A DNA stretch of 64,000 bases, from the NCBI GenBank assembly GCA_021927905.1, contig BLLK01000069.1:1302001-1366000 (forward strand), in the 5' to 3' direction. The notes beneath the pieces are model-generated. The model did not search any database. It was not told where the DNA came from and saw nothing but the letters and a program-made list of their open reading frames with translations. Of this stretch, positions 1 to 64,000 are shown piece after piece. Source of the stretch: Chaetoceros tenuissimus (Eukaryota > Bacillariophyta > Thalassiosirophyceae > Chaetocerotales > Chaetocerotaceae). The position numbers and the translations under genes are program-made. Each line of letters starts with the position of its first letter. Position 1 is the first letter of the stretch.

Positions 1-3000
1 AGTAGCTTTTCAAGGTTGGAATCAAGTAAAGTGATATCAGCTGTTTCCATTGCAAGTGCAGCACCAGCTCCCATCGCTACACCTACATCAGCTAGAGCTA
101 ATGCTGGAGCATCGTTCACTCCATCTCCGACCATTAAGATTAGTCCTGGTCTAACTCCTTTGAAACAGCGTCTTTCGGATACAAGGCTCTTTTCATTTTT
201 CATCATTTCTTCTACAAGATCAAGCTTTTCATGTGGAAGTAGATTGCTCTTGATTTGATTATGCTTCAATCCAACTCCAAGTCCAATCGATGTTGCAGCT
301 TTTGCATTATCACCAGTTAGCATATTGACATCGATTCCTAAATCAGTAAATCTATTAATGACACTCTTTGCTTCACTACGAACGGAATCAGCAACACAGT
401 AGGAGCAGACAATTCCAAATCCTTCTACACTCATGAATCCGACAGTGCTTCCATCATGCAGCCAATCCTGTACGGTGGACATTTCTTCAGCAGGTACATG
501 TTCTGTAAGGTTCAATCTATTGAACAAACGCAAGTTTCCAACATGTACTTCCTTGCCATTGATTTGAGCCTTCACTCCCTCACCCTCCAGATTCTGATGA
601 TTGTCAACCTTCCAATCTTTTGGAATATCCACATTCTCAGCCTTTGCTGCAGAAATCATGGCAGCTGCAAGGGGGTGACTTGCATGTTCTTCCATGGCAT
701 AAATATAACGGAGAGATTCTTCACGACTGAGCCTATTCCAAGTTCTGAGATGTAAGAGCTTAAAGTTGCCTTCTGTAAGAGTTCCTGTCTTGTCGAAGGC
801 AATACGTTTCACTCTACCAAGGGCCTCAAGATGTGCACCTCCCTTAACAACGATTCCTCTTTGAGCAGCTGCAGCTAAACCAGCTACATATGTAACAGGA
901 GTTGAGATGATGAGCGCACAAGGGCAAGCAATGACAATTGTAACAAGACCGATCTTTGTCCATTGTTTTCCAACTTCGTAGTTCACGATCCATGGGAATG
1001 TGCACATGGAAATGGAGAGAAGCACTACAAGCGGGGTGTATCGTTTTGCAAACTCATCAATTAACTTTTCAGTCTCGGAACGATTAGCTTGAGCTTCTTC
1101 CACCAGTCGAATAAGACGTGAAACTGCTGAGTCATCTGCAGTAGATGTAGTTTTGACCAAAAGCTTTGCAAGCCCTGCATTGATAGTACCTCCTGACACC
1201 TCATCCCCTGGCAATTTCTGCACCGGTCGAGATTCTCCAGTCAGTGAAGATTCATCAACTACAGTGGATCCTTCAACTACAACTCCATCGCATGGGATTT
1301 TGTCTCCAGTTCTGACAGACACAATACTCCCAACAGGCACGTCTGACGCAGGAACAAATTTGAATTTTCCACTCTGTGAGTCTTGAACCTGCGCTCTTTC
1401 TGGTCTCAGCCTTACGATTGCAGACAAAGCGTTTCTAGCTCTAGATGTTGATAGTGTTTCCAACCAGTCAGAAATACTAAACAAAAACGTGACAGCAGCA
1501 GCCTCGCTAAACTCTTGTAGAGCCAAAGCACCAATGGTTGCAAAAAGCATCATACAGTTTGTGTCAAATTGTTTACGTCTCATTGTGAGAATCGCCTTTT
1601 GCGCTATCTTTGGAATTCCAAGTGCGACAGAAATAAGTGCGGTGTACTTGAGGTATCCCCAATTGCCTTTAACATCAATGAAATGAAGCATAGACACGAT
1701 CCAGAAAACGCCCGATAACATAACGTTCCATTCTAGTTTTGCTTCGTGTTCTTCAATATCATTGTCAGCTCCTGCACTCCAGATTCCTTCTTCAAACCCA
1801 TCTGTAATAACAGTAGCATTCACCCCTGTGTCATTAAGAAATTCAAGCAACTTTTTGACAGTCAGTAACTTTGGATTGTGATCAAATTTGATTGTTTTGC
1901 TCGGTACATGAACATCAACATGAAATATCTCATCTCTGGAATAATTACTTTCCAAAGTGTGCTTGACCCTGTCTCCGTCATGTGCCTCAAGAATAGATGC
2001 CACAAAAATAGTAGACTCGACGTATTCTGATTTCATTCCTCTCAGTTTGGTATCAGCACCGGCATCATTCTTGATGGTACAATCGAATTTCTTAGAATCC
2101 AGAGCTTCTTTGATTCCAGAAGCCGAAATTGATTGGAATTCATGTACAACATAAACTGTCTTATTTGGAACGTTGATAGTGACCTTTTCAACACCTTTCA
2201 AGGGCTCTAAAATAGAATTGATTGCAGGAATTTCTGCAGAACAGCATATTCCAGCTACAAAAAATGTGGACTTCCCACTTCCCTGAATTGACGCTTTCTT
2301 TTGTGCACCATCTTTCTTCAAAGTTGCTCCAAACTTTTGAGCATTAAGCGCTTCAGTAATTTCATCTGCTGAGATCTTTTTCGGGGAATGTGTAACATGG
2401 ACGAGTTTTGTCGTGGTAACTACAGCAACATTTTCAATGCCTTCAAGAGGATCAAGGATGGATTTGATCATGGGAATTTCTGACGCACAACAGATGGCCT
2501 TTACATGAATTGTAGATCTAACTTCACCTTTTTCAGTGACTGGAGGAGCAATATTCTCATCTTCATTAACATGCTCACAACACGATGACTGAATTACATG
2601 ACCCTGGCTCCGTCTCTTTGGAGAGGGTACACAACAAGAAGGCACATCACATTGACCGGAAGTGTTTTTCAAAGGTACATGATGAGCACACGGAAATGCA
2701 TGACGAATGATACTAGCTCGATCTTCTTCCAGCTCAAAAAACTCTGAAAGCAAATCCAAAATTTTGAGAGGAGATCTTGGTATTTCGTAAAAGTTGAGAG
2801 TAATCTGCCTTTCACTGTCACTTGAACCTTGCACGTAATGAGAAGAGCTCCTCAAAGTACGCTTTGAAACCAAACTTAACTTTCCATGAACATCTCTATC
2901 ACCACAGTCTTCACAATCATGTTCTAATGTCATGTGCCCTGTTCTTTCATTGTGTACAAGTGTATCCATGTGGTCATCATGGCGAATCTTGAATACTTTC

Positions 3001-4316
3001 TTTTGACTTTTAGAGTAGTTGTTTCCACCTACACTCTGTTCAAGTTTTTCTCTATATTCCTTTGAGTTGCAATCACTAGGAAGCCCTTCAGATAGTGGGA
3101 TAGAGTTTGTGGCACTGAGTAATTGTTCCTCTTCATCCACTGGAAAGAAAACTATACCAGCAAGTCTTTCCATTTCTGGCATACTTTTTCCATCTGCGTC
3201 ATCGGTACATGTTTTATTATGATATCTATGCGCATGAAGATGAGGCACATCAATACCACAGAAACAACTCTCCTCTGGCTCACCATGTCTTCCATTCTCG
3301 TCAAAACATGGAGTTAAAAAAGAATCAACATCATGTCCATGAGAAGAGAAGCAAAATTTTGAGTTTGCAGCATCACTCTTGCTGATGGATGCAGACGAAA
3401 ATGTTTTCAATACTCCATCAATATCATATACATCAACTTTACCATCATCGCGCAGAATAGCGATACAATTCGGACTTTCATGGTTCTTTACATCGTGACT
3501 TATATTTGAACTATGCTCAGATGACGCGAATATCATTTTCGCATCTTCATAGCTGTGAGTTTTTCCAGAAGAGCACTTCTTTGATGAGCAGCAGCTATCT
3601 TTCTTTTCTTCTGTATGTTCTTTGTGCGAATCGGAATGACCGTCATGACTGTGATTCTCATTCTCAGTTTTCCCAGAAGAGCATTTCTTTGATGAGCAGC
3701 AGCTATCCTTCTTTTCTTCTGTATGCTCTTTGTGCGAATGGGAATGACCGTCATGACTGTGATTCTCATTCTCAGTTTTCCCAGAAGAGCATTTCTTTGA
3801 TGAGCAGCAGCTATCTTTCTTTTCTTCTGTATGCTCTTTGTGCGAATGGGAATGACCGTCATGACTGTGATTCTCATTCTCAGCTACTTTTCCAGAAGAG
3901 CATTTCTTTGACGAGCAGCAGCTATCCTTCTTTTCTTCTGTATGCTCTTTGTGCGAACGGGAATGATCATGCGAATGACTAGAAGAACAGCTTTTCTTCT
4001 CATCATTTCCCTCTTGACTCGAACAAATCTTATTCTTACTGCTGCAACATGTTTCATTTTCTTCCTTATGATGATGGTTAAATGGTACGCTTTTCTTTGT
4101 AGGTGTGTGCGTATAATGCTTTTGCAAACTAGCCTCCCTTCTCTGTCTTACCAGATCTGTCAAAGATGGGGACTCTACACCATTTTGACTATTCAATAAG
4201 CTTTCTCGTTCTTTCTTATTTGGTGTCGCTACTGTATTCTCTTCTGATTTTTCTAGTAGAAATATGCTCTCTGATTTGGAGCATGTTCCACCTGAACAAC
4301 AGGGTTCTTTTTTCAT
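1..4316 (-). CDS. P1B-type Zn/Cd-transporting ATPase, tandem copy 1 (3' end outside window)
   Basis: This is the left copy of the heavy-metal ATPase described at 6913-11517. Position 1 here corresponds to 7202 there, so about 1438 codons are visible. The last 96 or so codons, including the final membrane segments and the stop, lie beyond the left edge. The start ATG is at 4316-4314; an in-frame upstream TTG is not used here. The visible part keeps the His/Cys repeats, two CCxxE metal-binding domains, the CPC membrane motif, DKTGT and GDGVND, with no frameshift or stop that I can see. Against copy 2 I find only about 16 base changes, all between 546 and 787 and all synonymous in the codons I checked. 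It is therefore probably a functional duplicate, not a pseudogene. Whether the C-terminus is intact cannot be judged from this window. Confidence 0.9.
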   Translation of the reverse strand, partial: MKKEPCCSGGTCSKSESIFLLEKSEENTVATPNKKERESLLNSQNGVESPSLTDLVRQRREASLQKHYTHTPTKKSVPFNHHHKEENETCCSSKNKICSSQEGNDEKKSCSSSHSHDHSRSHKEHTEEKKDSCCSSKKCSSGKVAENENHSHDGHSHSHKEHTEEKKDSCCSSKKCSSGKTENENHSHDGHSHSHKEHTEEKKDSCCSSKKCSSGKTENENHSHDGHSDSHKEHTEEKKDSCCSSKKCSSGKTHSYEDAKMIFASSEHSSNISHDVKNHESPNCIAILRDDGKVDVYDIDGVLKTFSSASISKSDAANSKFCFSSHGHDVDSFLTPCFDENGRHGEPEESCFCGIDVPHLHAHRYHNKTCTDDADGKSMPEMERLAGIVFFPVDEEEQLLSATNSIPLSEGLPSDCNSKEYREKLEQSVGGNNYSKSQKKVFKIRHDDHMDTLVHNERTGHMTLEHDCEDCGDRDVHGKLSLVSKRTLRSSSHYVQGSSDSERQITLNFYEIPRSPLKILDLLSEFFELEEDRASIIRHAFPCAHHVPLKNTSGQCDVPSCCVPSPKRRSQGHVIQSSCCEHVNEDENIAPPVTEKGEVRSTIHVKAICCASEIPMIKSILDPLEGIENVAVVTTTKLVHVTHSPKKISADEITEALNAQKFGATLKKDGAQKKASIQGSGKSTFFVAGICCSAEIPAINSILEPLKGVEKVTINVPNKTVYVVHEFQSISASGIKEALDSKKFDCTIKNDAGADTKLRGMKSEYVESTIFVASILEAHDGDRVKHTLESNYSRDEIFHVDVHVPSKTIKFDHNPKLLTVKKLLEFLNDTGVNATVITDGFEEGIWSAGADNDIEEHEAKLEWNVMLSGVFWIVSMLHFIDVKGNWGYLKYTALISVALGIPKIAQKAILTMRRKQFDTNCMMLFATIGALALQEFSEAAAVTFLFSISDWLETLSTSRARNALSAIVRLRPERAQVQDSQSGKFKFVPASDVPVGSIVSVRTGDKIPCDGVVVEGSTVVDESSLTGESRPVQKLPGDEVSGGTINAGLAKLLVKTTSTADDSAVSRLIRLVEEAQANRSETEKLIDEFAKRYTPLVVLLSISMCTFPWIVNYEVGKQWTKIGLVTIVIACPCALIISTPVTYVAGLAAAAQRGIVVKGGAHLEALGRVKRIAFDKTGTLTEGNFKLLHLRTWNRLSREESLRYIYAMEEHASHPLAAAMISAAKAENVDIPKDWKVDNHQNLEGEGVKAQINGKEVHVGNLRLFNRLNLTEHVPAEEMSTVQDWLHDGSTVGFMSVEGFGIVCSYCVADSVRSEAKSVINRFTDLGIDVNMLTGDNAKAATSIGLGVGLKHNQIKSNLLPHEKLDLVEEMMKNEKSLVSERRCFKGVRPGLILMVGDGVNDAPALALADVGVAMGAGAALAMETADITLLDSNLEKL
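3557..3990 (-). repeat. Coding minisatellite in ATPase copy 1 (His/Cys-rich repeats)
   Basis: Four tandem units of 108 bp (one with an extra 6 bp) encode 36-38 residue repeats rich in His, Cys, Ser, Glu and Lys. Units differ by single bases, for example HSHSHKEH against HSDSHKEH. The same array, with the same unit variants, is present in copy 2 at 10758-11191, so repeat number has not changed since the duplication. Confidence 0.9.
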
Positions 4317-4628
4317 TTTTCTCAATTATCTTTCGTGGTACCTCCTAGTTTTTCCTCAAGAGATTTTTTATAAACAATTACAGTAGGAGCCTATTATTAG
4401 TGATTTTCCCTCTTTCCGTTACCATATAGTAATGCTTCAACAAGAGAGAGACTTTGAATACACTACCAAACCTTTTTGTTGTTGTTTCCTTTAGCTAGTC
4501 TATTGTTTCCAGAAAAATTATTCGATTGAAATACATAGATGGACGATTTTTTGAACTTGAAGCTTGAACTTCACTCATGCAGTACGTAGGAGATCGGAAC
4601 CTATACAATACTACTCTAACAATATAGG
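4317..4628 (-). promoter_or_regulatory. Upstream region of ATPase copy 1
   Basis: About 310 bp between the ATG of copy 1 and the terminal repeat of the foldback element. It is identical to 11518-11829 in front of copy 2, so both copies should share their proximal promoter. I see no recognised metal-response motif. The foldback element sits directly at its outer edge. Confidence 0.5.
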
Positions 4629-6792
4629 CAGGCAAATTATATGGTGATTTTGACACGTCACGGACACATGTCACCACTCACACCTCTTCCTTCTCTCTCA
4701 CTTCCCTCGTTTTTTTCCAAATTCCATTAGAGTGTCCCTCCTGCTCTTTTTAAATTAATTTTAGCCGTTGAGGATAGATGCAAGCGCAAGGAAAAACGAT
4801 GTGATGCGAAGAAAAACAAAAGTCCCCTCTTCCACACAAAACTGATTCATCTATCTAATCCTAATATATGGTATGTGTGTGTTTATTTTCTTTTCCTTAT
4901 CAAGCACTCATTTCACTTCTAAAGTATTTTTCACAGTTTTCTTTGTAAAAGGATGGGCTGAGATATATGAGTTAGGGTATGGCATAGTTTGAACAGCAGT
5001 TTCTGGTTCATGTGTTACTCGTAGTATCTATTTACTAGCCCTTTTTGCAATTAAGAGGAAAAATTGTATCGCAGTTTCTACTTCTTAATAGTATTAACAA
5101 GGATCGACACAAATATGGTACCTGCGAGACATATGATTTAATCCTCTTTTGTTCACAAGAATTGGTATTTTATCTCAGCTGTGTCAAGTTGTCTTTACAG
5201 TAGTGGTTGCATTCAAGTTGCTGTTCCTTTTCTAATTTTTGATCTTATTGATCATCAATGGTTATTACATCTACTTCAATGGTGTTGATCATTAATGGTG
5301 AAGATATACATGGCATCTGTGGTTGACTAAAAGCCCAAGTGGATATGAAATGCGTGAGATGATGAAGCTGTTGATTCGTGAGTTGATGAAGAAAGAGACT
5401 GATAAACGCATTTTCCTTTGATAAATCAAATATATTTCTTTCTTGTAAAATAGCAATGCTTTTATGCATCTTTTCAAATCTATTTATGATATCAAATTGT
5501 AAGATTGCATTATAATTGTCAGATTATCACTTCCCTTACGTAGCCATTCAATTTTGTTATGTTTTTGTAGTCAACTGCAATCGTTTGATTATCATACTCA
5601 ACCTTCTGATTATCAAAGATTGTGTATTGATAATCAAACTAAAAGCTCTGATTAGCAAGGATTGGGCACTGATTATCGATGAACAAATGACTGTTGTCAA
5701 AATTGGCTAAATTTTTAAGAATCAGATGGAAAGGCTTGATAATCGAAATCAGACTTCTGATTATCAAACAAATGTGTTTGAATATCATCGCTTTGAATCT
5801 GATTACCAAACAAATATGTTTGAATATCGTTGCTTTGAATCTAATTATCAAGTCACGTTTATCTTACAACACTTTGCAATGTTTTCCCACGTTTTATTAC
5901 AAAAACCATGATAATCAAGCGACAAGTTTAATCTTTCAGCATTCAAGTTTTTTGGTTTAACTATCAATTGATTTTATTCTTTACTTAAAATTGCTATAGT
6001 CTGGTTCTCTTAATAATTAATGTGGTGGCTATCAATGCATACGACTTTCTAGAAGTCCAGTCTCCCCTTTTCTTCCTTCTTGTGGTCTACATATGTTTAT
6101 GATAACTCAGCAGCTCTATGTTTTAACATAATCCATTATCATCCTCTTCCTTGTTTCAAAAATTCAATTGGATTCAATTCCTGGTCTCTACCTCCAAGAG
6201 ATACATTGCGAGTAGACATTGGCTTTCTAATGAACCATTCAACAGAAACACTACACCGCATATCTACCTATCTTGATTCTGTCTATGAGAAACCGAGAGA
6301 TCTTCACCATTGTTCCGTTTCGTTGCGTGAAGGTCTTGTAACTAACACATGAACCTGAGAGAGCTTCACCTTTGCAATTCCCTTTCGTTGTGTTGTCACA
6401 TGAACCAGAAACTGCTGTTCAAACTATGCCATACCCTACCCTTTTTTCTTATTCCATCCGGATACTTAAAAACAAAACTGCAACAAAAGGCAAAAAGCGT
6501 GCTTGATTAAGAAAAGATATCAGACAAACTTACCAAAATAGGAGTTTAGATACCTAGAGATGAATCAGTTTTGTGTGGAAGAGGAGCAAGGAGACACATG
6601 TTCGTTTTTTTGTTTGGATCGCAAGATCGCAAGCACCAACGGCAGAAATTCAAATTACGAGTATTTTTGAAAAAGAGCAGGAGGGACACTCTAATGGATT
6701 TTGGAAAAAAACGAGGGAAGTGAGAGAGGAGGAAGAGGTGTGAGTGGTGACATGTGTCCGTGACGTGTCAAAATCACCATAAAATTTGCCTG
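4629..6792. mobile_element. Foldback-type non-autonomous element A with ~390 bp terminal inverted repeats
   Basis: The left end (4629 to about 5013, starting CAGGCAAATTATATGGTG) is repeated in inverted orientation at the right end (about 6408-6792, ending AATTTGCCTG). The repeat arms share long blocks, including the segment with CACGTCACGGACACATGTCA at the tip and GGTATGGCATAGTTTGAACA near the inner end. The interior is AT-rich and has no reading frame resembling a transposase, so the element would depend on proteins in trans. No clear target-site duplication is visible. That is expected if the element is a recombination chimera: its right flank (6793-6912) differs from that of element B. Confidence 0.8.
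5580..5860. repeat. Array of TGATTATCAAAC-like motifs inside element A
   Basis: The motif TGATTATCA and close variants (TGATTACCAAAC, TTGATAATC, TAATTATCAAG) recur about every 20-45 bp, in both orientations. The best pair is a roughly 42 bp unit around 5757 and 5799 (CTGATTATCAAACAAATGTG and CTGATTACCAAACAAATATG). The matching array in element B is at about 12771-13050. Such arrays can be transposase-binding sites; that reading is inference. Confidence 0.6.
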
Positions 6793-6912
6793 TTTGTTTA
6801 ATTAGCATAGTCATCTAAGAGGTTCTCATAAAACGACAGTCATTGTTTCATTTTACTTTTTTTCTATATTTATAAAATATCCTGCTGTATTATTTTCTAT
6901 ACTCAAAATTTT

Positions 6913-9900
6913 TTAAGTCTCTTCTTGAGCAAGTCTGACAGGAAACATGCTTTCTTCATCTCCATTTCTTACCGCATTACTGTCAAATCCAGATCCCGCC
7001 TTGACGCTCTTCTTGGATGGTAGGAGCTTCATTCCATTAGCTGTTACTATTAACATCGCCCCAACATCGGATCCAATTGCGGCCCAAAGACTGCTGTATC
7101 CAGCAAAGGTGAAGCCCATAACTACTGCTTTTGCAACTAGACTAAATGTCACGTTCTCAATAATGGTGCGAGTAACAGCTTTTCCAAGCTTCACTACCTT
7201 GAGTAGCTTTTCAAGGTTGGAATCAAGTAAAGTGATATCAGCTGTTTCCATTGCAAGTGCAGCACCAGCTCCCATCGCTACACCTACATCAGCTAGAGCT
7301 AATGCTGGAGCATCGTTCACTCCATCTCCGACCATTAAGATTAGTCCTGGTCTAACTCCTTTGAAACAGCGTCTTTCGGATACAAGGCTCTTTTCATTTT
7401 TCATCATTTCTTCTACAAGATCAAGCTTTTCATGTGGAAGTAGATTGCTCTTGATTTGATTATGCTTCAATCCAACTCCAAGTCCAATCGATGTTGCAGC
7501 TTTTGCATTATCACCAGTTAGCATATTGACATCGATTCCTAAATCAGTAAATCTATTAATGACACTCTTTGCTTCACTACGAACGGAATCAGCAACACAG
7601 TAGGAGCAGACAATTCCAAATCCTTCTACACTCATGAATCCGACAGTGCTTCCATCATGCAGCCAATCCTGTACGGTGGACATTTCTTCAGCAGGTACAT
7701 GTTCTGTAAGGTTCAATCTATTGAACAAACGCAAGTTTCCAACATGCACTTCTTTGCCATTGATTTGAGCCTTCACTCCCTCACCCTCTAGATTCTGATG
7801 ATTGTCAACCTTCCAATCTTTTGGAATATCCACATTCTCAGCCTTTGCTGCAGATATCATGGCAGCTGCAAGAGGGTGACTTGCATGCTCTTCCATAGCA
7901 TAAATATATCTGAGAGATTCCTCGCGGCTGAGCCTGTTCCAAGTTCTGAGATGTAAGAGCTTAAAGTTGCCCTCTGTTAGAGTTCCCGTCTTGTCGAAGG
8001 CAATACGTTTCACTCTACCAAGGGCCTCAAGATGTGCACCTCCCTTAACAACGATTCCTCTTTGAGCAGCTGCAGCTAAACCAGCTACATATGTAACAGG
8101 AGTTGAGATGATGAGCGCACAAGGGCAAGCAATGACAATTGTAACAAGACCGATCTTTGTCCATTGTTTTCCAACTTCGTAGTTCACGATCCATGGGAAT
8201 GTGCACATGGAAATGGAGAGAAGCACTACAAGCGGGGTGTATCGTTTTGCAAACTCATCAATTAACTTTTCAGTCTCGGAACGATTAGCTTGAGCTTCTT
8301 CCACCAGTCGAATAAGACGTGAAACTGCTGAGTCATCTGCAGTAGATGTAGTTTTGACCAAAAGCTTTGCAAGCCCTGCATTGATAGTACCTCCTGACAC
8401 CTCATCCCCTGGCAATTTCTGCACCGGTCGAGATTCTCCAGTCAGTGAAGATTCATCAACTACAGTGGATCCTTCAACTACAACTCCATCGCATGGGATT
8501 TTGTCTCCAGTTCTGACAGACACAATACTCCCAACAGGCACGTCTGACGCAGGAACAAATTTGAATTTTCCACTCTGTGAGTCTTGAACCTGCGCTCTTT
8601 CTGGTCTCAGCCTTACGATTGCAGACAAAGCGTTTCTAGCTCTAGATGTTGATAGTGTTTCCAACCAGTCAGAAATACTAAACAAAAACGTGACAGCAGC
8701 AGCCTCGCTAAACTCTTGTAGAGCCAAAGCACCAATGGTTGCAAAAAGCATCATACAGTTTGTGTCAAATTGTTTACGTCTCATTGTGAGAATCGCCTTT
8801 TGCGCTATCTTTGGAATTCCAAGTGCGACAGAAATAAGTGCGGTGTACTTGAGGTATCCCCAATTGCCTTTAACATCAATGAAATGAAGCATAGACACGA
8901 TCCAGAAAACGCCCGATAACATAACGTTCCATTCTAGTTTTGCTTCGTGTTCTTCAATATCATTGTCAGCTCCTGCACTCCAGATTCCTTCTTCAAACCC
9001 ATCTGTAATAACAGTAGCATTCACCCCTGTGTCATTAAGAAATTCAAGCAACTTTTTGACAGTCAGTAACTTTGGATTGTGATCAAATTTGATTGTTTTG
9101 CTCGGTACATGAACATCAACATGAAATATCTCATCTCTGGAATAATTACTTTCCAAAGTGTGCTTGACCCTGTCTCCGTCATGTGCCTCAAGAATAGATG
9201 CCACAAAAATAGTAGACTCGACGTATTCTGATTTCATTCCTCTCAGTTTGGTATCAGCACCGGCATCATTCTTGATGGTACAATCGAATTTCTTAGAATC
9301 CAGAGCTTCTTTGATTCCAGAAGCCGAAATTGATTGGAATTCATGTACAACATAAACTGTCTTATTTGGAACGTTGATAGTGACCTTTTCAACACCTTTC
9401 AAGGGCTCTAAAATAGAATTGATTGCAGGAATTTCTGCAGAACAGCATATTCCAGCTACAAAAAATGTGGACTTCCCACTTCCCTGAATTGACGCTTTCT
9501 TTTGTGCACCATCTTTCTTCAAAGTTGCTCCAAACTTTTGAGCATTAAGCGCTTCAGTAATTTCATCTGCTGAGATCTTTTTCGGGGAATGTGTAACATG
9601 GACGAGTTTTGTCGTGGTAACTACAGCAACATTTTCAATGCCTTCAAGAGGATCAAGGATGGATTTGATCATGGGAATTTCTGACGCACAACAGATGGCC
9701 TTTACATGAATTGTAGATCTAACTTCACCTTTTTCAGTGACTGGAGGAGCAATATTCTCATCTTCATTAACATGCTCACAACACGATGACTGAATTACAT
9801 GACCCTGGCTCCGTCTCTTTGGAGAGGGTACACAACAAGAAGGCACATCACATTGACCGGAAGTGTTTTTCAAAGGTACATGATGAGCACACGGAAATGC

Positions 9901-11517
9901 ATGACGAATGATACTAGCTCGATCTTCTTCCAGCTCAAAAAACTCTGAAAGCAAATCCAAAATTTTGAGAGGAGATCTTGGTATTTCGTAAAAGTTGAGA
10001 GTAATCTGCCTTTCACTGTCACTTGAACCTTGCACGTAATGAGAAGAGCTCCTCAAAGTACGCTTTGAAACCAAACTTAACTTTCCATGAACATCTCTAT
10101 CACCACAGTCTTCACAATCATGTTCTAATGTCATGTGCCCTGTTCTTTCATTGTGTACAAGTGTATCCATGTGGTCATCATGGCGAATCTTGAATACTTT
10201 CTTTTGACTTTTAGAGTAGTTGTTTCCACCTACACTCTGTTCAAGTTTTTCTCTATATTCCTTTGAGTTGCAATCACTAGGAAGCCCTTCAGATAGTGGG
10301 ATAGAGTTTGTGGCACTGAGTAATTGTTCCTCTTCATCCACTGGAAAGAAAACTATACCAGCAAGTCTTTCCATTTCTGGCATACTTTTTCCATCTGCGT
10401 CATCGGTACATGTTTTATTATGATATCTATGCGCATGAAGATGAGGCACATCAATACCACAGAAACAACTCTCCTCTGGCTCACCATGTCTTCCATTCTC
10501 GTCAAAACATGGAGTTAAAAAAGAATCAACATCATGTCCATGAGAAGAGAAGCAAAATTTTGAGTTTGCAGCATCACTCTTGCTGATGGATGCAGACGAA
10601 AATGTTTTCAATACTCCATCAATATCATATACATCAACTTTACCATCATCGCGCAGAATAGCGATACAATTCGGACTTTCATGGTTCTTTACATCGTGAC
10701 TTATATTTGAACTATGCTCAGATGACGCGAATATCATTTTCGCATCTTCATAGCTGTGAGTTTTTCCAGAAGAGCACTTCTTTGATGAGCAGCAGCTATC
10801 TTTCTTTTCTTCTGTATGTTCTTTGTGCGAATCGGAATGACCGTCATGACTGTGATTCTCATTCTCAGTTTTCCCAGAAGAGCATTTCTTTGATGAGCAG
10901 CAGCTATCCTTCTTTTCTTCTGTATGCTCTTTGTGCGAATGGGAATGACCGTCATGACTGTGATTCTCATTCTCAGTTTTCCCAGAAGAGCATTTCTTTG
11001 ATGAGCAGCAGCTATCTTTCTTTTCTTCTGTATGCTCTTTGTGCGAATGGGAATGACCGTCATGACTGTGATTCTCATTCTCAGCTACTTTTCCAGAAGA
11101 GCATTTCTTTGACGAGCAGCAGCTATCCTTCTTTTCTTCTGTATGCTCTTTGTGCGAACGGGAATGATCATGCGAATGACTAGAAGAACAGCTTTTCTTC
11201 TCATCATTTCCCTCTTGACTCGAACAAATCTTATTCTTACTGCTGCAACATGTTTCATTTTCTTCCTTATGATGATGGTTAAATGGTACGCTTTTCTTTG
11301 TAGGTGTGTGCGTATAATGCTTTTGCAAACTAGCCTCCCTTCTCTGTCTTACCAGATCTGTCAAAGATGGGGACTCTACACCATTTTGACTATTCAATAA
11401 GCTTTCTCGTTCTTTCTTATTTGGTGTCGCTACTGTATTCTCTTCTGATTTTTCTAGTAGAAATATGCTCTCTGATTTGGAGCATGTTCCACCTGAACAA
11501 CAGGGTTCTTTTTTCAT
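6913..11517 (-). CDS. P1B-type Zn/Cd-transporting ATPase, tandem copy 2 (complete)
   Basis: A single-exon gene of 1534 residues for a heavy-metal P-type ATPase, most like the Zn/Cd (P1B-2, plant HMA2/HMA4) branch. The N-terminus is unusually long. A His/Cys-rich region (about residues 70-260) holds four 36-38 residue repeats with CCSSKKCSSGK and HSHDGHSHSHKEH. Two ferredoxin-like metal-binding domains follow near residues 600 and 690, with AICCASE and GICCSAE (the CCxxE signature of Zn/Cd pumps). A third similar fold near 770 has lost its cysteines. The core shows TGES, CPC near residue 1131 (IACPCALIIS), DKTGT near 1174, the HP motif (SHPLAAAM), GDGVND near 1397 and a DVGAM motif in the last membrane segment. 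The expected role is ATP-driven export or sequestration of Zn2+/Cd2+; Co2+ or Pb2+ are possible. The ATG at 11517 is chosen because the upstream extension has only a TTG. Confidence 0.95.
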   Translation of the reverse strand: MKKEPCCSGGTCSKSESIFLLEKSEENTVATPNKKERESLLNSQNGVESPSLTDLVRQRREASLQKHYTHTPTKKSVPFNHHHKEENETCCSSKNKICSSQEGNDEKKSCSSSHSHDHSRSHKEHTEEKKDSCCSSKKCSSGKVAENENHSHDGHSHSHKEHTEEKKDSCCSSKKCSSGKTENENHSHDGHSHSHKEHTEEKKDSCCSSKKCSSGKTENENHSHDGHSDSHKEHTEEKKDSCCSSKKCSSGKTHSYEDAKMIFASSEHSSNISHDVKNHESPNCIAILRDDGKVDVYDIDGVLKTFSSASISKSDAANSKFCFSSHGHDVDSFLTPCFDENGRHGEPEESCFCGIDVPHLHAHRYHNKTCTDDADGKSMPEMERLAGIVFFPVDEEEQLLSATNSIPLSEGLPSDCNSKEYREKLEQSVGGNNYSKSQKKVFKIRHDDHMDTLVHNERTGHMTLEHDCEDCGDRDVHGKLSLVSKRTLRSSSHYVQGSSDSERQITLNFYEIPRSPLKILDLLSEFFELEEDRASIIRHAFPCAHHVPLKNTSGQCDVPSCCVPSPKRRSQGHVIQSSCCEHVNEDENIAPPVTEKGEVRSTIHVKAICCASEIPMIKSILDPLEGIENVAVVTTTKLVHVTHSPKKISADEITEALNAQKFGATLKKDGAQKKASIQGSGKSTFFVAGICCSAEIPAINSILEPLKGVEKVTINVPNKTVYVVHEFQSISASGIKEALDSKKFDCTIKNDAGADTKLRGMKSEYVESTIFVASILEAHDGDRVKHTLESNYSRDEIFHVDVHVPSKTIKFDHNPKLLTVKKLLEFLNDTGVNATVITDGFEEGIWSAGADNDIEEHEAKLEWNVMLSGVFWIVSMLHFIDVKGNWGYLKYTALISVALGIPKIAQKAILTMRRKQFDTNCMMLFATIGALALQEFSEAAAVTFLFSISDWLETLSTSRARNALSAIVRLRPERAQVQDSQSGKFKFVPASDVPVGSIVSVRTGDKIPCDGVVVEGSTVVDESSLTGESRPVQKLPGDEVSGGTINAGLAKLLVKTTSTADDSAVSRLIRLVEEAQANRSETEKLIDEFAKRYTPLVVLLSISMCTFPWIVNYEVGKQWTKIGLVTIVIACPCALIISTPVTYVAGLAAAAQRGIVVKGGAHLEALGRVKRIAFDKTGTLTEGNFKLLHLRTWNRLSREESLRYIYAMEEHASHPLAAAMISAAKAENVDIPKDWKVDNHQNLEGEGVKAQINGKEVHVGNLRLFNRLNLTEHVPAEEMSTVQDWLHDGSTVGFMSVEGFGIVCSYCVADSVRSEAKSVINRFTDLGIDVNMLTGDNAKAATSIGLGVGLKHNQIKSNLLPHEKLDLVEEMMKNEKSLVSERRCFKGVRPGLILMVGDGVNDAPALALADVGVAMGAGAALAMETADITLLDSNLEKLLKVVKLGKAVTRTIIENVTFSLVAKAVVMGFTFAGYSSLWAAIGSDVGAMLIVTANGMKLLPSKKSVKAGSGFDSNAVRNGDEESMFPVRLAQEET
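10758..11191 (-). repeat. Coding minisatellite in ATPase copy 2 (His/Cys-rich repeats)
   Basis: The same four-unit array as at 3557-3990. The spacing of Cys pairs (CCSSKKCSS) and His clusters suggests a cytosolic metal-buffering or sensing tail. That role is inferred from composition. Confidence 0.9.
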
Positions 11518-11829
11518 TTTTCTCAATTATCTTTCGTGGTACCTCCTAGTTTTTCCTCAAGAGATTTTTTATAAACAATTACAGTAGGAGCCTATTATTA
11601 GTGATTTTCCCTCTTTCCGTTACCATATAGTAATGCTTCAACAAGAGAGAGACTTTGAATACACTACCAAACCTTTTTGTTGTTGTTTCCTTTAGCTAGT
11701 CTATTGTTTCCAGAAAAATTATTCGATTGAAATACATAGATGGACGATTTTTTGAACTTGAAGCTTGAACTTCACTCATGCAGTACGTAGGAGATCGGAA
11801 CCTATACAATACTACTCTAACAATATAGG
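11518..11829 (-). promoter_or_regulatory. Upstream region of ATPase copy 2
   Basis: Identical duplicate of 4317-4628, between the ATPase start and foldback element B. No coding potential is apparent. Confidence 0.5.
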
Positions 11830-13907
11830 CAGGCAAATTATATGGTGATTTTGACACGTCACGGACACATGTCACCACCCACTCCTCTTCCTCCTCTCTC
11901 ACTTCACTCGTTTTTTTCCAAAATCCATTAGAGTGTCCCTCCTGCTCTTTTTCAAATTATAGCCGTTGATAGATGCAAGGAAAAACGACAATGATGCGAA
12001 GAAAAACAAAAGTCCTCTTCCACACAAAACTGATTCATCTATCTAATCCTACGTTAGGTTTGTGTGTGTATATTTTCTTTTCCTTATCAAGCACTCATTT
12101 CACTTCTAAAGTATTTTTCACAGTTTTCTTTGTAAAAGGATGGGCTGAGATATATGAGTAGGGTATGGCATAGTTTGAACAGCAGTTTCTGGTTCATGTG
12201 TTACTCGTAGTATCTATTTACTAGCCCTTTTTGCAATTAAGAGGAATTGTATCGCAGTTTCTACTTCTTAATAGTATTATAACAAGGATCGACACAAATA
12301 TGGTACCTGTGAGACATATAATTTAATCCTCTTTTGTTCACAAGAATTGGAGCTGTGTCAAGTTGTCTTTACAGTAGTGGTTGCATTCAAGTTGCTATTC
12401 CTTTTCTAGTTTTTGATCTTATTGATCATCAATGGTTATTACATCTACTTCAATGGTGTTGATCATTAATGGTGAAGATATACATGGCATCTGTGGTTGA
12501 CTAAAAGCCCAAGTGGATATAACAACTACGTGAAATGCGTGAGATGATGAAGCTTTTGATTTGTGAGTTGATGAAGAAAGAGACTGATAAACGCATTTGC
12601 CTTTATAAATCAAATATATTTCTTTCTTGTAAAATAGCAATGCTTTTATGCATCTTTTCAAATCCATTTATGATATCAAATTGTAAGATTACATTATAAT
12701 TGTCAAAAGATAATCACTTCCCCTACGTATCCATTCAATTTTGTTATGTTTTGGTAGTCAACGGCAATCGTTTGATTATCATACTCAACCTTATGATTAT
12801 CAAACATTGTGTATTGATAATCAAACTAAAAGCTCTGATTAGCAAGGATTGGGCACTGATTATCGATGAACAATTACTGTTGTCAAAATTGGCTAAATTT
12901 TTAAGAATCAGATGGAAAGGCTTGATATTCGAAATCAGACTTCTGATTATCAAACCAATATATCTCAATATCATCGCTTTGAATCTGATTACCAAACGAA
13001 TATGTTTGAATATTGTTGCTTTGAATCTAATTATCAAGTCACGTTTATCTGACAACACTTTGCAATGTTTTCCCACGTTTTATTACAAAAACCATGATAA
13101 TCAAGTTTAATCTTTCAGCATTCAAGTTTTTTGGTTTAACTATCAATTGATTTTATTCTTTACTTAAAATTGCGATAGTCTGGTTCTCTTAATAATTAAT
13201 GTGGTGGATATCAATGCATAGACTTTCCAGAAGTCCAGTTTCCCCTTTTCTTCCTTCTTGTGGTCTACATATGTTCTTACTTGTTTCAAAATTTCAATTT
13301 GGATTCAATTCCTGGTCTCTACCTCCAAGAGATACATTGCGAGTAGACATTGGCTTGGCTTTCTAATGAACCATTCAACAGAAACACTACAGCGGATATC
13401 TACTTGATCTTGATTCTGTCTATGAGAAACCAAGAGAGCTTCACCATTGTTCCGTTTCGTTGCATGAAGGTCTTGTAACTAACACATGAACCTGAGAGAG
13501 CTTCACCTTTGCAATTCCCTTTCGTTGTGTTGTCACATGAACTGGAAATGGTCATTCAAATTATGCCATACCCTACCCTTCTTTCTTATTCCATCCGGAT
13601 ACTTAAAAAAACTGCAACAAAAGGCAAAAAGCGTGCTTGATATAGAAAAGATAGCAGACAAACTTACCAAAGTAGGAATATAGATAGATGAATCATCAGT
13701 TTTGTGTGGAAGAGGAGCAAGGATGACACATATTCGTTGTTTTGTTTCCTCCAAAAGCACCAACGGCAGAAATTCAAATTTTTGAAAAAGAGCAGGAGGG
13801 ACACTCTAATGGATTTTGGAAAAAAACGAGGGAAGTGAGAGAGGAGGAAGAGGAGTGGGTGGTGACATGTGTCCGTGACGTGTCAAAATCACCATATAAT
13901 TTGCCTG
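11830..13907. mobile_element. Foldback-type non-autonomous element B
   Basis: The second copy of the element at 4629-6792, in the same orientation. It differs from A by roughly one base in ten plus small indels after the first 49 bp. Both terminal inverted repeats are present (outer tips CAGGCAAATT and AATTTGCCTG). The flank after 13907 has no similarity to the flank after 6792. No transposase-like frame and no obvious target-site duplication are seen. Confidence 0.8.
12771..13050. repeat. Array of TGATTATCAAAC-like motifs inside element B
   Basis: Counterpart of 5580-5860, with the same motif order and spacing but many point differences between the copies. Confidence 0.6.
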
Positions 13908-14129
13908 CTGTACTTACATAATATTTTGTAAGTAAGCAGATTTTTTCAATAAAAAGTTGGCTTTCAACTTTCACGACAAATTAAAAGAAAATGTAAACAA
14001 AAAATGATGCATCAAGATAAAATATAGAATAATATTATTTTAATTACAGTGTTCATTTCCGCTGATACATCATCAAGCTATGAACCATGGTATTGTTTGA
14101 TAAGGTAACTCTTTCCAATGATCTGTGGG

Positions 14130-14504
14130 TTAAAACTGCTCATTTGCGCCTACACCAAGAATTGAGTCCAGTCTCTTCAGAGCTGCCTCAAACGCATCAC
14201 ACTTTTCACCACTATCACTTTCAAAGTCAATGATACACTCATCGAGAATCCCAAGGGCAGAGTTTTTACCTTGACCACTGAGCATATTGTCGATCCATTT
14301 ATTAGCAAATGCTTCTGTTTCATCTCCGAAAGCAGACGCAGCAGCTCTTACATCTGCAATTGCTTCCTGCATTTCAGCTGTTTCAGAAGCTACGGCATAT
14401 ATATGCGAATATCTATGAAAAGGACTCTTTGTACTTGGTGCAAACGCATGTGTTGTGAAGAAGAGAGAAGAGAGAGCAACGATGGAAGTGGTAATGTTCT
14501 TCAT
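14130..14504 (-). CDS. Small plastid-targeted protein of unknown function
   Basis: A single-exon gene of 124 residues. It starts with a signal peptide (MKNITTSIVALSSLFFTTHA) followed by FAPSTK, a classic ASAFAP-type diatom plastid-import site. The mature part is helical and acidic: AIADVRAAASAFGDETEA, then an ECIIDFES segment, KCDAFEAALKRLDSILG and the end GVGANEQF. The two Cys and the CDAFEAALKRLD helix faintly recall CP12-like proteins, but CP12's characteristic C-terminal motif is absent, so I do not assign it. The ATG at 14504 is used because the upstream extension begins with GTG. The gene is divergent from PIG-A. Confidence 0.75.
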   Translation of the reverse strand: MKNITTSIVALSSLFFTTHAFAPSTKSPFHRYSHIYAVASETAEMQEAIADVRAAASAFGDETEAFANKWIDNMLSGQGKNSALGILDECIIDFESDSGEKCDAFEAALKRLDSILGVGANEQF

Positions 14505-14955
14505 GGTTCTGTTTGTATCACACGATTGATGAGTGTTCACTTTGATATTGTTTTCAGTAAATCTTTTATGATCGTTCGAAGCTTTGAGCTGAGAAGAATA
14601 CTGAATCGAAGAATAATCGTTTCTTCAAAGGATAAATCATCGAGATGTCACGCCTGGAATTCAAGTCGACATCAGACGACATCCCAATCCCATCTTCATC
14701 TCGAAAATAGTTCGCAAAACCTATTATTATGTCTTTTCCACTGTAAATTCTTATCCAAACATAACACCGAACGCATTGGACATTGGATTTTACATCTATC
14801 TCTATTTTGGATGTGGTATATTTTTATGTTCAGAGTACTCGCCTTTGTGTCATCTTATGTACTACTAGCTAGTCTACTCAAGGTATTTCCACTAACCTTC
14901 CTGATTGTATGAAAAAGAAGCAAAGAATGAGCCTTAAGCAAACATTATATGTAAA
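14505..14955. other. Divergent intergenic region
   Basis: 450 bp between the start codons of the small plastid protein (minus) and PIG-A (plus), presumably carrying both promoters. An open frame on the plus strand crosses it but looks like a chance antisense frame. I see no RNA gene. Confidence 0.5.
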
Positions 14956-16350
14956 ATGAGAATTGCATTGATTTCAGACTTCTTCTATCCTCGTCTTGGA
15001 GGAGTAGAAATGCATCTTTTCTCCTTAGCTCAACGTTTAATTGCGCAGGGTCACAAAGTTATCATCATAACACATGTATATCAGGATCCAGTGTCAAAGT
15101 CGAAAAGAACAGGAGTGAGATACCTGAATGGACCAGGTCCACTGAAATGCTACTATTGTCCAATTGTACCCATGACAGACCAGGACGCTCTACCTACATT
15201 TTCAAGCACTCTCTCAATCATGAGGTGGATATTTATTCGGGAAAGGATAGAGATAGTACACGCACATCAAGCTACAAGTACATTAGCAAATGAATCAATT
15301 GCATATGCTGCTGAATTAGGAATAGCAAGCGTCTATACGGATCATTCTCTTTTTGGTTTTGACGATTTAGCATCGGTGATTTTAAATCGAGTCATGAAAG
15401 CATCTTTATCTACAGTCAATGCTATTATTTGTGTTTCACATACATGTCGAGAAAATCTCATCATGAGAACAAATATGGACCCTACAATTGTTCATGCTAT
15501 ACCTAACGCTATTGATGCAAGTAAATTTACCCCAGATCCTAGCAAACGCTGCAAAGAAAGGATAAAAATAGTCGTTATAAGCAGGCTTGTTTATCGCAAA
15601 GGTATAGATCTGTTGGTTGGAATCATTCCTATGATATGCAGTAAATTCGATAACGTCGATTTTATTATCGGAGGAGATGGTGCCAAGAAGCTTGCGTTGG
15701 AAGAAATGGTGGAAAGAGAAAGATTGCAATCTAGGGTTGAATTTCTTGGATCTGTTCCTCACGCAGAAGTTAGAAATGTATTGGTAAAAGGACATATTTT
15801 CCTTAATTGTTCGCTGACAGAATCGTTTTGTATTGCGATACTGGAAGCTGCATCTTGCGGACTTTTCGTCGTATCAACAGAGGTTGGTGGAGTTCCAGAG
15901 GTTTTACCAGAAGACTTAATCTTTCTGAGTAAGCCAAACATTGATGAACTTTGCAATGTTGTCGAAAAAGCAATCAACGAAAAGATTGATTGCCGCCATG
16001 ACGAGATCAAGTTTCATAGCAGTTACAATCCGATAGAAGCACACGAAAGAATCAATCGACTATATTCTTGGGACAGAGTTGCTTCAAGGACAGTCAAAGT
16101 ATATGAAGCTGTGTTACAAAAGAAAAGACTGACGCTGGAACAACGTCTTGGAAGATATAGATCTGTTGGACCATTTTCAGGATACGTTGTATGCCTAATA
16201 GCGCTGTCTCTGCACTTTTATCTCAAATTTCTTGAGTGGTTACAACCTGCAGACCAAATTGATGTTGTTCCTGATTTAGAACTCTTTCCCAGCAAAAATG
16301 AAAATGATGAGAGTTCCAAGAACAAGAAAAAAGATTCTTTACAAAGTTAA
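14956..16350 (+). CDS. PIGA: PIG-A, catalytic subunit of GPI-GlcNAc transferase
   Basis: An intronless gene of 464 residues. It is a GT4-family glycosyltransferase that moves GlcNAc from UDP-GlcNAc to phosphatidylinositol on the cytosolic face of the ER, the first step of GPI-anchor synthesis. The N-terminus SDFFYPRLGGVEMHLFSLA and the segment with HAHQATSTLANE are typical of PIG-A. GGDGAKKLALEEM and the EX7E-type motif ESFCIAILEAASCG mark the nucleotide-sugar half. A C-terminal membrane segment near residues 410-430 (VCLIALSLHFYLKFLEWL) anchors it, as in yeast and human. Length matches the family. The stop lies only 22 bp from the stop of the convergent gene, so the 3' UTRs must overlap. Confidence 0.95.
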   Translation: MRIALISDFFYPRLGGVEMHLFSLAQRLIAQGHKVIIITHVYQDPVSKSKRTGVRYLNGPGPLKCYYCPIVPMTDQDALPTFSSTLSIMRWIFIRERIEIVHAHQATSTLANESIAYAAELGIASVYTDHSLFGFDDLASVILNRVMKASLSTVNAIICVSHTCRENLIMRTNMDPTIVHAIPNAIDASKFTPDPSKRCKERIKIVVISRLVYRKGIDLLVGIIPMICSKFDNVDFIIGGDGAKKLALEEMVERERLQSRVEFLGSVPHAEVRNVLVKGHIFLNCSLTESFCIAILEAASCGLFVVSTEVGGVPEVLPEDLIFLSKPNIDELCNVVEKAINEKIDCRHDEIKFHSSYNPIEAHERINRLYSWDRVASRTVKVYEAVLQKKRLTLEQRLGRYRSVGPFSGYVVCLIALSLHFYLKFLEWLQPADQIDVVPDLELFPSKNENDESSKNKKKDSLQS

Positions 16351-16372
16351 GAATAATAAATTCAGTCCTTGT

Positions 16373-17905
16373 TTATAATTCATCATGTATTTTAGCATCC
16401 TGCCCTAGCAATTTGAATTGCAATGGCACGCTTGTATTTTTGTCCATGAGATGCCGAAACCTTTCCAATGTATGTTCTACTTTTGCTTCAAATCGAAATA
16501 CCTGGGACTTTGTTTCTTGCAGAATTTCCTTCATGTTTGCTTCGAACTTCTTCCCAATCTTGGACTCTATTTCATGAAGACTCTCCGATACCAATTCCCA
16601 GTTGTGAAACACATCTTTTCGAAGTGATTTCCATTTTGCACGAGCTTGGTCTTCCTTTTCATCAACAAGGGCATCAATTCTATCTTTTTCTCTTCTTAAC
16701 CTTACTTTCACGTCATCCATCATATGCGCTACATGATGAAACGAATCATGAACAGATTGACTCCAATCCTTTTCCATTCTATCTCGCACATCGTCTACCA
16801 TTTCTGTGAACCTCAAAACTTGTTTATCTAAAGAATCGCCCCCTTCGTGGATCAATGCTTCTATAGATCGGCCTACTGTTTCTACAAATGTAGATGATGT
16901 ATGGTGAAATGTATCGATGATGGATCCTTCTCTTGTCATAAAATTCTTCATGGCCACAACTATGGCTTCTCGGACCAGTACATCAATCTTTGTTTGATCG
17001 ACCCCACTTGGTCCAGCATTTTTAGTTAAATCATAAAGTGGCACAAACGTGTCATTTGGGATTTGGAGCATAGTCGTCGTTTCTCCTCCTTCACCTTCTT
17101 CTTCATCATTTTGAATATGGGACAGAACGGTGACATTTGAAACTCTAGTCACCCCTAATCTTGGATATAGTCCTTCTCTATCTGGAGGAGATGGAATCAA
17201 ATCTATGACTTCACTTATTGAAAAGTTACCGATCCGACAAGTAGGCAATGGTATTTTGAATCCTGCTTCTTCTATCATTTCAGTCTGGAATCTGAGATGA
17301 ATACAAACTCCAGATACGTTCATGTCAACAACAGGCTTCACAAAATCATGCCAGTTGAGTACCAAGCTTGATATTTCAGCTGTAGGAACTCTTTTATTTG
17401 TCTCATAGATACTGTCATGAGTTTGATGAAAGTCCACAATTACTGTATCTTTAAACGAGAACATTGAGTAAGGTATTAAATTCCACCAGTAATGATGATA
17501 AGTATCACTTTCTTCATCCATCATTCTGTCAACGATATTACAGCCTCTAGGTGCATATAATTTGACCTCGCGAAATTCAATTTTATCCCAATGAAAGATA
17601 GGGCTCATTCCAACAGATTGAAAATCAAAATGACACCGGAATCGAATATGTGATTCACTGATTCTACACAAATTCGCACTATGAAACCATGAGAATATCT
17701 TGAGCAGTTCCCATAAGAAAGTGAGATAGGAATTATCCAACTGGTCCAAAGTGACTATCGAACCATCACTTTTTGTACAATCTGGAGCTAGAAGCAGAAC
17801 TTTGTCAATAGATGGAAACACATTTGGATTAAATGGTATTGAAAAGATCAATAATGAGACTAGAAAAAATGCACCCGACAAGTATAGTATGAACTTTCTA
17901 TACAT
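16373..17905 (-). CDS. ER-resident protein of unknown function with C-terminal HDEL
   Basis: An intronless gene of 510 residues with no family I recognise. Residues 5-25 form a hydrophobic signal peptide or signal anchor (FILYLSGAFFLVSLLIFSI). The last four residues are HDEL, a canonical ER-retrieval signal, so the bulk should be in the ER lumen. Residues about 60-250 look beta-rich (FRCHFDFQS, VIVDFHQTH, DMNVSGVCIHLRF), reminiscent of repeats in lipid-transfer or AsmA-like proteins, but this is only an impression. Residues about 300-490 are long charged helices, probably coiled coil. The neighbour PIG-A is also an ER protein, but the pairing may be chance. Confidence 0.8.
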   Translation of the reverse strand: MYRKFILYLSGAFFLVSLLIFSIPFNPNVFPSIDKVLLLAPDCTKSDGSIVTLDQLDNSYLTFLWELLKIFSWFHSANLCRISESHIRFRCHFDFQSVGMSPIFHWDKIEFREVKLYAPRGCNIVDRMMDEESDTYHHYWWNLIPYSMFSFKDTVIVDFHQTHDSIYETNKRVPTAEISSLVLNWHDFVKPVVDMNVSGVCIHLRFQTEMIEEAGFKIPLPTCRIGNFSISEVIDLIPSPPDREGLYPRLGVTRVSNVTVLSHIQNDEEEGEGGETTTMLQIPNDTFVPLYDLTKNAGPSGVDQTKIDVLVREAIVVAMKNFMTREGSIIDTFHHTSSTFVETVGRSIEALIHEGGDSLDKQVLRFTEMVDDVRDRMEKDWSQSVHDSFHHVAHMMDDVKVRLRREKDRIDALVDEKEDQARAKWKSLRKDVFHNWELVSESLHEIESKIGKKFEANMKEILQETKSQVFRFEAKVEHTLERFRHLMDKNTSVPLQFKLLGQDAKIHDEL

Positions 17906-18272
17906 TGATTTTCTTGAGCCAGTGCAAAGACTTGCATATATTTTGCAAGTCCATGAAAGTATGGATATGGAATAGTATTTTTTGTATTATTGTAATACTT
18001 ACTCAACTATGTACAAGATACCAAGATGTTGGACGGTGTCAAAAGAAAAAGTAAAAAGGAAAGGAAAGAAGGAACGTGGGAGTTGGCATTTCACATTTGG
18101 AAATATGTTTATGTTCAGAAGCGTTATATAGAAGTTATTGAGAACGATTTGGAATAGCAAACTTACAAATTGTTGCAAAAACCAGTTTCTATGCAAATGT
18201 TGTATTCATTGAAACCGACATTCCATATTCAGGCAGCGGATACCTCAGCAACTTCTAGATAGAGCTTGGCAA
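17906..18272. other. Divergent intergenic region
   Basis: 367 bp between the HDEL-protein start and the two-pore channel start. No gene or RNA is apparent; it probably holds both promoters. Confidence 0.5.
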
Positions 18273-21071
18273 ATGGGTTCTATAGAAAATGATATTGTGA
18301 TTGATGACGAAACAGAGAGCAACGATGAAAATTTTCTTCCAAGCAATTCCGAGGGCGAAGCATCTAGTTACTTTGGAAATTTTGATGAGAATTTAGAATC
18401 AGAATTTGGTGATTTGGCTACACCTCTCTTGGATGTCAATGGAGAAGAGAATGATGAATTGCAGCAAGATAGACAGGGGGTTCTATCTTTTATAAAATCA
18501 AAATGGAACAAATTTTTCCATGATTCTGATTCTCTAGAAGTCGCAATAGCAGCATCATATCTGAAAGATCATGAGCATAGTAGGTCATGCAGTCTTTCCA
18601 GCAACATTAGTGAAATTACACCTTTGCAGATACGTATGGTGAAAATGAGATATTCATATTTATGGCAATATTGTATTTTGATAGCTCTCTTGTGCTTATT
18701 TCTTGCATCTTGTTTTGAAGGCAAAAGTGGGTGGGGCTCTGACAGTAACAGAGGGGCAATAAATTTTTCATTAACGCTGTCATCTGTGATTATTTTTACA
18801 ATCGATGTTATCATGAGATCTATTCATGATATGGAAGAAACTAATGAATCATCCATAGGAAACAACTCTAGAATAAGCGATGACGAATCATGTGAAAGCG
18901 CAAGTGAAAAGAGGAGACTGAGAGCTAGAAGATGGAAGAAGCCACTGCTAATCATGCTATTTGCAAATGCACTTGAATCATTTCTGAATATGAAGGAAGG
19001 GCAAAATGAGTACATGTGGTCGGGTTTCTTGAAGCCAATCGCTTTCTTTTATGTATCAACAAAGGCACGAGATGCATTGACTGCGCTTTATTACGTCAGT
19101 ATCATTGTTTTCAGAGTCATTTTTATAGAGCTTTTCTTACTGCTATCATTTTCCGCAATGGCATGGTAAGTTATGATTTGGACTGCTAATATCGTTTCCA
19201 TTCAACATGTTTCATTTGGTTAACATTTCAACAAACAAACAATGAAGTCATTTGTATTTTGACTTTGATGCATTCATAGATTTGCCAACGTCATTTCTAT
19301 CGTTATTTGAAATCCAGACAGCAGCCGCAACACCAAGCCTATGGATACCTGTGTACAGTCAAGACAAGTCAAGTGCTATTTTCTTCGTTCTGTTCTTGAT
19401 TATATGTGTTTTCTTTGTTCATTCCATAGGTAAGAAAGAATATCTAGACAATCTTCACTATTTGCAGAAACCATTGCTGAAAATTATCATTTCATAGTTT
19501 TGTCAGTCGTTTTCCAAACCTACATACATTCCATGAAGACAATTCGAGAGCGTGCCTTAGCAGATAGACAAGAAGCACTTATGTTGTCATTTACTGCACT
19601 TTTAGGAGGAGATGCAGAAGCAAGTATTCAGGTGTCATGCATAGAAACAGCGAAAGTTCGTCAAGTTGTGAAATCTATTCGTCCACATTATAATTCATCC
19701 AAGATAGATGCACTAATGCATATATTGGAACCAAATGGTCTTACAGAGATTACATTTCAAGAGTACAAAATTAGAATGCCAAAACTCTTGCGGACATCAC
19801 TACGTTCAACAAGAAGACCAACGAGCCATTCGGTATTCCTTGGTTCCCTCACCGTTTTTGTGGCAATTGCAAATGTGACATACGTAATGCTGTATTCATC
19901 TCCACTGGAATTTCTTCTTTTGTCAAACTTAATATTTCCATTGGGAGGAACTATTGCCATATTAGGGCTGGTTGAAGTTTGCTTGAGGTTACGAATTTGT
20001 TCTTGTCTGCGTGATCTTTCAACTTCGCGTCACAAGTTTCTAGACGGCCTCGCAATATTTGCAAGTTTGGTTTCCATATTTGGATTGCTCCAACATTTGT
20101 TCGATGACACGATGGGGTTACAAGCGCTACTATTAGGAAGAGCTATAGATATGATTCGTATGCTTAGAGTATCAAGTATATTCCAATCTATTGTGAAGAG
20201 AAGTGGAGAAGTTTTGCCCGCAATCGTTGGACCTTTAGCATTGGTTCTTTCATGTTTGCATCTTTACACATACTCTGGCATGCTCATATGGGGTGGTGCA
20301 GTGAGTGTAGGGCAACATAATGATTCGGTTGTACCACTTTACGATCTCAACAACTTCAATGACTACCCATCTGGTTTATTGACAATGTTTAACATCTTCG
20401 TTGTCAACGATTGGCAAACTATCGCAGGCGTTTATTTGTACGCTGATAGATACTCTTCGCCTTACATAGTATACCCATTCTTCATTGGTGCTAATCTCAT
20501 CGGAGTAAATATTCTTCTCAACGTTTTGACTGCATTCTTTGTGGGAGCATTTGTTACTAAAGTTGAGAAGAGTAGTCATAGGACAAACTCACTAAATATA
20601 TCTATGTCAACAGGTTTGGATGTTAGTAGCGCGAACCTTACAATGAATGCGAGTCATAGTCAGGAGAATAGACCAAACTATCATATTCGGAATAGAAGAA
20701 GCTACGATCATGTCATATCCACTATTACTGGTGAAGAGGACAAAGATTTGTTCAAGAAAGCTCACGAAATGTTGTCGACATTTGAACGTCTTTCTGGGAG
20801 AAATAAAATTGGTTACCTTTTATGTACATCTCGGGATACTGATCGTGTGATGAATTCAGCATTCAAGTCTTTATGCGGGGAATATTTAGACATGCATGAA
20901 CTTAATTCGATCATTACAGAGCTATACGCTACGCTTTGCAACAGTCAAGATGGGATTGAAATTCGAAAAGATTACATATCTAAGAGTGGAGATGACTCAG
21001 TGATGACCATGGGAGCATCGCTTTGTAGCAAGAATCCAAATATAATGCTCTTAGTGGTACAAATCAAGTAA
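18273..21071 (+). CDS. Two-pore cation channel (TPC-like, two six-helix repeats)
   Basis: Three exons: 18273-19165, 19248-19429 and 19498-21071. The introns are 82 and 68 bp with GT-AG ends, and the spliced frame is 882 residues. Two repeats of six membrane segments are joined by a cytosolic linker (VVFQTYIHSMKTIRERALAD), as in vacuolar or endolysosomal TPC channels. The repeat II pore carries NIFVVNDWQTIAG, very like the VNNWQ pore of TPCs. The repeat II S4 segment (GRAIDMIRMLRVSSIF) has three Arg. The repeat I S4 region has few charges. There is an acidic, disordered N-terminus of about 130 residues and a helical C-terminus. No EF-hand is evident in the linker. The expected role is Ca2+/Na+ conductance across an acidic organelle membrane; ion selectivity cannot be read from sequence. 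Confidence 0.85.
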
Positions 21072-21349
21072 TATATTGCCTGTTATTGAAAGTTATTCTA
21101 CTTCCTTCTGTGCTTTACAATTTTCAAATTTTTTCATTCTTTTTTATCCATTTTCATTGCTTTCAATAATAGGTTCTGAGAACAATAGAAAATTGATGCC
21201 AAGAAGAAGAGATGGTGGTGTTCACCACGCCATTCATCTAGAAGAATGAAGAATGCGCAGAAGTTTAGAGTGAAAACAATTTTCTCTCGTCAGCATTGAT
21301 GTATTGTTTCATTAATATATGATTGTTATACATCCAATCGCGCAATACT

Positions 21350-24300
21350 ATGGAGAGAAAAGGAACTAGTGGAAATGATGATGAGGCTGATCTGCTTGCA
21401 TCGATAGGAACATCGGTACAGGACTCAAGTATCTACGAGTCCCAAGTGATAAGAGAAGCTACATCTTCAAATGCACCAAAGCTAACAGGAATAGGTTTTC
21501 CAGACTTGGCAGCATTGTCATCATCGTATAATTCATTTACAGCAGACCCGTCTAGCAAAAAGAGAAAAGCAGATGACAATGAAATTCAACACATGCTGAC
21601 TGTTTTGTCAAATATTAGATCATCATTACAAGAAGTTGAGTCAAAGCCTAATACATCCGAGAGTAGGCAAGCTCAAATTTTACGGATGAAATATCAGATG
21701 CTGCTTACCTATCTTGCTACGTATACAGATTTATCAAGGGAAGATGTTGGCTTAAATGTTGCTAGGGAAAAATCCAGTGAAGAGCAAAGAAAAAATTACT
21801 TACTTAGGATGAAAGGCAAAGAAGAGGCTTCGAGATCGTCAATTATATCTACTGACTATAGTCATGAACGGAAAAGTAAAAATTCAGGGGCTACTACGAA
21901 AAGGCCGAGTCGAAATGCCCTTCAAAGGCTCGAATTGATCAAACAGAATGGTGGCATTGAAGAAGATGGTCAGGTTGATGTCTTGTCCACTTCAAAATCT
22001 GCTTCATTTGGACAGCAAGCACTAGCATCAAGGCAATCTTCCATCGAGAATGCAAAAAGGAAGTCAACAAAAACTAGTATGATGGGGATGAAAAGAAAAC
22101 TCGTCGAGGAGAAAGGGGAGATTTGGGTAGACCCTGAGGATCTTTATAAGCGTCGCCTTGCTAGATTAGAAAGAAGGCGAGCTAGACGATTTGGAAAAAA
22201 AAGCAAAGTTGCTCAAGCTGAGAGTGCTGATTCAAAAAATGTAATTACCATAGATGATAATGAAGCCACAACTCCAATGGAAGAGAGTAAAGTGCCAATG
22301 GAAGAGAGTAAAGTGGAGAAAGATCATGTCTATTGCAGCATTTGTGATACATCACTTGTGGTCCCTGACGAATACATACAAGATTCTGATTCATTTTTAT
22401 CTTTACATATGAATGAATGTCAGGTAACGAAACCAAGTAAAAGGAGGTCTAGAAGAGCCACAAGAGCAGCAATAAAGCCTATATGTTACAAAGAAGACGA
22501 AGATATTGCTGAATATAAAAAAATGAGTAACAGACAAAGGAGGAAAGCGGTCAAAGGATGGGTTGACGATGATATTGGTGAAATTGAAGAAAGCGATGAT
22601 GAATCTTTGGTTCAAGACTCGTCAATCCATCAAGAGCTTCAAGATTTGAAAGGGCCTTCAGAACAAACATATTCAAGAAAGAGTGCTATCGACGATTACG
22701 ATGAATATGATTACGAAGACAGAGTTGATGATTGGCTTGAAAATGGTATATCTAGCATGAGAGATATGGCAGAGAAAGACGACGAGGATGAACGACCTGG
22801 TCTAGCTCATTATTCGGGTGGTCTTGAGATACCTGCATGGATAAATGATAGGCTGTTTGGTTACCAAAGAACTGGGTTGCGTTGGCTTTGGGAGCTGCAT
22901 CTACAAGAAGCTGGCGGTATTATAGGTGATGAAATGGTGAGGAATTTTATGAGAGATGCCGACATTGCGACATATATTCGACTCACAAGTTGTGTCTTAT
23001 TTTATATTCTTAGGGATTAGGAAAAACTGTTCAAGTCTGTTCCTTTCTTGGTGCAATGGCAAGCTCTAGGAAGTTGAAGTCGGTTCTGATTATTGCACCA
23101 GCAACAATGCTTAGTCATTGGGTAAGTTTATGTGAAGTCTTCATTAGATCTTAAGTAAAACTCTTTTCTCAGAATACACATCAATAGCTAAGTGAGTTGA
23201 AAATTTGGGCTCCGGGGCTTCGAAGGGTATTAGTGCATAAATCTGGAGAGAGCGATGGCTCAAATAGAACTATCACTCGTAGCTTGCTGCTGAATCTAGA
23301 GAAATGGCTAGGAAAATGCAGAGCAGATAGAATCAACGAGCCCATCGACGAAAAAGACATAAAGGAAAATGGTCTTGATTCCTTCATAGGTGAGCTATTA
23401 TTCTCATTATTGCTTGATCTTTTCATCAATTCGGCATATGATATCTTACATTTTCAATTTTTAGGCACTGGTTACGTGCTACTTACAACATTTGACAACA
23501 TTCGAAGATCAACAGACATTTGGATCTCACACAAATGGAGTTACTGTGTAATGGATGAAGGACAAAAGGTAAGTATTATTGTTTGAATTGAAATTTATCA
23601 TTTCACACATCACAATTTTGCTCATTTCCCCCCTTGTTTCCAAGATCCGTAATCCTGACGCTGAAGTTACCATTGCATGTAAGCGTTTAAGAACTCCACA
23701 TAGGCTATTGCTTTCTGGTACACCTATTCAAAATGATCTACGCGAGCTATGGAGTTTATTTGATTTCGTATTCCCAGGAAGGCTTGGAACACTACCAGTT
23801 TTCATGTCTGAATTTGCAGATCCGATAAAAAGAGGTGGATATTCCAATGCGACTCCGATGCAAGTACAACTAGCTTATAGATGCGCCTTAGTGCTTCGAG
23901 ACCTCATCAATCCTTATCTGCTACGAAGACAAAAGAAAGATATAAAGGAGGTCAGTCGAATGCCCGGAAAAACGGAGCAAGTATTGTTTTGTAAATTGTC
24001 CACGAGACAGCGTCAAATGTATGAAGCTTATCTTCGCTCAGACGATGTTAAGAATATTGTAAGAGGCAATGGGTCAACACAAACTTTCAAGCCAATCATT
24101 ATGTTGCGAAAAATTTGTAATCACCCCGACCTTATATGTAGGCCCGACGGAGAATACGAATCCTTCCTAAGAAACGGATTCGTAAATGAGAACGATATAG
24201 ACGACCTTTCCTCAGACGAGGAGGATTTTCAGGTAGATGAAAATTTTGAAGAAAGTAGCTTAATAGATCGATCGGGGAAACTTGAAGTTCTCGCCAAGAT

Positions 24301-25773
24301 TCTTCCACTATGGAAGAAACAAAACCATCGCGTCCTGATATTCTCTCAGTGGAAGAAAATGTTGGATATAATTCAACACTTTATGAATATGCAAGGATGG
24401 AAATTCGGACGATTAGATGGCAATACAAACATTGGTTCTAGACAGAAACTAGTAGACGCGTTCAACAACGATTCTTCTTATTTCGCTATGCTATGCACAA
24501 CAAAGACGGGAGGCGTAGGATTAAATCTCACTGGTGCAAACCGTATCATTCTTTATGAGTAAGTAACTCTTTGTGTCTGCTATGATCTCCAAAAATATTC
24601 TTACAAACGCAACTCGAATTCTTTCAATAGTCCTGATTGGAATCCTCAGAACGACGCACAAGCCAGTAAGTACTATAGATATTGACTTTTTTCTCTTCTG
24701 TTGTCAAAACTAAACATTATATTTCCTGATTTTAGGAGAGCGAGCGTGGAGGTTTGGCCAGAAAAGCGCTGTAACGGTTTATAGGTCAGTCAGCATATTC
24801 AATGCCAAATTATTTTTACTCTACCTTATGCAAAATGAGTAAATTCTCACCCTTTTCGTAATATCATCTTAGATTGATTACTGCTGGGACAATAGAGGAG
24901 AAGATTTATCAGCGTCAAATATTTAAAACCGCATTATCAAACCAGATCCTTCAAGATCCAAGACAACGTAGATTGTTTTCACAGAAAGACCTGCGCGACC
25001 TCTTTACCTTGAAAGCTGACGTTGACAGTGTTGCGAAAGGTGGCGAGGGTGTGACAGAAACTGGCGCTTTGACAAAAGGACGAGGAGTAGTCGATATCGA
25101 CATTGAAGATCGGAAAAAATCTGGTGACGAAAAAGATCAAGAAGGCAACAAAGAAACACTCGAAGAAGTGCTAAAAAGTAAAGGATTAGCGGGTATCTTT
25201 GACCATGATGTTGTAGATACACCCTATGCCAAGAAGTCATTCACTGTAAGAGAAATGGAAGAACAAGCGACGAAAGTAGCAGATCGTGCTGCAAAAAGTC
25301 TTGCTAGAAGCTCAGCAACTACCGATGTCTTTACGCCAACTTTTACAGGATCTGAAGAAACAGCACCTCAACGTTTCGGAGGTGTATCACGTGCTCAAGA
25401 AAGAAAGAAAGAAGAAAGGAGCCACGAAAATAATTTTGGTGGAGCGAAAAGTGCAGGTCTGAACATTGGGAGCGGAGGTGCTCTATCCAGTAGCTCACTA
25501 TTACAACAAGTACAACGAAGAAGAAATGACATTGCAACAGGAGGTGAACATTCTGCTTCCTCAAATAATCACAAAGAGGAAGATTTTGCAGTCACTTTGA
25601 TGAAACGTATTCGCAAATTTATCAAGCAGTTCACTGAAAAGTGTGGTAAAGGTCCTTCGACTTCTCAAATCCTAGATGAGTTCAAAGATGTAAAAGATTC
25701 TGACGCTGCCTTGTTCAAGTCTATTCTGAAGCAAGTTGCAGTTCCTTCCAAAGGTCATTGGTTTCTAAGATAA
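21350..25773 (+). CDS. ERCC6: CSB/Rad26-type SNF2 ATPase (transcription-coupled DNA repair)
   Basis: Eight exons: 21350-22936, 23014-23121, 23188-23389, 23465-23568, 23645-24558, 24631-24665, 24736-24784 and 24873-25773. All have GT-AG introns and together give 1299 residues. The Swi2/Snf2 motor includes the Walker A segment DEMGLGKTVQ, motif II DEGQ (the family usually has DEGH), KIRNPDAEVT, LLLSGTPIQNDLRELW, FPGRLGTLPVF and the second lobe HRVLIFSQWKKMLD to TKTGGVGLNLTGA. The last 60 residues (FAVTLMKRIRKFIKQF to GHWFLR) resemble the C-terminal winged-helix/ubiquitin-binding region of CSB. The N-terminus is basic and acidic low-complexity, with a duplicated PMEESKV and a possible zinc finger (CSICD to HMNEC) near residues 328-356. 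The ATG at 21350 is the first in frame; the extension before it has only a TTG. Confidence 0.93.
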
Positions 25774-25903
25774 AAAAGTTGTTATACACGACTGAGTATA
25801 ATTGACTATAGGAAGGTGTCAAAGATGAAAGGGAAGAAGAAGAAGCTCCTTTTCTTCCAAAAATCTTGACACGCACCCGAATTGAAACTACATAATCCAT
25901 CAA

Positions 25904-26034
25904 CTTCTCTCTGTTGTAATCATTAAACTCCAATAAAAAAAAAAAACTTCTCTCTGTTGTAAACATCAAACTCCAATCAAAGAAAGAAAGTTGTCTCTGT
26001 TGTAATCATTAAACTCAAACGAAAAAAAGAAAGC
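25904..26034. repeat. Three ~43 bp tandem repeats upstream of the nitronate monooxygenase gene
   Basis: Units start at 25904, 25947 and 25991. Each begins with CTCTCTGTTGTAATCATTAA or a near variant and ends in an A/G-rich tail. The last unit stops 4 bp before the ATG at 26039, so the array makes up the whole proximal 5' flank or 5' UTR of the gene. Confidence 0.85.
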
Positions 26035-26038
26035 AAAT

Positions 26039-27239
26039 ATGATATCGACAAGGATAACATCTATGCTCAAATGCAAATACCCCATCTTCCTTCCCGGGAT
26101 GTCCTGGATTTCAAAAGCTGAACTGGTGGCAGCAGTTAGTAAAGCAGGAGGCGTGGGTATTTTAGCAACTGGTCCATTGAATGCAGAAGAAACGCGAGCG
26201 GAAATTCAAAAGGTTAAGAAGCTAGCTCCAGGAAAACCTTTTGGAATAGGAGCCACACTACTAATGCCTGGAGCTGCAGAAAATGCAAAGGTTGCTTTAG
26301 AGGAAGAGGTACCACTGATCAATGTGAGTTTAGGAAAACCGGATTGGATCGCAGAAGAAGCACACAAGTATGGAGGAAAAGTATTGTGTACAGTCACAAA
26401 TGCAGAACATGCAAGTAAAGCGATAGACAATGGGGCTGATCTTCTCATGGTTACCGGACATGAAGCGGCTGCTCATGGCGGAGATGTCACAAGCTTAGTA
26501 TTGGTACCTAGCCTAGCGAATCAATTTCCTGATATACCCATCGTTGCTGCGGGGGGATTTGCAGATGGTAGAGGTCTAGCTGCAGGTCTATCGTTGGGGG
26601 CTGATGCAGTTGCATTTGGTACAAGATTTGCAACGACTATGGAATCGCCTCTTGCACAACATACAAAGAATGTGATTGCTAGCTTGGATAGCACTGAAAT
26701 GAAAACTATTTACAATAAAAACTTTGACGGCATTCCTGCAAGAGTATTAGCATCTCCAGCTGCTATCGAAGCAAATCGAAAAAGGCAAGCTTTTCCAGTT
26801 GTAATGTGGAGAGCATTCAAAGCCGCACAGTCAATGGGTATCCCTCTCTGGAAAGTTATACCAGGTTTATTAACACAATATGAGAAAATGTATGCTGTGG
26901 CTCAGTTTGGAGCTGCTACGGAAGCGATAATGGCAGCTACCGTTGACGGTGAATTAGAAAAGAAAGGCGTTCAATTTGTAGGTAAGTATTTTTATTCACA
27001 AAGATAAGATTATCAGGAATTAACACTACGTCCCTTTTAGTCTCAACCAATATGTATCTTTTATAACTCACAATCTCCCTCAATTTGTAGGCCAGTGTCA
27101 AGGTCTTATTCATGATATTCCTTATGTCGATGAATTAGTCCAAAGAATTGTATCAGAAGCAAAACAGATTTCACAAGACAATGCAATAAAATTTGGTTGC
27201 CATTACGATGATTCTAACAAGCAAAGTTACGGAACATAA
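26039..27239 (+). CDS. Nitronate monooxygenase-like FMN enzyme (NPD family)
   Basis: Two exons: 26039-26981 and 27091-27239 (109 bp intron), 363 residues. It is a TIM-barrel flavoprotein of the 2-nitropropane dioxygenase/nitronate monooxygenase family. The N-terminus YPIFLPGMSWISKAELVAAV, GHEAAAHGGD (place of the family's active-site His), VAAGGFADGRGLAAGLSLGA and the following VAFGTRFATT (phosphate-binding part for FMN) are typical. Nitronate oxidation is the known activity in fungi and bacteria. Many relatives have unknown substrates, so the precise reaction is open. No targeting peptide is evident. The last 49 codons are in exon 2, which a single-frame reading would miss. It converges on NAE1 with 138 bp between stops. 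Confidence 0.85.
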
Positions 27240-27377
27240 TTGTATTTTGATTGATGCCTCGATTGAAAGTGTATTTATTATAATAAATACTACCTAATTG
27301 TACTACGTATATATAAACAACGTTCTTTCAATCTCACTATTTGCAAAACAAGAACTAAACCTATGAACAACAAAAGT

Positions 27378-29126
27378 CTAGAGCTTGATGACACCTGCTA
27401 CCCCTACGATTCCATTGAAGATGTAGGTACCATCCATTGGAATGAATTTTCCAGTAATCAACTTCACTGCTTCTTGACTTGCAACTCCACCAATTACACT
27501 AGCAATATTGTGTATTTCAGCATTGTTGTACCTAGTCATCTCCTTCGCGAACGCCATATCCTTTTCTTCTTCCGTTGAAAGAAGTGTCGATTGCACCAAC
27601 TCATTCTCATCTAAACCAATCTTGGAAAGAATTTCAACAATGTATTTTTGAACATTTTTTGCATCGCTCTCGAGTGCTAGGTCCCGATCATCCTGACCAG
27701 GATAGTGCCCATGTTCATCATAAAACAAGTCACACGCCTTGAGGGCTATATACCATAGAATTGGTGTATGTACAGGGTCGTCATATGGATCAAAGGTAGA
27801 CATGGCTACATCCGATAGAAGCTCATCCTTGTCATCTCCAAATTCAAAGTCGTATTCTTGACAGTAAGATCGAGTCTTGATGAGACGGAGGTTGTAAATG
27901 TTCTTACAAAACACGTTTAGATCATCATCGGACACAAGTGGAATCACACCAGTCTTATCTGCATCATATTCATCCCCAATAGCTGCTATAATCCTTTTCA
28001 TTTCCTGAACATCACTTTCAGCTTTAGACTTGTATATTGTCTGGAGTTCAATATATCCTTGGGTCGATGCGGTCATATCCGGAATGCTTCCATTTAGAGG
28101 TGGGAAACCATCATGGCTCTCCATGAACTTTTTCAACGCCAACAAGAGAACGTCAAACATGTCAACATCTCCCTTCTTTTCAACCTTTTGATATAGATTC
28201 TCTTGTGCTAAATCAATCAATTCTTGAACTTCAAAAGGTATTTCCAAATCAGTATAGGCAAGATAGTAATTCTGATCTGCTTCAATAAAGTTCAATTCCA
28301 TATTCATATCTCTCGCAAGTGATTTGAGTTCTTTCCTGTACTCTTCTTTTTCCGCAAAGGTCTTTGGCAGAGCATCATCATCTTTTTCATTACTTTTTCT
28401 CCACAATTGCATAGCTTTGAGTAATAAAATCACATATGGAACATGTGAATGATCTTTGCTATCCATTTGATCCAAGTTTGTTTTTTCAACCAGAGCAGCT
28501 AATTCAGGAAATACACTTGCATTCATGGAAGTCGGAGCTAGACGCAAATCTGGTTTCTCATTATCAGGCTTTGATTCAATGATTGCATGATATGGAGTTT
28601 GAATTCGAACAGAGCCAATGAGTCCAAAACTCTTGACAATCACGAGGGGAACAGGTTTGGAACGAATACCGTCCCAGCAAATACTTGAAATCTTTTTCAA
28701 AATGGATGGAGGTAAATCTGACGCAATTACTAAAAGATTCTGACCTGTCTCTGCAAGTGAAGAGAAAATAGATTCATAATCTGCAGTTTCGAGCGAGTCT
28801 ACCGAAGTGAAGGAACCGATGACATCCGGATTCAATTCTGATAAATGCTTCGTAGCAATTTCAGCGCGATCTTGAGGTGTACCGTTCGAATCTTGATCAC
28901 GGAAGACGAAAAAGTTACTAAATGGATCCTGAGGAGATGTCGATGGAGAAAGCTTAGCATCATCAATGATGTGGAATTTACCGACTCCTGGTAAGCAAAG
29001 ATTTTTCAAAGTCTCTGTTCCTACTGCCGTAGCGTTCACGAGGACTATGCAGCTCTCGGAGAGTTTCTTTTGTCCATTTGCACCCCAGAGACGAAGCTGA
29101 CGATCATATTTGTTGTCTGTTGCCAT
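27378..29126 (-). CDS. NAE1: NEDD8-activating enzyme E1 regulatory subunit (APP-BP1/AXR1/Ula1)
   Basis: An intronless gene of 582 residues, slightly longer than the usual 530-540. The N-terminus KYDRQLRLWGANGQKKLSES is the E1 signature of this subunit, followed by VGTETLKNLCLPGVGKFHII and FFVFRDQD. The C-terminus has the conserved ASVIGGVASQEAVKLITGKF and an MDGTYIFNG ending. It forms the heterodimer with UBA3 that adenylates NEDD8 for cullin modification; this subunit carries no catalytic Cys. The extra length lies in acidic loops in the middle. It acts in the cytosol and nucleus. Confidence 0.93.
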   Translation of the reverse strand: MATDNKYDRQLRLWGANGQKKLSESCIVLVNATAVGTETLKNLCLPGVGKFHIIDDAKLSPSTSPQDPFSNFFVFRDQDSNGTPQDRAEIATKHLSELNPDVIGSFTSVDSLETADYESIFSSLAETGQNLLVIASDLPPSILKKISSICWDGIRSKPVPLVIVKSFGLIGSVRIQTPYHAIIESKPDNEKPDLRLAPTSMNASVFPELAALVEKTNLDQMDSKDHSHVPYVILLLKAMQLWRKSNEKDDDALPKTFAEKEEYRKELKSLARDMNMELNFIEADQNYYLAYTDLEIPFEVQELIDLAQENLYQKVEKKGDVDMFDVLLLALKKFMESHDGFPPLNGSIPDMTASTQGYIELQTIYKSKAESDVQEMKRIIAAIGDEYDADKTGVIPLVSDDDLNVFCKNIYNLRLIKTRSYCQEYDFEFGDDKDELLSDVAMSTFDPYDDPVHTPILWYIALKACDLFYDEHGHYPGQDDRDLALESDAKNVQKYIVEILSKIGLDENELVQSTLLSTEEEKDMAFAKEMTRYNNAEIHNIASVIGGVASQEAVKLITGKFIPMDGTYIFNGIVGVAGVIKL

Positions 29127-29589
29127 ACTAAAGTAATGTGTGATGTTGAAATGTTATAAAGAGGAGATAGTATTGGGATTATGATTCGATTATCACTGCA
29201 ATGCAAGTCTTCTTTGCTGTTTGCTGTTCATTGGAAAAAAGATACAAAAGAGCTTCATTCTCATTGGCGGGCGTAGGTAGGAGAAGAATCTGGCCTACCA
29301 TTTATGCTATAAAATTAGCCAGTGTCAATTTTTAAATTTAGTAATGTTGACACTCTTGGGCTTCTTTTCGGAACACACTATGGTACCATTCTACCATACA
29401 TTTCCTTGCAATAGACTAGTTCATCTCCAAACAAAAAGAGCGGGCTTCTTCTTACATTGTGCGACAAATATCAAAGATTACTCGGACCGATTACTCTTTA
29501 CTTCTAGTGCATCCTTCTATATCAAAACGGCACGACTAGCTAGGAAGATACAAAGAGAGTAACACAATTTTGTAGCACTTACCCTCCTC
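29127..29589. other. Divergent intergenic region
   Basis: 463 bp between NAE1 (minus) and the MFS transporter (plus). No coding frame starting with ATG of convincing quality and no RNA gene was seen. Confidence 0.5.
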
Positions 29590-31499
29590 ATGGATCACTA
29601 CATTGCAAAGATGCAATCTTCACCACCAACAGCTGATGACAGTGTTGCAAAGGATCCGCCATCTACGACCACTTCCATGGCAAATACACAATTCACACAA
29701 GCAACTACTCCAGCAGCAAGTACAAACCATTCAGATTACAGTAGTAATTACAACTACAACCCACAAGACAGTATAGATAGTCTACAGAAAGATTCTACTC
29801 ACCACACACTACAAAATATAGCTGCAACTGCTGGTAATGTCTTGGAATGGTACGATTTTGCAGTATTTGGATATTTCAGTGATGTGATTGGTGAACTCTT
29901 CTTTCCATTAGCCGATGATAGTACTGCAATCGTAGAAAGTTTTACTGTTTTTGGAATTGCTTTTTTAATGAGACCTTTGGGTGGTTGTAAGTTTCTTTTT
30001 TCTTTGTACAAACTTATACATCCGAATGAGTAACATGCTGACATTATATTACTTCTTTAGTAATGATGGGATATATAGGAGACAAGATGGGGAGGAAGAA
30101 AGCATTAGAGTTGAGTATTTTCCTCATGGCAATTCCTACCTTCTTCATGGGTTTACTTCCGACCTACGCAGAAGTGGGTAAATTATCGACTGTTCTTCTT
30201 GTATTTGTGAGAATGTTACAAGGACTCTCAGTTGGAGGTCAACTTGTTTCTTCTCTTGTTTATACTTGTGAAAATAATCCACCTGATCAAATGGGATTCT
30301 ATGGCAGCCTAGTCGGTTCTGGTGCCAATTTTGGTACATTACTGGGTAGCGTTGTAGCTTTTCTATTGAGGAAGAATTTGAACCCGTTACAATTGAGAGA
30401 GTGGGGTTGGAGACTACCATTCATCTCTGGAATTTTAGTCACAATATGCGGAGTTTATCTAAAATATTACTGCGACGACGAAGCATTCAATCGTTTGCAT
30501 CCCGAGGGAACTACTTGCCCAAATCCAATCAAGGCTACATTTAAGAAAGGGAATAGAATAGAATTATTGGCGGCAAGTTTGATACCTATGTTATGGGCTG
30601 GCGGCTTCTATATTTCATTCGTTTGGATGGCGACTTTCATGGGGGAACTTTTATCACCTCCTGTTCCAGATGCTTTCTTTGTGAATAGTCTTTCACTACT
30701 CATAAGTGTCTGTTTATTCTTCCCTGTTGCTGGGTCACTTGCTGATACATTTGGAAAAAGAAACATTATGCTTATTGGGGCTCTTGGATTGATGGGCCTC
30801 AGCCCTTTATTTCATTTTATCATTAGTTTGGGAAACGACACTGGGGCATTTTTTGCTCAATGTGGTCTAGGCTTCACTTTGTCACTTTACGGAGCTCCTA
30901 TGGGAGGATTTTTGGTGCAAAGTTTTCCTCCTCAGATGCGGTTGACTTCGATTGCATTCAGTTACAACATTGCACATGCAATCGTTGGAGGGTCTTCACC
31001 CGCATTGGCTACTTATCTTGAAGACAAATACGGTGAAATGGCACCTGGATACGTAATCACTGTCATCTCGATCTTCTCTTTGATTGGTTTGTATATTGCG
31101 CCTCAGTTTAGAGATCATCTCGAGGGGGAGGACGATATTGAATTCCAAGTTTCCCGACGTCCAGTACAGAATGATGTAGGTCTCAGCTTTCACGATAGAG
31201 ATGCTGGCCTCGTACAACAGGATCAGAGAGTGGAAAGAGTAGATCAAAGAAAAGCAGAACAAACAATTGACCATACCCCAACCAACACTGAGAACAACGT
31301 CTCAAAGCTTGCATCAATAAGAAGTCTGTACACAGATCCTGATGGCCTTTCAGTGGATGCAAGTGAAGCAAGTGAGGATGATGGAGATGATGGTTTATCT
31401 GTTGACAGTTCTGTACAGGAGTCAGTCGACGAGGAAGCATCAGAATCACAAGGAAGTCTTGATCATGGCGATGGATTCCTTCAGGCGGAACTGATATGA
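29590..31499 (+). CDS. MFS transporter, metabolite:H+ symporter type (ProP-like)
   Basis: Two exons: 29590-29986 and 30061-31499 (74 bp intron), 611 residues. It has a disordered Thr/Ser-rich N-terminus of about 75 residues, then a 12-helix MFS core. The core opens with GNVLEWYDFAVFGYFSD, the signature of the proline/betaine and dicarboxylate metabolite:H+ symporter family. GYIGDKMGRKKALE is the MFS A-motif between helices 2 and 3. LQGLSVGGQLVSSLVY and a NFGTLLGSVVAFLL helix follow. The C-terminal tail is acidic and Ser-rich (about 110 residues). The family name suggests an osmolyte or organic acid substrate; the sequence does not tell which one. The membrane is unknown. Confidence 0.88.
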
Positions 31500-33824
31500 A
31501 AGAGAATATATTTGCATATGAATATGTGTCTAATTGTATTTACTTGATAAATGGTGGTGTTACATTTGATTACATTGTTATGAGTTTATTTCAATTATAA
31601 ATTAAAAAAAGATACCTAATTCAATAGCTTTTGCCGGGGTAAAAATAGAGGCAAATAGACAGCTGTCAAAAATAACTGGCAAGGGACTCCGATACGATTC
31701 TAGTACGCACGACGCAACATAACTGCGTTCTCACACATCATCTACACACTCTACCACATACATTACTTACAATTGTACCATGCATACCAAAGATAAAGGA
31801 GATCACTTCAATTGTATTGATGATAAAAATGGAGCTGTAACTTCAGCTTTGATAGCTCCCAGAGCTATGGATGCTCGCAGATCATGATACTCCTTGGAGA
31901 TGGGCACTTGAAGATGGCTGCCCTATTACTCGTTCCTAGCTCGCTCGTTCGCTCTACTCGATACACTAGTGCTGCTATCTGAGGAGGAGACGCATTTGTT
32001 GACTCAGAAGATGCTTGGAGTACCTTCTCAAGTCCAGTAGGTTTGCGGTTTAGGAGCGGATTCGTTCCTAGGAATTATACAAGGAGACATCGAAGTATGA
32101 ATGCATCTCCAGACCGGCCGGCAGAAGTCATCAGTAAGAGAGGAGAGGCGCTTGAGTAGCGACGTAGCGACCAGGAATATAAATTTTAGTGTGTTGTGTA
32201 GAAAAAGCGCAAAAGATTTATTGGCAAAAAATAAAAAAGTAGAATTTAAAAGGACAACTAGATTTACTGGCTGGCTATTTGAATGCAAATAGGAAAGGTA
32301 AACGTTTTCGTCTGTCAGCATGCATTGAGCTGCAAGAATTTTCAAATGAATCGTGGTTGACAATCGCTGGATGAAGTGGCGAAGTAGACATATGTAGAGA
32401 AACTCGATGAGGAAATAATAAAAGGCTTACTTGCTTGAGTCCATGTCCATGGTGAATTCATGCAAGTGATTGACGAAATCATCGACGAATGAATTTTGAG
32501 ATATTTTGGTTTCCCTTTGTTGTTTTTTTTAATCCATATGAACATACCATCTGCTCAATCTTTCGTTTAACTCTAATTTACAAATAAAATATATTATCAT
32601 ATATTCTGTGTATTTCGTAGGTTTTATAGAAGTCGTCGTGAATCATGGTAAGTCTTCATGACGGTCATGTACTCTAAACTATCGTACATATGTAAGAAAG
32701 TAATAGTGAACCTTGAACTTATTAAAAGCGGTAAGGAAAATGCAAATACATGTCTCCAAAAATAATTATATCTCAGATTGGTGTCTATGATCCAATACAT
32801 TTCTTTTCAAATTAATGTATTCCATATGAGTGTCTCGCTGGAAGATATGCATTCACACATGTTCTGACGAGTACGCCAAGAAACCAATAATGAACAAAAT
32901 CAAAATAGAGCATAAAAAGAAGCGAAACTTTGCTAATTTGAAAGTAGCGAGTCGGAGGATTGCAAATATGATTGAAGAAGGTGAAGAACAAGAGAAGAAG
33001 AATGAAAAAGTAGAGAATTCTTTGAGGCTCTTCCTTCTGACATGCAAGTTAAAACAGTGTAATCATAGTACATACGAAACAAATAAATACATCAATATAT
33101 GACGCAAGGTATGTTTCTTTTCCACATAACCATGTAACATGATGTAGCATTAGTAGCATATTCATTATCGTCGTGCATCGTCGTAACTTTGCCGTACTCG
33201 CTTAACGGCTACATAATTCATATTGAATTAAAGATCACATCACTATTAAAGGCTATGAAAAACGTTAATTTATCAATATGGAAAGAATATGCACAGCTTC
33301 TTCAGCTATGGGCACGTATCACAGTTAGTTTTTTATCGTTGCGATGTTTTGCGATTGAAAGGTGATGTCCATGTGTGAGACAATGATGTGCGATATATGA
33401 CGTCCATATGTAGCTACTGCGGCAGGTACATTAATTTGCCTTCAGAGGTGCCCCGGCGAAAACAGAAGCAAACGCTTTCTTTTCCGTTTGATATGAAATG
33501 AATGGTGGTCTCCGTACAAAAATCGCGCGAAAGAAATCTTGTCTTTCGTTTTTGCCGGGGTATGGCTAGGGGGAAAATCCAAAAAATCACTTAACAAGTG
33601 CCCCGGCAAAAGTACAAGATACGACTCAACAAGTCAACTTTTCTTTTAGCTAGCTAGCAACCAACGCCAGCAAAGTCCTTCACTCCCAACCACGAATTTC
33701 AATTCTGACCATTGATGACAATCAGAAAGAATAGAACACAACATCAATTTCCAAAAGCTGTCAACGGAAATACATACTTGTATCTGTATTACTTCATACA
33801 TCAATTCACATTTGTATAGAGAAT
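31500..33824. other. Gene-poor 2.3 kb region
   Basis: No convincing gene was found on either strand. Several open frames of 60-110 codons lack family features. The notable content is a CCCCGGCAAAA motif or its reverse at 31628, 33451, 33550 and 33601. A short frame around 31800-31940 (segment DTPWRWALEDGCPITRS) hints at a decayed repeat protein. Confidence 0.5.
33550..33611. repeat. Inverted repeat TTTTGCCGGGG / CCCCGGCAAAA
   Basis: A perfect 11-bp stem with a loop of about 40 nt, some 215 bp upstream of the Obg start codon. Further copies of the same arm lie at 33451 (one mismatch) and at 31628-31638. Confidence 0.7.
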
Positions 33825-35633
33825 ATGGTTCGTGCTTTAAGTATAATAGCTCTCATTTTGAGCGCGGCGAATTCAGATGGATTTTCCATCAATTATCAAA
33901 GAACAAGGCTCATCACAAACTTGAATGGAAAAACTAACGAAGTTACTGACTGGGACAAGTTACAACCAAAAATAGAACGAAAGAATAAACCTCAGACTCA
34001 ACAGAGAGATGATCCAGAATGGAAATTTTTCGATACAGCAAGAATTCATGTTACTGGTGGTGATGGAGGAAATGGATGTGTAGCATTTCGTCGTGAAAAA
34101 GGTGTTGCTATGGGAGGACCTTCTGGAGGACGTGGTGGTGACGGAGGAAGTATAATACTTGTATGCGATGAAGGATTGAATACTCTTGCACCATCAAGAA
34201 ATCGTGTACATGTCAGAGCCCGCAAGGGTAATAATGGAACTGGTAAAAGTAGAAATGGATGTGCTGGGCTTGACGAACGAATCCCTGTACCACCTGGAAC
34301 TGTTGTAAGAGAATTACTGGCACAGAAAGTTGCAGGTGAATTAAAAGAGCATGGCGAAGAACTTCTTGTAGCAAGAGGTGGTCGTGGAGGAAGAGGAAAT
34401 GCTGCTTTCAAGACAGCAAGAAGAACTGCTCCTAAATTGGCAGAGCGTGGAGAACCAGGCGCAGCGAGATGGCTCAGTCTCGAGTTGAAGTTGGTTGCAG
34501 ATGTAGGATTTTTGGGTATGCCTAATGCAGGAAAGAGCACTCTTCTAGCTGCTGCTTCCGCGGCAAAGCCAAAAATTGCAAACTATCCTTTTACAACAAT
34601 CGTTCCAAATCTTGGAGTATGTGATATTGGTGATGAGGGAGCTGGTCTAGTTCTCTGTGATATTCCTGGATTGATTGAGGGTGCATCGAGTGGAGTAGGA
34701 ATGGGTAGCACATTTCTTCGTCATGTTCAAAGATGTAAAGTTTTACTACATGTTGTAGATGGTACATCAGAAGACCCTATTGGAGACTTCAAAACAATTA
34801 ATAAGGAGTTGGAGAATTACGATGAGTTCCTTGCACAGAAACCACAGGTTGTTGTTCTAAACAAATGCGATGTTTCAGAAGTAAATGAGAAGAAGGACGA
34901 ACTCATACAGCAGTTGCGCGAAGCAGCTGGACATACACGTGTTCTCCATATTTCAGCCGCTACTCAGAATAATGTAGCTGAATTGATGGGAAGATTGAAG
35001 AAGTTCTGTGATTCTCAACCTGTTGTTGATTTACCAGAACCCCCACAGGTTGACTTTACTAAGGCGGCTTTGGAGAGCGACAGTGATGACTTTGGTAAGT
35101 TTCAAGGTGACGATCTTTTTCCTGTTCTTTCTTACTATGCAAAAATGCTGATTTCGTTTTCCATAGAAATCATGAGTGATCCAGCATATCCTGGACAATG
35201 GAGAGTCAAGGGTGGTTATATTGAACAAGTTGCAAAGATGACACATTGGGAATATCCAGAAGCTGTCGAGCGCTTTGGAAGACAGCTCGATGCTCTTGGA
35301 ATTGCTGCAGAGCTAGAGCGCCGAGGAGCAGTTGATGGCGATTTGGTTATGGTTGACAAATATGACTTTGAATTTGCACCTGGTATGACGAATCCATACA
35401 TTCCTACAGATCTTCTGGAGAAGGATCTTATGTTCGAGGAAGAAAAGCAACAAGGTGGAATGCTCGTTGAAGAACCAACTGAATGGAGACCGTACAGATC
35501 TGGTGGATATTTGGATGACGACTTTGAAGAATTGGTTGGATTTAACGAAGACGGCGACTGGTCAATGCTCGATGAAGCTGAAGATATGGATGAGTTTGAG
35601 TATGAAGAAGATGACGAAATCTGGCAGGCTTAA
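33825..35633 (+). CDS. Obg-family GTPase, probably plastid (ObgC-like)
   Basis: Exons 33825-35094 and 35167-35633. The 72 bp intron (GTAAGT to CATAG) is a multiple of three with no stop, so the genomic frame reads straight through it. The spliced protein is 578 residues. It has a signal peptide and a Phe-containing site (AANSDGFS), suggesting plastid import. The Obg fold shows GGDGGNGCVAFRREKGV and GGRGGDGGS glycine stretches. The G domain shows GMPNAGKSTLL (G1), the switch YPFTTIVPNLG, DIPGLIEGAS (G3) and LNKCD (G4). After the intron comes the OCT domain (MTHWEYPEAVERFGRQLD). A long acidic tail ends the protein. Obg proteins act in ribosome maturation and, in plants, thylakoid development. 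Confidence 0.93.
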   Translation: MVRALSIIALILSAANSDGFSINYQRTRLITNLNGKTNEVTDWDKLQPKIERKNKPQTQQRDDPEWKFFDTARIHVTGGDGGNGCVAFRREKGVAMGGPSGGRGGDGGSIILVCDEGLNTLAPSRNRVHVRARKGNNGTGKSRNGCAGLDERIPVPPGTVVRELLAQKVAGELKEHGEELLVARGGRGGRGNAAFKTARRTAPKLAERGEPGAARWLSLELKLVADVGFLGMPNAGKSTLLAAASAAKPKIANYPFTTIVPNLGVCDIGDEGAGLVLCDIPGLIEGASSGVGMGSTFLRHVQRCKVLLHVVDGTSEDPIGDFKTINKELENYDEFLAQKPQVVVLNKCDVSEVNEKKDELIQQLREAAGHTRVLHISAATQNNVAELMGRLKKFCDSQPVVDLPEPPQVDFTKAALESDSDDFGKFQGDDLFPVLSYYAKMLISFSIEIMSDPAYPGQWRVKGGYIEQVAKMTHWEYPEAVERFGRQLDALGIAAELERRGAVDGDLVMVDKYDFEFAPGMTNPYIPTDLLEKDLMFEEEKQQGGMLVEEPTEWRPYRSGGYLDDDFEELVGFNEDGDWSMLDEAEDMDEFEYEEDDEIWQA

Positions 35634-35674
35634 TTATGTTTAATTCTATTGTACAGTATAAACATTTTATTAAT

Positions 35675-36586
35675 TCAGTTTTTTGGGAGCACAATATTCT
35701 TCATCATAACATCGTGCCATAGAGGTACAACTGCCTCCGTGCCGTACTCTTCATGAGATACATTGTCAAGATTGATTTGAATGGCATCTTCAAGGTGACC
35801 TGCACAACAAGGTACAATACCATCACCGTGCTCATTTCCAATTCCACATACACGTGTGTAACTGTCATATGATAGACCTTCACCCTTCGTTGTACAACTC
35901 ATTACTGTCATGTACTTTACCTTTGGTGAAAAGTAACTCCCGGGGAACATTTCATCTGTGATTCTCAATGCGCCTCTTGTTAAATCCCAAACTGATTGCG
36001 GAGGAGGGATATTTGGAGTTCCTAATGTGACGCATCCGATTATATTATTCAAATCAATAGTTTGCTCAATTCCGGGCACCTCCCCTGAGAGGAATCCAAT
36101 AGCAGCTCGAGCCAACCATCCTCCAGCACTACATGCAATTAGTATGATATTAGCATCTTTATCTTCTTGAACTATCCTGTTTATTTCTGTTGAAACTTTA
36201 TCAAGATACCATCGAAATGCGGGTCGTATTGGAGAAGCAGTTCCTTTCCAGAATTCGATATCTGTTATTCCTCGAATAAAAACCTTGAGCCAGTCACTTC
36301 TTTTGATTGGAAGAACGCGTATCTGAGCATCATCCCAACCTTGCATCATCAACGAAGTTTTCAGATTTCCTTCTTCAATGAATTCATTGGATCCCTGTCC
36401 AAATCCCGGACAAAGCAGTATTCTCATGTGTTCCAAACCTTTTTCTTTAAAAGACGGCAGATACAACTCATGACGATGAGGTGCTTGTTGTTGAATTGTT
36501 ACAAAGGCTGCAGTATCTACGAAATACAGAAAGAGAGAGATGGCAAAGCAGAGGTAACTTTTCATCTTCGTTTTTTGTAGTTTCAT
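35675..36586 (-). CDS. Alpha/beta-hydrolase, lipase-like, secretory or plastid
   Basis: An intronless gene of 303 residues (ATG 36586; a second ATG at 36565 would start MKSYLC). The signal peptide is followed by DTAAFVTI, which may be a plastid-import site. An alpha/beta-hydrolase core follows: ILLCPGFGQGSNEF oxyanion strand, the nucleophile elbow IACSAGGWLARAA, then CVTLGTPNIPPP, a GIGNEHGDGIVP segment for the Asp and a late His (LWHDVM). The elbow reads A-C-S-A-G rather than G-x-S-x-G. A similar elbow with GHS occurs in plant plastid hydrolases related to PGAP1. The substrate is probably an ester lipid, but this is inferred. It converges on Obg with 41 bp between stops. Confidence 0.8.
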   Translation of the reverse strand: MKLQKTKMKSYLCFAISLFLYFVDTAAFVTIQQQAPHRHELYLPSFKEKGLEHMRILLCPGFGQGSNEFIEEGNLKTSLMMQGWDDAQIRVLPIKRSDWLKVFIRGITDIEFWKGTASPIRPAFRWYLDKVSTEINRIVQEDKDANIILIACSAGGWLARAAIGFLSGEVPGIEQTIDLNNIIGCVTLGTPNIPPPQSVWDLTRGALRITDEMFPGSYFSPKVKYMTVMSCTTKGEGLSYDSYTRVCGIGNEHGDGIVPCCAGHLEDAIQINLDNVSHEEYGTEAVVPLWHDVMMKNIVLPKN

Positions 36587-36954
36587 TCAATATGATGTGT
36601 TTTGGTATGTGTCAAACAGACCATCATTCATCGATGCTTCTGTTTCGAAAGTTTGCAATACTGATGAGAAGGGTGTTGGTTAAATTAATGTTATCGGCAG
36701 GACTAACTCCAGATCAACTAATCTAAATGACTCGTTGACAGCACACTCGGTATCCTAGAGGCATAGATCTTCATTGCAGGCCTCGGACAAAATCGTCCTC
36801 ACACTTTCGAACTGAGAACCATCATCAAGAAAGATGAATGTGATTTCATCAGACTTCACTGTCAGAATCAACCCTCCTCTTTACAGGTTGGCTGCTCACT
36901 CTCTCAATATTTTCACAAACCTTTCCTGCCTTAGCTTATTCTCAAAAAAGAAAG
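36587..36954. other. Divergent intergenic region
   Basis: 368 bp between the hydrolase and the sulfotransferase-like gene. Nothing specific recognised. Confidence 0.5.
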
Positions 36955-38259
36955 ATGCAGATGCAATCCTCGAGTAATCACGAAGTTGCTTCGAACCAGC
37001 TGAGTTTTGATGACGACTGTGAAATGATTCCAATCAATCATGGAGGAACTTCTAGTTCCAACAAATCATCATGCTACGACCAAAGACCTAGATATGAATC
37101 CTACATCATACTTCTTCTATCTATTTCTCTTCTCCTTGCACTAAGTAAAATATCTCGGCAGGGAGCAGACATCAAGTATTTACTTGATGAAACCATCGAA
37201 ATTGGGAAAGAAAACAATTTTCCAGGAGAAGTCACTGAAAATCTCACTACTATCGAGGAGATAGCACAATTGAAGCCTGACACAACTATCAAGCCTACGA
37301 AATATTCAATTCTTCCTGAGAGAATATACACCGTCATTGGCCTCGAAAGTTCGGGCACTCAATTCATGTCCTCTATTCTTGCCAAGGCATTAGGGCTTGA
37401 GCACTATAGAGAGGGTTCATTCCCGTGCAACCGGGATTGTGACGAGTACGCTCCGGTTCAGGTTCAACATTTTTCTTTACCTTGGGGCTCAACATGCGAT
37501 TCTAATCCAAATCCAAAAGTTGTAGACGTGGTGCTTCCCTCTCAATGTACACGACAAAAGTCAGACTCTCTCGAAATCAGTCAATGTAATGAAATGACTG
37601 AAGGTCTGTGGGGGTTCGAAACAAATAGAGATGAACTACATTATCCATCTCGATATCAACTCGATATCGTATCGCACAAGGATTGGTATGATGTAAATGG
37701 TGTTCAACAGTACATCATAATTGTAATTCGGGACTCAAATATATCTTCGACAGCTAGGTCAAGAGACCACTGTGGAGATTCAGAATTACTTGAGAGGGAA
37801 GAAAAGATAGGAACTCAAATAATAACACGAGCTATCAACAAATATATTCTTGAAGCTGAAGATGAGATTACCCCCGAAAAACTTCCAATGTGGGCAGCAA
37901 AGAAAGATCAAAAACAGAGAAACTCCTACGACCCTACTAGTAATGAAGGCTACTATTCATACGAAACCGATGACGACTTTGCAAAAAGTGAAATGGGTCC
38001 CGATGAAGGAATGAATGGCATCGATGAGTATGACGACGATGATCATGAATTAAATGACGAATGGCGTAGATCATTGGGAGCACTGTCAGCAAACAACAAT
38101 GTTGTGGTTGTATCTTATGAATCTTTACTAAAACTACAGGGAACCTATCTAAAGACAATATATTCTGCACTTGATATTCAATCAGACTATATGCCTTCAT
38201 TCAAAGATGGGAATTCAAAATATATCAATGGAAGAAGAGCCAACAATAATAACAATTAG
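36955..38259 (+). CDS. Type II membrane protein, sulfotransferase-like
   Basis: An intronless gene of 434 residues. It has a cytosolic tail of about 45 residues, one membrane segment (YIILLLSISLLLALSKI), then a luminal domain: the topology of Golgi sulfotransferases. VIGLESSGTQFMSSILAKAL fits the 5'-phosphosulfate loop, IIVIRDSNISSTARSRDHC the 3'-phosphate-binding element, and VVVVSYESLLKLQGTYLKTI the late conserved strand-helix. An acidic insert around residues 315-365 and a C-terminal Asn run are unusual. It probably sulfates a glycan or protein in the secretory pathway, but catalytic residues are too divergent to be certain. The 3' end may be missing a short conserved segment seen in larger relatives. 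Confidence 0.6.
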   Translation: MQMQSSSNHEVASNQLSFDDDCEMIPINHGGTSSSNKSSCYDQRPRYESYIILLLSISLLLALSKISRQGADIKYLLDETIEIGKENNFPGEVTENLTTIEEIAQLKPDTTIKPTKYSILPERIYTVIGLESSGTQFMSSILAKALGLEHYREGSFPCNRDCDEYAPVQVQHFSLPWGSTCDSNPNPKVVDVVLPSQCTRQKSDSLEISQCNEMTEGLWGFETNRDELHYPSRYQLDIVSHKDWYDVNGVQQYIIIVIRDSNISSTARSRDHCGDSELLEREEKIGTQIITRAINKYILEAEDEITPEKLPMWAAKKDQKQRNSYDPTSNEGYYSYETDDDFAKSEMGPDEGMNGIDEYDDDDHELNDEWRRSLGALSANNNVVVVSYESLLKLQGTYLKTIYSALDIQSDYMPSFKDGNSKYINGRRANNNNN

Positions 38260-38404
38260 AAGTGAATATACCTCGACTCGGAATCCACTACTTTCTACAC
38301 GTATAAGAGTACTTTAAACGCTTTCTAGCTAATATCCACTCTATCAAATATAGTTTGCATTCGGTAACTTTTTATTTTATTGGTAGCATGGAAGGCTGAC
38401 TGCT

Positions 38405-39442
38405 TCACTTTGGCATCGAACCATCGCTCTTACCTTGAATTCTGTTCAAGACAGCCTGCATCGCATTTGTATACAAATCTAACATCCCTGCTTCACTTAA
38501 ATTTCTCAGCGATTGCTCATTAAGTCCTCCTGGCGTCTGCTCTGCAATCAATTTATCCAAACTATCCTCCTCAGCACCCTCTTCTAAACTTGTAACAAGC
38601 GCATCCTTGGTAATACCCCAATAATTTCTTGCGACAAAATTATTTGCATCACGTTTTGGTACTCCTTTTGAAATCAAAAAATCTCTATTTGTCCTCATCA
38701 AACCATACATCGGGCCCATCATACATGTACTAACCATCATAGCTTCCATGATTTCTTCATTTTCGCATTCGATACAGGTGCCCTCTTGACCACCCAAAGT
38801 TGACAATAAAGACGATAAGTTTCGAGTCGAAGAAGTACATCTTGGCACCAGTAATGGTGTGCCCTCATGATCCTGTACAGCTGGTAGACATATCATTTTG
38901 AACACATTTTCCTTTGGTAACTTTGATTTCTCCACAAGTGTAGATAATTTACCGGTAGATACCAGCGAAACAATTACTTTGTCATTTCCAAAATCCAACT
39001 CATCAAGAACCTGGTCCACTTGTTCAGGCAATACGCATACAAAGATCAAATCAGCTTCATTTACAATATGCTGCTTATCATCTGTGATTTCTACTTTGTC
39101 GCCAAATTGTTCTTTCAAAGCTTTGGACTTTGACTCCGATCTTCTGGTCACGAAAACTTTGTTGATTTGAATGTTTGAGTTTGACTCTTGAGATAAAAGA
39201 CCTGTAGCAATTGCACTTGCAATTGTCCCACAGCCCAAAAATCCTACAGATGGACTGTAAATAGACGGTGCTTCACTAGATAGGGTTTCTTTCTTGTCAG
39301 ACGACATTGCTAATGATGTAGATGTAGGTGATATGACTTGCTTCGCACTGAGAAAGTTTGTGGAGAATGGCAAAGAATGAGTGTAATAGAGCAGCTGACA
39401 AACTGCGATCAAGAGATAAGATTGAAAAGAAAGATGTTTCAT
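38405..39442 (-). CDS. Pyrroline-5-carboxylate reductase-like protein
   Basis: An intronless gene of 345 residues. A hydrophobic N-terminus (SYLLIAVCQLLYYTHSLPF) indicates entry to the secretory or plastid route. The Rossmann domain begins SVGFLGCGTIASAIATGLL, with VFVTRRSESKSKALKEQFG for the NADP pocket. The helical domain carries EQTPGGLNEQSLRNLSEAG, which aligns with the P5CR dimer motif (TPGG). The usual MPNTP segment is replaced by CLPAVQDHEGTPLLV, so it is a divergent member. It may reduce P5C to proline or act on another imine. It lies near, but is not linked in an operon with, a ProP-like transporter. Confidence 0.75.
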   Translation of the reverse strand: MKHLSFQSYLLIAVCQLLYYTHSLPFSTNFLSAKQVISPTSTSLAMSSDKKETLSSEAPSIYSPSVGFLGCGTIASAIATGLLSQESNSNIQINKVFVTRRSESKSKALKEQFGDKVEITDDKQHIVNEADLIFVCVLPEQVDQVLDELDFGNDKVIVSLVSTGKLSTLVEKSKLPKENVFKMICLPAVQDHEGTPLLVPRCTSSTRNLSSLLSTLGGQEGTCIECENEEIMEAMMVSTCMMGPMYGLMRTNRDFLISKGVPKRDANNFVARNYWGITKDALVTSLEEGAEEDSLDKLIAEQTPGGLNEQSLRNLSEAGMLDLYTNAMQAVLNRIQGKSDGSMPK

Positions 39443-40146
39443 GCGTGTTTTCTTTTTGAAATAGAAAAGTGACTAGATGTGGTAGTACATTGGTTACTCA
39501 ATCAAGTTTGCTTCGAAATAACACAACAGCACCTTTTGCACTCACTTCTTTGTTTCATCTTTCATCAAACCGTGTTGTCGTCGTTTGCCGACATTATTGA
39601 AGGAGACGATACTGCGTATTACTTACGCAAAAAGGTCATATATGAAATAGAGGTCTTATGTGTCTTTATGTACGTACTTGATGAGATATTACAACTGGCT
39701 CTCCTCTCCTCTTCTCTTTTCCTTCTCTGAACCAACCACTAGCTAGATCGATCTAATAGAGAGAGATCAAACCTAAATACATCATGCATCTCTCCCTCTG
39801 TGGACTCTTCCAAGCCATAGTATTACTTTCCGAAAGATTTCTGTTCTATTGCTTAACACTCCTAAGTTTCCGAATACTCATCCTTGAGGCAATCCGTTCT
39901 AGCTTGACAATCATAGCTGTACCTTCATATACTTTTTTGCATAATTGAAAGAAGCACCGTTTTCATTTTTGTCACAATCAAGAAAAGCATTGAAAAACAG
40001 ATCCTTTGGAGAGTAACTATCATCGTCAGAGTATTACTAAACAACAAACGCAACCAACATTTTCAGAAAATTTTAGACAATCTTGTTTGATACGAGGACC
40101 ATACAGTAGAAAAAAGCTAGCACACATAGGAAAGATATATACAAAA
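39443..40146. other. Divergent intergenic region / TAF8 5' leader
   Basis: About 700 bp. The reading frame of TAF8 stays open upstream to at least 40006 without an ATG, so a 5' UTR or a small upstream exon may lie here. No other gene seen. Confidence 0.5.
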
Positions 40147-41502
40147 ATGAGAGAAGCAGAAAAGCCAACAAGTGATTCTCAATATCAAGCAATTTTAACT
40201 CAGCGATCAGTTGCTCGAGCAGCACTGCATCTAGGTATTGAAACTCTACCAAGCAATACACTGACTGTACTTCAAGATGCTCTGACTCAATACATAGAAA
40301 GAGTTGGCAGAGTCATTTCGAATAATGTGGAACACTCGGGGAGATCTAGTCATCATGTCAATGTACTCGATGCTATACGGGGCGTTGAAGATTGCGCGCT
40401 CGTAGACGTGGCAACTTATCATAAACTATGCCAAACTATTATGCAAAATTCCATTGAAAAGGCGGAGGAAGAGGGAAAGGAAGCGGATGTTGAAAAGATT
40501 CAAAGTATAACACGATCTATGGGCTCGAATGGGGAATGGGAGACCTTGGCACAGTTCTTGTTTGGGGATAACTTTTTCGAAGATGCTGACAATGATGATG
40601 AGGCAGATGAAATAAGTAGTAGTGCAAGAGAAAGTGGCAAGTTTGCTGGCAAAGCTGCCAGGGAACAAGCAAGTGCCAAAGCTGCAAATGATTCTGCTCG
40701 TGGCTGGAATGCACCCTTGGACGAGTATGATTCCCTAGCTTCATTTCCTATCTACAGAGTTGGAAAGAGGGCAGTAGTTTCGCAAAATAGTGAGAGTGGT
40801 ACATCACTTTACAGATCCAATGAATATGGTTCTATTGGAAAGTCATTATCAAACACCGGAAACGGAATGGCACATTCTGTCTTCATGAATGGATACCAAG
40901 CAGCAAACAATACAAGTAAAGGAGCAAGTGATATAGACTCTAAACCATCCACAAAACGAAAAAGGGAAGACGATACACAAGAAAGTGATACGAAGCGTAG
41001 CAAAACAGAAAATGGCAGCGCTTCTACCAAGAGAAATACAAAAGAATCTGACGACAAAAAGGGCGACACAGCTAAGGATCCCAATGGAAAGAAAGTTTCC
41101 TTCACAAGTGGAGAAGGAGGCTTGTCATCAAAATCAGAGAGCTTACCGGGCTATGTACCGAAATTCTTACCACCATTTCCACCAAAGCACACATATACAA
41201 AATCATCCAAACCAGTAATTCCTGCTTTTCATACATTTGATACTCAAGATGTCAAGTCATCTTTAGTTCAACTTGGCAATTCATATTGGGGTTCTATTCC
41301 ATCTGATACTGAATATAAGACAAAGGAAACAAAGAAAAAAGAAGGCATTTCCATAAAGGTAACAACTCAACCGTTGGATCCTAGCAGAGTTGGAAATACT
41401 GCAAACAAGGGATTGAAGGAGGCTGTGAGACCGATCTCCAGAGCAAGTAATGCTCGAGTGAGCAAGATTTTAGAAGGTTCCATGGATTTGAGTTCTATTT
41501 AG
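40147..41502 (+). CDS. TAF8: TFIID subunit TAF8
   Basis: 451 residues from the first ATG at 40147. The open frame extends 141 bp upstream without an ATG, so an upstream exon with another start is possible. The N-terminus is a bromodomain-associated histone fold: QRSVARAALHLGIETL, then NTLTVLQDALTQYIERVGR and NVLDAIRGVEDCAL. The TAF8-specific motif GYVPKFLPPFPPKHTYTKS near residues 335-355 separates it from TAF3. The middle is low-complexity, basic and Ser-rich (KRKREDDTQESDTKRSK), fitting nuclear targeting. TAF8 pairs with TAF10 and helps load TAF2 into TFIID. Confidence 0.88.
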   Translation: MREAEKPTSDSQYQAILTQRSVARAALHLGIETLPSNTLTVLQDALTQYIERVGRVISNNVEHSGRSSHHVNVLDAIRGVEDCALVDVATYHKLCQTIMQNSIEKAEEEGKEADVEKIQSITRSMGSNGEWETLAQFLFGDNFFEDADNDDEADEISSSARESGKFAGKAAREQASAKAANDSARGWNAPLDEYDSLASFPIYRVGKRAVVSQNSESGTSLYRSNEYGSIGKSLSNTGNGMAHSVFMNGYQAANNTSKGASDIDSKPSTKRKREDDTQESDTKRSKTENGSASTKRNTKESDDKKGDTAKDPNGKKVSFTSGEGGLSSKSESLPGYVPKFLPPFPPKHTYTKSSKPVIPAFHTFDTQDVKSSLVQLGNSYWGSIPSDTEYKTKETKKKEGISIKVTTQPLDPSRVGNTANKGLKEAVRPISRASNARVSKILEGSMDLSSI

Positions 41503-41981
41503 TAATATTTCTGCTAAAAGTTAAACTCATAATAATATGATTAAAAGTCCGTCAACTTGCGACTATTATGTTTCGCATTGTTTTCATTATTTCTTCATAG
41601 CTCATGAAATTAACATGGGTATGCTTTACTGATTGATTGGAACAGAACTCTATTCAGACCATCGCACCATTACATTTGTGTACGACCTTAATAAACATGA
41701 AATAGAAGTGCCCGATTATCTATTCGGCTGATAAGGTACTCTAAACAGAGCTACTACTATCACCACTACATTTCGACAGGAAAAATGGCAATATAGAAAG
41801 AATCCTTTTTCCCTTTTCTTTTACTGTCCTTCTTTTTCTCTTTTGTCTCCGTACTGAAACATACGTGCAGAGGTGCCAAACCAACAAAATTTCAATTTTT
41901 CTTCACTTTTTCGCCTCGACAAGATTGGATAATACAAAAAAGCAAACAGAACACGCCTGAAGCTTAGACAAAACAAGAAAT
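41503..41981. other. Intergenic region between TAF8 and the HA-repeat gene
   Basis: 479 bp between co-oriented genes. It is rich in pyrimidine tracts close to the next start; no further feature is recognised. Confidence 0.5.
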
Positions 41982-44897
41982 ATGCACATGCATAAGATGC
42001 AAGTGATTAGAATAATAGTAGCTGTAGTAATATGTGCAGAGATCGAAGGATTCGCTCCAAGAAATCCTTTTAGTAGTCAGTCACAGCGAATTATAGAAAA
42101 TGAAATCATAGATCGACAGATATATGATCATATTCATATAGACTCAGAGCATTCTTCTAGGATAAAATATAGCTGTCTTTGGGTTGGAGGGAAGAATGAC
42201 GATTCTATAGAAGATTTATGGTCGATGGAAGACGAAGATGATGACGACGATGATGAAGATATACATTTTGATCTTAATGAAGCATTAGGTTTGTCTCTAG
42301 GCGAAGACGACGAAGAAGAGGACGACGATGAAGAAGACGAAGAAGATGAGGGCAGCACAATTGCAAATACGAGCGATATTGAAATAATAGAGAAAGAAAT
42401 AGACGAAGCAAGTATAGACAACCCAGTAGCTGTGGAGCCTCTCAAAGTGAAACCAATAACTCCCACAATTGAGAGGTCAGACAGAACAGTGGGCGTTGGA
42501 AGAAATGGATACAACATGACCACTCTACACAATGTGGAATACGAAGTCAAGCGCTACTTTCCCGAAAATGATAGAATTATGTATCAAATAAGATTGGATC
42601 TTTTGAAACAATATCATGCCAAGAAAGGCGACTGCAATGTTCCTTTTCGATATTCTTGTGATGTCAAAGATTATGATGTTGACGGATCCGAGAAAGGTAC
42701 ATACACAATATCGTTAGGAAGATGGCTTCATACAATCAGAATGAAATATGAGAATGATAAATCAAAGATACCAAAAGCTTTTCGTGAAGAACTGGATAGA
42801 TTGGGAATGAATTGGAAAGGTGTTGGCGCTGGGAATAGACCAACTCAATTTCGTAAAAGATGTAAAGAATTAAAGGCATTTGTGAAAAAGCATGGTCACG
42901 ATAGAGTTCCAACAGAAGGAGAAACGAAATCTCTTGGAATTTGGGTTGATCGATACCGTGCGCTCTACAGAAAATACCTAGATGGGGGTGATTGTGGAAA
43001 ACAACTCACTGAAGAAAGAATCAAGTTGCTACGTGATTCTGGATTTGACATAGATTCCATTGTTGACAAAAGCCAAAACGGCAAATACAGTGCACGTCAA
43101 AGTCTCTTTGACCAGGAATGGGAACGAAAGTTTTCGTTATTGAGCGAATTCAAGTCAGAGACTGGCCATTTCGACATCATCAAAAATACAGATTCTCCGC
43201 ACTTTGCAGAATTGATAAGTTTTGTTGCAGAGCAGAAATATCAGTATAATTTAGTTCGAAATGCTTATACCACTGGTACGAAAAAATTCAAGAGTACAAT
43301 GACACCCTACCGCTTCAAAACACTATCTGATTTGGGATTCAAATGGGATTCCGAAGATACTGGCTATCCAACCCCTTGGATGGATATTGCTCGCAGTAAT
43401 TTTGAGAAGGAGGAGTGGATTTCCAAGCTCAAGAATTTTCGAAATGAGTTTGGTAGATGCGAAGTCACTTTACGTGATGTATATTCAAGTGATGATATAT
43501 CATCTCTACTCTTGTTGTATACTTTCCAACAGAGACTGAGATGGGAATACAGACATCTTGGTCAGGGGTTGCATGGTATCACTAGCCCTCTACTAGATCA
43601 AAACACTGTTGCAACATTAGAAAAGATGGGGTTTTCTTGGTACAGAGACTCGTATGAAGATCCAGAAATGGCTGTTTTAGAAGAGGAATACGAGTGGTGG
43701 GAGTTTTTCCATGATCTAATGCGATACAAAAGTGTAAGTGGTGATTTTCACCTCGAGCCAGGAATTGCTTGGTATTCAGAAGAATTAGACGATTACTTGT
43801 CCGAGCAGAAAATGAAGTATTTTATGCTCACAGAAGAACAATTAAAAGCGGAAGAAGACTATGAAGACTTCATGTCTGAATGGCATTATCTTGCATTAAA
43901 TTCAGCTGCATTTGAACAAGGGGTCGGAGATGACATTTTGCCAAAAACAGCAGGAAGAAAACCAGCTGTACTTGAGTTAGAAAGGGAACTATTTGAAGAA
44001 CTTGACGAACTTCCAACGGACCTACAAGATACACCTATTCACGGACATCGCATTGACAAAGCAGAACAACTTGCTTGGCTTGTCCGATTTGCATCTCTCC
44101 GCCGATACTACGAAAAAGGTGGTACAGGAGCGCTCTCAAATATTAGTTCAGATGATGAAAGTGGCCAGCGTCTCGCTTTATGGGCAAATCATCAAAGAAA
44201 ACAGTATGCAGCATCTAAAGAAGGAAAGAAATCGACACTGACAAAACGAAGGATAGATATGTTAAATTCGATCGATTTTGATTGGAAGATTAAAAGTCCA
44301 TGGGCAAAGGATGAGTGGGAAGAGATGAAGCGGGAACTAATAAAATTTAGGGATCATTTTGGTCATTGTTTTGTACCTTGTGAATACAAAAACAAGAGAC
44401 TTGGTCAGTGGGTATTACTTCAACGACAATTATACAAACAAGCAAGGAGTAAACCCAATCATGATCTTATTCTTCCAACTTCTTTGTCCAAGGAAAGAGA
44501 AAAGGAACTGATCAGTATTGGACTTGATCTCACAATGGATAGTACAGCATTCGGAAGTATGGCGTATGAAACGGTAAGTATCTCCTGAAATTCCTCCCTT
44601 TACTTCTAGTAGAGTTCTTTCAAATTGATTCTCAATTGCTTCTTTTAGATATGGAGATGTAGAATAGAAGAACTTGCAGCTTTCAAAGAGGAACATGGAC
44701 ATTGTAATGTTGAAATAGATTATGCGAGCAAATATTACGATTTAGGACTTTGGTGTAAGGAACAAAGAATTTTATATCAACGGCACAAAGAAGGTATAGA
44801 ATCACAACTCGACCAAGCACGCATGGATGATTTAGAGCAATTAGGTTTCAACTTTGAATGGAAGTTTGACAGAAGTGGAGAGTATACATCTTACTAA
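41982..44897 (+). CDS. Plastid-targeted protein with about eight helicase-associated (HA) repeats
   Basis: Exons 41982-44573 and 44649-44897 (75 bp intron), 946 residues. The signal peptide (VIRIIVAVVICAEI) is followed by EGFAPRNP, a plastid-import-like site. A very acidic linker (runs of Asp/Glu near residues 85-120) comes next. About eight units of roughly 80-100 residues then resemble the helicase-associated domain: W..L..F....GHC.VP...., LG.WV..QR..Y, then a helix ending LGF.W. The clearest units carry FRDHFGHCFVPCEYKNKRLG, and FKEEHGHCNVEIDY in exon 2. There is no helicase motor. Such repeat arrays are common in diatoms and have no established function; nucleic-acid binding is inferred. 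Three ATGs lie within the first 24 bases. Confidence 0.82.
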
Positions 44898-44929
44898 TTA
44901 TTAATACATAATGCTGTCAATCAATATTA

Positions 44930-46850
44930 TTACTTTGAAAGAAGCCTTCTCGCAAAACTTGAAAATGATCGAATACTACTTTGGAGCCATCGAGGTGAAG
45001 CTCGTTCAAGTTGTCCTGATTTTGCAGACTCAATACAATCTTTCATAGATGCAAATCTCAATCGCCTATTAGTTAGAGCCGGTCCATAATGAGCGTATTT
45101 ACCACTATTTGTCAATATCGCTTTATATGTATTGGATGTAGAATTTTCCTTATAATTCGGAATGATGGGAGGATCTAATAGCATGCACCAGCAAGTATCA
45201 TTCACAAATTGTATCCCCCAGTTTTCAAGTATTTTTGCATGACTACTTCCTTCCTCAAGCACGTGCCTACTGAGAGTTGCCATAACTTTTACATCTTTAT
45301 GCTTTGGCCTATTATCAGATCTTATTAGTTCTGAAATGCTCTTTAATTCGCTTACACTCAAGTGAGGGTTACCCAATGCGACTAAACATTTAGAAGATCA
45401 GGGGAATGAGAGACTGTAATAGTTATTCGTTTAATGGGGGGCAATTGAAAAATGAAAACTTACCTAAATCTATCTCACAATGTCTTTGTCTATCCCTACC
45501 ACTGTCGAGAGCATTTAAAGCGGTTTCGACATGATCCATTTCTATTTCTATTCGATTTCGAAGACAGCTCTGTTTCAAAGCATTCACTGTAGCTTCATCT
45601 TTGGCTTCTGGTGTGACTTTTGCCAAATGAAATAAAGGTGCAGTTCCCGTGGTTCCAAACGCTGCACAGAATCCTTTCAAGTTATCATTCGTAACAGTGA
45701 TTTTATCAAAACCTAATATCAATGGTATTTCCCCATCTGATAGCTTTCCACAAATCCATCCCATTAATGGAAACAAAGAATCCAGATCCTCACCATCTTC
45801 AATCCCCAACTTTGGTATAATGAAATTGTCAATGAAGTTTGAAGCGTCAATGATAATGTTAGGTCTTCTATTTTCTGTAATATGCACTCCATGTAAAGGC
45901 ACATGGCCAAGAATAGCACAACATATATCAAAGTAATCCGCATATTTTTCTGTTCTGGCACCAAGTACTGAATTTGAATAAACCACAGCATTTGATTCAC
46001 CCCAAACAATTTGATCGTTCAATTGTGGCTGTTTTGGAAGGAGATAAGGAGCGCACGTAAAGGAGTCTTCACAACCTAACTTCAAGTAAGAATCCCCAAT
46101 AGCATTTGCATTATTTGCATATGTATCGTCAACCCCCAAAGCTTTCCATCTCCTGCGATCAACTGACTGAGAGTTTAACGTCGTCGGTACTGATACCTTG
46201 CCTGCCATCTCAACAAGCCTTTGAACAAAGCGAAGTCCACCTTGTCCAATATAAGTAACAGCATCGATATGTCCAGATGTAATTGGAATCAACTCTTTCG
46301 CTCCGGATATCGAGGCTACTCTCTTTATAGTTCGAAGACACATTTTGTTCACTTCACTATCTTTACATATAAGCCTTTCATCTTCCTCATCCAATTCAAT
46401 AGTATCATCCAATTTGAGCAAGTCAGAAGTCATACAGGAAAAAGATTTGTCTAAACTTTCAATATGGACCTTTTCACCTTCAAGTGAAGATACTATCAGA
46501 TCGCCATCTTCATATTGTTTCAATTTCTCAAAGTCTTGTTTTCCTATTGCACATATTGTAGGGATAAATGGACATTCATCACCAAAGAATTCTTGAGCTA
46601 TGACAGCTCCTGTACACAAAATTGCATCAGCGTCACGAAGAATGATAGATCTAGGCCCACATCCATTAAGAATAAGCTCCAGCATTACTTGTGATCCTGT
46701 ACAGCTACCTCTGCCTGTGGGTATACATAAGACTTTGTCTTTCACCGTCTCCCCGTAAAGAGGATGAGTATGGTCTATGATCGTTCCATCTCTAGGATCT
46801 ATGCCACCCCAGAAACTCAAACCAACTGTGGAATATAGTACGCTAGTCAT
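44930..46850 (-). CDS. Aconitase X (AcnX), swivel and catalytic domains in one chain
   Basis: Two exons on the minus strand: 46850-45464 and 45381-44930 (82 bp intron), 612 residues. The N-terminal 130 residues form the small swivel domain (DUF126): SFWGGIDPRDGTIID, CIPTGRGSCTGSQVMLELIL and RDADAILCTGAVIAQEFFG. The rest is the AcnX catalytic domain (DUF521): GGLRFVQRLVEMAGKVSVPT, NANAIGDSYLKLGC, WGESNAVVYSNSVLGARTE, ALGNPHLSVSEL across the splice, CWCMLLDPPIIP and LTNSGKYAHYGPALTNRRLRF. Characterised AcnX proteins dehydrate cis-3-hydroxy-L-proline (bacteria) or mevalonate 5-phosphate (archaea). Which substrate applies here is unknown. No targeting peptide is obvious. Convergent with the HA-repeat gene, 32 bp between stops. 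Confidence 0.88.
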
Positions 46851-47199
46851 CTTTTTGTAAAGAAGGTATGATGGTCTACTGTGATGTTGTTGTTGTGTGG
46901 CTCAAAAGAATTTTGCGAAGCAAAATCCATAATGAGAGTGATGATGAGTGATGTGTGATATGCGAAGATCCACGACGTCATGTCAATGTCAAGACCGACC
47001 CACGTCCGACCTTCCTGTTTGTCATTGGACTTCACTGAAACGAAATCACTGTTATGTAAATATCAATACAAATTTAGAAGATTAAGGATTAGGAGAGATT
47101 TCATCAAACACTCTATGAGGCATACCCATGGACATAAGAGATTTCGATAGCATTCGAAACCTCCTCTTTTTTCTACACGTTCAATGTCTGTATTATTTG
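46851..47199. other. Intergenic region
   Basis: 349 bp between the AcnX start and the Patched-like stop. No feature is recognised. Confidence 0.5.
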
Positions 47200-49931
47200 C
47201 TATTCAATCCCATCTTCGATAAAAACATCTTTATCATTCGAGGGATTTTTCTTTTGATTTTCTTTAGTATTGTCGAGGAATGCTAGAATCGCTGGTACGA
47301 ATACCAATCCATGTAGAAAGGAAATCATCACGAAACTGAAAAATACCACAAATATGGAGAAAAATATGTCAGATGTTGAAAATGCAAGAGGAACAGTGCT
47401 AAGGATTGTTGAAAGTCCGCCCGTAAACACTGAAGAACCCATAGTTGTAAGACACTCCTTCAAATCGACAATATGTTTATGATCTACTTCTTCAGTCTTT
47501 TCATCTTGACTTTCCTCAAACGACTTCATAACCACATGCAACACATAATCCACCATTAGACCAATTGACATAATGATCGAAATGAGGGTCACTGGATTCA
47601 ACGCAAATCCTGCAAGTACCATCACTGCAAGAACATCGGCATATATCATAAGAACGGCTGGGACTACAATAGCCACAGCGAGGAGATTTGGAACGAATAG
47701 AATTGTGATCACTGCGACAGCTGCAATTGCGGAAATTGTTGTCGAGATTAATTCTGTTGGCACAACTTCATAAAACTCCCATAAACTGTAATCGCCTCCA
47801 TATGTGAAGAATGGTGTGTACTCATAGAAATCTTCTTGCTCAATTGGTTCCGTTTCTTCTCCTTCCTCTGTCGGTAATTGGCTTACCAAGTCTCCTAGAT
47901 TCTGGAGAAATTGATTACCAATCAAACGCTGACTTTTCAAGAAGTTTACTTGATTCTTTGCATCTTTGAGCCCTAAATTATCGAGCTTGATCTTTGTCAC
48001 CGTAGCAGTAAGATTACCAATTGAATTTCTTACAAGCCTCTTACTATATAAAGTATTGTAATACTCATCTGACAGAAATAAGTCAACTTGTTCCTCAAAG
48101 GTTAAAATTGCAACCTCTGGATTAGTGGAAGTCAAAATATCGATGTAACTATCAAAGTCATTCAACCAGAAGTGATTTGGGTCGGTTGTAATTTGCGGAA
48201 GCGCAACAATACTATTCACATAATCCCGAGCAAGAGACCTAACTTCAGGTTGCGATAAGTCTACAAACCTGAAAAATGCATAGGCATTGTATGTTACAGG
48301 TTCATCGTAAAGTTCCTTGGTATTAATATATTCTTTCACATAGGAAGTCCTCGAGACCAAATCGACAAAATCAAATGCAATTGGGATTTTCGAGGCTGTG
48401 ATGGCTGAAAGCACAGATGCCGTGAAAAACAGTAAAATTATCAAAATCCTCGTTACCTTCAACTTAAGCAAAATTTCACTAAAACTTCCAAGTAACCGAA
48501 CCAAAAGTCCATCTTTGTCAGAGCTAGCATCTGCACTAACGTTTGGCGATGTAGAGAAGCAGATTAAGCAATCATAGCGACCTCCTGCTTTTCGCTTTTC
48601 GTCCAAATAGAGCAGTGAAATGAAGAATGTTACTTGGTAGACAAAGTCCACAATTACTCCAACAGCTGCATAAATATAAAATCCTGTGAGTGCAGGAACA
48701 ACACTTGTCAGACCTAACAAGAATGCTGTGGTTGTAGTCAATGTAGTTAGCACAATACTGACTCCACACTCCTCTATTGTTGTCTTAATTCTCTCTTCGA
48801 TGCCTCGTTTATGATCAGTCTGATGGAGAGTTCCCGAAATAATGTATGCGTCGTCAAGGCCTATGCCCAACAAGACGAAGGGCACGGTGATGGTCAAACT
48901 TGAAAAAGGCACTCCAACACAAAATAGAATACCACAGCCTGTCATGAGACTGAGTATTACTGTGATTACTGACCCTGCACCAAGCAAAAGTGTACTTGAT
49001 TGCACTTTATCTCTCTTGAAGAACACAGAGCAGCTAAATACACAGATAACAACAAACATAATTGGGACTAATGGAATATCTTTGTAGACAGCAGCCGCAC
49101 TTTCATCAGCCAGGGATCCCGAGGAGAAGATTTCAATATGGAATTCATTCCCTTCAGCAAGTAGCGCCTGTCTATATGCGATCAAGTTCTTGATGAAGAG
49201 TTTCTCAAATGCTTTGTCATGCGAAAAGTTTGCTGTTCCACCATCTTCAGATGGATCTAATTCTGTGGTCATGTTTGCCGTTGGATTCAGATTGAAAGTT
49301 GGGAGGCGAATGTGCAATTTCAGCGCCTGAGCTGTCGAAATCAATTCCAATCCAGATTCAGAATCGGTAATAGTTTGGAGCAAACCAAAGGCCTCTTTTA
49401 CATTCACAGGTTTCCCATTTGGAAAGAAAGGCCCAATGTTTAATGCCTTTAGTAGTTCATCATCTGTAAGAATGCTTGAAGAAAAATCCAAATAGTCATC
49501 TGCGAAATAATTTGTGATGCCAATTATCTCACATAGATCACTATTCGCATGAAGAAATACGTCAATACCATATTTAGAGGCTGCAAATCCAGATCTGTTC
49601 TCAATCCAGTCCCTAAATTCAAGCGCTTCACTAGTGGTTGGCGTTAGAAGTTTGACATTGTCAGACTCAAGAAAGAAGTTGGTATAATATCCAGCAAGGA
49701 ACGTTCCAATGCTGAAGTTGATTGATACTATACATTGTAGCTTGTAGGCCTATATGGAGCGAAAAAGACAAGAATCGTTCCTATTTGACAGTTGCAAGAT
49801 TTTATTGATGTCTCGCTTTCTTTTCTAGCAAGTATAACAAGAAATTGTGTCACCTCTGTTTGACTACTCGTATGCACATAGACAATAGAGCCAAACGCCT
49901 GTTGTTTGCAATGTTCCACCAAATTGAACAT
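47200..49931 (-). CDS. Patched/sterol-sensing-domain RND family membrane protein
   Basis: Main exon 47200-49749 plus a proposed first exon 49854-49931 (MFNLVEHCKQQAFG), giving 875 residues. The first exon and its GTGACA donor are tentative. The main exon begins in the first membrane helix (CIVSINFSIGTFLAGYYTNF). A sterol-sensing domain follows the first luminal loop: PLVPIMFVVICVFS, then the LLGIGLDDAYIISGTLH motif of RND pumps, TTLTTTTAFLLG and FYIYAAVGVIVDFVYQ. The second half repeats it, with SIIMSIGLMVDYVLHVVM (GxxxD proton-relay motif) and STVPLAFSTSDIFF. About 12 membrane helices are expected. Relatives move sterols or other lipids using ion gradients; the cargo here is unknown. Confidence 0.85.
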
Positions 49932-50169
49932 TCCAGCCTTCTCATTTTCTAATTTCGGAGGAATGACAAATATTTCTCCGAGAGAATAACAAAAAAGTAA
50001 AGAATGGAAAGAAGTGTGCACATGAATGAAATGTACTTACATAACTATCTATTTTACAATTTCCCAATGCTTCTTCTAATTAGATAGATAGATATCTTCA
50101 TTATCTCTATCATTTACGAGAAGATCTAACAAGGTCAGATTGGTTTCTTCATACCTCATCATTGATAGA

Positions 50170-51882
50170 ATGAAAATCCTCAAAGCAGCATTAATCACCT
50201 TGTCATATCTAGCTACTTCGCCTACTGCTCATGTAGCAGCGAAAGCTATGGATACATCGTGCCTTGCTGACTTGGAGCAACTACCATATGTTAGTCCAAA
50301 AATGTTCTTGAAAGGTGAAGTTATTCCTGTCATTGCGAATGATACACCATTAATGGAAGTAACTGGGTGCTGCTCCTCCACTCCCATTGGATCAATGCCT
50401 CAAATGTCTACTGAACAGTCGATTCAAGTTCTGGAGTCGGCAAAAGCTGGATGGAATAAGGGGAAAGGAGAATGGCCACGAATGACACTTTCCGAAAGAA
50501 TCGCAGCTATTGAAAAATTCATTGAAGAACTCAAGAAATCTAGAGACGAAATAATCAAAGTTCTCATGTATGAAATTGGGAAAAACTTCAAAGATGCAGA
50601 AAGTGAATTCGATAGAACTATTATTTTCATTCAGGAAACAATCAAGACTATTCAGACTCTTCCTGATTTTGACTCTGATTTCAAAACCGTTGCTTCTACC
50701 AAAGTTATGGTTCGTCGTAATGCCTTTGGGATTGTTCTCGCTCTTGGACCATACAATTATCCATTGAATGAGACTTATGCTACTATTATTCCTGCTCTCT
50801 TGATGGGCAATGTTGTAATTTTGAAGATTCCACAAGTCGGAGGCTTGGCTCATCTTTTAACCTTTGAAGCTTTTTCAAAGACTTTACCAAAAAATACAAT
50901 CCACTTCATAAGTGGAGGAGGAAGAAAAACCCTGCCTCCATTGATGGAATCAGGTGACATTGATGGACTAGCATTCATTGGTGGGACCAATGCTGCTGAT
51001 AAATTAATCAAACAGCACCCAAGTCCGCATAGACTAAAGCTGTTTCTTCAATTAGAGGCTAAAAACATGGCTATCGTAATGAAAGATATGGTGGACGAAA
51101 ATGCCATTTTCAATGACAGTCATTACTCACAAGCGAAAATGTTTGACGAGATTATTACTGGGAGCTTATCTTACAATGGCCAACGTTGTACTGCATTGAA
51201 AATTGTATTTGTTCCTAAAGGATATGGAGAATTCGTAGCTAAGGAGCTCTCAGCTAGAGTTGATAACTTAGGAAAAGGAATGCCTTGGGAAGAGCATGGA
51301 ACAAAATACTCACAGATAACACCCTTACCAAATCAGGCTAGAGTGACGTATATGAAAGAGTTATTAGACGATGCCGTATCCAAAGGTGCAGTTGTTGCGA
51401 ATGCAAATGGTGGAGAAATTTTGAGTGAAAAGTATGAAAAACCTTTTGATTCAACTACACTGATGGTCCCTGCTGTTTTGTATAATATTACTCCAGATAT
51501 GAAACTATTTAGAGAAGAGCAATTTGGTCCACTGGTACCGGTTGTGGAATATGAATCTATTGACGATGTTTTATCATATGGAATGAATGGTATTTACGGT
51601 CAACAAGTTGCAATATTTACAAATGAATCGACTACTGATACAGTATCTGTTGTCGACACATTCTCAACCATTTTTGGAAAAATCAATCTGAATTCTTCCT
51701 GCGCAAGATCGCCAGATTCGGTGCCATTTACGGCAAGAAGGTCTAGTGGTCTAGGTATCATGAGTATTGAAGACGCGTTGAAAGAATTCTCTGTACCAAC
51801 CGTATTCGCTTACAAGCACGATGGAAGCAAAGAGCTTGTTGATTCCATAAGTGAGAATTCAAGTTTCATGCAACCATTGTAG
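50170..51882 (+). CDS. NADP-type aldehyde dehydrogenase, ALDH11/GAPN-like
   Basis: 570 residues from the ATG at 50170 (the open frame before it starts with TTG). The N-terminus is hydrophobic (MKILKAALITLSYLA), so the enzyme may enter the secretory or plastid route. The ALDH fold shows ALGPYNYPLNETYATIIPAL, IGGTNAADKLI and the active-site segment YNGQRCTALK with the catalytic Cys, which is typical of non-phosphorylating GAPDH (GAPN). The general-base segment reads FLQLEAKNMAIV, lacking the GG of the usual ELGGK. EEQFGPLVPVVEY and a late ARRSSGLG loop complete it. GAPN oxidises glyceraldehyde-3-phosphate to 3-phosphoglycerate with NADP+. That assignment is likely but not certain. It shares a 238 bp divergent promoter with the Patched-like gene. 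Confidence 0.82.
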   Translation: MKILKAALITLSYLATSPTAHVAAKAMDTSCLADLEQLPYVSPKMFLKGEVIPVIANDTPLMEVTGCCSSTPIGSMPQMSTEQSIQVLESAKAGWNKGKGEWPRMTLSERIAAIEKFIEELKKSRDEIIKVLMYEIGKNFKDAESEFDRTIIFIQETIKTIQTLPDFDSDFKTVASTKVMVRRNAFGIVLALGPYNYPLNETYATIIPALLMGNVVILKIPQVGGLAHLLTFEAFSKTLPKNTIHFISGGGRKTLPPLMESGDIDGLAFIGGTNAADKLIKQHPSPHRLKLFLQLEAKNMAIVMKDMVDENAIFNDSHYSQAKMFDEIITGSLSYNGQRCTALKIVFVPKGYGEFVAKELSARVDNLGKGMPWEEHGTKYSQITPLPNQARVTYMKELLDDAVSKGAVVANANGGEILSEKYEKPFDSTTLMVPAVLYNITPDMKLFREEQFGPLVPVVEYESIDDVLSYGMNGIYGQQVAIFTNESTTDTVSVVDTFSTIFGKINLNSSCARSPDSVPFTARRSSGLGIMSIEDALKEFSVPTVFAYKHDGSKELVDSISENSSFMQPL

Positions 51883-51930
51883 TCTAGGCATAGGTATACA
51901 TTCTCATTTTACATTAGATACGATTCTACA

Positions 51931-53112
51931 CTAAAACGGAGCATCTATATCGAATATCATAGGCGCCTTCGTTATTGGGTGTAAAAACGTCAGTTGCTTA
52001 GCATGTAAACATAAATCACCATTGTATAAACTGTTTGGCAGGTTTCTTCTTCGCCTATTTTCTACCATGTCAAATATCTGTTTCTGCAAAAGTTCAGATG
52101 CTGAATCTTTGAATTGAGCGCAAGCTTCTTCTAGAAGCCCTCCATGAAAACTGCCATCACCATTATAACCATAGATGTTATCACCAACTATTGGGTGTCC
52201 TATTGCTGCTAAATGCACACGTAATTGATGAGTGCGCCCAGTAATTGGAACTAATTCTACTCTCGTTACAGGTAGAGAATCAATGTACTCATAAGCAAGA
52301 ACGCGATAAAGCGTAAACGACTCTTTCGGTGGTTTGGACATCATCTTCATATAACCCCGATGCTTCTGTACATTTTCATCAGTTATCTCCTCTTCGAAAC
52401 CAAAACCGACTTTCATAAATGGAGGCCGATTCCGATCTCTTACCAGAGGCAAATCAATTTCTCCTTCCAAATACTTCATGTGACCACATACAAGAGCTTC
52501 GTACGTTTTATGGACAGTTTCTTCACCACCATTGGCACTGCTTTTATTTCGGAATGCATCGTGTAAAATTCCCAAGACATGTTTACTTCTTGCATAACAT
52601 ATTATTCCACTGGTATCCATATCAAGTCTATGAACGATCATACAATCTACATCATCCTCCAAGTTACCAAAATATTCATGGACAAGCCCACCAACAGAAG
52701 GATTCCGTCTTGGTCCAGGCACTGATAGCACACCCGAGGCTTTGTTTACAACACATATATGAGCATCCACATAAATTGGCTGCAAGTGAACATTTGGATC
52801 CAAAGGTGTGGACGCTCTTTTCTCAGCCGACTCTTTGTTACTCAAGTGAAGTTCTACATTTTCATTTTCATCAAAAAACACGGGTAAAGGTTTTCGTAGC
52901 CAGCCTTTATATTGTTGTGGATCCATGACATTTTGAAAGTGCTGTAAGGGCAATAACCCTTTACAACCTGCCCATTCAACAAATCTTATTGATTCTTTAT
53001 GATTATTTCCGAGCCTTTTATGCGTTCTTTTGTCGACATTCCCAGGTATTTGGGAGGTTGATGAGTAAGCTAGGGCATAAGAGAGAATACTGAGAGATAT
53101 GAAAGATTTCAT
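51931..53112 (-). CDS. RluA/RluD-family RNA pseudouridine synthase
   Basis: An intronless gene of 393 residues. The N-terminal signal-like segment ([17 protein letters not shown]) suggests import into an organelle. The catalytic motif is [17 protein letters not shown], where the Asp of HRLD attacks the uridine. It is preceded by [16 protein letters not shown] and followed by [20 protein letters not shown] and [20 protein letters not shown], all diagnostic for the RluA family. It converts specific uridines in rRNA or tRNA to pseudouridine; which one cannot be said. No S4 domain is clear, but a short N-terminal region of about 100 residues is unassigned. Convergent with the ALDH gene, 48 bp between stops. 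Confidence 0.9.
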
Positions 53113-54461
53113 ATCAATCGTTCTACTACGATTACTATTTCTTTTTCACGCACCCACCAAAGTTGAATTCAAGAGTTTACTACTATGACTTATTGTACAA
53201 GAAGTAGTTGGCTGATTGGCTGCGGTTGTGTTGTGTTTTTCTCCCTCCTCCTCCAAACCCACGACTCAAACCCTGTGGACTCGGTATTGTAGGATTTGAT
53301 GTAATTCATTACCTACTTCATTAGTTCATTCATTCATTTAGTATTCTAGTATGTGAATGTACAGCTGTAATTAATGCGGCATGTTCTTTTCAAATGAAAT
53401 ATGCGGACTACATGCATTACGAGAGAAGGTAAAAGCGAGAAGTTACTCGTTCATTATCATGTCATTTTTATCCTCGGCGATTACGTAATTTTACGGCGAA
53501 TTATATCATTGTTCAAAAGACACATCATTCCCACTTGTTTGCTTGTAATAGTAGAAGACTTATTACATGAATTCTACTTACCTACATAAAAGTAATAGTT
53601 GACAGCAAAAGGCTGAAACCTGCAATAGGCACCCCACATGATTGGAAATTATGCGCTGATTCGATTCCATACTGGAAACAGCATTTTTTGTTATCCTGAA
53701 AAATTACAAAATGCGACTTCAAACGTACTATCAGCAATCCTGTAATGAGCTTCCCAGTTTGGACAAAGACAGAAGCAGAGGATGGTTCTGACTAGCCGAA
53801 ATGTCATTTTTTTTGTTTCTTCGAGTACATTTGGATAAATTCCTGAGGAAACAGGGAACATTTGAAAGATCGGGTCAAATTTCGAAGCAATAAGAACGAA
53901 TGGATAGAACTGAAACATTTCCTTCATCTGCACTTGATTCTCACTAATAATTAAATGACTTTGAGATGGTTCTGCTGCTCATCTAATTCATGAGCAAAGC
54001 AAAGGAAGAAAATTATTCTCACTGACCCAAGAGATGATGACAAAGGAAGTAGCAGGAACATGGACGAGCTAGGAGGGTCATTATTTAATTATTCCGGCTA
54101 GTTCCCTCATTCTCGCCTTCCACATTCCGAAATCCCTTGCTACGTCATTCAAACTGATTTAGAAGTACGTACGAAACCCAGTATCTCTGTAGTTTCCATC
54201 TTTGTGAGCCCTAAAACATCAAAACATCTGCTTCGGAATATCATTTTTCTCCTCCTTCTCAAAGAAATATCCACAATGCAGCCTCTGAACTATCTTTTCC
54301 CGTGGTCAGGCCATAGACTGTTCCTTTGACCTTTGACCTTTGTTTCATGAAGTATTGCTCACAGTTCCTTTATTATTTATCCATCACTAAACACAAAAGA
54401 TAACCCTTGTTCCTTGCAATTATATTTTACTTTCAATCAGGAGCCCTCACTGAATCGAATC
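53113..54461. other. Intergenic region, 1.35 kb
   Basis: Between the divergent RluA and TPR genes. An 80-codon frame on the minus strand (53691-53933) has no recognisable features. A short direct repeat TTTGACCTTTGACC lies at about 54328-54345. No RNA gene seen. Confidence 0.5.
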
Positions 54462-56711
54462 ATGATTAGAAACACTGGCTCTTCCAACTCAAAAGATTTC
54501 CTACAAAATGAAATACGGTTTTCTACCTTGTGTAGGGAAGCGACACAAAGTTTTGAGGCTTCTTTCATTATCCCCGTGTTAAAGCAAGAGCTCTCGCTTA
54601 CCACCGGAACTTGTTCAGATGGCATCAGATCGTCGCCTACGCGAAATTTTGATGAAGGTGCATATGCCTTCACAGGACCCGTCTCCCTGATCAGCCTCTA
54701 TGTTGACAAGGATACCAACAAAAGTGCTCTCTCTCTTTGTCACAACTCCTACTCATATAGGATTACGCAGGCCACTCACTCATTCAATCTTGGTTCGCAA
54801 AGAGCTCATGAATCTGATTACAAATCTGCGAGAAGACTTTTTCATGATGCCCTCTCAACGCTTCAAGGTATTGACCTCACGTTCCTCGACAGCTTTCCCC
54901 CCTACAAATGCAGCAAGAAGAATACTACTATCCAAGAACAAATATTTGCAAGTTTGAATATTTTATTGTCGCTGACATTGCTGAATGTTGGGCATGTAGA
55001 GTGGAACCTCTCCAAATATGAGAGAAGTATTTTCTTCTACAACTTATGCTTAGAATCTCTCAAGTCACTAGACATGTCACTCCGTAGAGACTCCTCATGC
55101 AGAGAATATCTTACGGATTGTCGAAGCATCATGGCAGCATGTCTAAATTGCATTGGCATGTTCTATATTAAAACCAGATTGACTACCTTGATAGAAACTG
55201 AAGCTAGTGAGAAGGACATTCAAGCACAAGCGATTCAGTGTCTCGGGTACCTGGAAAAATCTCTTTCTATTCATAAGGACATGGAGTTACACGATGAACT
55301 CACTGCCTCATTCTTGAGAGCTAACATGGCCACAGTCTTGAATAATATCGGGAGAGTTTACTGCGCCATTGGAAACTTTACACAAGCTTTCTCATGCCAT
55401 CACTTGTGTCTCGAGAAGAGACTAAAGTCTTTGGATCATAAGGACATGGATGTGGGTGTTGCATACTTCAACTCAGCTGAATCATTGCGTGCGCTAGGAT
55501 ACGAAACAAAGGCACTTCACAACTACCTTGCTTTTCTATCAATACTCATACCAATTGTTGGATATGCAGATGACAATGTTGTCAAGACTGTTCTCATCGT
55601 TTCTGATCTTTACGTCAGCTTAGACCAATCCTCCGAAGCAGAAAGCTTGATTCAAGAATGTTTATCATCTCTTGATTTTGAGAAAGACGAAAATCTTCCG
55701 TCAAAGATAAGACTGCTGAACACTTTAGGCGACGTTCTCATTGAACAAGATAAGGAAAGTGATGCCCTCGATGCCTTGCTCGATGCTCGTGACTTATTTT
55801 CTATATCGACGGATAACGTCTCCCTCACAAAGAACTATGTCAAGAACTCATGTAGTATTGCCAAGATACTCGTCGAAAGAAGGGAGTTCGAAGAAGCATT
55901 GACATTTTATTTGAAAGCATTGCAGAAAGCAATGGCATTCAAAGAGGGTCATTGTGGATCAGCATTTAAGAGCATATGCTGCGAGCTTCACCTTCAAATT
56001 GCCAATATCTACGATCAAATTAACGATTTCAAAGCAGCTAGTTTTCATCTCCGTCAACTTATTGCGTTGAAAGCTGATATGGGAGATGATGACTACCAAC
56101 TATCTACCACTCTGAATCTTCTTGGTCTTACGTACTACAAAGCAAACGAATACACCTCAGCATTGTCTGCATTCATCAAATGCGCAACCATTCGTACGAA
56201 AAGCAATGCCTCAAAGAGTGAAATCATTGCGGTATTGTACAACATCGCCACTGTTTACAAGTCCATAGGCAAGAGTGACAAAGCACTTGAAATATACATC
56301 GAACTCCTTGAGTATGAGCGTGAGCTTTTACACAGTGAGGAAGGAGTTGCACCTCATCCACCTAAAGATTTTATTCTTACTTTACGCCAAATTTTCGAAA
56401 TTTATGACCAAGATCTAGGCAAAACAGAGGAAGGGCTGAAATATCTCCTTGAAGCAGTGGATACATGCAAAGTCTACAAAGATTATGTCGAAGACTCTCT
56501 GGGTCTGGGTATGTTCCGCTTAGCTGGTGATACTTTATCTTCGTTGAATCATAGCTCGGAAGCATTCTCATTTTACTGCGAGGGATTTGAGCTTTTTGGC
56601 AATATCGATGAAAACGTCATTGCATCATTTGGGGAAAGAGGCATCCATCTTTTACTTGCACAAGCATGTAATGATGACAGCACTTTTCCTAAACATGCGG
56701 CGGCAGCATGA
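54462..56711 (+). CDS. TPR-repeat protein, kinesin-light-chain-like
   Basis: 749 residues, no introns, with the ATG at 54462 (the upstream open frame starts with TTG). From about residue 105 onward it is a solenoid of tetratricopeptide repeats with the KLC-like 42-residue spacing. Examples are NNIGRVYCAIGNFTQAFSCH, LNLLGLTYYKANEYTSALSA and LYNIATVYKSIGKSDKALEI. The N-terminal 100 residues lack a known fold and have no targeting signal. Diatoms carry many such proteins of unknown role; protein binding is inferred. By eye its codons use C at the third position more often than its neighbours. Confidence 0.82.
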   Translation: MIRNTGSSNSKDFLQNEIRFSTLCREATQSFEASFIIPVLKQELSLTTGTCSDGIRSSPTRNFDEGAYAFTGPVSLISLYVDKDTNKSALSLCHNSYSYRITQATHSFNLGSQRAHESDYKSARRLFHDALSTLQGIDLTFLDSFPPYKCSKKNTTIQEQIFASLNILLSLTLLNVGHVEWNLSKYERSIFFYNLCLESLKSLDMSLRRDSSCREYLTDCRSIMAACLNCIGMFYIKTRLTTLIETEASEKDIQAQAIQCLGYLEKSLSIHKDMELHDELTASFLRANMATVLNNIGRVYCAIGNFTQAFSCHHLCLEKRLKSLDHKDMDVGVAYFNSAESLRALGYETKALHNYLAFLSILIPIVGYADDNVVKTVLIVSDLYVSLDQSSEAESLIQECLSSLDFEKDENLPSKIRLLNTLGDVLIEQDKESDALDALLDARDLFSISTDNVSLTKNYVKNSCSIAKILVERREFEEALTFYLKALQKAMAFKEGHCGSAFKSICCELHLQIANIYDQINDFKAASFHLRQLIALKADMGDDDYQLSTTLNLLGLTYYKANEYTSALSAFIKCATIRTKSNASKSEIIAVLYNIATVYKSIGKSDKALEIYIELLEYERELLHSEEGVAPHPPKDFILTLRQIFEIYDQDLGKTEEGLKYLLEAVDTCKVYKDYVEDSLGLGMFRLAGDTLSSLNHSSEAFSFYCEGFELFGNIDENVIASFGERGIHLLLAQACNDDSTFPKHAAAA

Positions 56712-56913
56712 ATAAGAAGTTTTACAAACTCACAATATGTACCAATAACTTTTAGTAATCCAATGTAATATTAATTTCATTTTAATTTTAACTTCATTTT
56801 TTATTCACTTATTGATTAGTTGCGTCTATTGGAATTAATAGAACCCATGTATTCAAATATCGTACCTCCGGTTCAATTATCTACAAAACTGCTGGTTTCT
56901 GTAGGTGAATTGA

Positions 56914-56984
56914 ATCGGAAAATATGCTCAGTTTACATTGAAGTCACAATTATTGTGTGATGGCAATGTAAACATCATTCCGTA
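56914..56984 (-). promoter_or_regulatory. Candidate SECIS-like hairpin in the 3' UTR of the 57066-57368 gene
   Basis: Read on the minus strand: a short stem (CGGA with TCCG), then ATGAT, a perfect 10-bp stem (GTTTACATTG with CAATGTAAAC), an internal CCA/CTT loop, a 5-bp cap stem (TCACA with TGTGA), and TGAG after the long stem. ATGA opposite TGA at the base of a 10-13 bp stem, with AA or CC near the apex, is the layout of a eukaryotic form II SECIS. It lies about 85-150 nt after the TAA. Confidence 0.4.
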
Positions 56985-57065
56985 TGTTGATCACATCGTT
57001 CTAATTTTCAATATCCAACTTTCATTCCAACCATCTTTTTAATATTCCATGTACGTAGGAAAAAG

Positions 57066-57368
57066 TTACTTTCCTTCGTCCTTTTTTCCAGAATCAGGAG
57101 CTTTTTCTTCTTCTTCTTTGTCTCTCTTTAGTTCAAAAGCATTCCATACTCCGGTGCCTTTGACTTCATCAGTTTGTCCAGCAGCATACATGAGCGTATC
57201 AAACGCAGTCTTGATGGATCAGTAAATTACCATAGTTGGAGCTGCCTCAAGTTGGGTGGAAGTAGAAATTTGTTTATTGACAAAAGATGGGGAATTTGTT
57301 GGAACAAATGCCGAGGTAGATGCTGCTCCAATGATAATAGCTGCTGATACAGGTGCAATCTTTACCAT
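57066..57368 (-). CDS. Small plastid-targeted protein with one in-frame TGA: selenoprotein candidate or pseudogene
   Basis: The frame opens at ATG 57368 with MVKIAPVSAAIIIGAASTSA then FVPTNSP, a textbook ASAFAP-type plastid signal. After 49 codons comes TGA (57221-57219). The same frame then runs 50 more sense codons to TAA (57068-57066): SIKTAFDTLMYAAGQTDEVK, GTGVWNAFELKRD, then an acidic/basic tail. Total length would be 100 residues. Both halves look coding, and no GT-AG intron of credible length removes the TGA in frame. TGA could be read as selenocysteine (a SECIS-like hairpin lies downstream), or it could be a TGG (Trp) codon mutated to stop, or a sequencing error. The protein has no Cys, which is unusual for a redox selenoprotein. 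Function unknown. Confidence 0.6.
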
Positions 57369-57596
57369 AGTAGACTTTGTAGGTATTTATGTTTGATAAC
57401 CAAACGAAAATGAGAATAGAGAGTAATTAGCAAATTGAAGAAGAAAGCTTTTGCAAAGCACAACAACAACAAGCTCACTTCTTCTCTTCTTCATTGTCTC
57501 CGGGTGCGCTTATGCATCAGCAAAAATGACGCAAGTCCATGTTGACGTATGTACTTGGATCCAGTAGTAAAGAAACAATGCTGGAGCAGTGGGTCT

Positions 57597-58133
57597 ACGC
57601 GCGAAGAAAAGTGACTAGCGTTGAAAAGTGACTAGCAGCCCTTTACGCGGGAAATCACACACAAACTGGAAAGAAGTCCCATTTTATATACACCTCAATT
57701 AGACCTCAACGTATCTCAACATACAAAAATTTCAAATAAACTACTGTTGCAGAAGTCTTGTAAATACATTCAAGAAGTATATTAGCCACTGGAACGGTCA
57801 TCATAGCACGTTTATTACACTACTAACCCATATGGAAATAAACCTTTTTTTGTGGACTTTTCTACGTGAGTTTCTCGTACTTACACATACCAGAAAATAC
57901 ATTAATTCAAGCGTCTATAGTGCTCGTAATATAAAAAATTTGATCATTGTTCTCGTGCAAAATATGTTTATATATACATATAGGAGATAGATGTGTTATG
58001 GATTTATGTTTCTAGAGATTTTTTTTCAAAAATTTACATGGTGATTCTCTCCAGTTTGACCATTGTCCGTTTGTGGTGTACTAGCTTCCACATAATAAAA
58101 GAAAAAAGTGATTAATCACTTTTCAACGCGCGT
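57597..58133. mobile_element. Mutator-like MITE with 9-bp target-site duplication
   Basis: A 537 bp element. The left end ACGCGCGAAGAAAAGTGACTA (57597-57617) is matched in inverted form at 58113-58133, with three mismatches in 21 bases. It is flanked on both sides by the direct repeat AGTGGGTCT (57588-57596 and 58134-58142). A 9-bp duplication is typical of Mutator-like elements. The interior is AT-rich without a transposase frame. Near the right end is a perfect palindrome, AAAAGTGATTAATCACTTTT, and near the left end GAAAAGTGACTAGC is doubled. It lies between the small plastid gene and the ABC1 kinase gene, ending 89 bp before the latter's ATG. Confidence 0.85.
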
Positions 58134-58222
58134 AGTGGGTCTCGAAGTTGAGAATGCAGCCTTAGTTTTTAGTTCATACTTGTATTTCTTTTAATATCAA
58201 ATCCCACTTCTATTCCAACACC

Positions 58223-60072
58223 ATGAGACTTTCGAGCAAAGCCCTATCTTTGGCTTTTCTATGTGGAGTGGGATATTCAGGTGCTTTTGCACCAACTAAC
58301 CCTCACAGGATCATTTCATCATCATCTATACTAGCGTCCACTGTATCCGAAGATGAAGCAGCTGGTTCTACATTGGAATTTCCACCTCCTTTGACAAAAG
58401 TACAGAGATTGCAAAGAGCTGCCAAATTTTGGAGTTCAGCTATCCCAATTGTCATGTCATACTATTCAAAAAGTGCAGAATTACAAGTAAAGGAAGCATT
58501 CACAGGAGTAAAGCTATCTGAAGCAGAAGAAGAATTGATTTGGAACGAGCAGCATTCGAAGGGTGCGACGAAATTAGCAGATACAATCACATCGCTCAAG
58601 GGATTTTATGTAAAGACTGCACAAATCATTGCATCGAGAAGAGATCTCTTTCCACCAGAATATACAGAGGCTTTGTCAGATTTTACAGATAATGTTGATC
58701 CTTTACCAGTTGCATTGATGAAAGCAGTTGTTGAGAAGGAGTTATTAGTACGTGGAGAAGTTTTTGAAGATATCTTTGCTGAATTTGATGAAAAGCCGTT
58801 GGGTGCGGCGAGTGTAGCTCAAGTCCATAGAGCTAAACTTACAGAAAAGTATGGATCCAAAGAAGTAGCAGTCAAGATTCAACGTCCATCCATTGAGTCG
58901 AAGTTGATGGGTGATATCGCCAATCTTAAGGCACTAGCAAAGACTTTTAGAGAGAATGATGCTTTGCCACTTGATTATTACACTGTATTTAGTGAATTGG
59001 AGTCACAGCTTCAAGACGAATTTGACTTTGTTGCAGAAGCCGTTGCAATGGATAGAATATATGATTGCGTCACCAAAGATGAGAATGGACTTCCATGTGA
59101 AGCTCCTATTGTTTTACCAAGACCTGTTCCAGGTTTGGTGAGTAAGAGAGTGTTGGTAATGGATTATTTGGATGGAGTTCCGTTGTCTAGAGCAGCAGAA
59201 GAAATGCTAAAGAAAGGTATTAGTCCTGACTCCCCAGAGTCACAATTGTTTGGAAGAAAACTTTTGCGGAGCTTGACTGACGTATTCGGGCGTTGCATCC
59301 TAGAAACTGGATTCTTTCACGCAGAGTAAGTGATTTTTGGTATAATATTCTTGCTTTTGTACTTTTTTATGCCATGATCACTGATAAATGACTTTCCAGT
59401 CCACATCCTGGAAATATCTTTGTCCTGAAAGATGGATCCATCGGGTTAATTGATTTTGGTCAGGTTAAGCAAATCAGTGGAAGGGCGAGGGAGACATTGG
59501 CAAAGGTGATGATCGCATTAGATGAAAGACAAAGTGACGAAAACCCTGAAGACCTCGACAAAATTGGAAATTTAGCTTTGGAACTTGGTGTTGAGCTGAC
59601 TGAAGACTGTAAACAGGAAGCACCAGCTGCAGTAGCAATGTGGCTTTTTGATGGAAGCGTAGAGACTTTACCAGGAGGTTATGATAAAGGAGAACTATCT
59701 CCTAACTCACCAGTAAAAGCGCTTCAATCTTTTCCACAAGACTTGGTGCTAGTCGGACGCAGTAGTATTCTTATCAAGGGGTTGTCTAATCGTTTGGGAA
59801 TTCCATGGAGTCTATCAAAGGAATGGGCACCAACAGCTCGAAGAGTATTAGAGGGGAATTCTAAGAGATCATCGGCGAGTGATGATGGGAAGATCACTGA
59901 TGAGAATAGAGTCAGAATTAGAGATGTTATAAAGTTATTAAAGGTATGGGGTAAGAGTAAGGCCTCGAGGGCAGTTACCAAACTTCCACCTTCAATGAGA
60001 ACGAGAGTTGCAGCTGTTGCGCTGAAATTACAAAAAAGAAAAGAGGCTAAAGAAGCAAAGCTGAAACAATAA
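58223..60072 (+). CDS. ABC1/ADCK-type atypical kinase, plastid-targeted
   Basis: Exons 58223-59325 and 59400-60072 (74 bp intron), 591 residues. The signal peptide (SLAFLCGVGYS) is followed by GAFAPTNP, a plastid-import site. Kinase features of the ABC1K family: GFYVKTAQIIASRRDLFPP in the place of the KxGQ motif (here KTAQ), the Ala-rich nucleotide loop PLGAASVAQVHRAKL, VAVKIQRP, DEFDFVAEA for the ExD motif, FHADPHPGNIFV (across the intron) and LIDFGQVKQ. The C-terminal 200 residues are helical and basic. Plastid ABC1Ks regulate prenyl-lipid metabolism such as plastoquinone and tocopherol in plastoglobules. That role is inferred from the family. Confidence 0.9.
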
Positions 60073-60115
60073 TTAGTAATACAAAAAGCTAAGTCGAAAG
60101 AAACTCTTATTTAAT

Positions 60116-61024
60116 TTACAACTCATATCTTTCACCATAGTCGTAAGTTTCATGATAAGTAACATGAAGACCATCTTTGACCATATCGATGGCTTCCTTG
60201 GTCCAAGGGATTGACCCAATGATAATTCCATTAATCATGATTATCCATGGGATAGCAATGTAGAGTGGAATATTCTTTCTTCCCTCCTTCGTTAACAAAT
60301 CATAGGTAATATGAACAATCTGTAGCGGACCGACAACAGATCTGAAAAATGAGTAGAATGTCGCATAAATCAATTCGATGTACGGATGTGCCATATGCCA
60401 AAAAGATCCAGACTGAGCCAATTGAATTGCAAATCTAGAAATACAATGACTGTTTTGCATTGGATTGGTAAATTCTCCAGACCACATCAAAGTCATTGCG
60501 GAGATATGTCCCGCTTTCAATACTCTTGTTTGTGTCATGTACATAATAGTAACGAAATGATGTCCAATAAATGCAACATCGTCAGGATGAACAGCCCATC
60601 CATTATTCTTCAGTAAGAATACAAAGTCGTACACCATGTATCCGGTACAAAACTGGAGAAGTGCATGGACTGCGTCCTGATAAAATTTTGGAGTACCAAC
60701 AATGCTCGCTGCAGGCTTGTAAGGTTGATTACGAAGTACTTGCCAAAGAGAAGGAACTAGAAGCAATGAATGAGTCATCGAGGTGTTACATGATGCCATA
60801 TATAATGTTTTAGGGTTTGCACCATCAAATAGAACCTCAGTATATAGATACTCGTAAATCGTTCTCATGAGAGCGAAAAACATGGATGAAACAAGAGTCA
60901 TTCCAATAGCTAGGTCAGTCCCTGGGAAATAGATTTTAGGTAAGAAATTGTACACCCCTCCCCAAAATTTCATGAGGCCTGGAACAGTCTCTTTGCTTTC
61001 TTTCATGGTAGGAGGCTTGCACAT
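60116..61024 (-). CDS. TLC-domain (TRAM/LAG1/CLN8) membrane protein
   Basis: 302 residues from the ATG at 61024. The open frame extends to 61120 but only with a TTG. Six or so membrane helices, starting with AIGMTLVSSMFFALMRTIYE. TLC-domain hallmarks are YMVYDFVFLLKN, HPDDVAFIGHHFVTIMYM and LMWSGEFTNPMQNSHCI. The LAG1-type HH motif is present (GHHF), but the Lag1p motif of ceramide synthases is not complete, so it is more like plant and animal TLCD proteins of lipid homeostasis. It is probably in the ER or another endomembrane. Convergent with ABC1K, 43 bp between stops. Confidence 0.85.
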   Translation of the reverse strand: MCKPPTMKESKETVPGLMKFWGGVYNFLPKIYFPGTDLAIGMTLVSSMFFALMRTIYEYLYTEVLFDGANPKTLYMASCNTSMTHSLLLVPSLWQVLRNQPYKPAASIVGTPKFYQDAVHALLQFCTGYMVYDFVFLLKNNGWAVHPDDVAFIGHHFVTIMYMTQTRVLKAGHISAMTLMWSGEFTNPMQNSHCISRFAIQLAQSGSFWHMAHPYIELIYATFYSFFRSVVGPLQIVHITYDLLTKEGRKNIPLYIAIPWIIMINGIIIGSIPWTKEAIDMVKDGLHVTYHETYDYGERYEL

Positions 61025-61382
61025 GTCTTGTCGAATTAGATAGGTTGTTGGAAAATGCGACGATGAATCTAATGCAGCGAAGTTGTGTTTGTGCAAAAAC
61101 TTGGCGGCAAAGGCACGCAAGCAAATGCAAAAAATGTCCTAGTACCCAGTCGACTGCAATAGAGTGACGTTGCAAATTTCAAAAGGTGCGTCATCCAACT
61201 AGAGCCACATAAGTCTTATCTCCGATAGCTACTTAGTTGAACTCAGCTGAATAGTATACTTACAAAACTATCAAAGACTTTCAACTTCAACACCAATAAA
61301 CCTTTTATTGGCTTTTCATTTACTGGTACTCCATTTCTAGAAGGAATATCTTCTTTCATTATTGAAACTTAAGCAAAAAGCT
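61025..61382. other. Divergent intergenic region
   Basis: 358 bp between the TLC and MAPR genes, presumably both promoters. Nothing else recognised. Confidence 0.5.
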
Positions 61383-62138
61383 ATGAATTGGTTCATCCTT
61401 CTGCCATTTTTTTCGTGGGGTCTTGAGCAAGTTGACGCGTTCAACATTGCTCCTCAAAACGTTGTCAAGCAAAGAAAGATTCCATCCAATCAAATGTTGA
61501 AACTCCAAAATGCATTTGGAAGTAAGAGAATTCAGTTGCAGACTTCAAAATCAACAACAACTCAGTTGAATTTAGATTTAAATCCACCAATAATAGCTGG
61601 GGGCGCTGTTGCTTTGTTCGGCATTTGGCTATACATTGATGGATATGATGCTCGAGAAAGAAATAGACAAAACAAAGAATATGAGGCTCAAGTCAAGGCT
61701 ATTGAAGAAGAAAGAGCAAGACTAGCATATATCAAACCAAAAGACTATTGGACAGAAGACGAATTGAAACAATATGATGGAAGTTTAGAAAATGATCCAG
61801 AACAAAATGGACCGATATTAATGGCTGCGAATGGAAAAGTTTTTAATGTATACAAAGGCCGAAATTTTTATGGCCCTGGTGGCGAGTATCAAAATTTTGC
61901 AGGAAGAGATGCAACTAGACTTTTGGCAAAGACCCAAGTTGAAGAAGAAAGTGAAGAAGAGATGAAGAAGCCATTGAATATGGGACAACGTGCTACTCTG
62001 CAAGGGTGGATGTGGACATTAGAGTCAAAGTATGATATTGTAGGTGAATTGGAAGGATTCGATAGTGATACAACGTCGACCAAAGCTGTAATGACAAGTG
62101 ACGACGAAGTAGTTCCACCTCCACAGATGCCATTTTAG
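61383..62138 (+). CDS. MAPR-family cytochrome b5-like heme-binding protein, plastid-type signal
   Basis: 251 residues from the ATG at 61383 (the preceding open frame starts with TTG). The signal peptide (NWFILLPFFSWGLEQ) is followed by VDAFNIAP, an ASAFAP-like site. A membrane segment lies near residues 70-88 (PPIIAGGAVALFGIWLYIDG). The MAPR domain runs from YWTEDELKQYDGS through GPILMAANGKVFNVYKGRNF and YGPGGEYQNFAGRDATRLLA; the Tyr of NVYKG and YGPGG are the usual heme ligands of this family. The end is acidic. Members bind heme and often support P450s or sterol metabolism. A plastid or plastid-ER role here is inferred. Convergent with SNRNP40, 42 bp between stops. Confidence 0.85.
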   Translation: MNWFILLPFFSWGLEQVDAFNIAPQNVVKQRKIPSNQMLKLQNAFGSKRIQLQTSKSTTTQLNLDLNPPIIAGGAVALFGIWLYIDGYDARERNRQNKEYEAQVKAIEEERARLAYIKPKDYWTEDELKQYDGSLENDPEQNGPILMAANGKVFNVYKGRNFYGPGGEYQNFAGRDATRLLAKTQVEEESEEEMKKPLNMGQRATLQGWMWTLESKYDIVGELEGFDSDTTSTKAVMTSDDEVVPPPQMPF

Positions 62139-62180
62139 ATTATATAATATATACTAGCTCTATAGATATTTTTAATTTAG

Positions 62181-63245
62181 CTAATTGCTCAATTCTCCAA
62201 CGTAAATAGATTTATCAGAAGAACTCGAAGCAATTACGTTTTGAGTTGGATGAAAGACAACAGAATTAACGCAGCCCTTGTGTCCTGGGAGATAATACAA
62301 TTCTTCTGAAGTCATTTCATCCCAGATATGAACAACTTTGTCTGCACTACCTCCAGTGACCATGTTTCCGTCACTTGACCAAGCACAATTCAATAGTCCC
62401 TTTTCTGCATTATGAGTTGCACCAACAAAAGTCTTGCAATGTCTCTTTGTACCATCAGGTACGAATGGTCTAATATCCCAGCTTTTCATCGTAGAGTCCA
62501 TAGAATTGCTCAGTAAATGAGTACCTTTTGGATGAAGTGCCAAAGAAGTAATCGTATCACTATGAGCTTTAATCATCATACTCTTGTCACCAGTCCTTAA
62601 ATCCCAAGCAGTGATACAATTATCGATGCCAGCGGAATAAACACTATGACCATCCATACCAAATACCACAGAAGTCACTGGAAATTCGCAATCAAAAGTG
62701 GACATGGCAGGAGCAGTGCCCTTCACTCTAGCATCCCACAATTTCACCAGTCCATCATCACTCGCACTGACAAATAACTTATTGGATAGCGACGATGCAG
62801 CAGGACTTACATCCACATCATTTACAATTGCAGTGTGACCATTGTCACCTTTAAATCTACGAATACGTTCACAAGTATGTCCATCCCAGAAAGCAATGGT
62901 TTTATCTGCTGAAGCAGTCAAAATATTTTCTCCATCGGAAGTCCAAGCCACATCTAACACAGCGTTCTTATGACCAGAGAGTACATTTATGTTTTCACAG
63001 TCACCCGATGCATTCCACAAAAGGCAAGTCATGTCAAATGATGAAGAGAGTAAATATTCACCGTCTGGCGAGTATGCTAGTGCATATACTGACCCTTTGT
63101 GTCCTGTTAATTTCATAGTTGGATGCGATAAAGTTGAGGTTCGAAATGTCTCTGTTTGTGGAGGCTGATCATCAGGATTATAGAGCGTTAGCTCTGCCGA
63201 TGGACCAGCCTCTTCTGTCCGTTGTCTCTTGTGTGGATTCGACAT
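62181..63245 (-). CDS. SNRNP40: U5 snRNP 40 kDa protein, WD40 (SNRNP40/Prp8BP)
   Basis: 354 residues from the ATG at 63245 (MSNPHKRQRTEEAG); an in-frame extension upstream is not supported by conservation. It forms a seven-bladed WD40 propeller: MKLTGHKGSVYALAYSPDGE, VLSGHKNAVLDVAWTSDGE, SADKTIAFWDGHTCERIRRF, SASDDGLVKLWDAR, SAGIDNCITAWDLRTGD, MDSTMKSWDIRPF and LPGHKGCVNSVVFHP. Length (human 357), the basic N-terminus and the MKSWDIRPF segment identify the U5 snRNP 40K protein, which binds Prp8 in the spliceosome. Nuclear. Confidence 0.93.
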   Translation of the reverse strand: MSNPHKRQRTEEAGPSAELTLYNPDDQPPQTETFRTSTLSHPTMKLTGHKGSVYALAYSPDGEYLLSSSFDMTCLLWNASGDCENINVLSGHKNAVLDVAWTSDGENILTASADKTIAFWDGHTCERIRRFKGDNGHTAIVNDVDVSPAASSLSNKLFVSASDDGLVKLWDARVKGTAPAMSTFDCEFPVTSVVFGMDGHSVYSAGIDNCITAWDLRTGDKSMMIKAHSDTITSLALHPKGTHLLSNSMDSTMKSWDIRPFVPDGTKRHCKTFVGATHNAEKGLLNCAWSSDGNMVTGGSADKVVHIWDEMTSEELYYLPGHKGCVNSVVFHPTQNVIASSSSDKSIYVGELSN

Positions 63246-63755
63246 GCTTTTAAATAGTTGAATAGATGGTATAAGTATCCTTAGTGAGAAGTAGATACTG
63301 GTACAATGGTAAAAGTGATCGGATTGTTGTTGTAACAAGATGTGTGAGATGTGGCGGCTGTTAACCCATAACGCGATATCTATAGTAAAGTTAACATAAA
63401 GGTTAGGAACCTCACAACATAGAACGACGCAACGACAACGGCAGGGCAGCGAAGAATTTTAGTGCGCATCTATGAGTGTTCTTATTGACATAATTGCATC
63501 CAATAGTTCCGCAGAAGCAGTACTCGTACTTCTATTGATCTGCATAACTTGGTGTGTTGCTCAAGTGCCTGTACAAATTCATTTGGGTCGTCTATAGCAT
63601 TCTGTTTTGTTTCAATTCCTATCAGAAAAGTTTCATCGAAAAATAGAAGCTCTCATTCATTCGAGACAAAAGATTCAACAGACATTTTTCTTCTTCTGTT
63701 ACTTTTTTTCTTCTACCTTCACTCGTTACAGTTCCATCGATATCAAATATAAACT
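63246..63755. other. Divergent intergenic region
   Basis: 510 bp between SNRNP40 (minus) and the gene starting at 63756. Open frames here have no features. A pyrimidine-rich stretch lies just before the next start. Confidence 0.5.
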
Positions 63756-64000
63756 ATGCAATCAATGCAACGACTTCGAGCCTTAAGAGCTCATTCCTCC
63801 AAGAATAGATTATCTCTCTTTCATTCCAAAACATGCAACATCTCCACTTCCAGTACAAAGAATCGCCTGAATTCTTTCCTAAACACGAAAATGACCCAAA
63901 GTCAAACAAGCTACCCATCACTGGATCGTAATTTACGTACAAACATTCGGCTACTTGCAACTTTGACCAATGAAGCAGAGGCAAGAGCAAATGCTCGAGT
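63756..64000 (+). CDS. Start of a gene, probably mitochondrial protein (3' end outside window)
   Basis: The frame opens at ATG 63756 and stays open to the right edge (about 81 codons). The first 45 residues (MQSMQRLRALRAHSSKNRLS onward) are rich in Arg, Ser and Leu, with no acidic residues: a typical mitochondrial presequence. The following segment LRTNIRLLATLTNEAEARAN is too short to assign a family. An intron within the visible part cannot be excluded. Confidence 0.6.
   Translation, partial: MQSMQRLRALRAHSSKNRLSLFHSKTCNISTSSTKNRLNSFLNTKMTQSQTSYPSLDRNLRTNIRLLATLTNEAEARANAR

Follow-up and report, generated by a model that had tools for sequence, protein, structure and literature searches.

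Does a single in-frame TGA in a short diatom gene end translation, or is it read as selenocysteine (Sec)? This question is raised by a small open frame in a 64,000-nt stretch of Chaetoceros tenuissimus DNA, referred to here as the window. The initial annotation of this DNA had proposed a possible plastid-targeted selenoprotein. We searched the 3′ untranslated region (UTR) for a SECIS element and the genome for Sec machinery; a predicted SECIS and parts of the machinery were found, which supports that proposal. We consider it very probable that the gene encodes a small, nuclear-encoded selenoprotein that is sent to the plastid, with the UGA at codon 50 recoded to Sec through the 3′ SECIS.

A split reading frame on the minus strand

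The frame occupies positions 57066 to 57368 of the minus strand, with its ATG at 57368 and its TAA at 57068 to 57066. The initial annotation had placed it exactly, leaving the strand unstated; the plus strand over 57066 to 57368 encodes no such protein. Read on the minus strand, the layout is the one described there, with 49 sense codons, the TGA, 50 further sense codons, and then TAA. The frame contains one TGA (codon 50, positions 57219 to 57221, minus strand). With this codon read as the proposed Sec, the product is a 100-residue protein, MVKIAPVSAAIIIGAASTSAFVPTNSPSFVNKQISTSTQLEAAPTMVIY-U-SIKTAFDTLMYAAGQTDEVKGTGVWNAFELKRDKEEEEKAPDSGKKDEGK. The lack of cysteine that had been pointed out is real, with no Cys anywhere in the 100-residue translation. 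The gene is single copy, with itself as the sole match in a search of its own 41-Mb genome.

An open frame split by a TGA is not rare and would mean little alone. Of 220 ATG frames in the window (at least 40 codons, ending in a stop, on either strand), 4 ended in TGA and continued for at least 45 further open codons, mostly outside long open reading frames (ORFs), and the candidate is one of these 4. We scored the coding character of each half by codon, with 25 ORFs from the window (250 amino acids or longer) as the training set. The post-TGA half (residues 51 to 100, positions 57069 to 57218, minus strand) is strongly coding-like, at 0.325 bits per codon. This value exceeds 97% of 1,154 coding windows taken from the score's own training ORFs; among 5,522 open, overlapping windows of 50 codons that lie outside long ORFs, 1.2% score at least as high. 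The other two frames across this half score below 0, and the pre-TGA half scores 0.139. Thus, coding sequence was found on both sides of the in-frame UGA, and the earlier remark that the second half is unlike random 3′ UTR is borne out by a codon score above chance among open windows.

Read by eye, residues 1 to 20 (positions 57309 to 57368, minus strand) are the putative signal-peptide part of a bipartite plastid presequence of the diatom type. Diatom signal-plus-transit presequences follow a motif rule, and the first 25 residues of the candidate resemble such a presequence by eye. From the motif, cleavage would be expected before F21, between ASTSA and FVPTN. The plus-strand neighbor at 58223 starts with a similar motif, GAFAPTN. 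An AF2 model of the protein was poor (mean pLDDT, 52.9), with one weak helix predicted at residues 45 to 64, around the Sec, and this model was rejected as a structure search query for its quality.

A hairpin downstream of the stop codon

The 3′ region of the gene covers 354 nt of the minus strand (56712 to 57065), from the TAA to the stop codon of a convergent plus-strand gene. The hairpin at 56978 to 56927 in this region is a type II SECIS with the rarer CC form. It reads AUGAU-GUUUACAUUG-CC-AUCACACAAUAAUUGUGACUU-CAAUGUAAAC-UGAG and folds into an AUGA/UGA quartet, a mismatch-free helix II of 10 bp, a CC internal loop, and a 5-bp ministem with its loop. On the minus strand, the core (56927 to 56978) carries the AUGAU quartet at 56978 to 56974 and the 3′ UGAG quartet at 56930 to 56927. 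Helix II pairs 56973 to 56964 with 56940 to 56931, and the apical internal-loop CC lies at 56963 to 56962. The element starts 90 nt after the TAA (start to start), on the same strand and downstream of the stop, and there is no other long minus-strand ORF at this site among the ORFs listed. The initial annotation had named the lack of a SECIS as half of what would speak against a selenoprotein; that half is overturned by a SECIS lying 3′ of the gene. In the available text of a 2010 sea squirt paper, CC-type SECIS elements are called rare and had until then been known from mammalian selenoprotein M (PMC2874816).

The published SECIS rule, as given in the available text of its source, is NTGA, 10 to 13 nt, AA or CC, 15 to 39 nt, and GA, with a folding energy of −12.6 kcal/mol or lower (PMC2375036). 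The candidate has spacings of 11 nt and 32 nt, and its energies are −14.0 kcal/mol for the core and −20.0 kcal/mol for a 76-nt stretch, compared to the threshold of −12.6. This 76-nt stretch (56915 to 56990, minus strand) gave a folding z score of −4.17, with none of 200 shuffles as good, while a wider 101-nt stretch gave a z score of −3.13, with 2 of 200 shuffles as good. When up to two helix mismatches were allowed, 18 places in the window passed the rule (4 on the plus strand and 14 on the minus strand). Only the candidate has no mismatch, with four places having one and 13 having two, and its core energy is the lowest of the 18 (−14.0, with the next at −10.6).

Dinucleotide shuffles of the 354-nt region (n = 100,000) produced 135 mismatch-free patterns, 2 of which also reached −14.0; this figure is somewhat optimistic, as the hairpin was spotted before the scanners existed, although the rule applied is the published one. 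No place reached −10 in 87,188 bases of other loci from the same genome (both strands counted), a set that omits six control loci and the two loci holding the window gene. With a looser scanner, the candidate topped the window with a score of 29, followed by 22, and 15 places including the candidate scored at least 16 in 128,000 bases (the window on both strands). The 3′ region had one match in the genome, itself, implying that the hairpin is unlike a repeat or mobile element. An Rfam scan of 56500 to 57600 with E values up to 10 reported no SECIS. It returned 13 weak matches, all under their gathering scores and none of them a SECIS, which we took as noise.

Selenocysteine decoding and control genes in the same genome

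The genome decodes Sec, having parts of the machinery and at least ten genes of Sec type. Matches to tRNA-Sec exceed the Rfam cutoff at five places, on C27, C34, and C54, and the two that were checked have the anticodon TCA. SepSecS is present (E value, 5.6e-113), as are matches to the fourth domain of eEFSec. Ten genes carry an in-frame TGA at the expected Sec site: SelT (L007), three GPx genes (L010, L011, and L012), SelM (L014), two MsrA genes (L021 and L023), and three SelU-like genes (L024, L025, and L026), the last three with the TGA just ahead of the profile match. We take these genes to be of Sec type from the motifs CTSU (SelT), NVASxU (GPx), CSGU (SelM), and GUFW (MsrA) and from their likeness to SelU. 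An MsrA gene with one TGA (L020) was dropped as a control, as its TGA is apparently intronic. Four of the five tRNA-Sec matches score about 70 to 75 bits.

A SECIS-like hairpin was the top match of its own locus in 8 of the 10 Sec-type genes (L007, L010, L011, L012, L014, L021, L023, and L025); no convincing SECIS was found within the loci of the SelU-like genes L024 and L026, which have their TGA at the expected site. For the seven controls with a resolved frame, the hairpins lie 61, 74, 56, 49, 68, 52, and 91 nt from the start of the stop codon (L012 is omitted from this count for its unresolved exon structure). The candidate, at 90 nt, falls within this range of 49 to 91 nt. Control hairpins other than those passing the strict rule come from the looser scanner, on which the eight score 16 to 32. 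From about 0.007 chance matches per 60-nt target, we infer that the seven hairpins in the 49- to 91-nt band are not due to chance.

All eight control hairpins begin with ATGAC and the candidate begins with ATGAT; the agreement of the controls in ATGA is partly built in, since the looser scanner gives a higher score to an A ahead of TGA. When the strict AA/CC rule was applied, two of six control loci (L012 and L014) had a match at the SECIS position, and the L014 SelM hairpin has CC in its apical loop like the candidate. Several control hairpins are weak, with the best folds of L010 and L023 departing from canonical pairing, and several have no obvious AA or CC at the expected place. The candidate is therefore nearer the textbook element than most of the controls. 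In a MAFFT alignment of the eight control hairpins, the 5′ arms did not align. The AUGAC start in all eight, with several lacking AA/CC, suggests that selenoproteins of this lineage may escape standard SECIS filters.

The candidate shares with SelT, SelM, GPx, MsrA, and SelU-like genes of this genome an in-frame UGA and a SECIS-like hairpin after the stop. Unlike them, it has no family match and no Cys, and hence no UxxC or CxxU motif, and its quartet is AUGAU rather than the AUGAC of their hairpins. The Sec-type MsrA gene L023 (C33:736000-738200) resembles it in being a nuclear gene with a presequence-like N terminus (plastid-like, AHAFVSQ) and a Sec codon, but L023 belongs to a known enzyme family whose active site holds the Sec, whereas the candidate matches no family. 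Given the N terminus of L023, plastid selenoproteins may extend beyond the window gene. SelK and SelS are small selenoproteins of the endoplasmic reticulum (ER) membrane with Sec near the C terminus, outside a redox-partner motif. By description, the candidate is like them in being short with its Sec outside a known enzyme fold, and it differs in that theirs is an ER membrane setting and a C-terminal Sec.

Family profiles gave no significant match (best E values of 0.06 in Pfam and 0.071 in NCBIfam and none in PHROGs), and so the candidate was placed in no known selenoprotein family from these collections. No relative was found in its own genome, viral contigs, or GTDB contigs. The contig scans were seeded by exact 8-residue stretches and detect close relatives only, and these results say little about other diatoms. 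In the PDB, we found no homologue, with one match (E value, 2.2) confined to the presequence; this may argue weakly against a photosystem subunit of resolved structure. Algal selenoprotein families in the available text of PMC7539508 include MSP, Hypo, SymSEP, and PDI_e, some of them from few lineages. By the descriptions there, the candidate is unlike SymSEP, which has a Trx-like domain, and PDI_e, which has a GUGUU motif; MSP and Hypo are set apart by text rather than by sequence, with nothing in their descriptions matching the candidate. The portions available of the literature on diatom, algal, and plastid selenoproteins (including PMC7539508, PMC2375036, and PMC5139114) describe no such family, and an entry in an algal selenoprotein database is possible. 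In the portion of the literature listing 16 Thalassiosira pseudonana selenoproteins, the candidate is absent by name.

Alternative readings and a proposed product

Splicing could remove the TGA, and we regard this as unlikely. The best-fitting intron is 21 nt (GTAATTTACTGATCCATCAAG). It starts with GTAAT, ends with AAG, and contains CTGAT as a possible branch point. Its length is divisible by 3, so that its removal would leave an in-frame, Sec-free protein of 93 residues, the longest product among 140 GT-AG removals (15 nt or longer, covering the TGA, with the acceptor in the 3′ region). However, the spliceosome would have little space in an intron of 21 nt, and the one neighboring intron measured (GT-AG, from the sequence) is 74 nt. 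Two variants using the same acceptor, of 72 nt (donor GTCAATAA; 76 residues) and 96 nt (donor GTTCCAAC; 68 residues), are of ordinary intron length and retain the second half, but their donors lack GTA or GTG and some of the presequence region would be lost with them. By eye, the acceptor common to all three forms has no pyrimidine tract. Among the best-ranked removals, the 12 of 40 to 250 nt with GTA or GTG donors leave most of the second half missing or shifted. The earlier claim that an intron here would need to be far shorter than others stands insofar as the sole GT-AG removal seen to keep both halves nearly whole is the 21-nt one; it does not cover the 72- and 96-nt removals with unusual donors, which retain the second half but shorten the first. 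No intron form explains the SECIS.

The same element bears on a pseudogene or sequence error, in which a TGG or other codon became TGA and truncated the protein. Tryptophan would fit the context, the gene is single copy, and there is no homologue for comparison. Yet this account, which we hold to be very unlikely, predicts no SECIS, whereas a high-quality one lies at the usual distance, and the frame is intact apart from the TGA, with strong codon bias. We see scant probability that the SECIS is real and the frame has changed, either in a decaying former selenoprotein or with the SECIS serving a different, unseen exon structure. The missing family match and Cys partner would suit such a history, but the frame is open with coding character on both sides of the TGA, and the ATG, presequence, UGA, stop, and SECIS follow in the right order. 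A chance meeting of a 49-codon presequence ORF with an open frame and a hairpin that are both random is extremely improbable; such split frames do occur in the window, four with the candidate included, but this coincidence must contend with a SECIS equaled by 2 in 100,000 shuffles together with a codon bias that 1.2% of open windows lying outside long ORFs attain. Several points weigh against Sec itself. There is no homologue, and hence no indication that the codon is under selection; a Cys partner and a known family are likewise missing. The hairpin starts with AUGAU, it had no Rfam match, several of the control hairpins are weak, and the AF2 model is poor. We counted in favor of Sec that the product without recoding would be almost only presequence.

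On the selenoprotein reading, translation in the cytosol would proceed with the type II SECIS in the 3′ UTR recruiting SECIS-binding protein and eEFSec with Sec-tRNA(UCA), so that UGA codon 50 is read as Sec and translation runs on to the UAA. Import would follow, with presequence removal probably around residue 41, leaving a mature protein of about 59 residues with Sec near its N terminus, perhaps within a helix. Because the protein has no Cys, we propose a lone selenol that may react with peroxides or disulfides and be resolved by a thiol from outside the protein, e.g., glutathione or thioredoxin; alternatively, the Sec may serve to link the protein to a partner through a mixed bond. Our guess for its function is plastid redox. 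The full-length protein would depend on selenium.

We conclude that the product is new, a single-copy protein with a plastid-import-like N terminus and no Cys, forming a new family of a known kind. We lean toward an undescribed, lineage-restricted family of small plastid selenoproteins with a single Sec near the mature N terminus, without Cys, and with an existence tied to selenium supply. Diatoms can need selenium. If our reading is true, the selenoproteome gains a protein without Cys or known family, and there is a direct, testable link from selenium supply to the plastid. Gene callers stop at UGA, which makes lineage-specific selenoproteins hard to detect, and standard calling would report the candidate as a 49-residue presequence or miss it.

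Two features of the surrounding sequence were also observed. A MITE-like inverted-repeat pair (57595 to 58135) lies immediately upstream of the gene, within the shared promoter region of the divergent genes, and has 23-nt arms that are 87% complementary and 495 nt apart; inner arms at 57662 to 57682 and 58038 to 58058 are 81% complementary. In addition, the window contains a direct duplication (1 to 4774 and 7202 to 11975) that is 99.2% identical at an offset of 7,201 bases, with the second copy overlapping a 1,534-amino-acid minus-strand ORF at 6913 to 11517.
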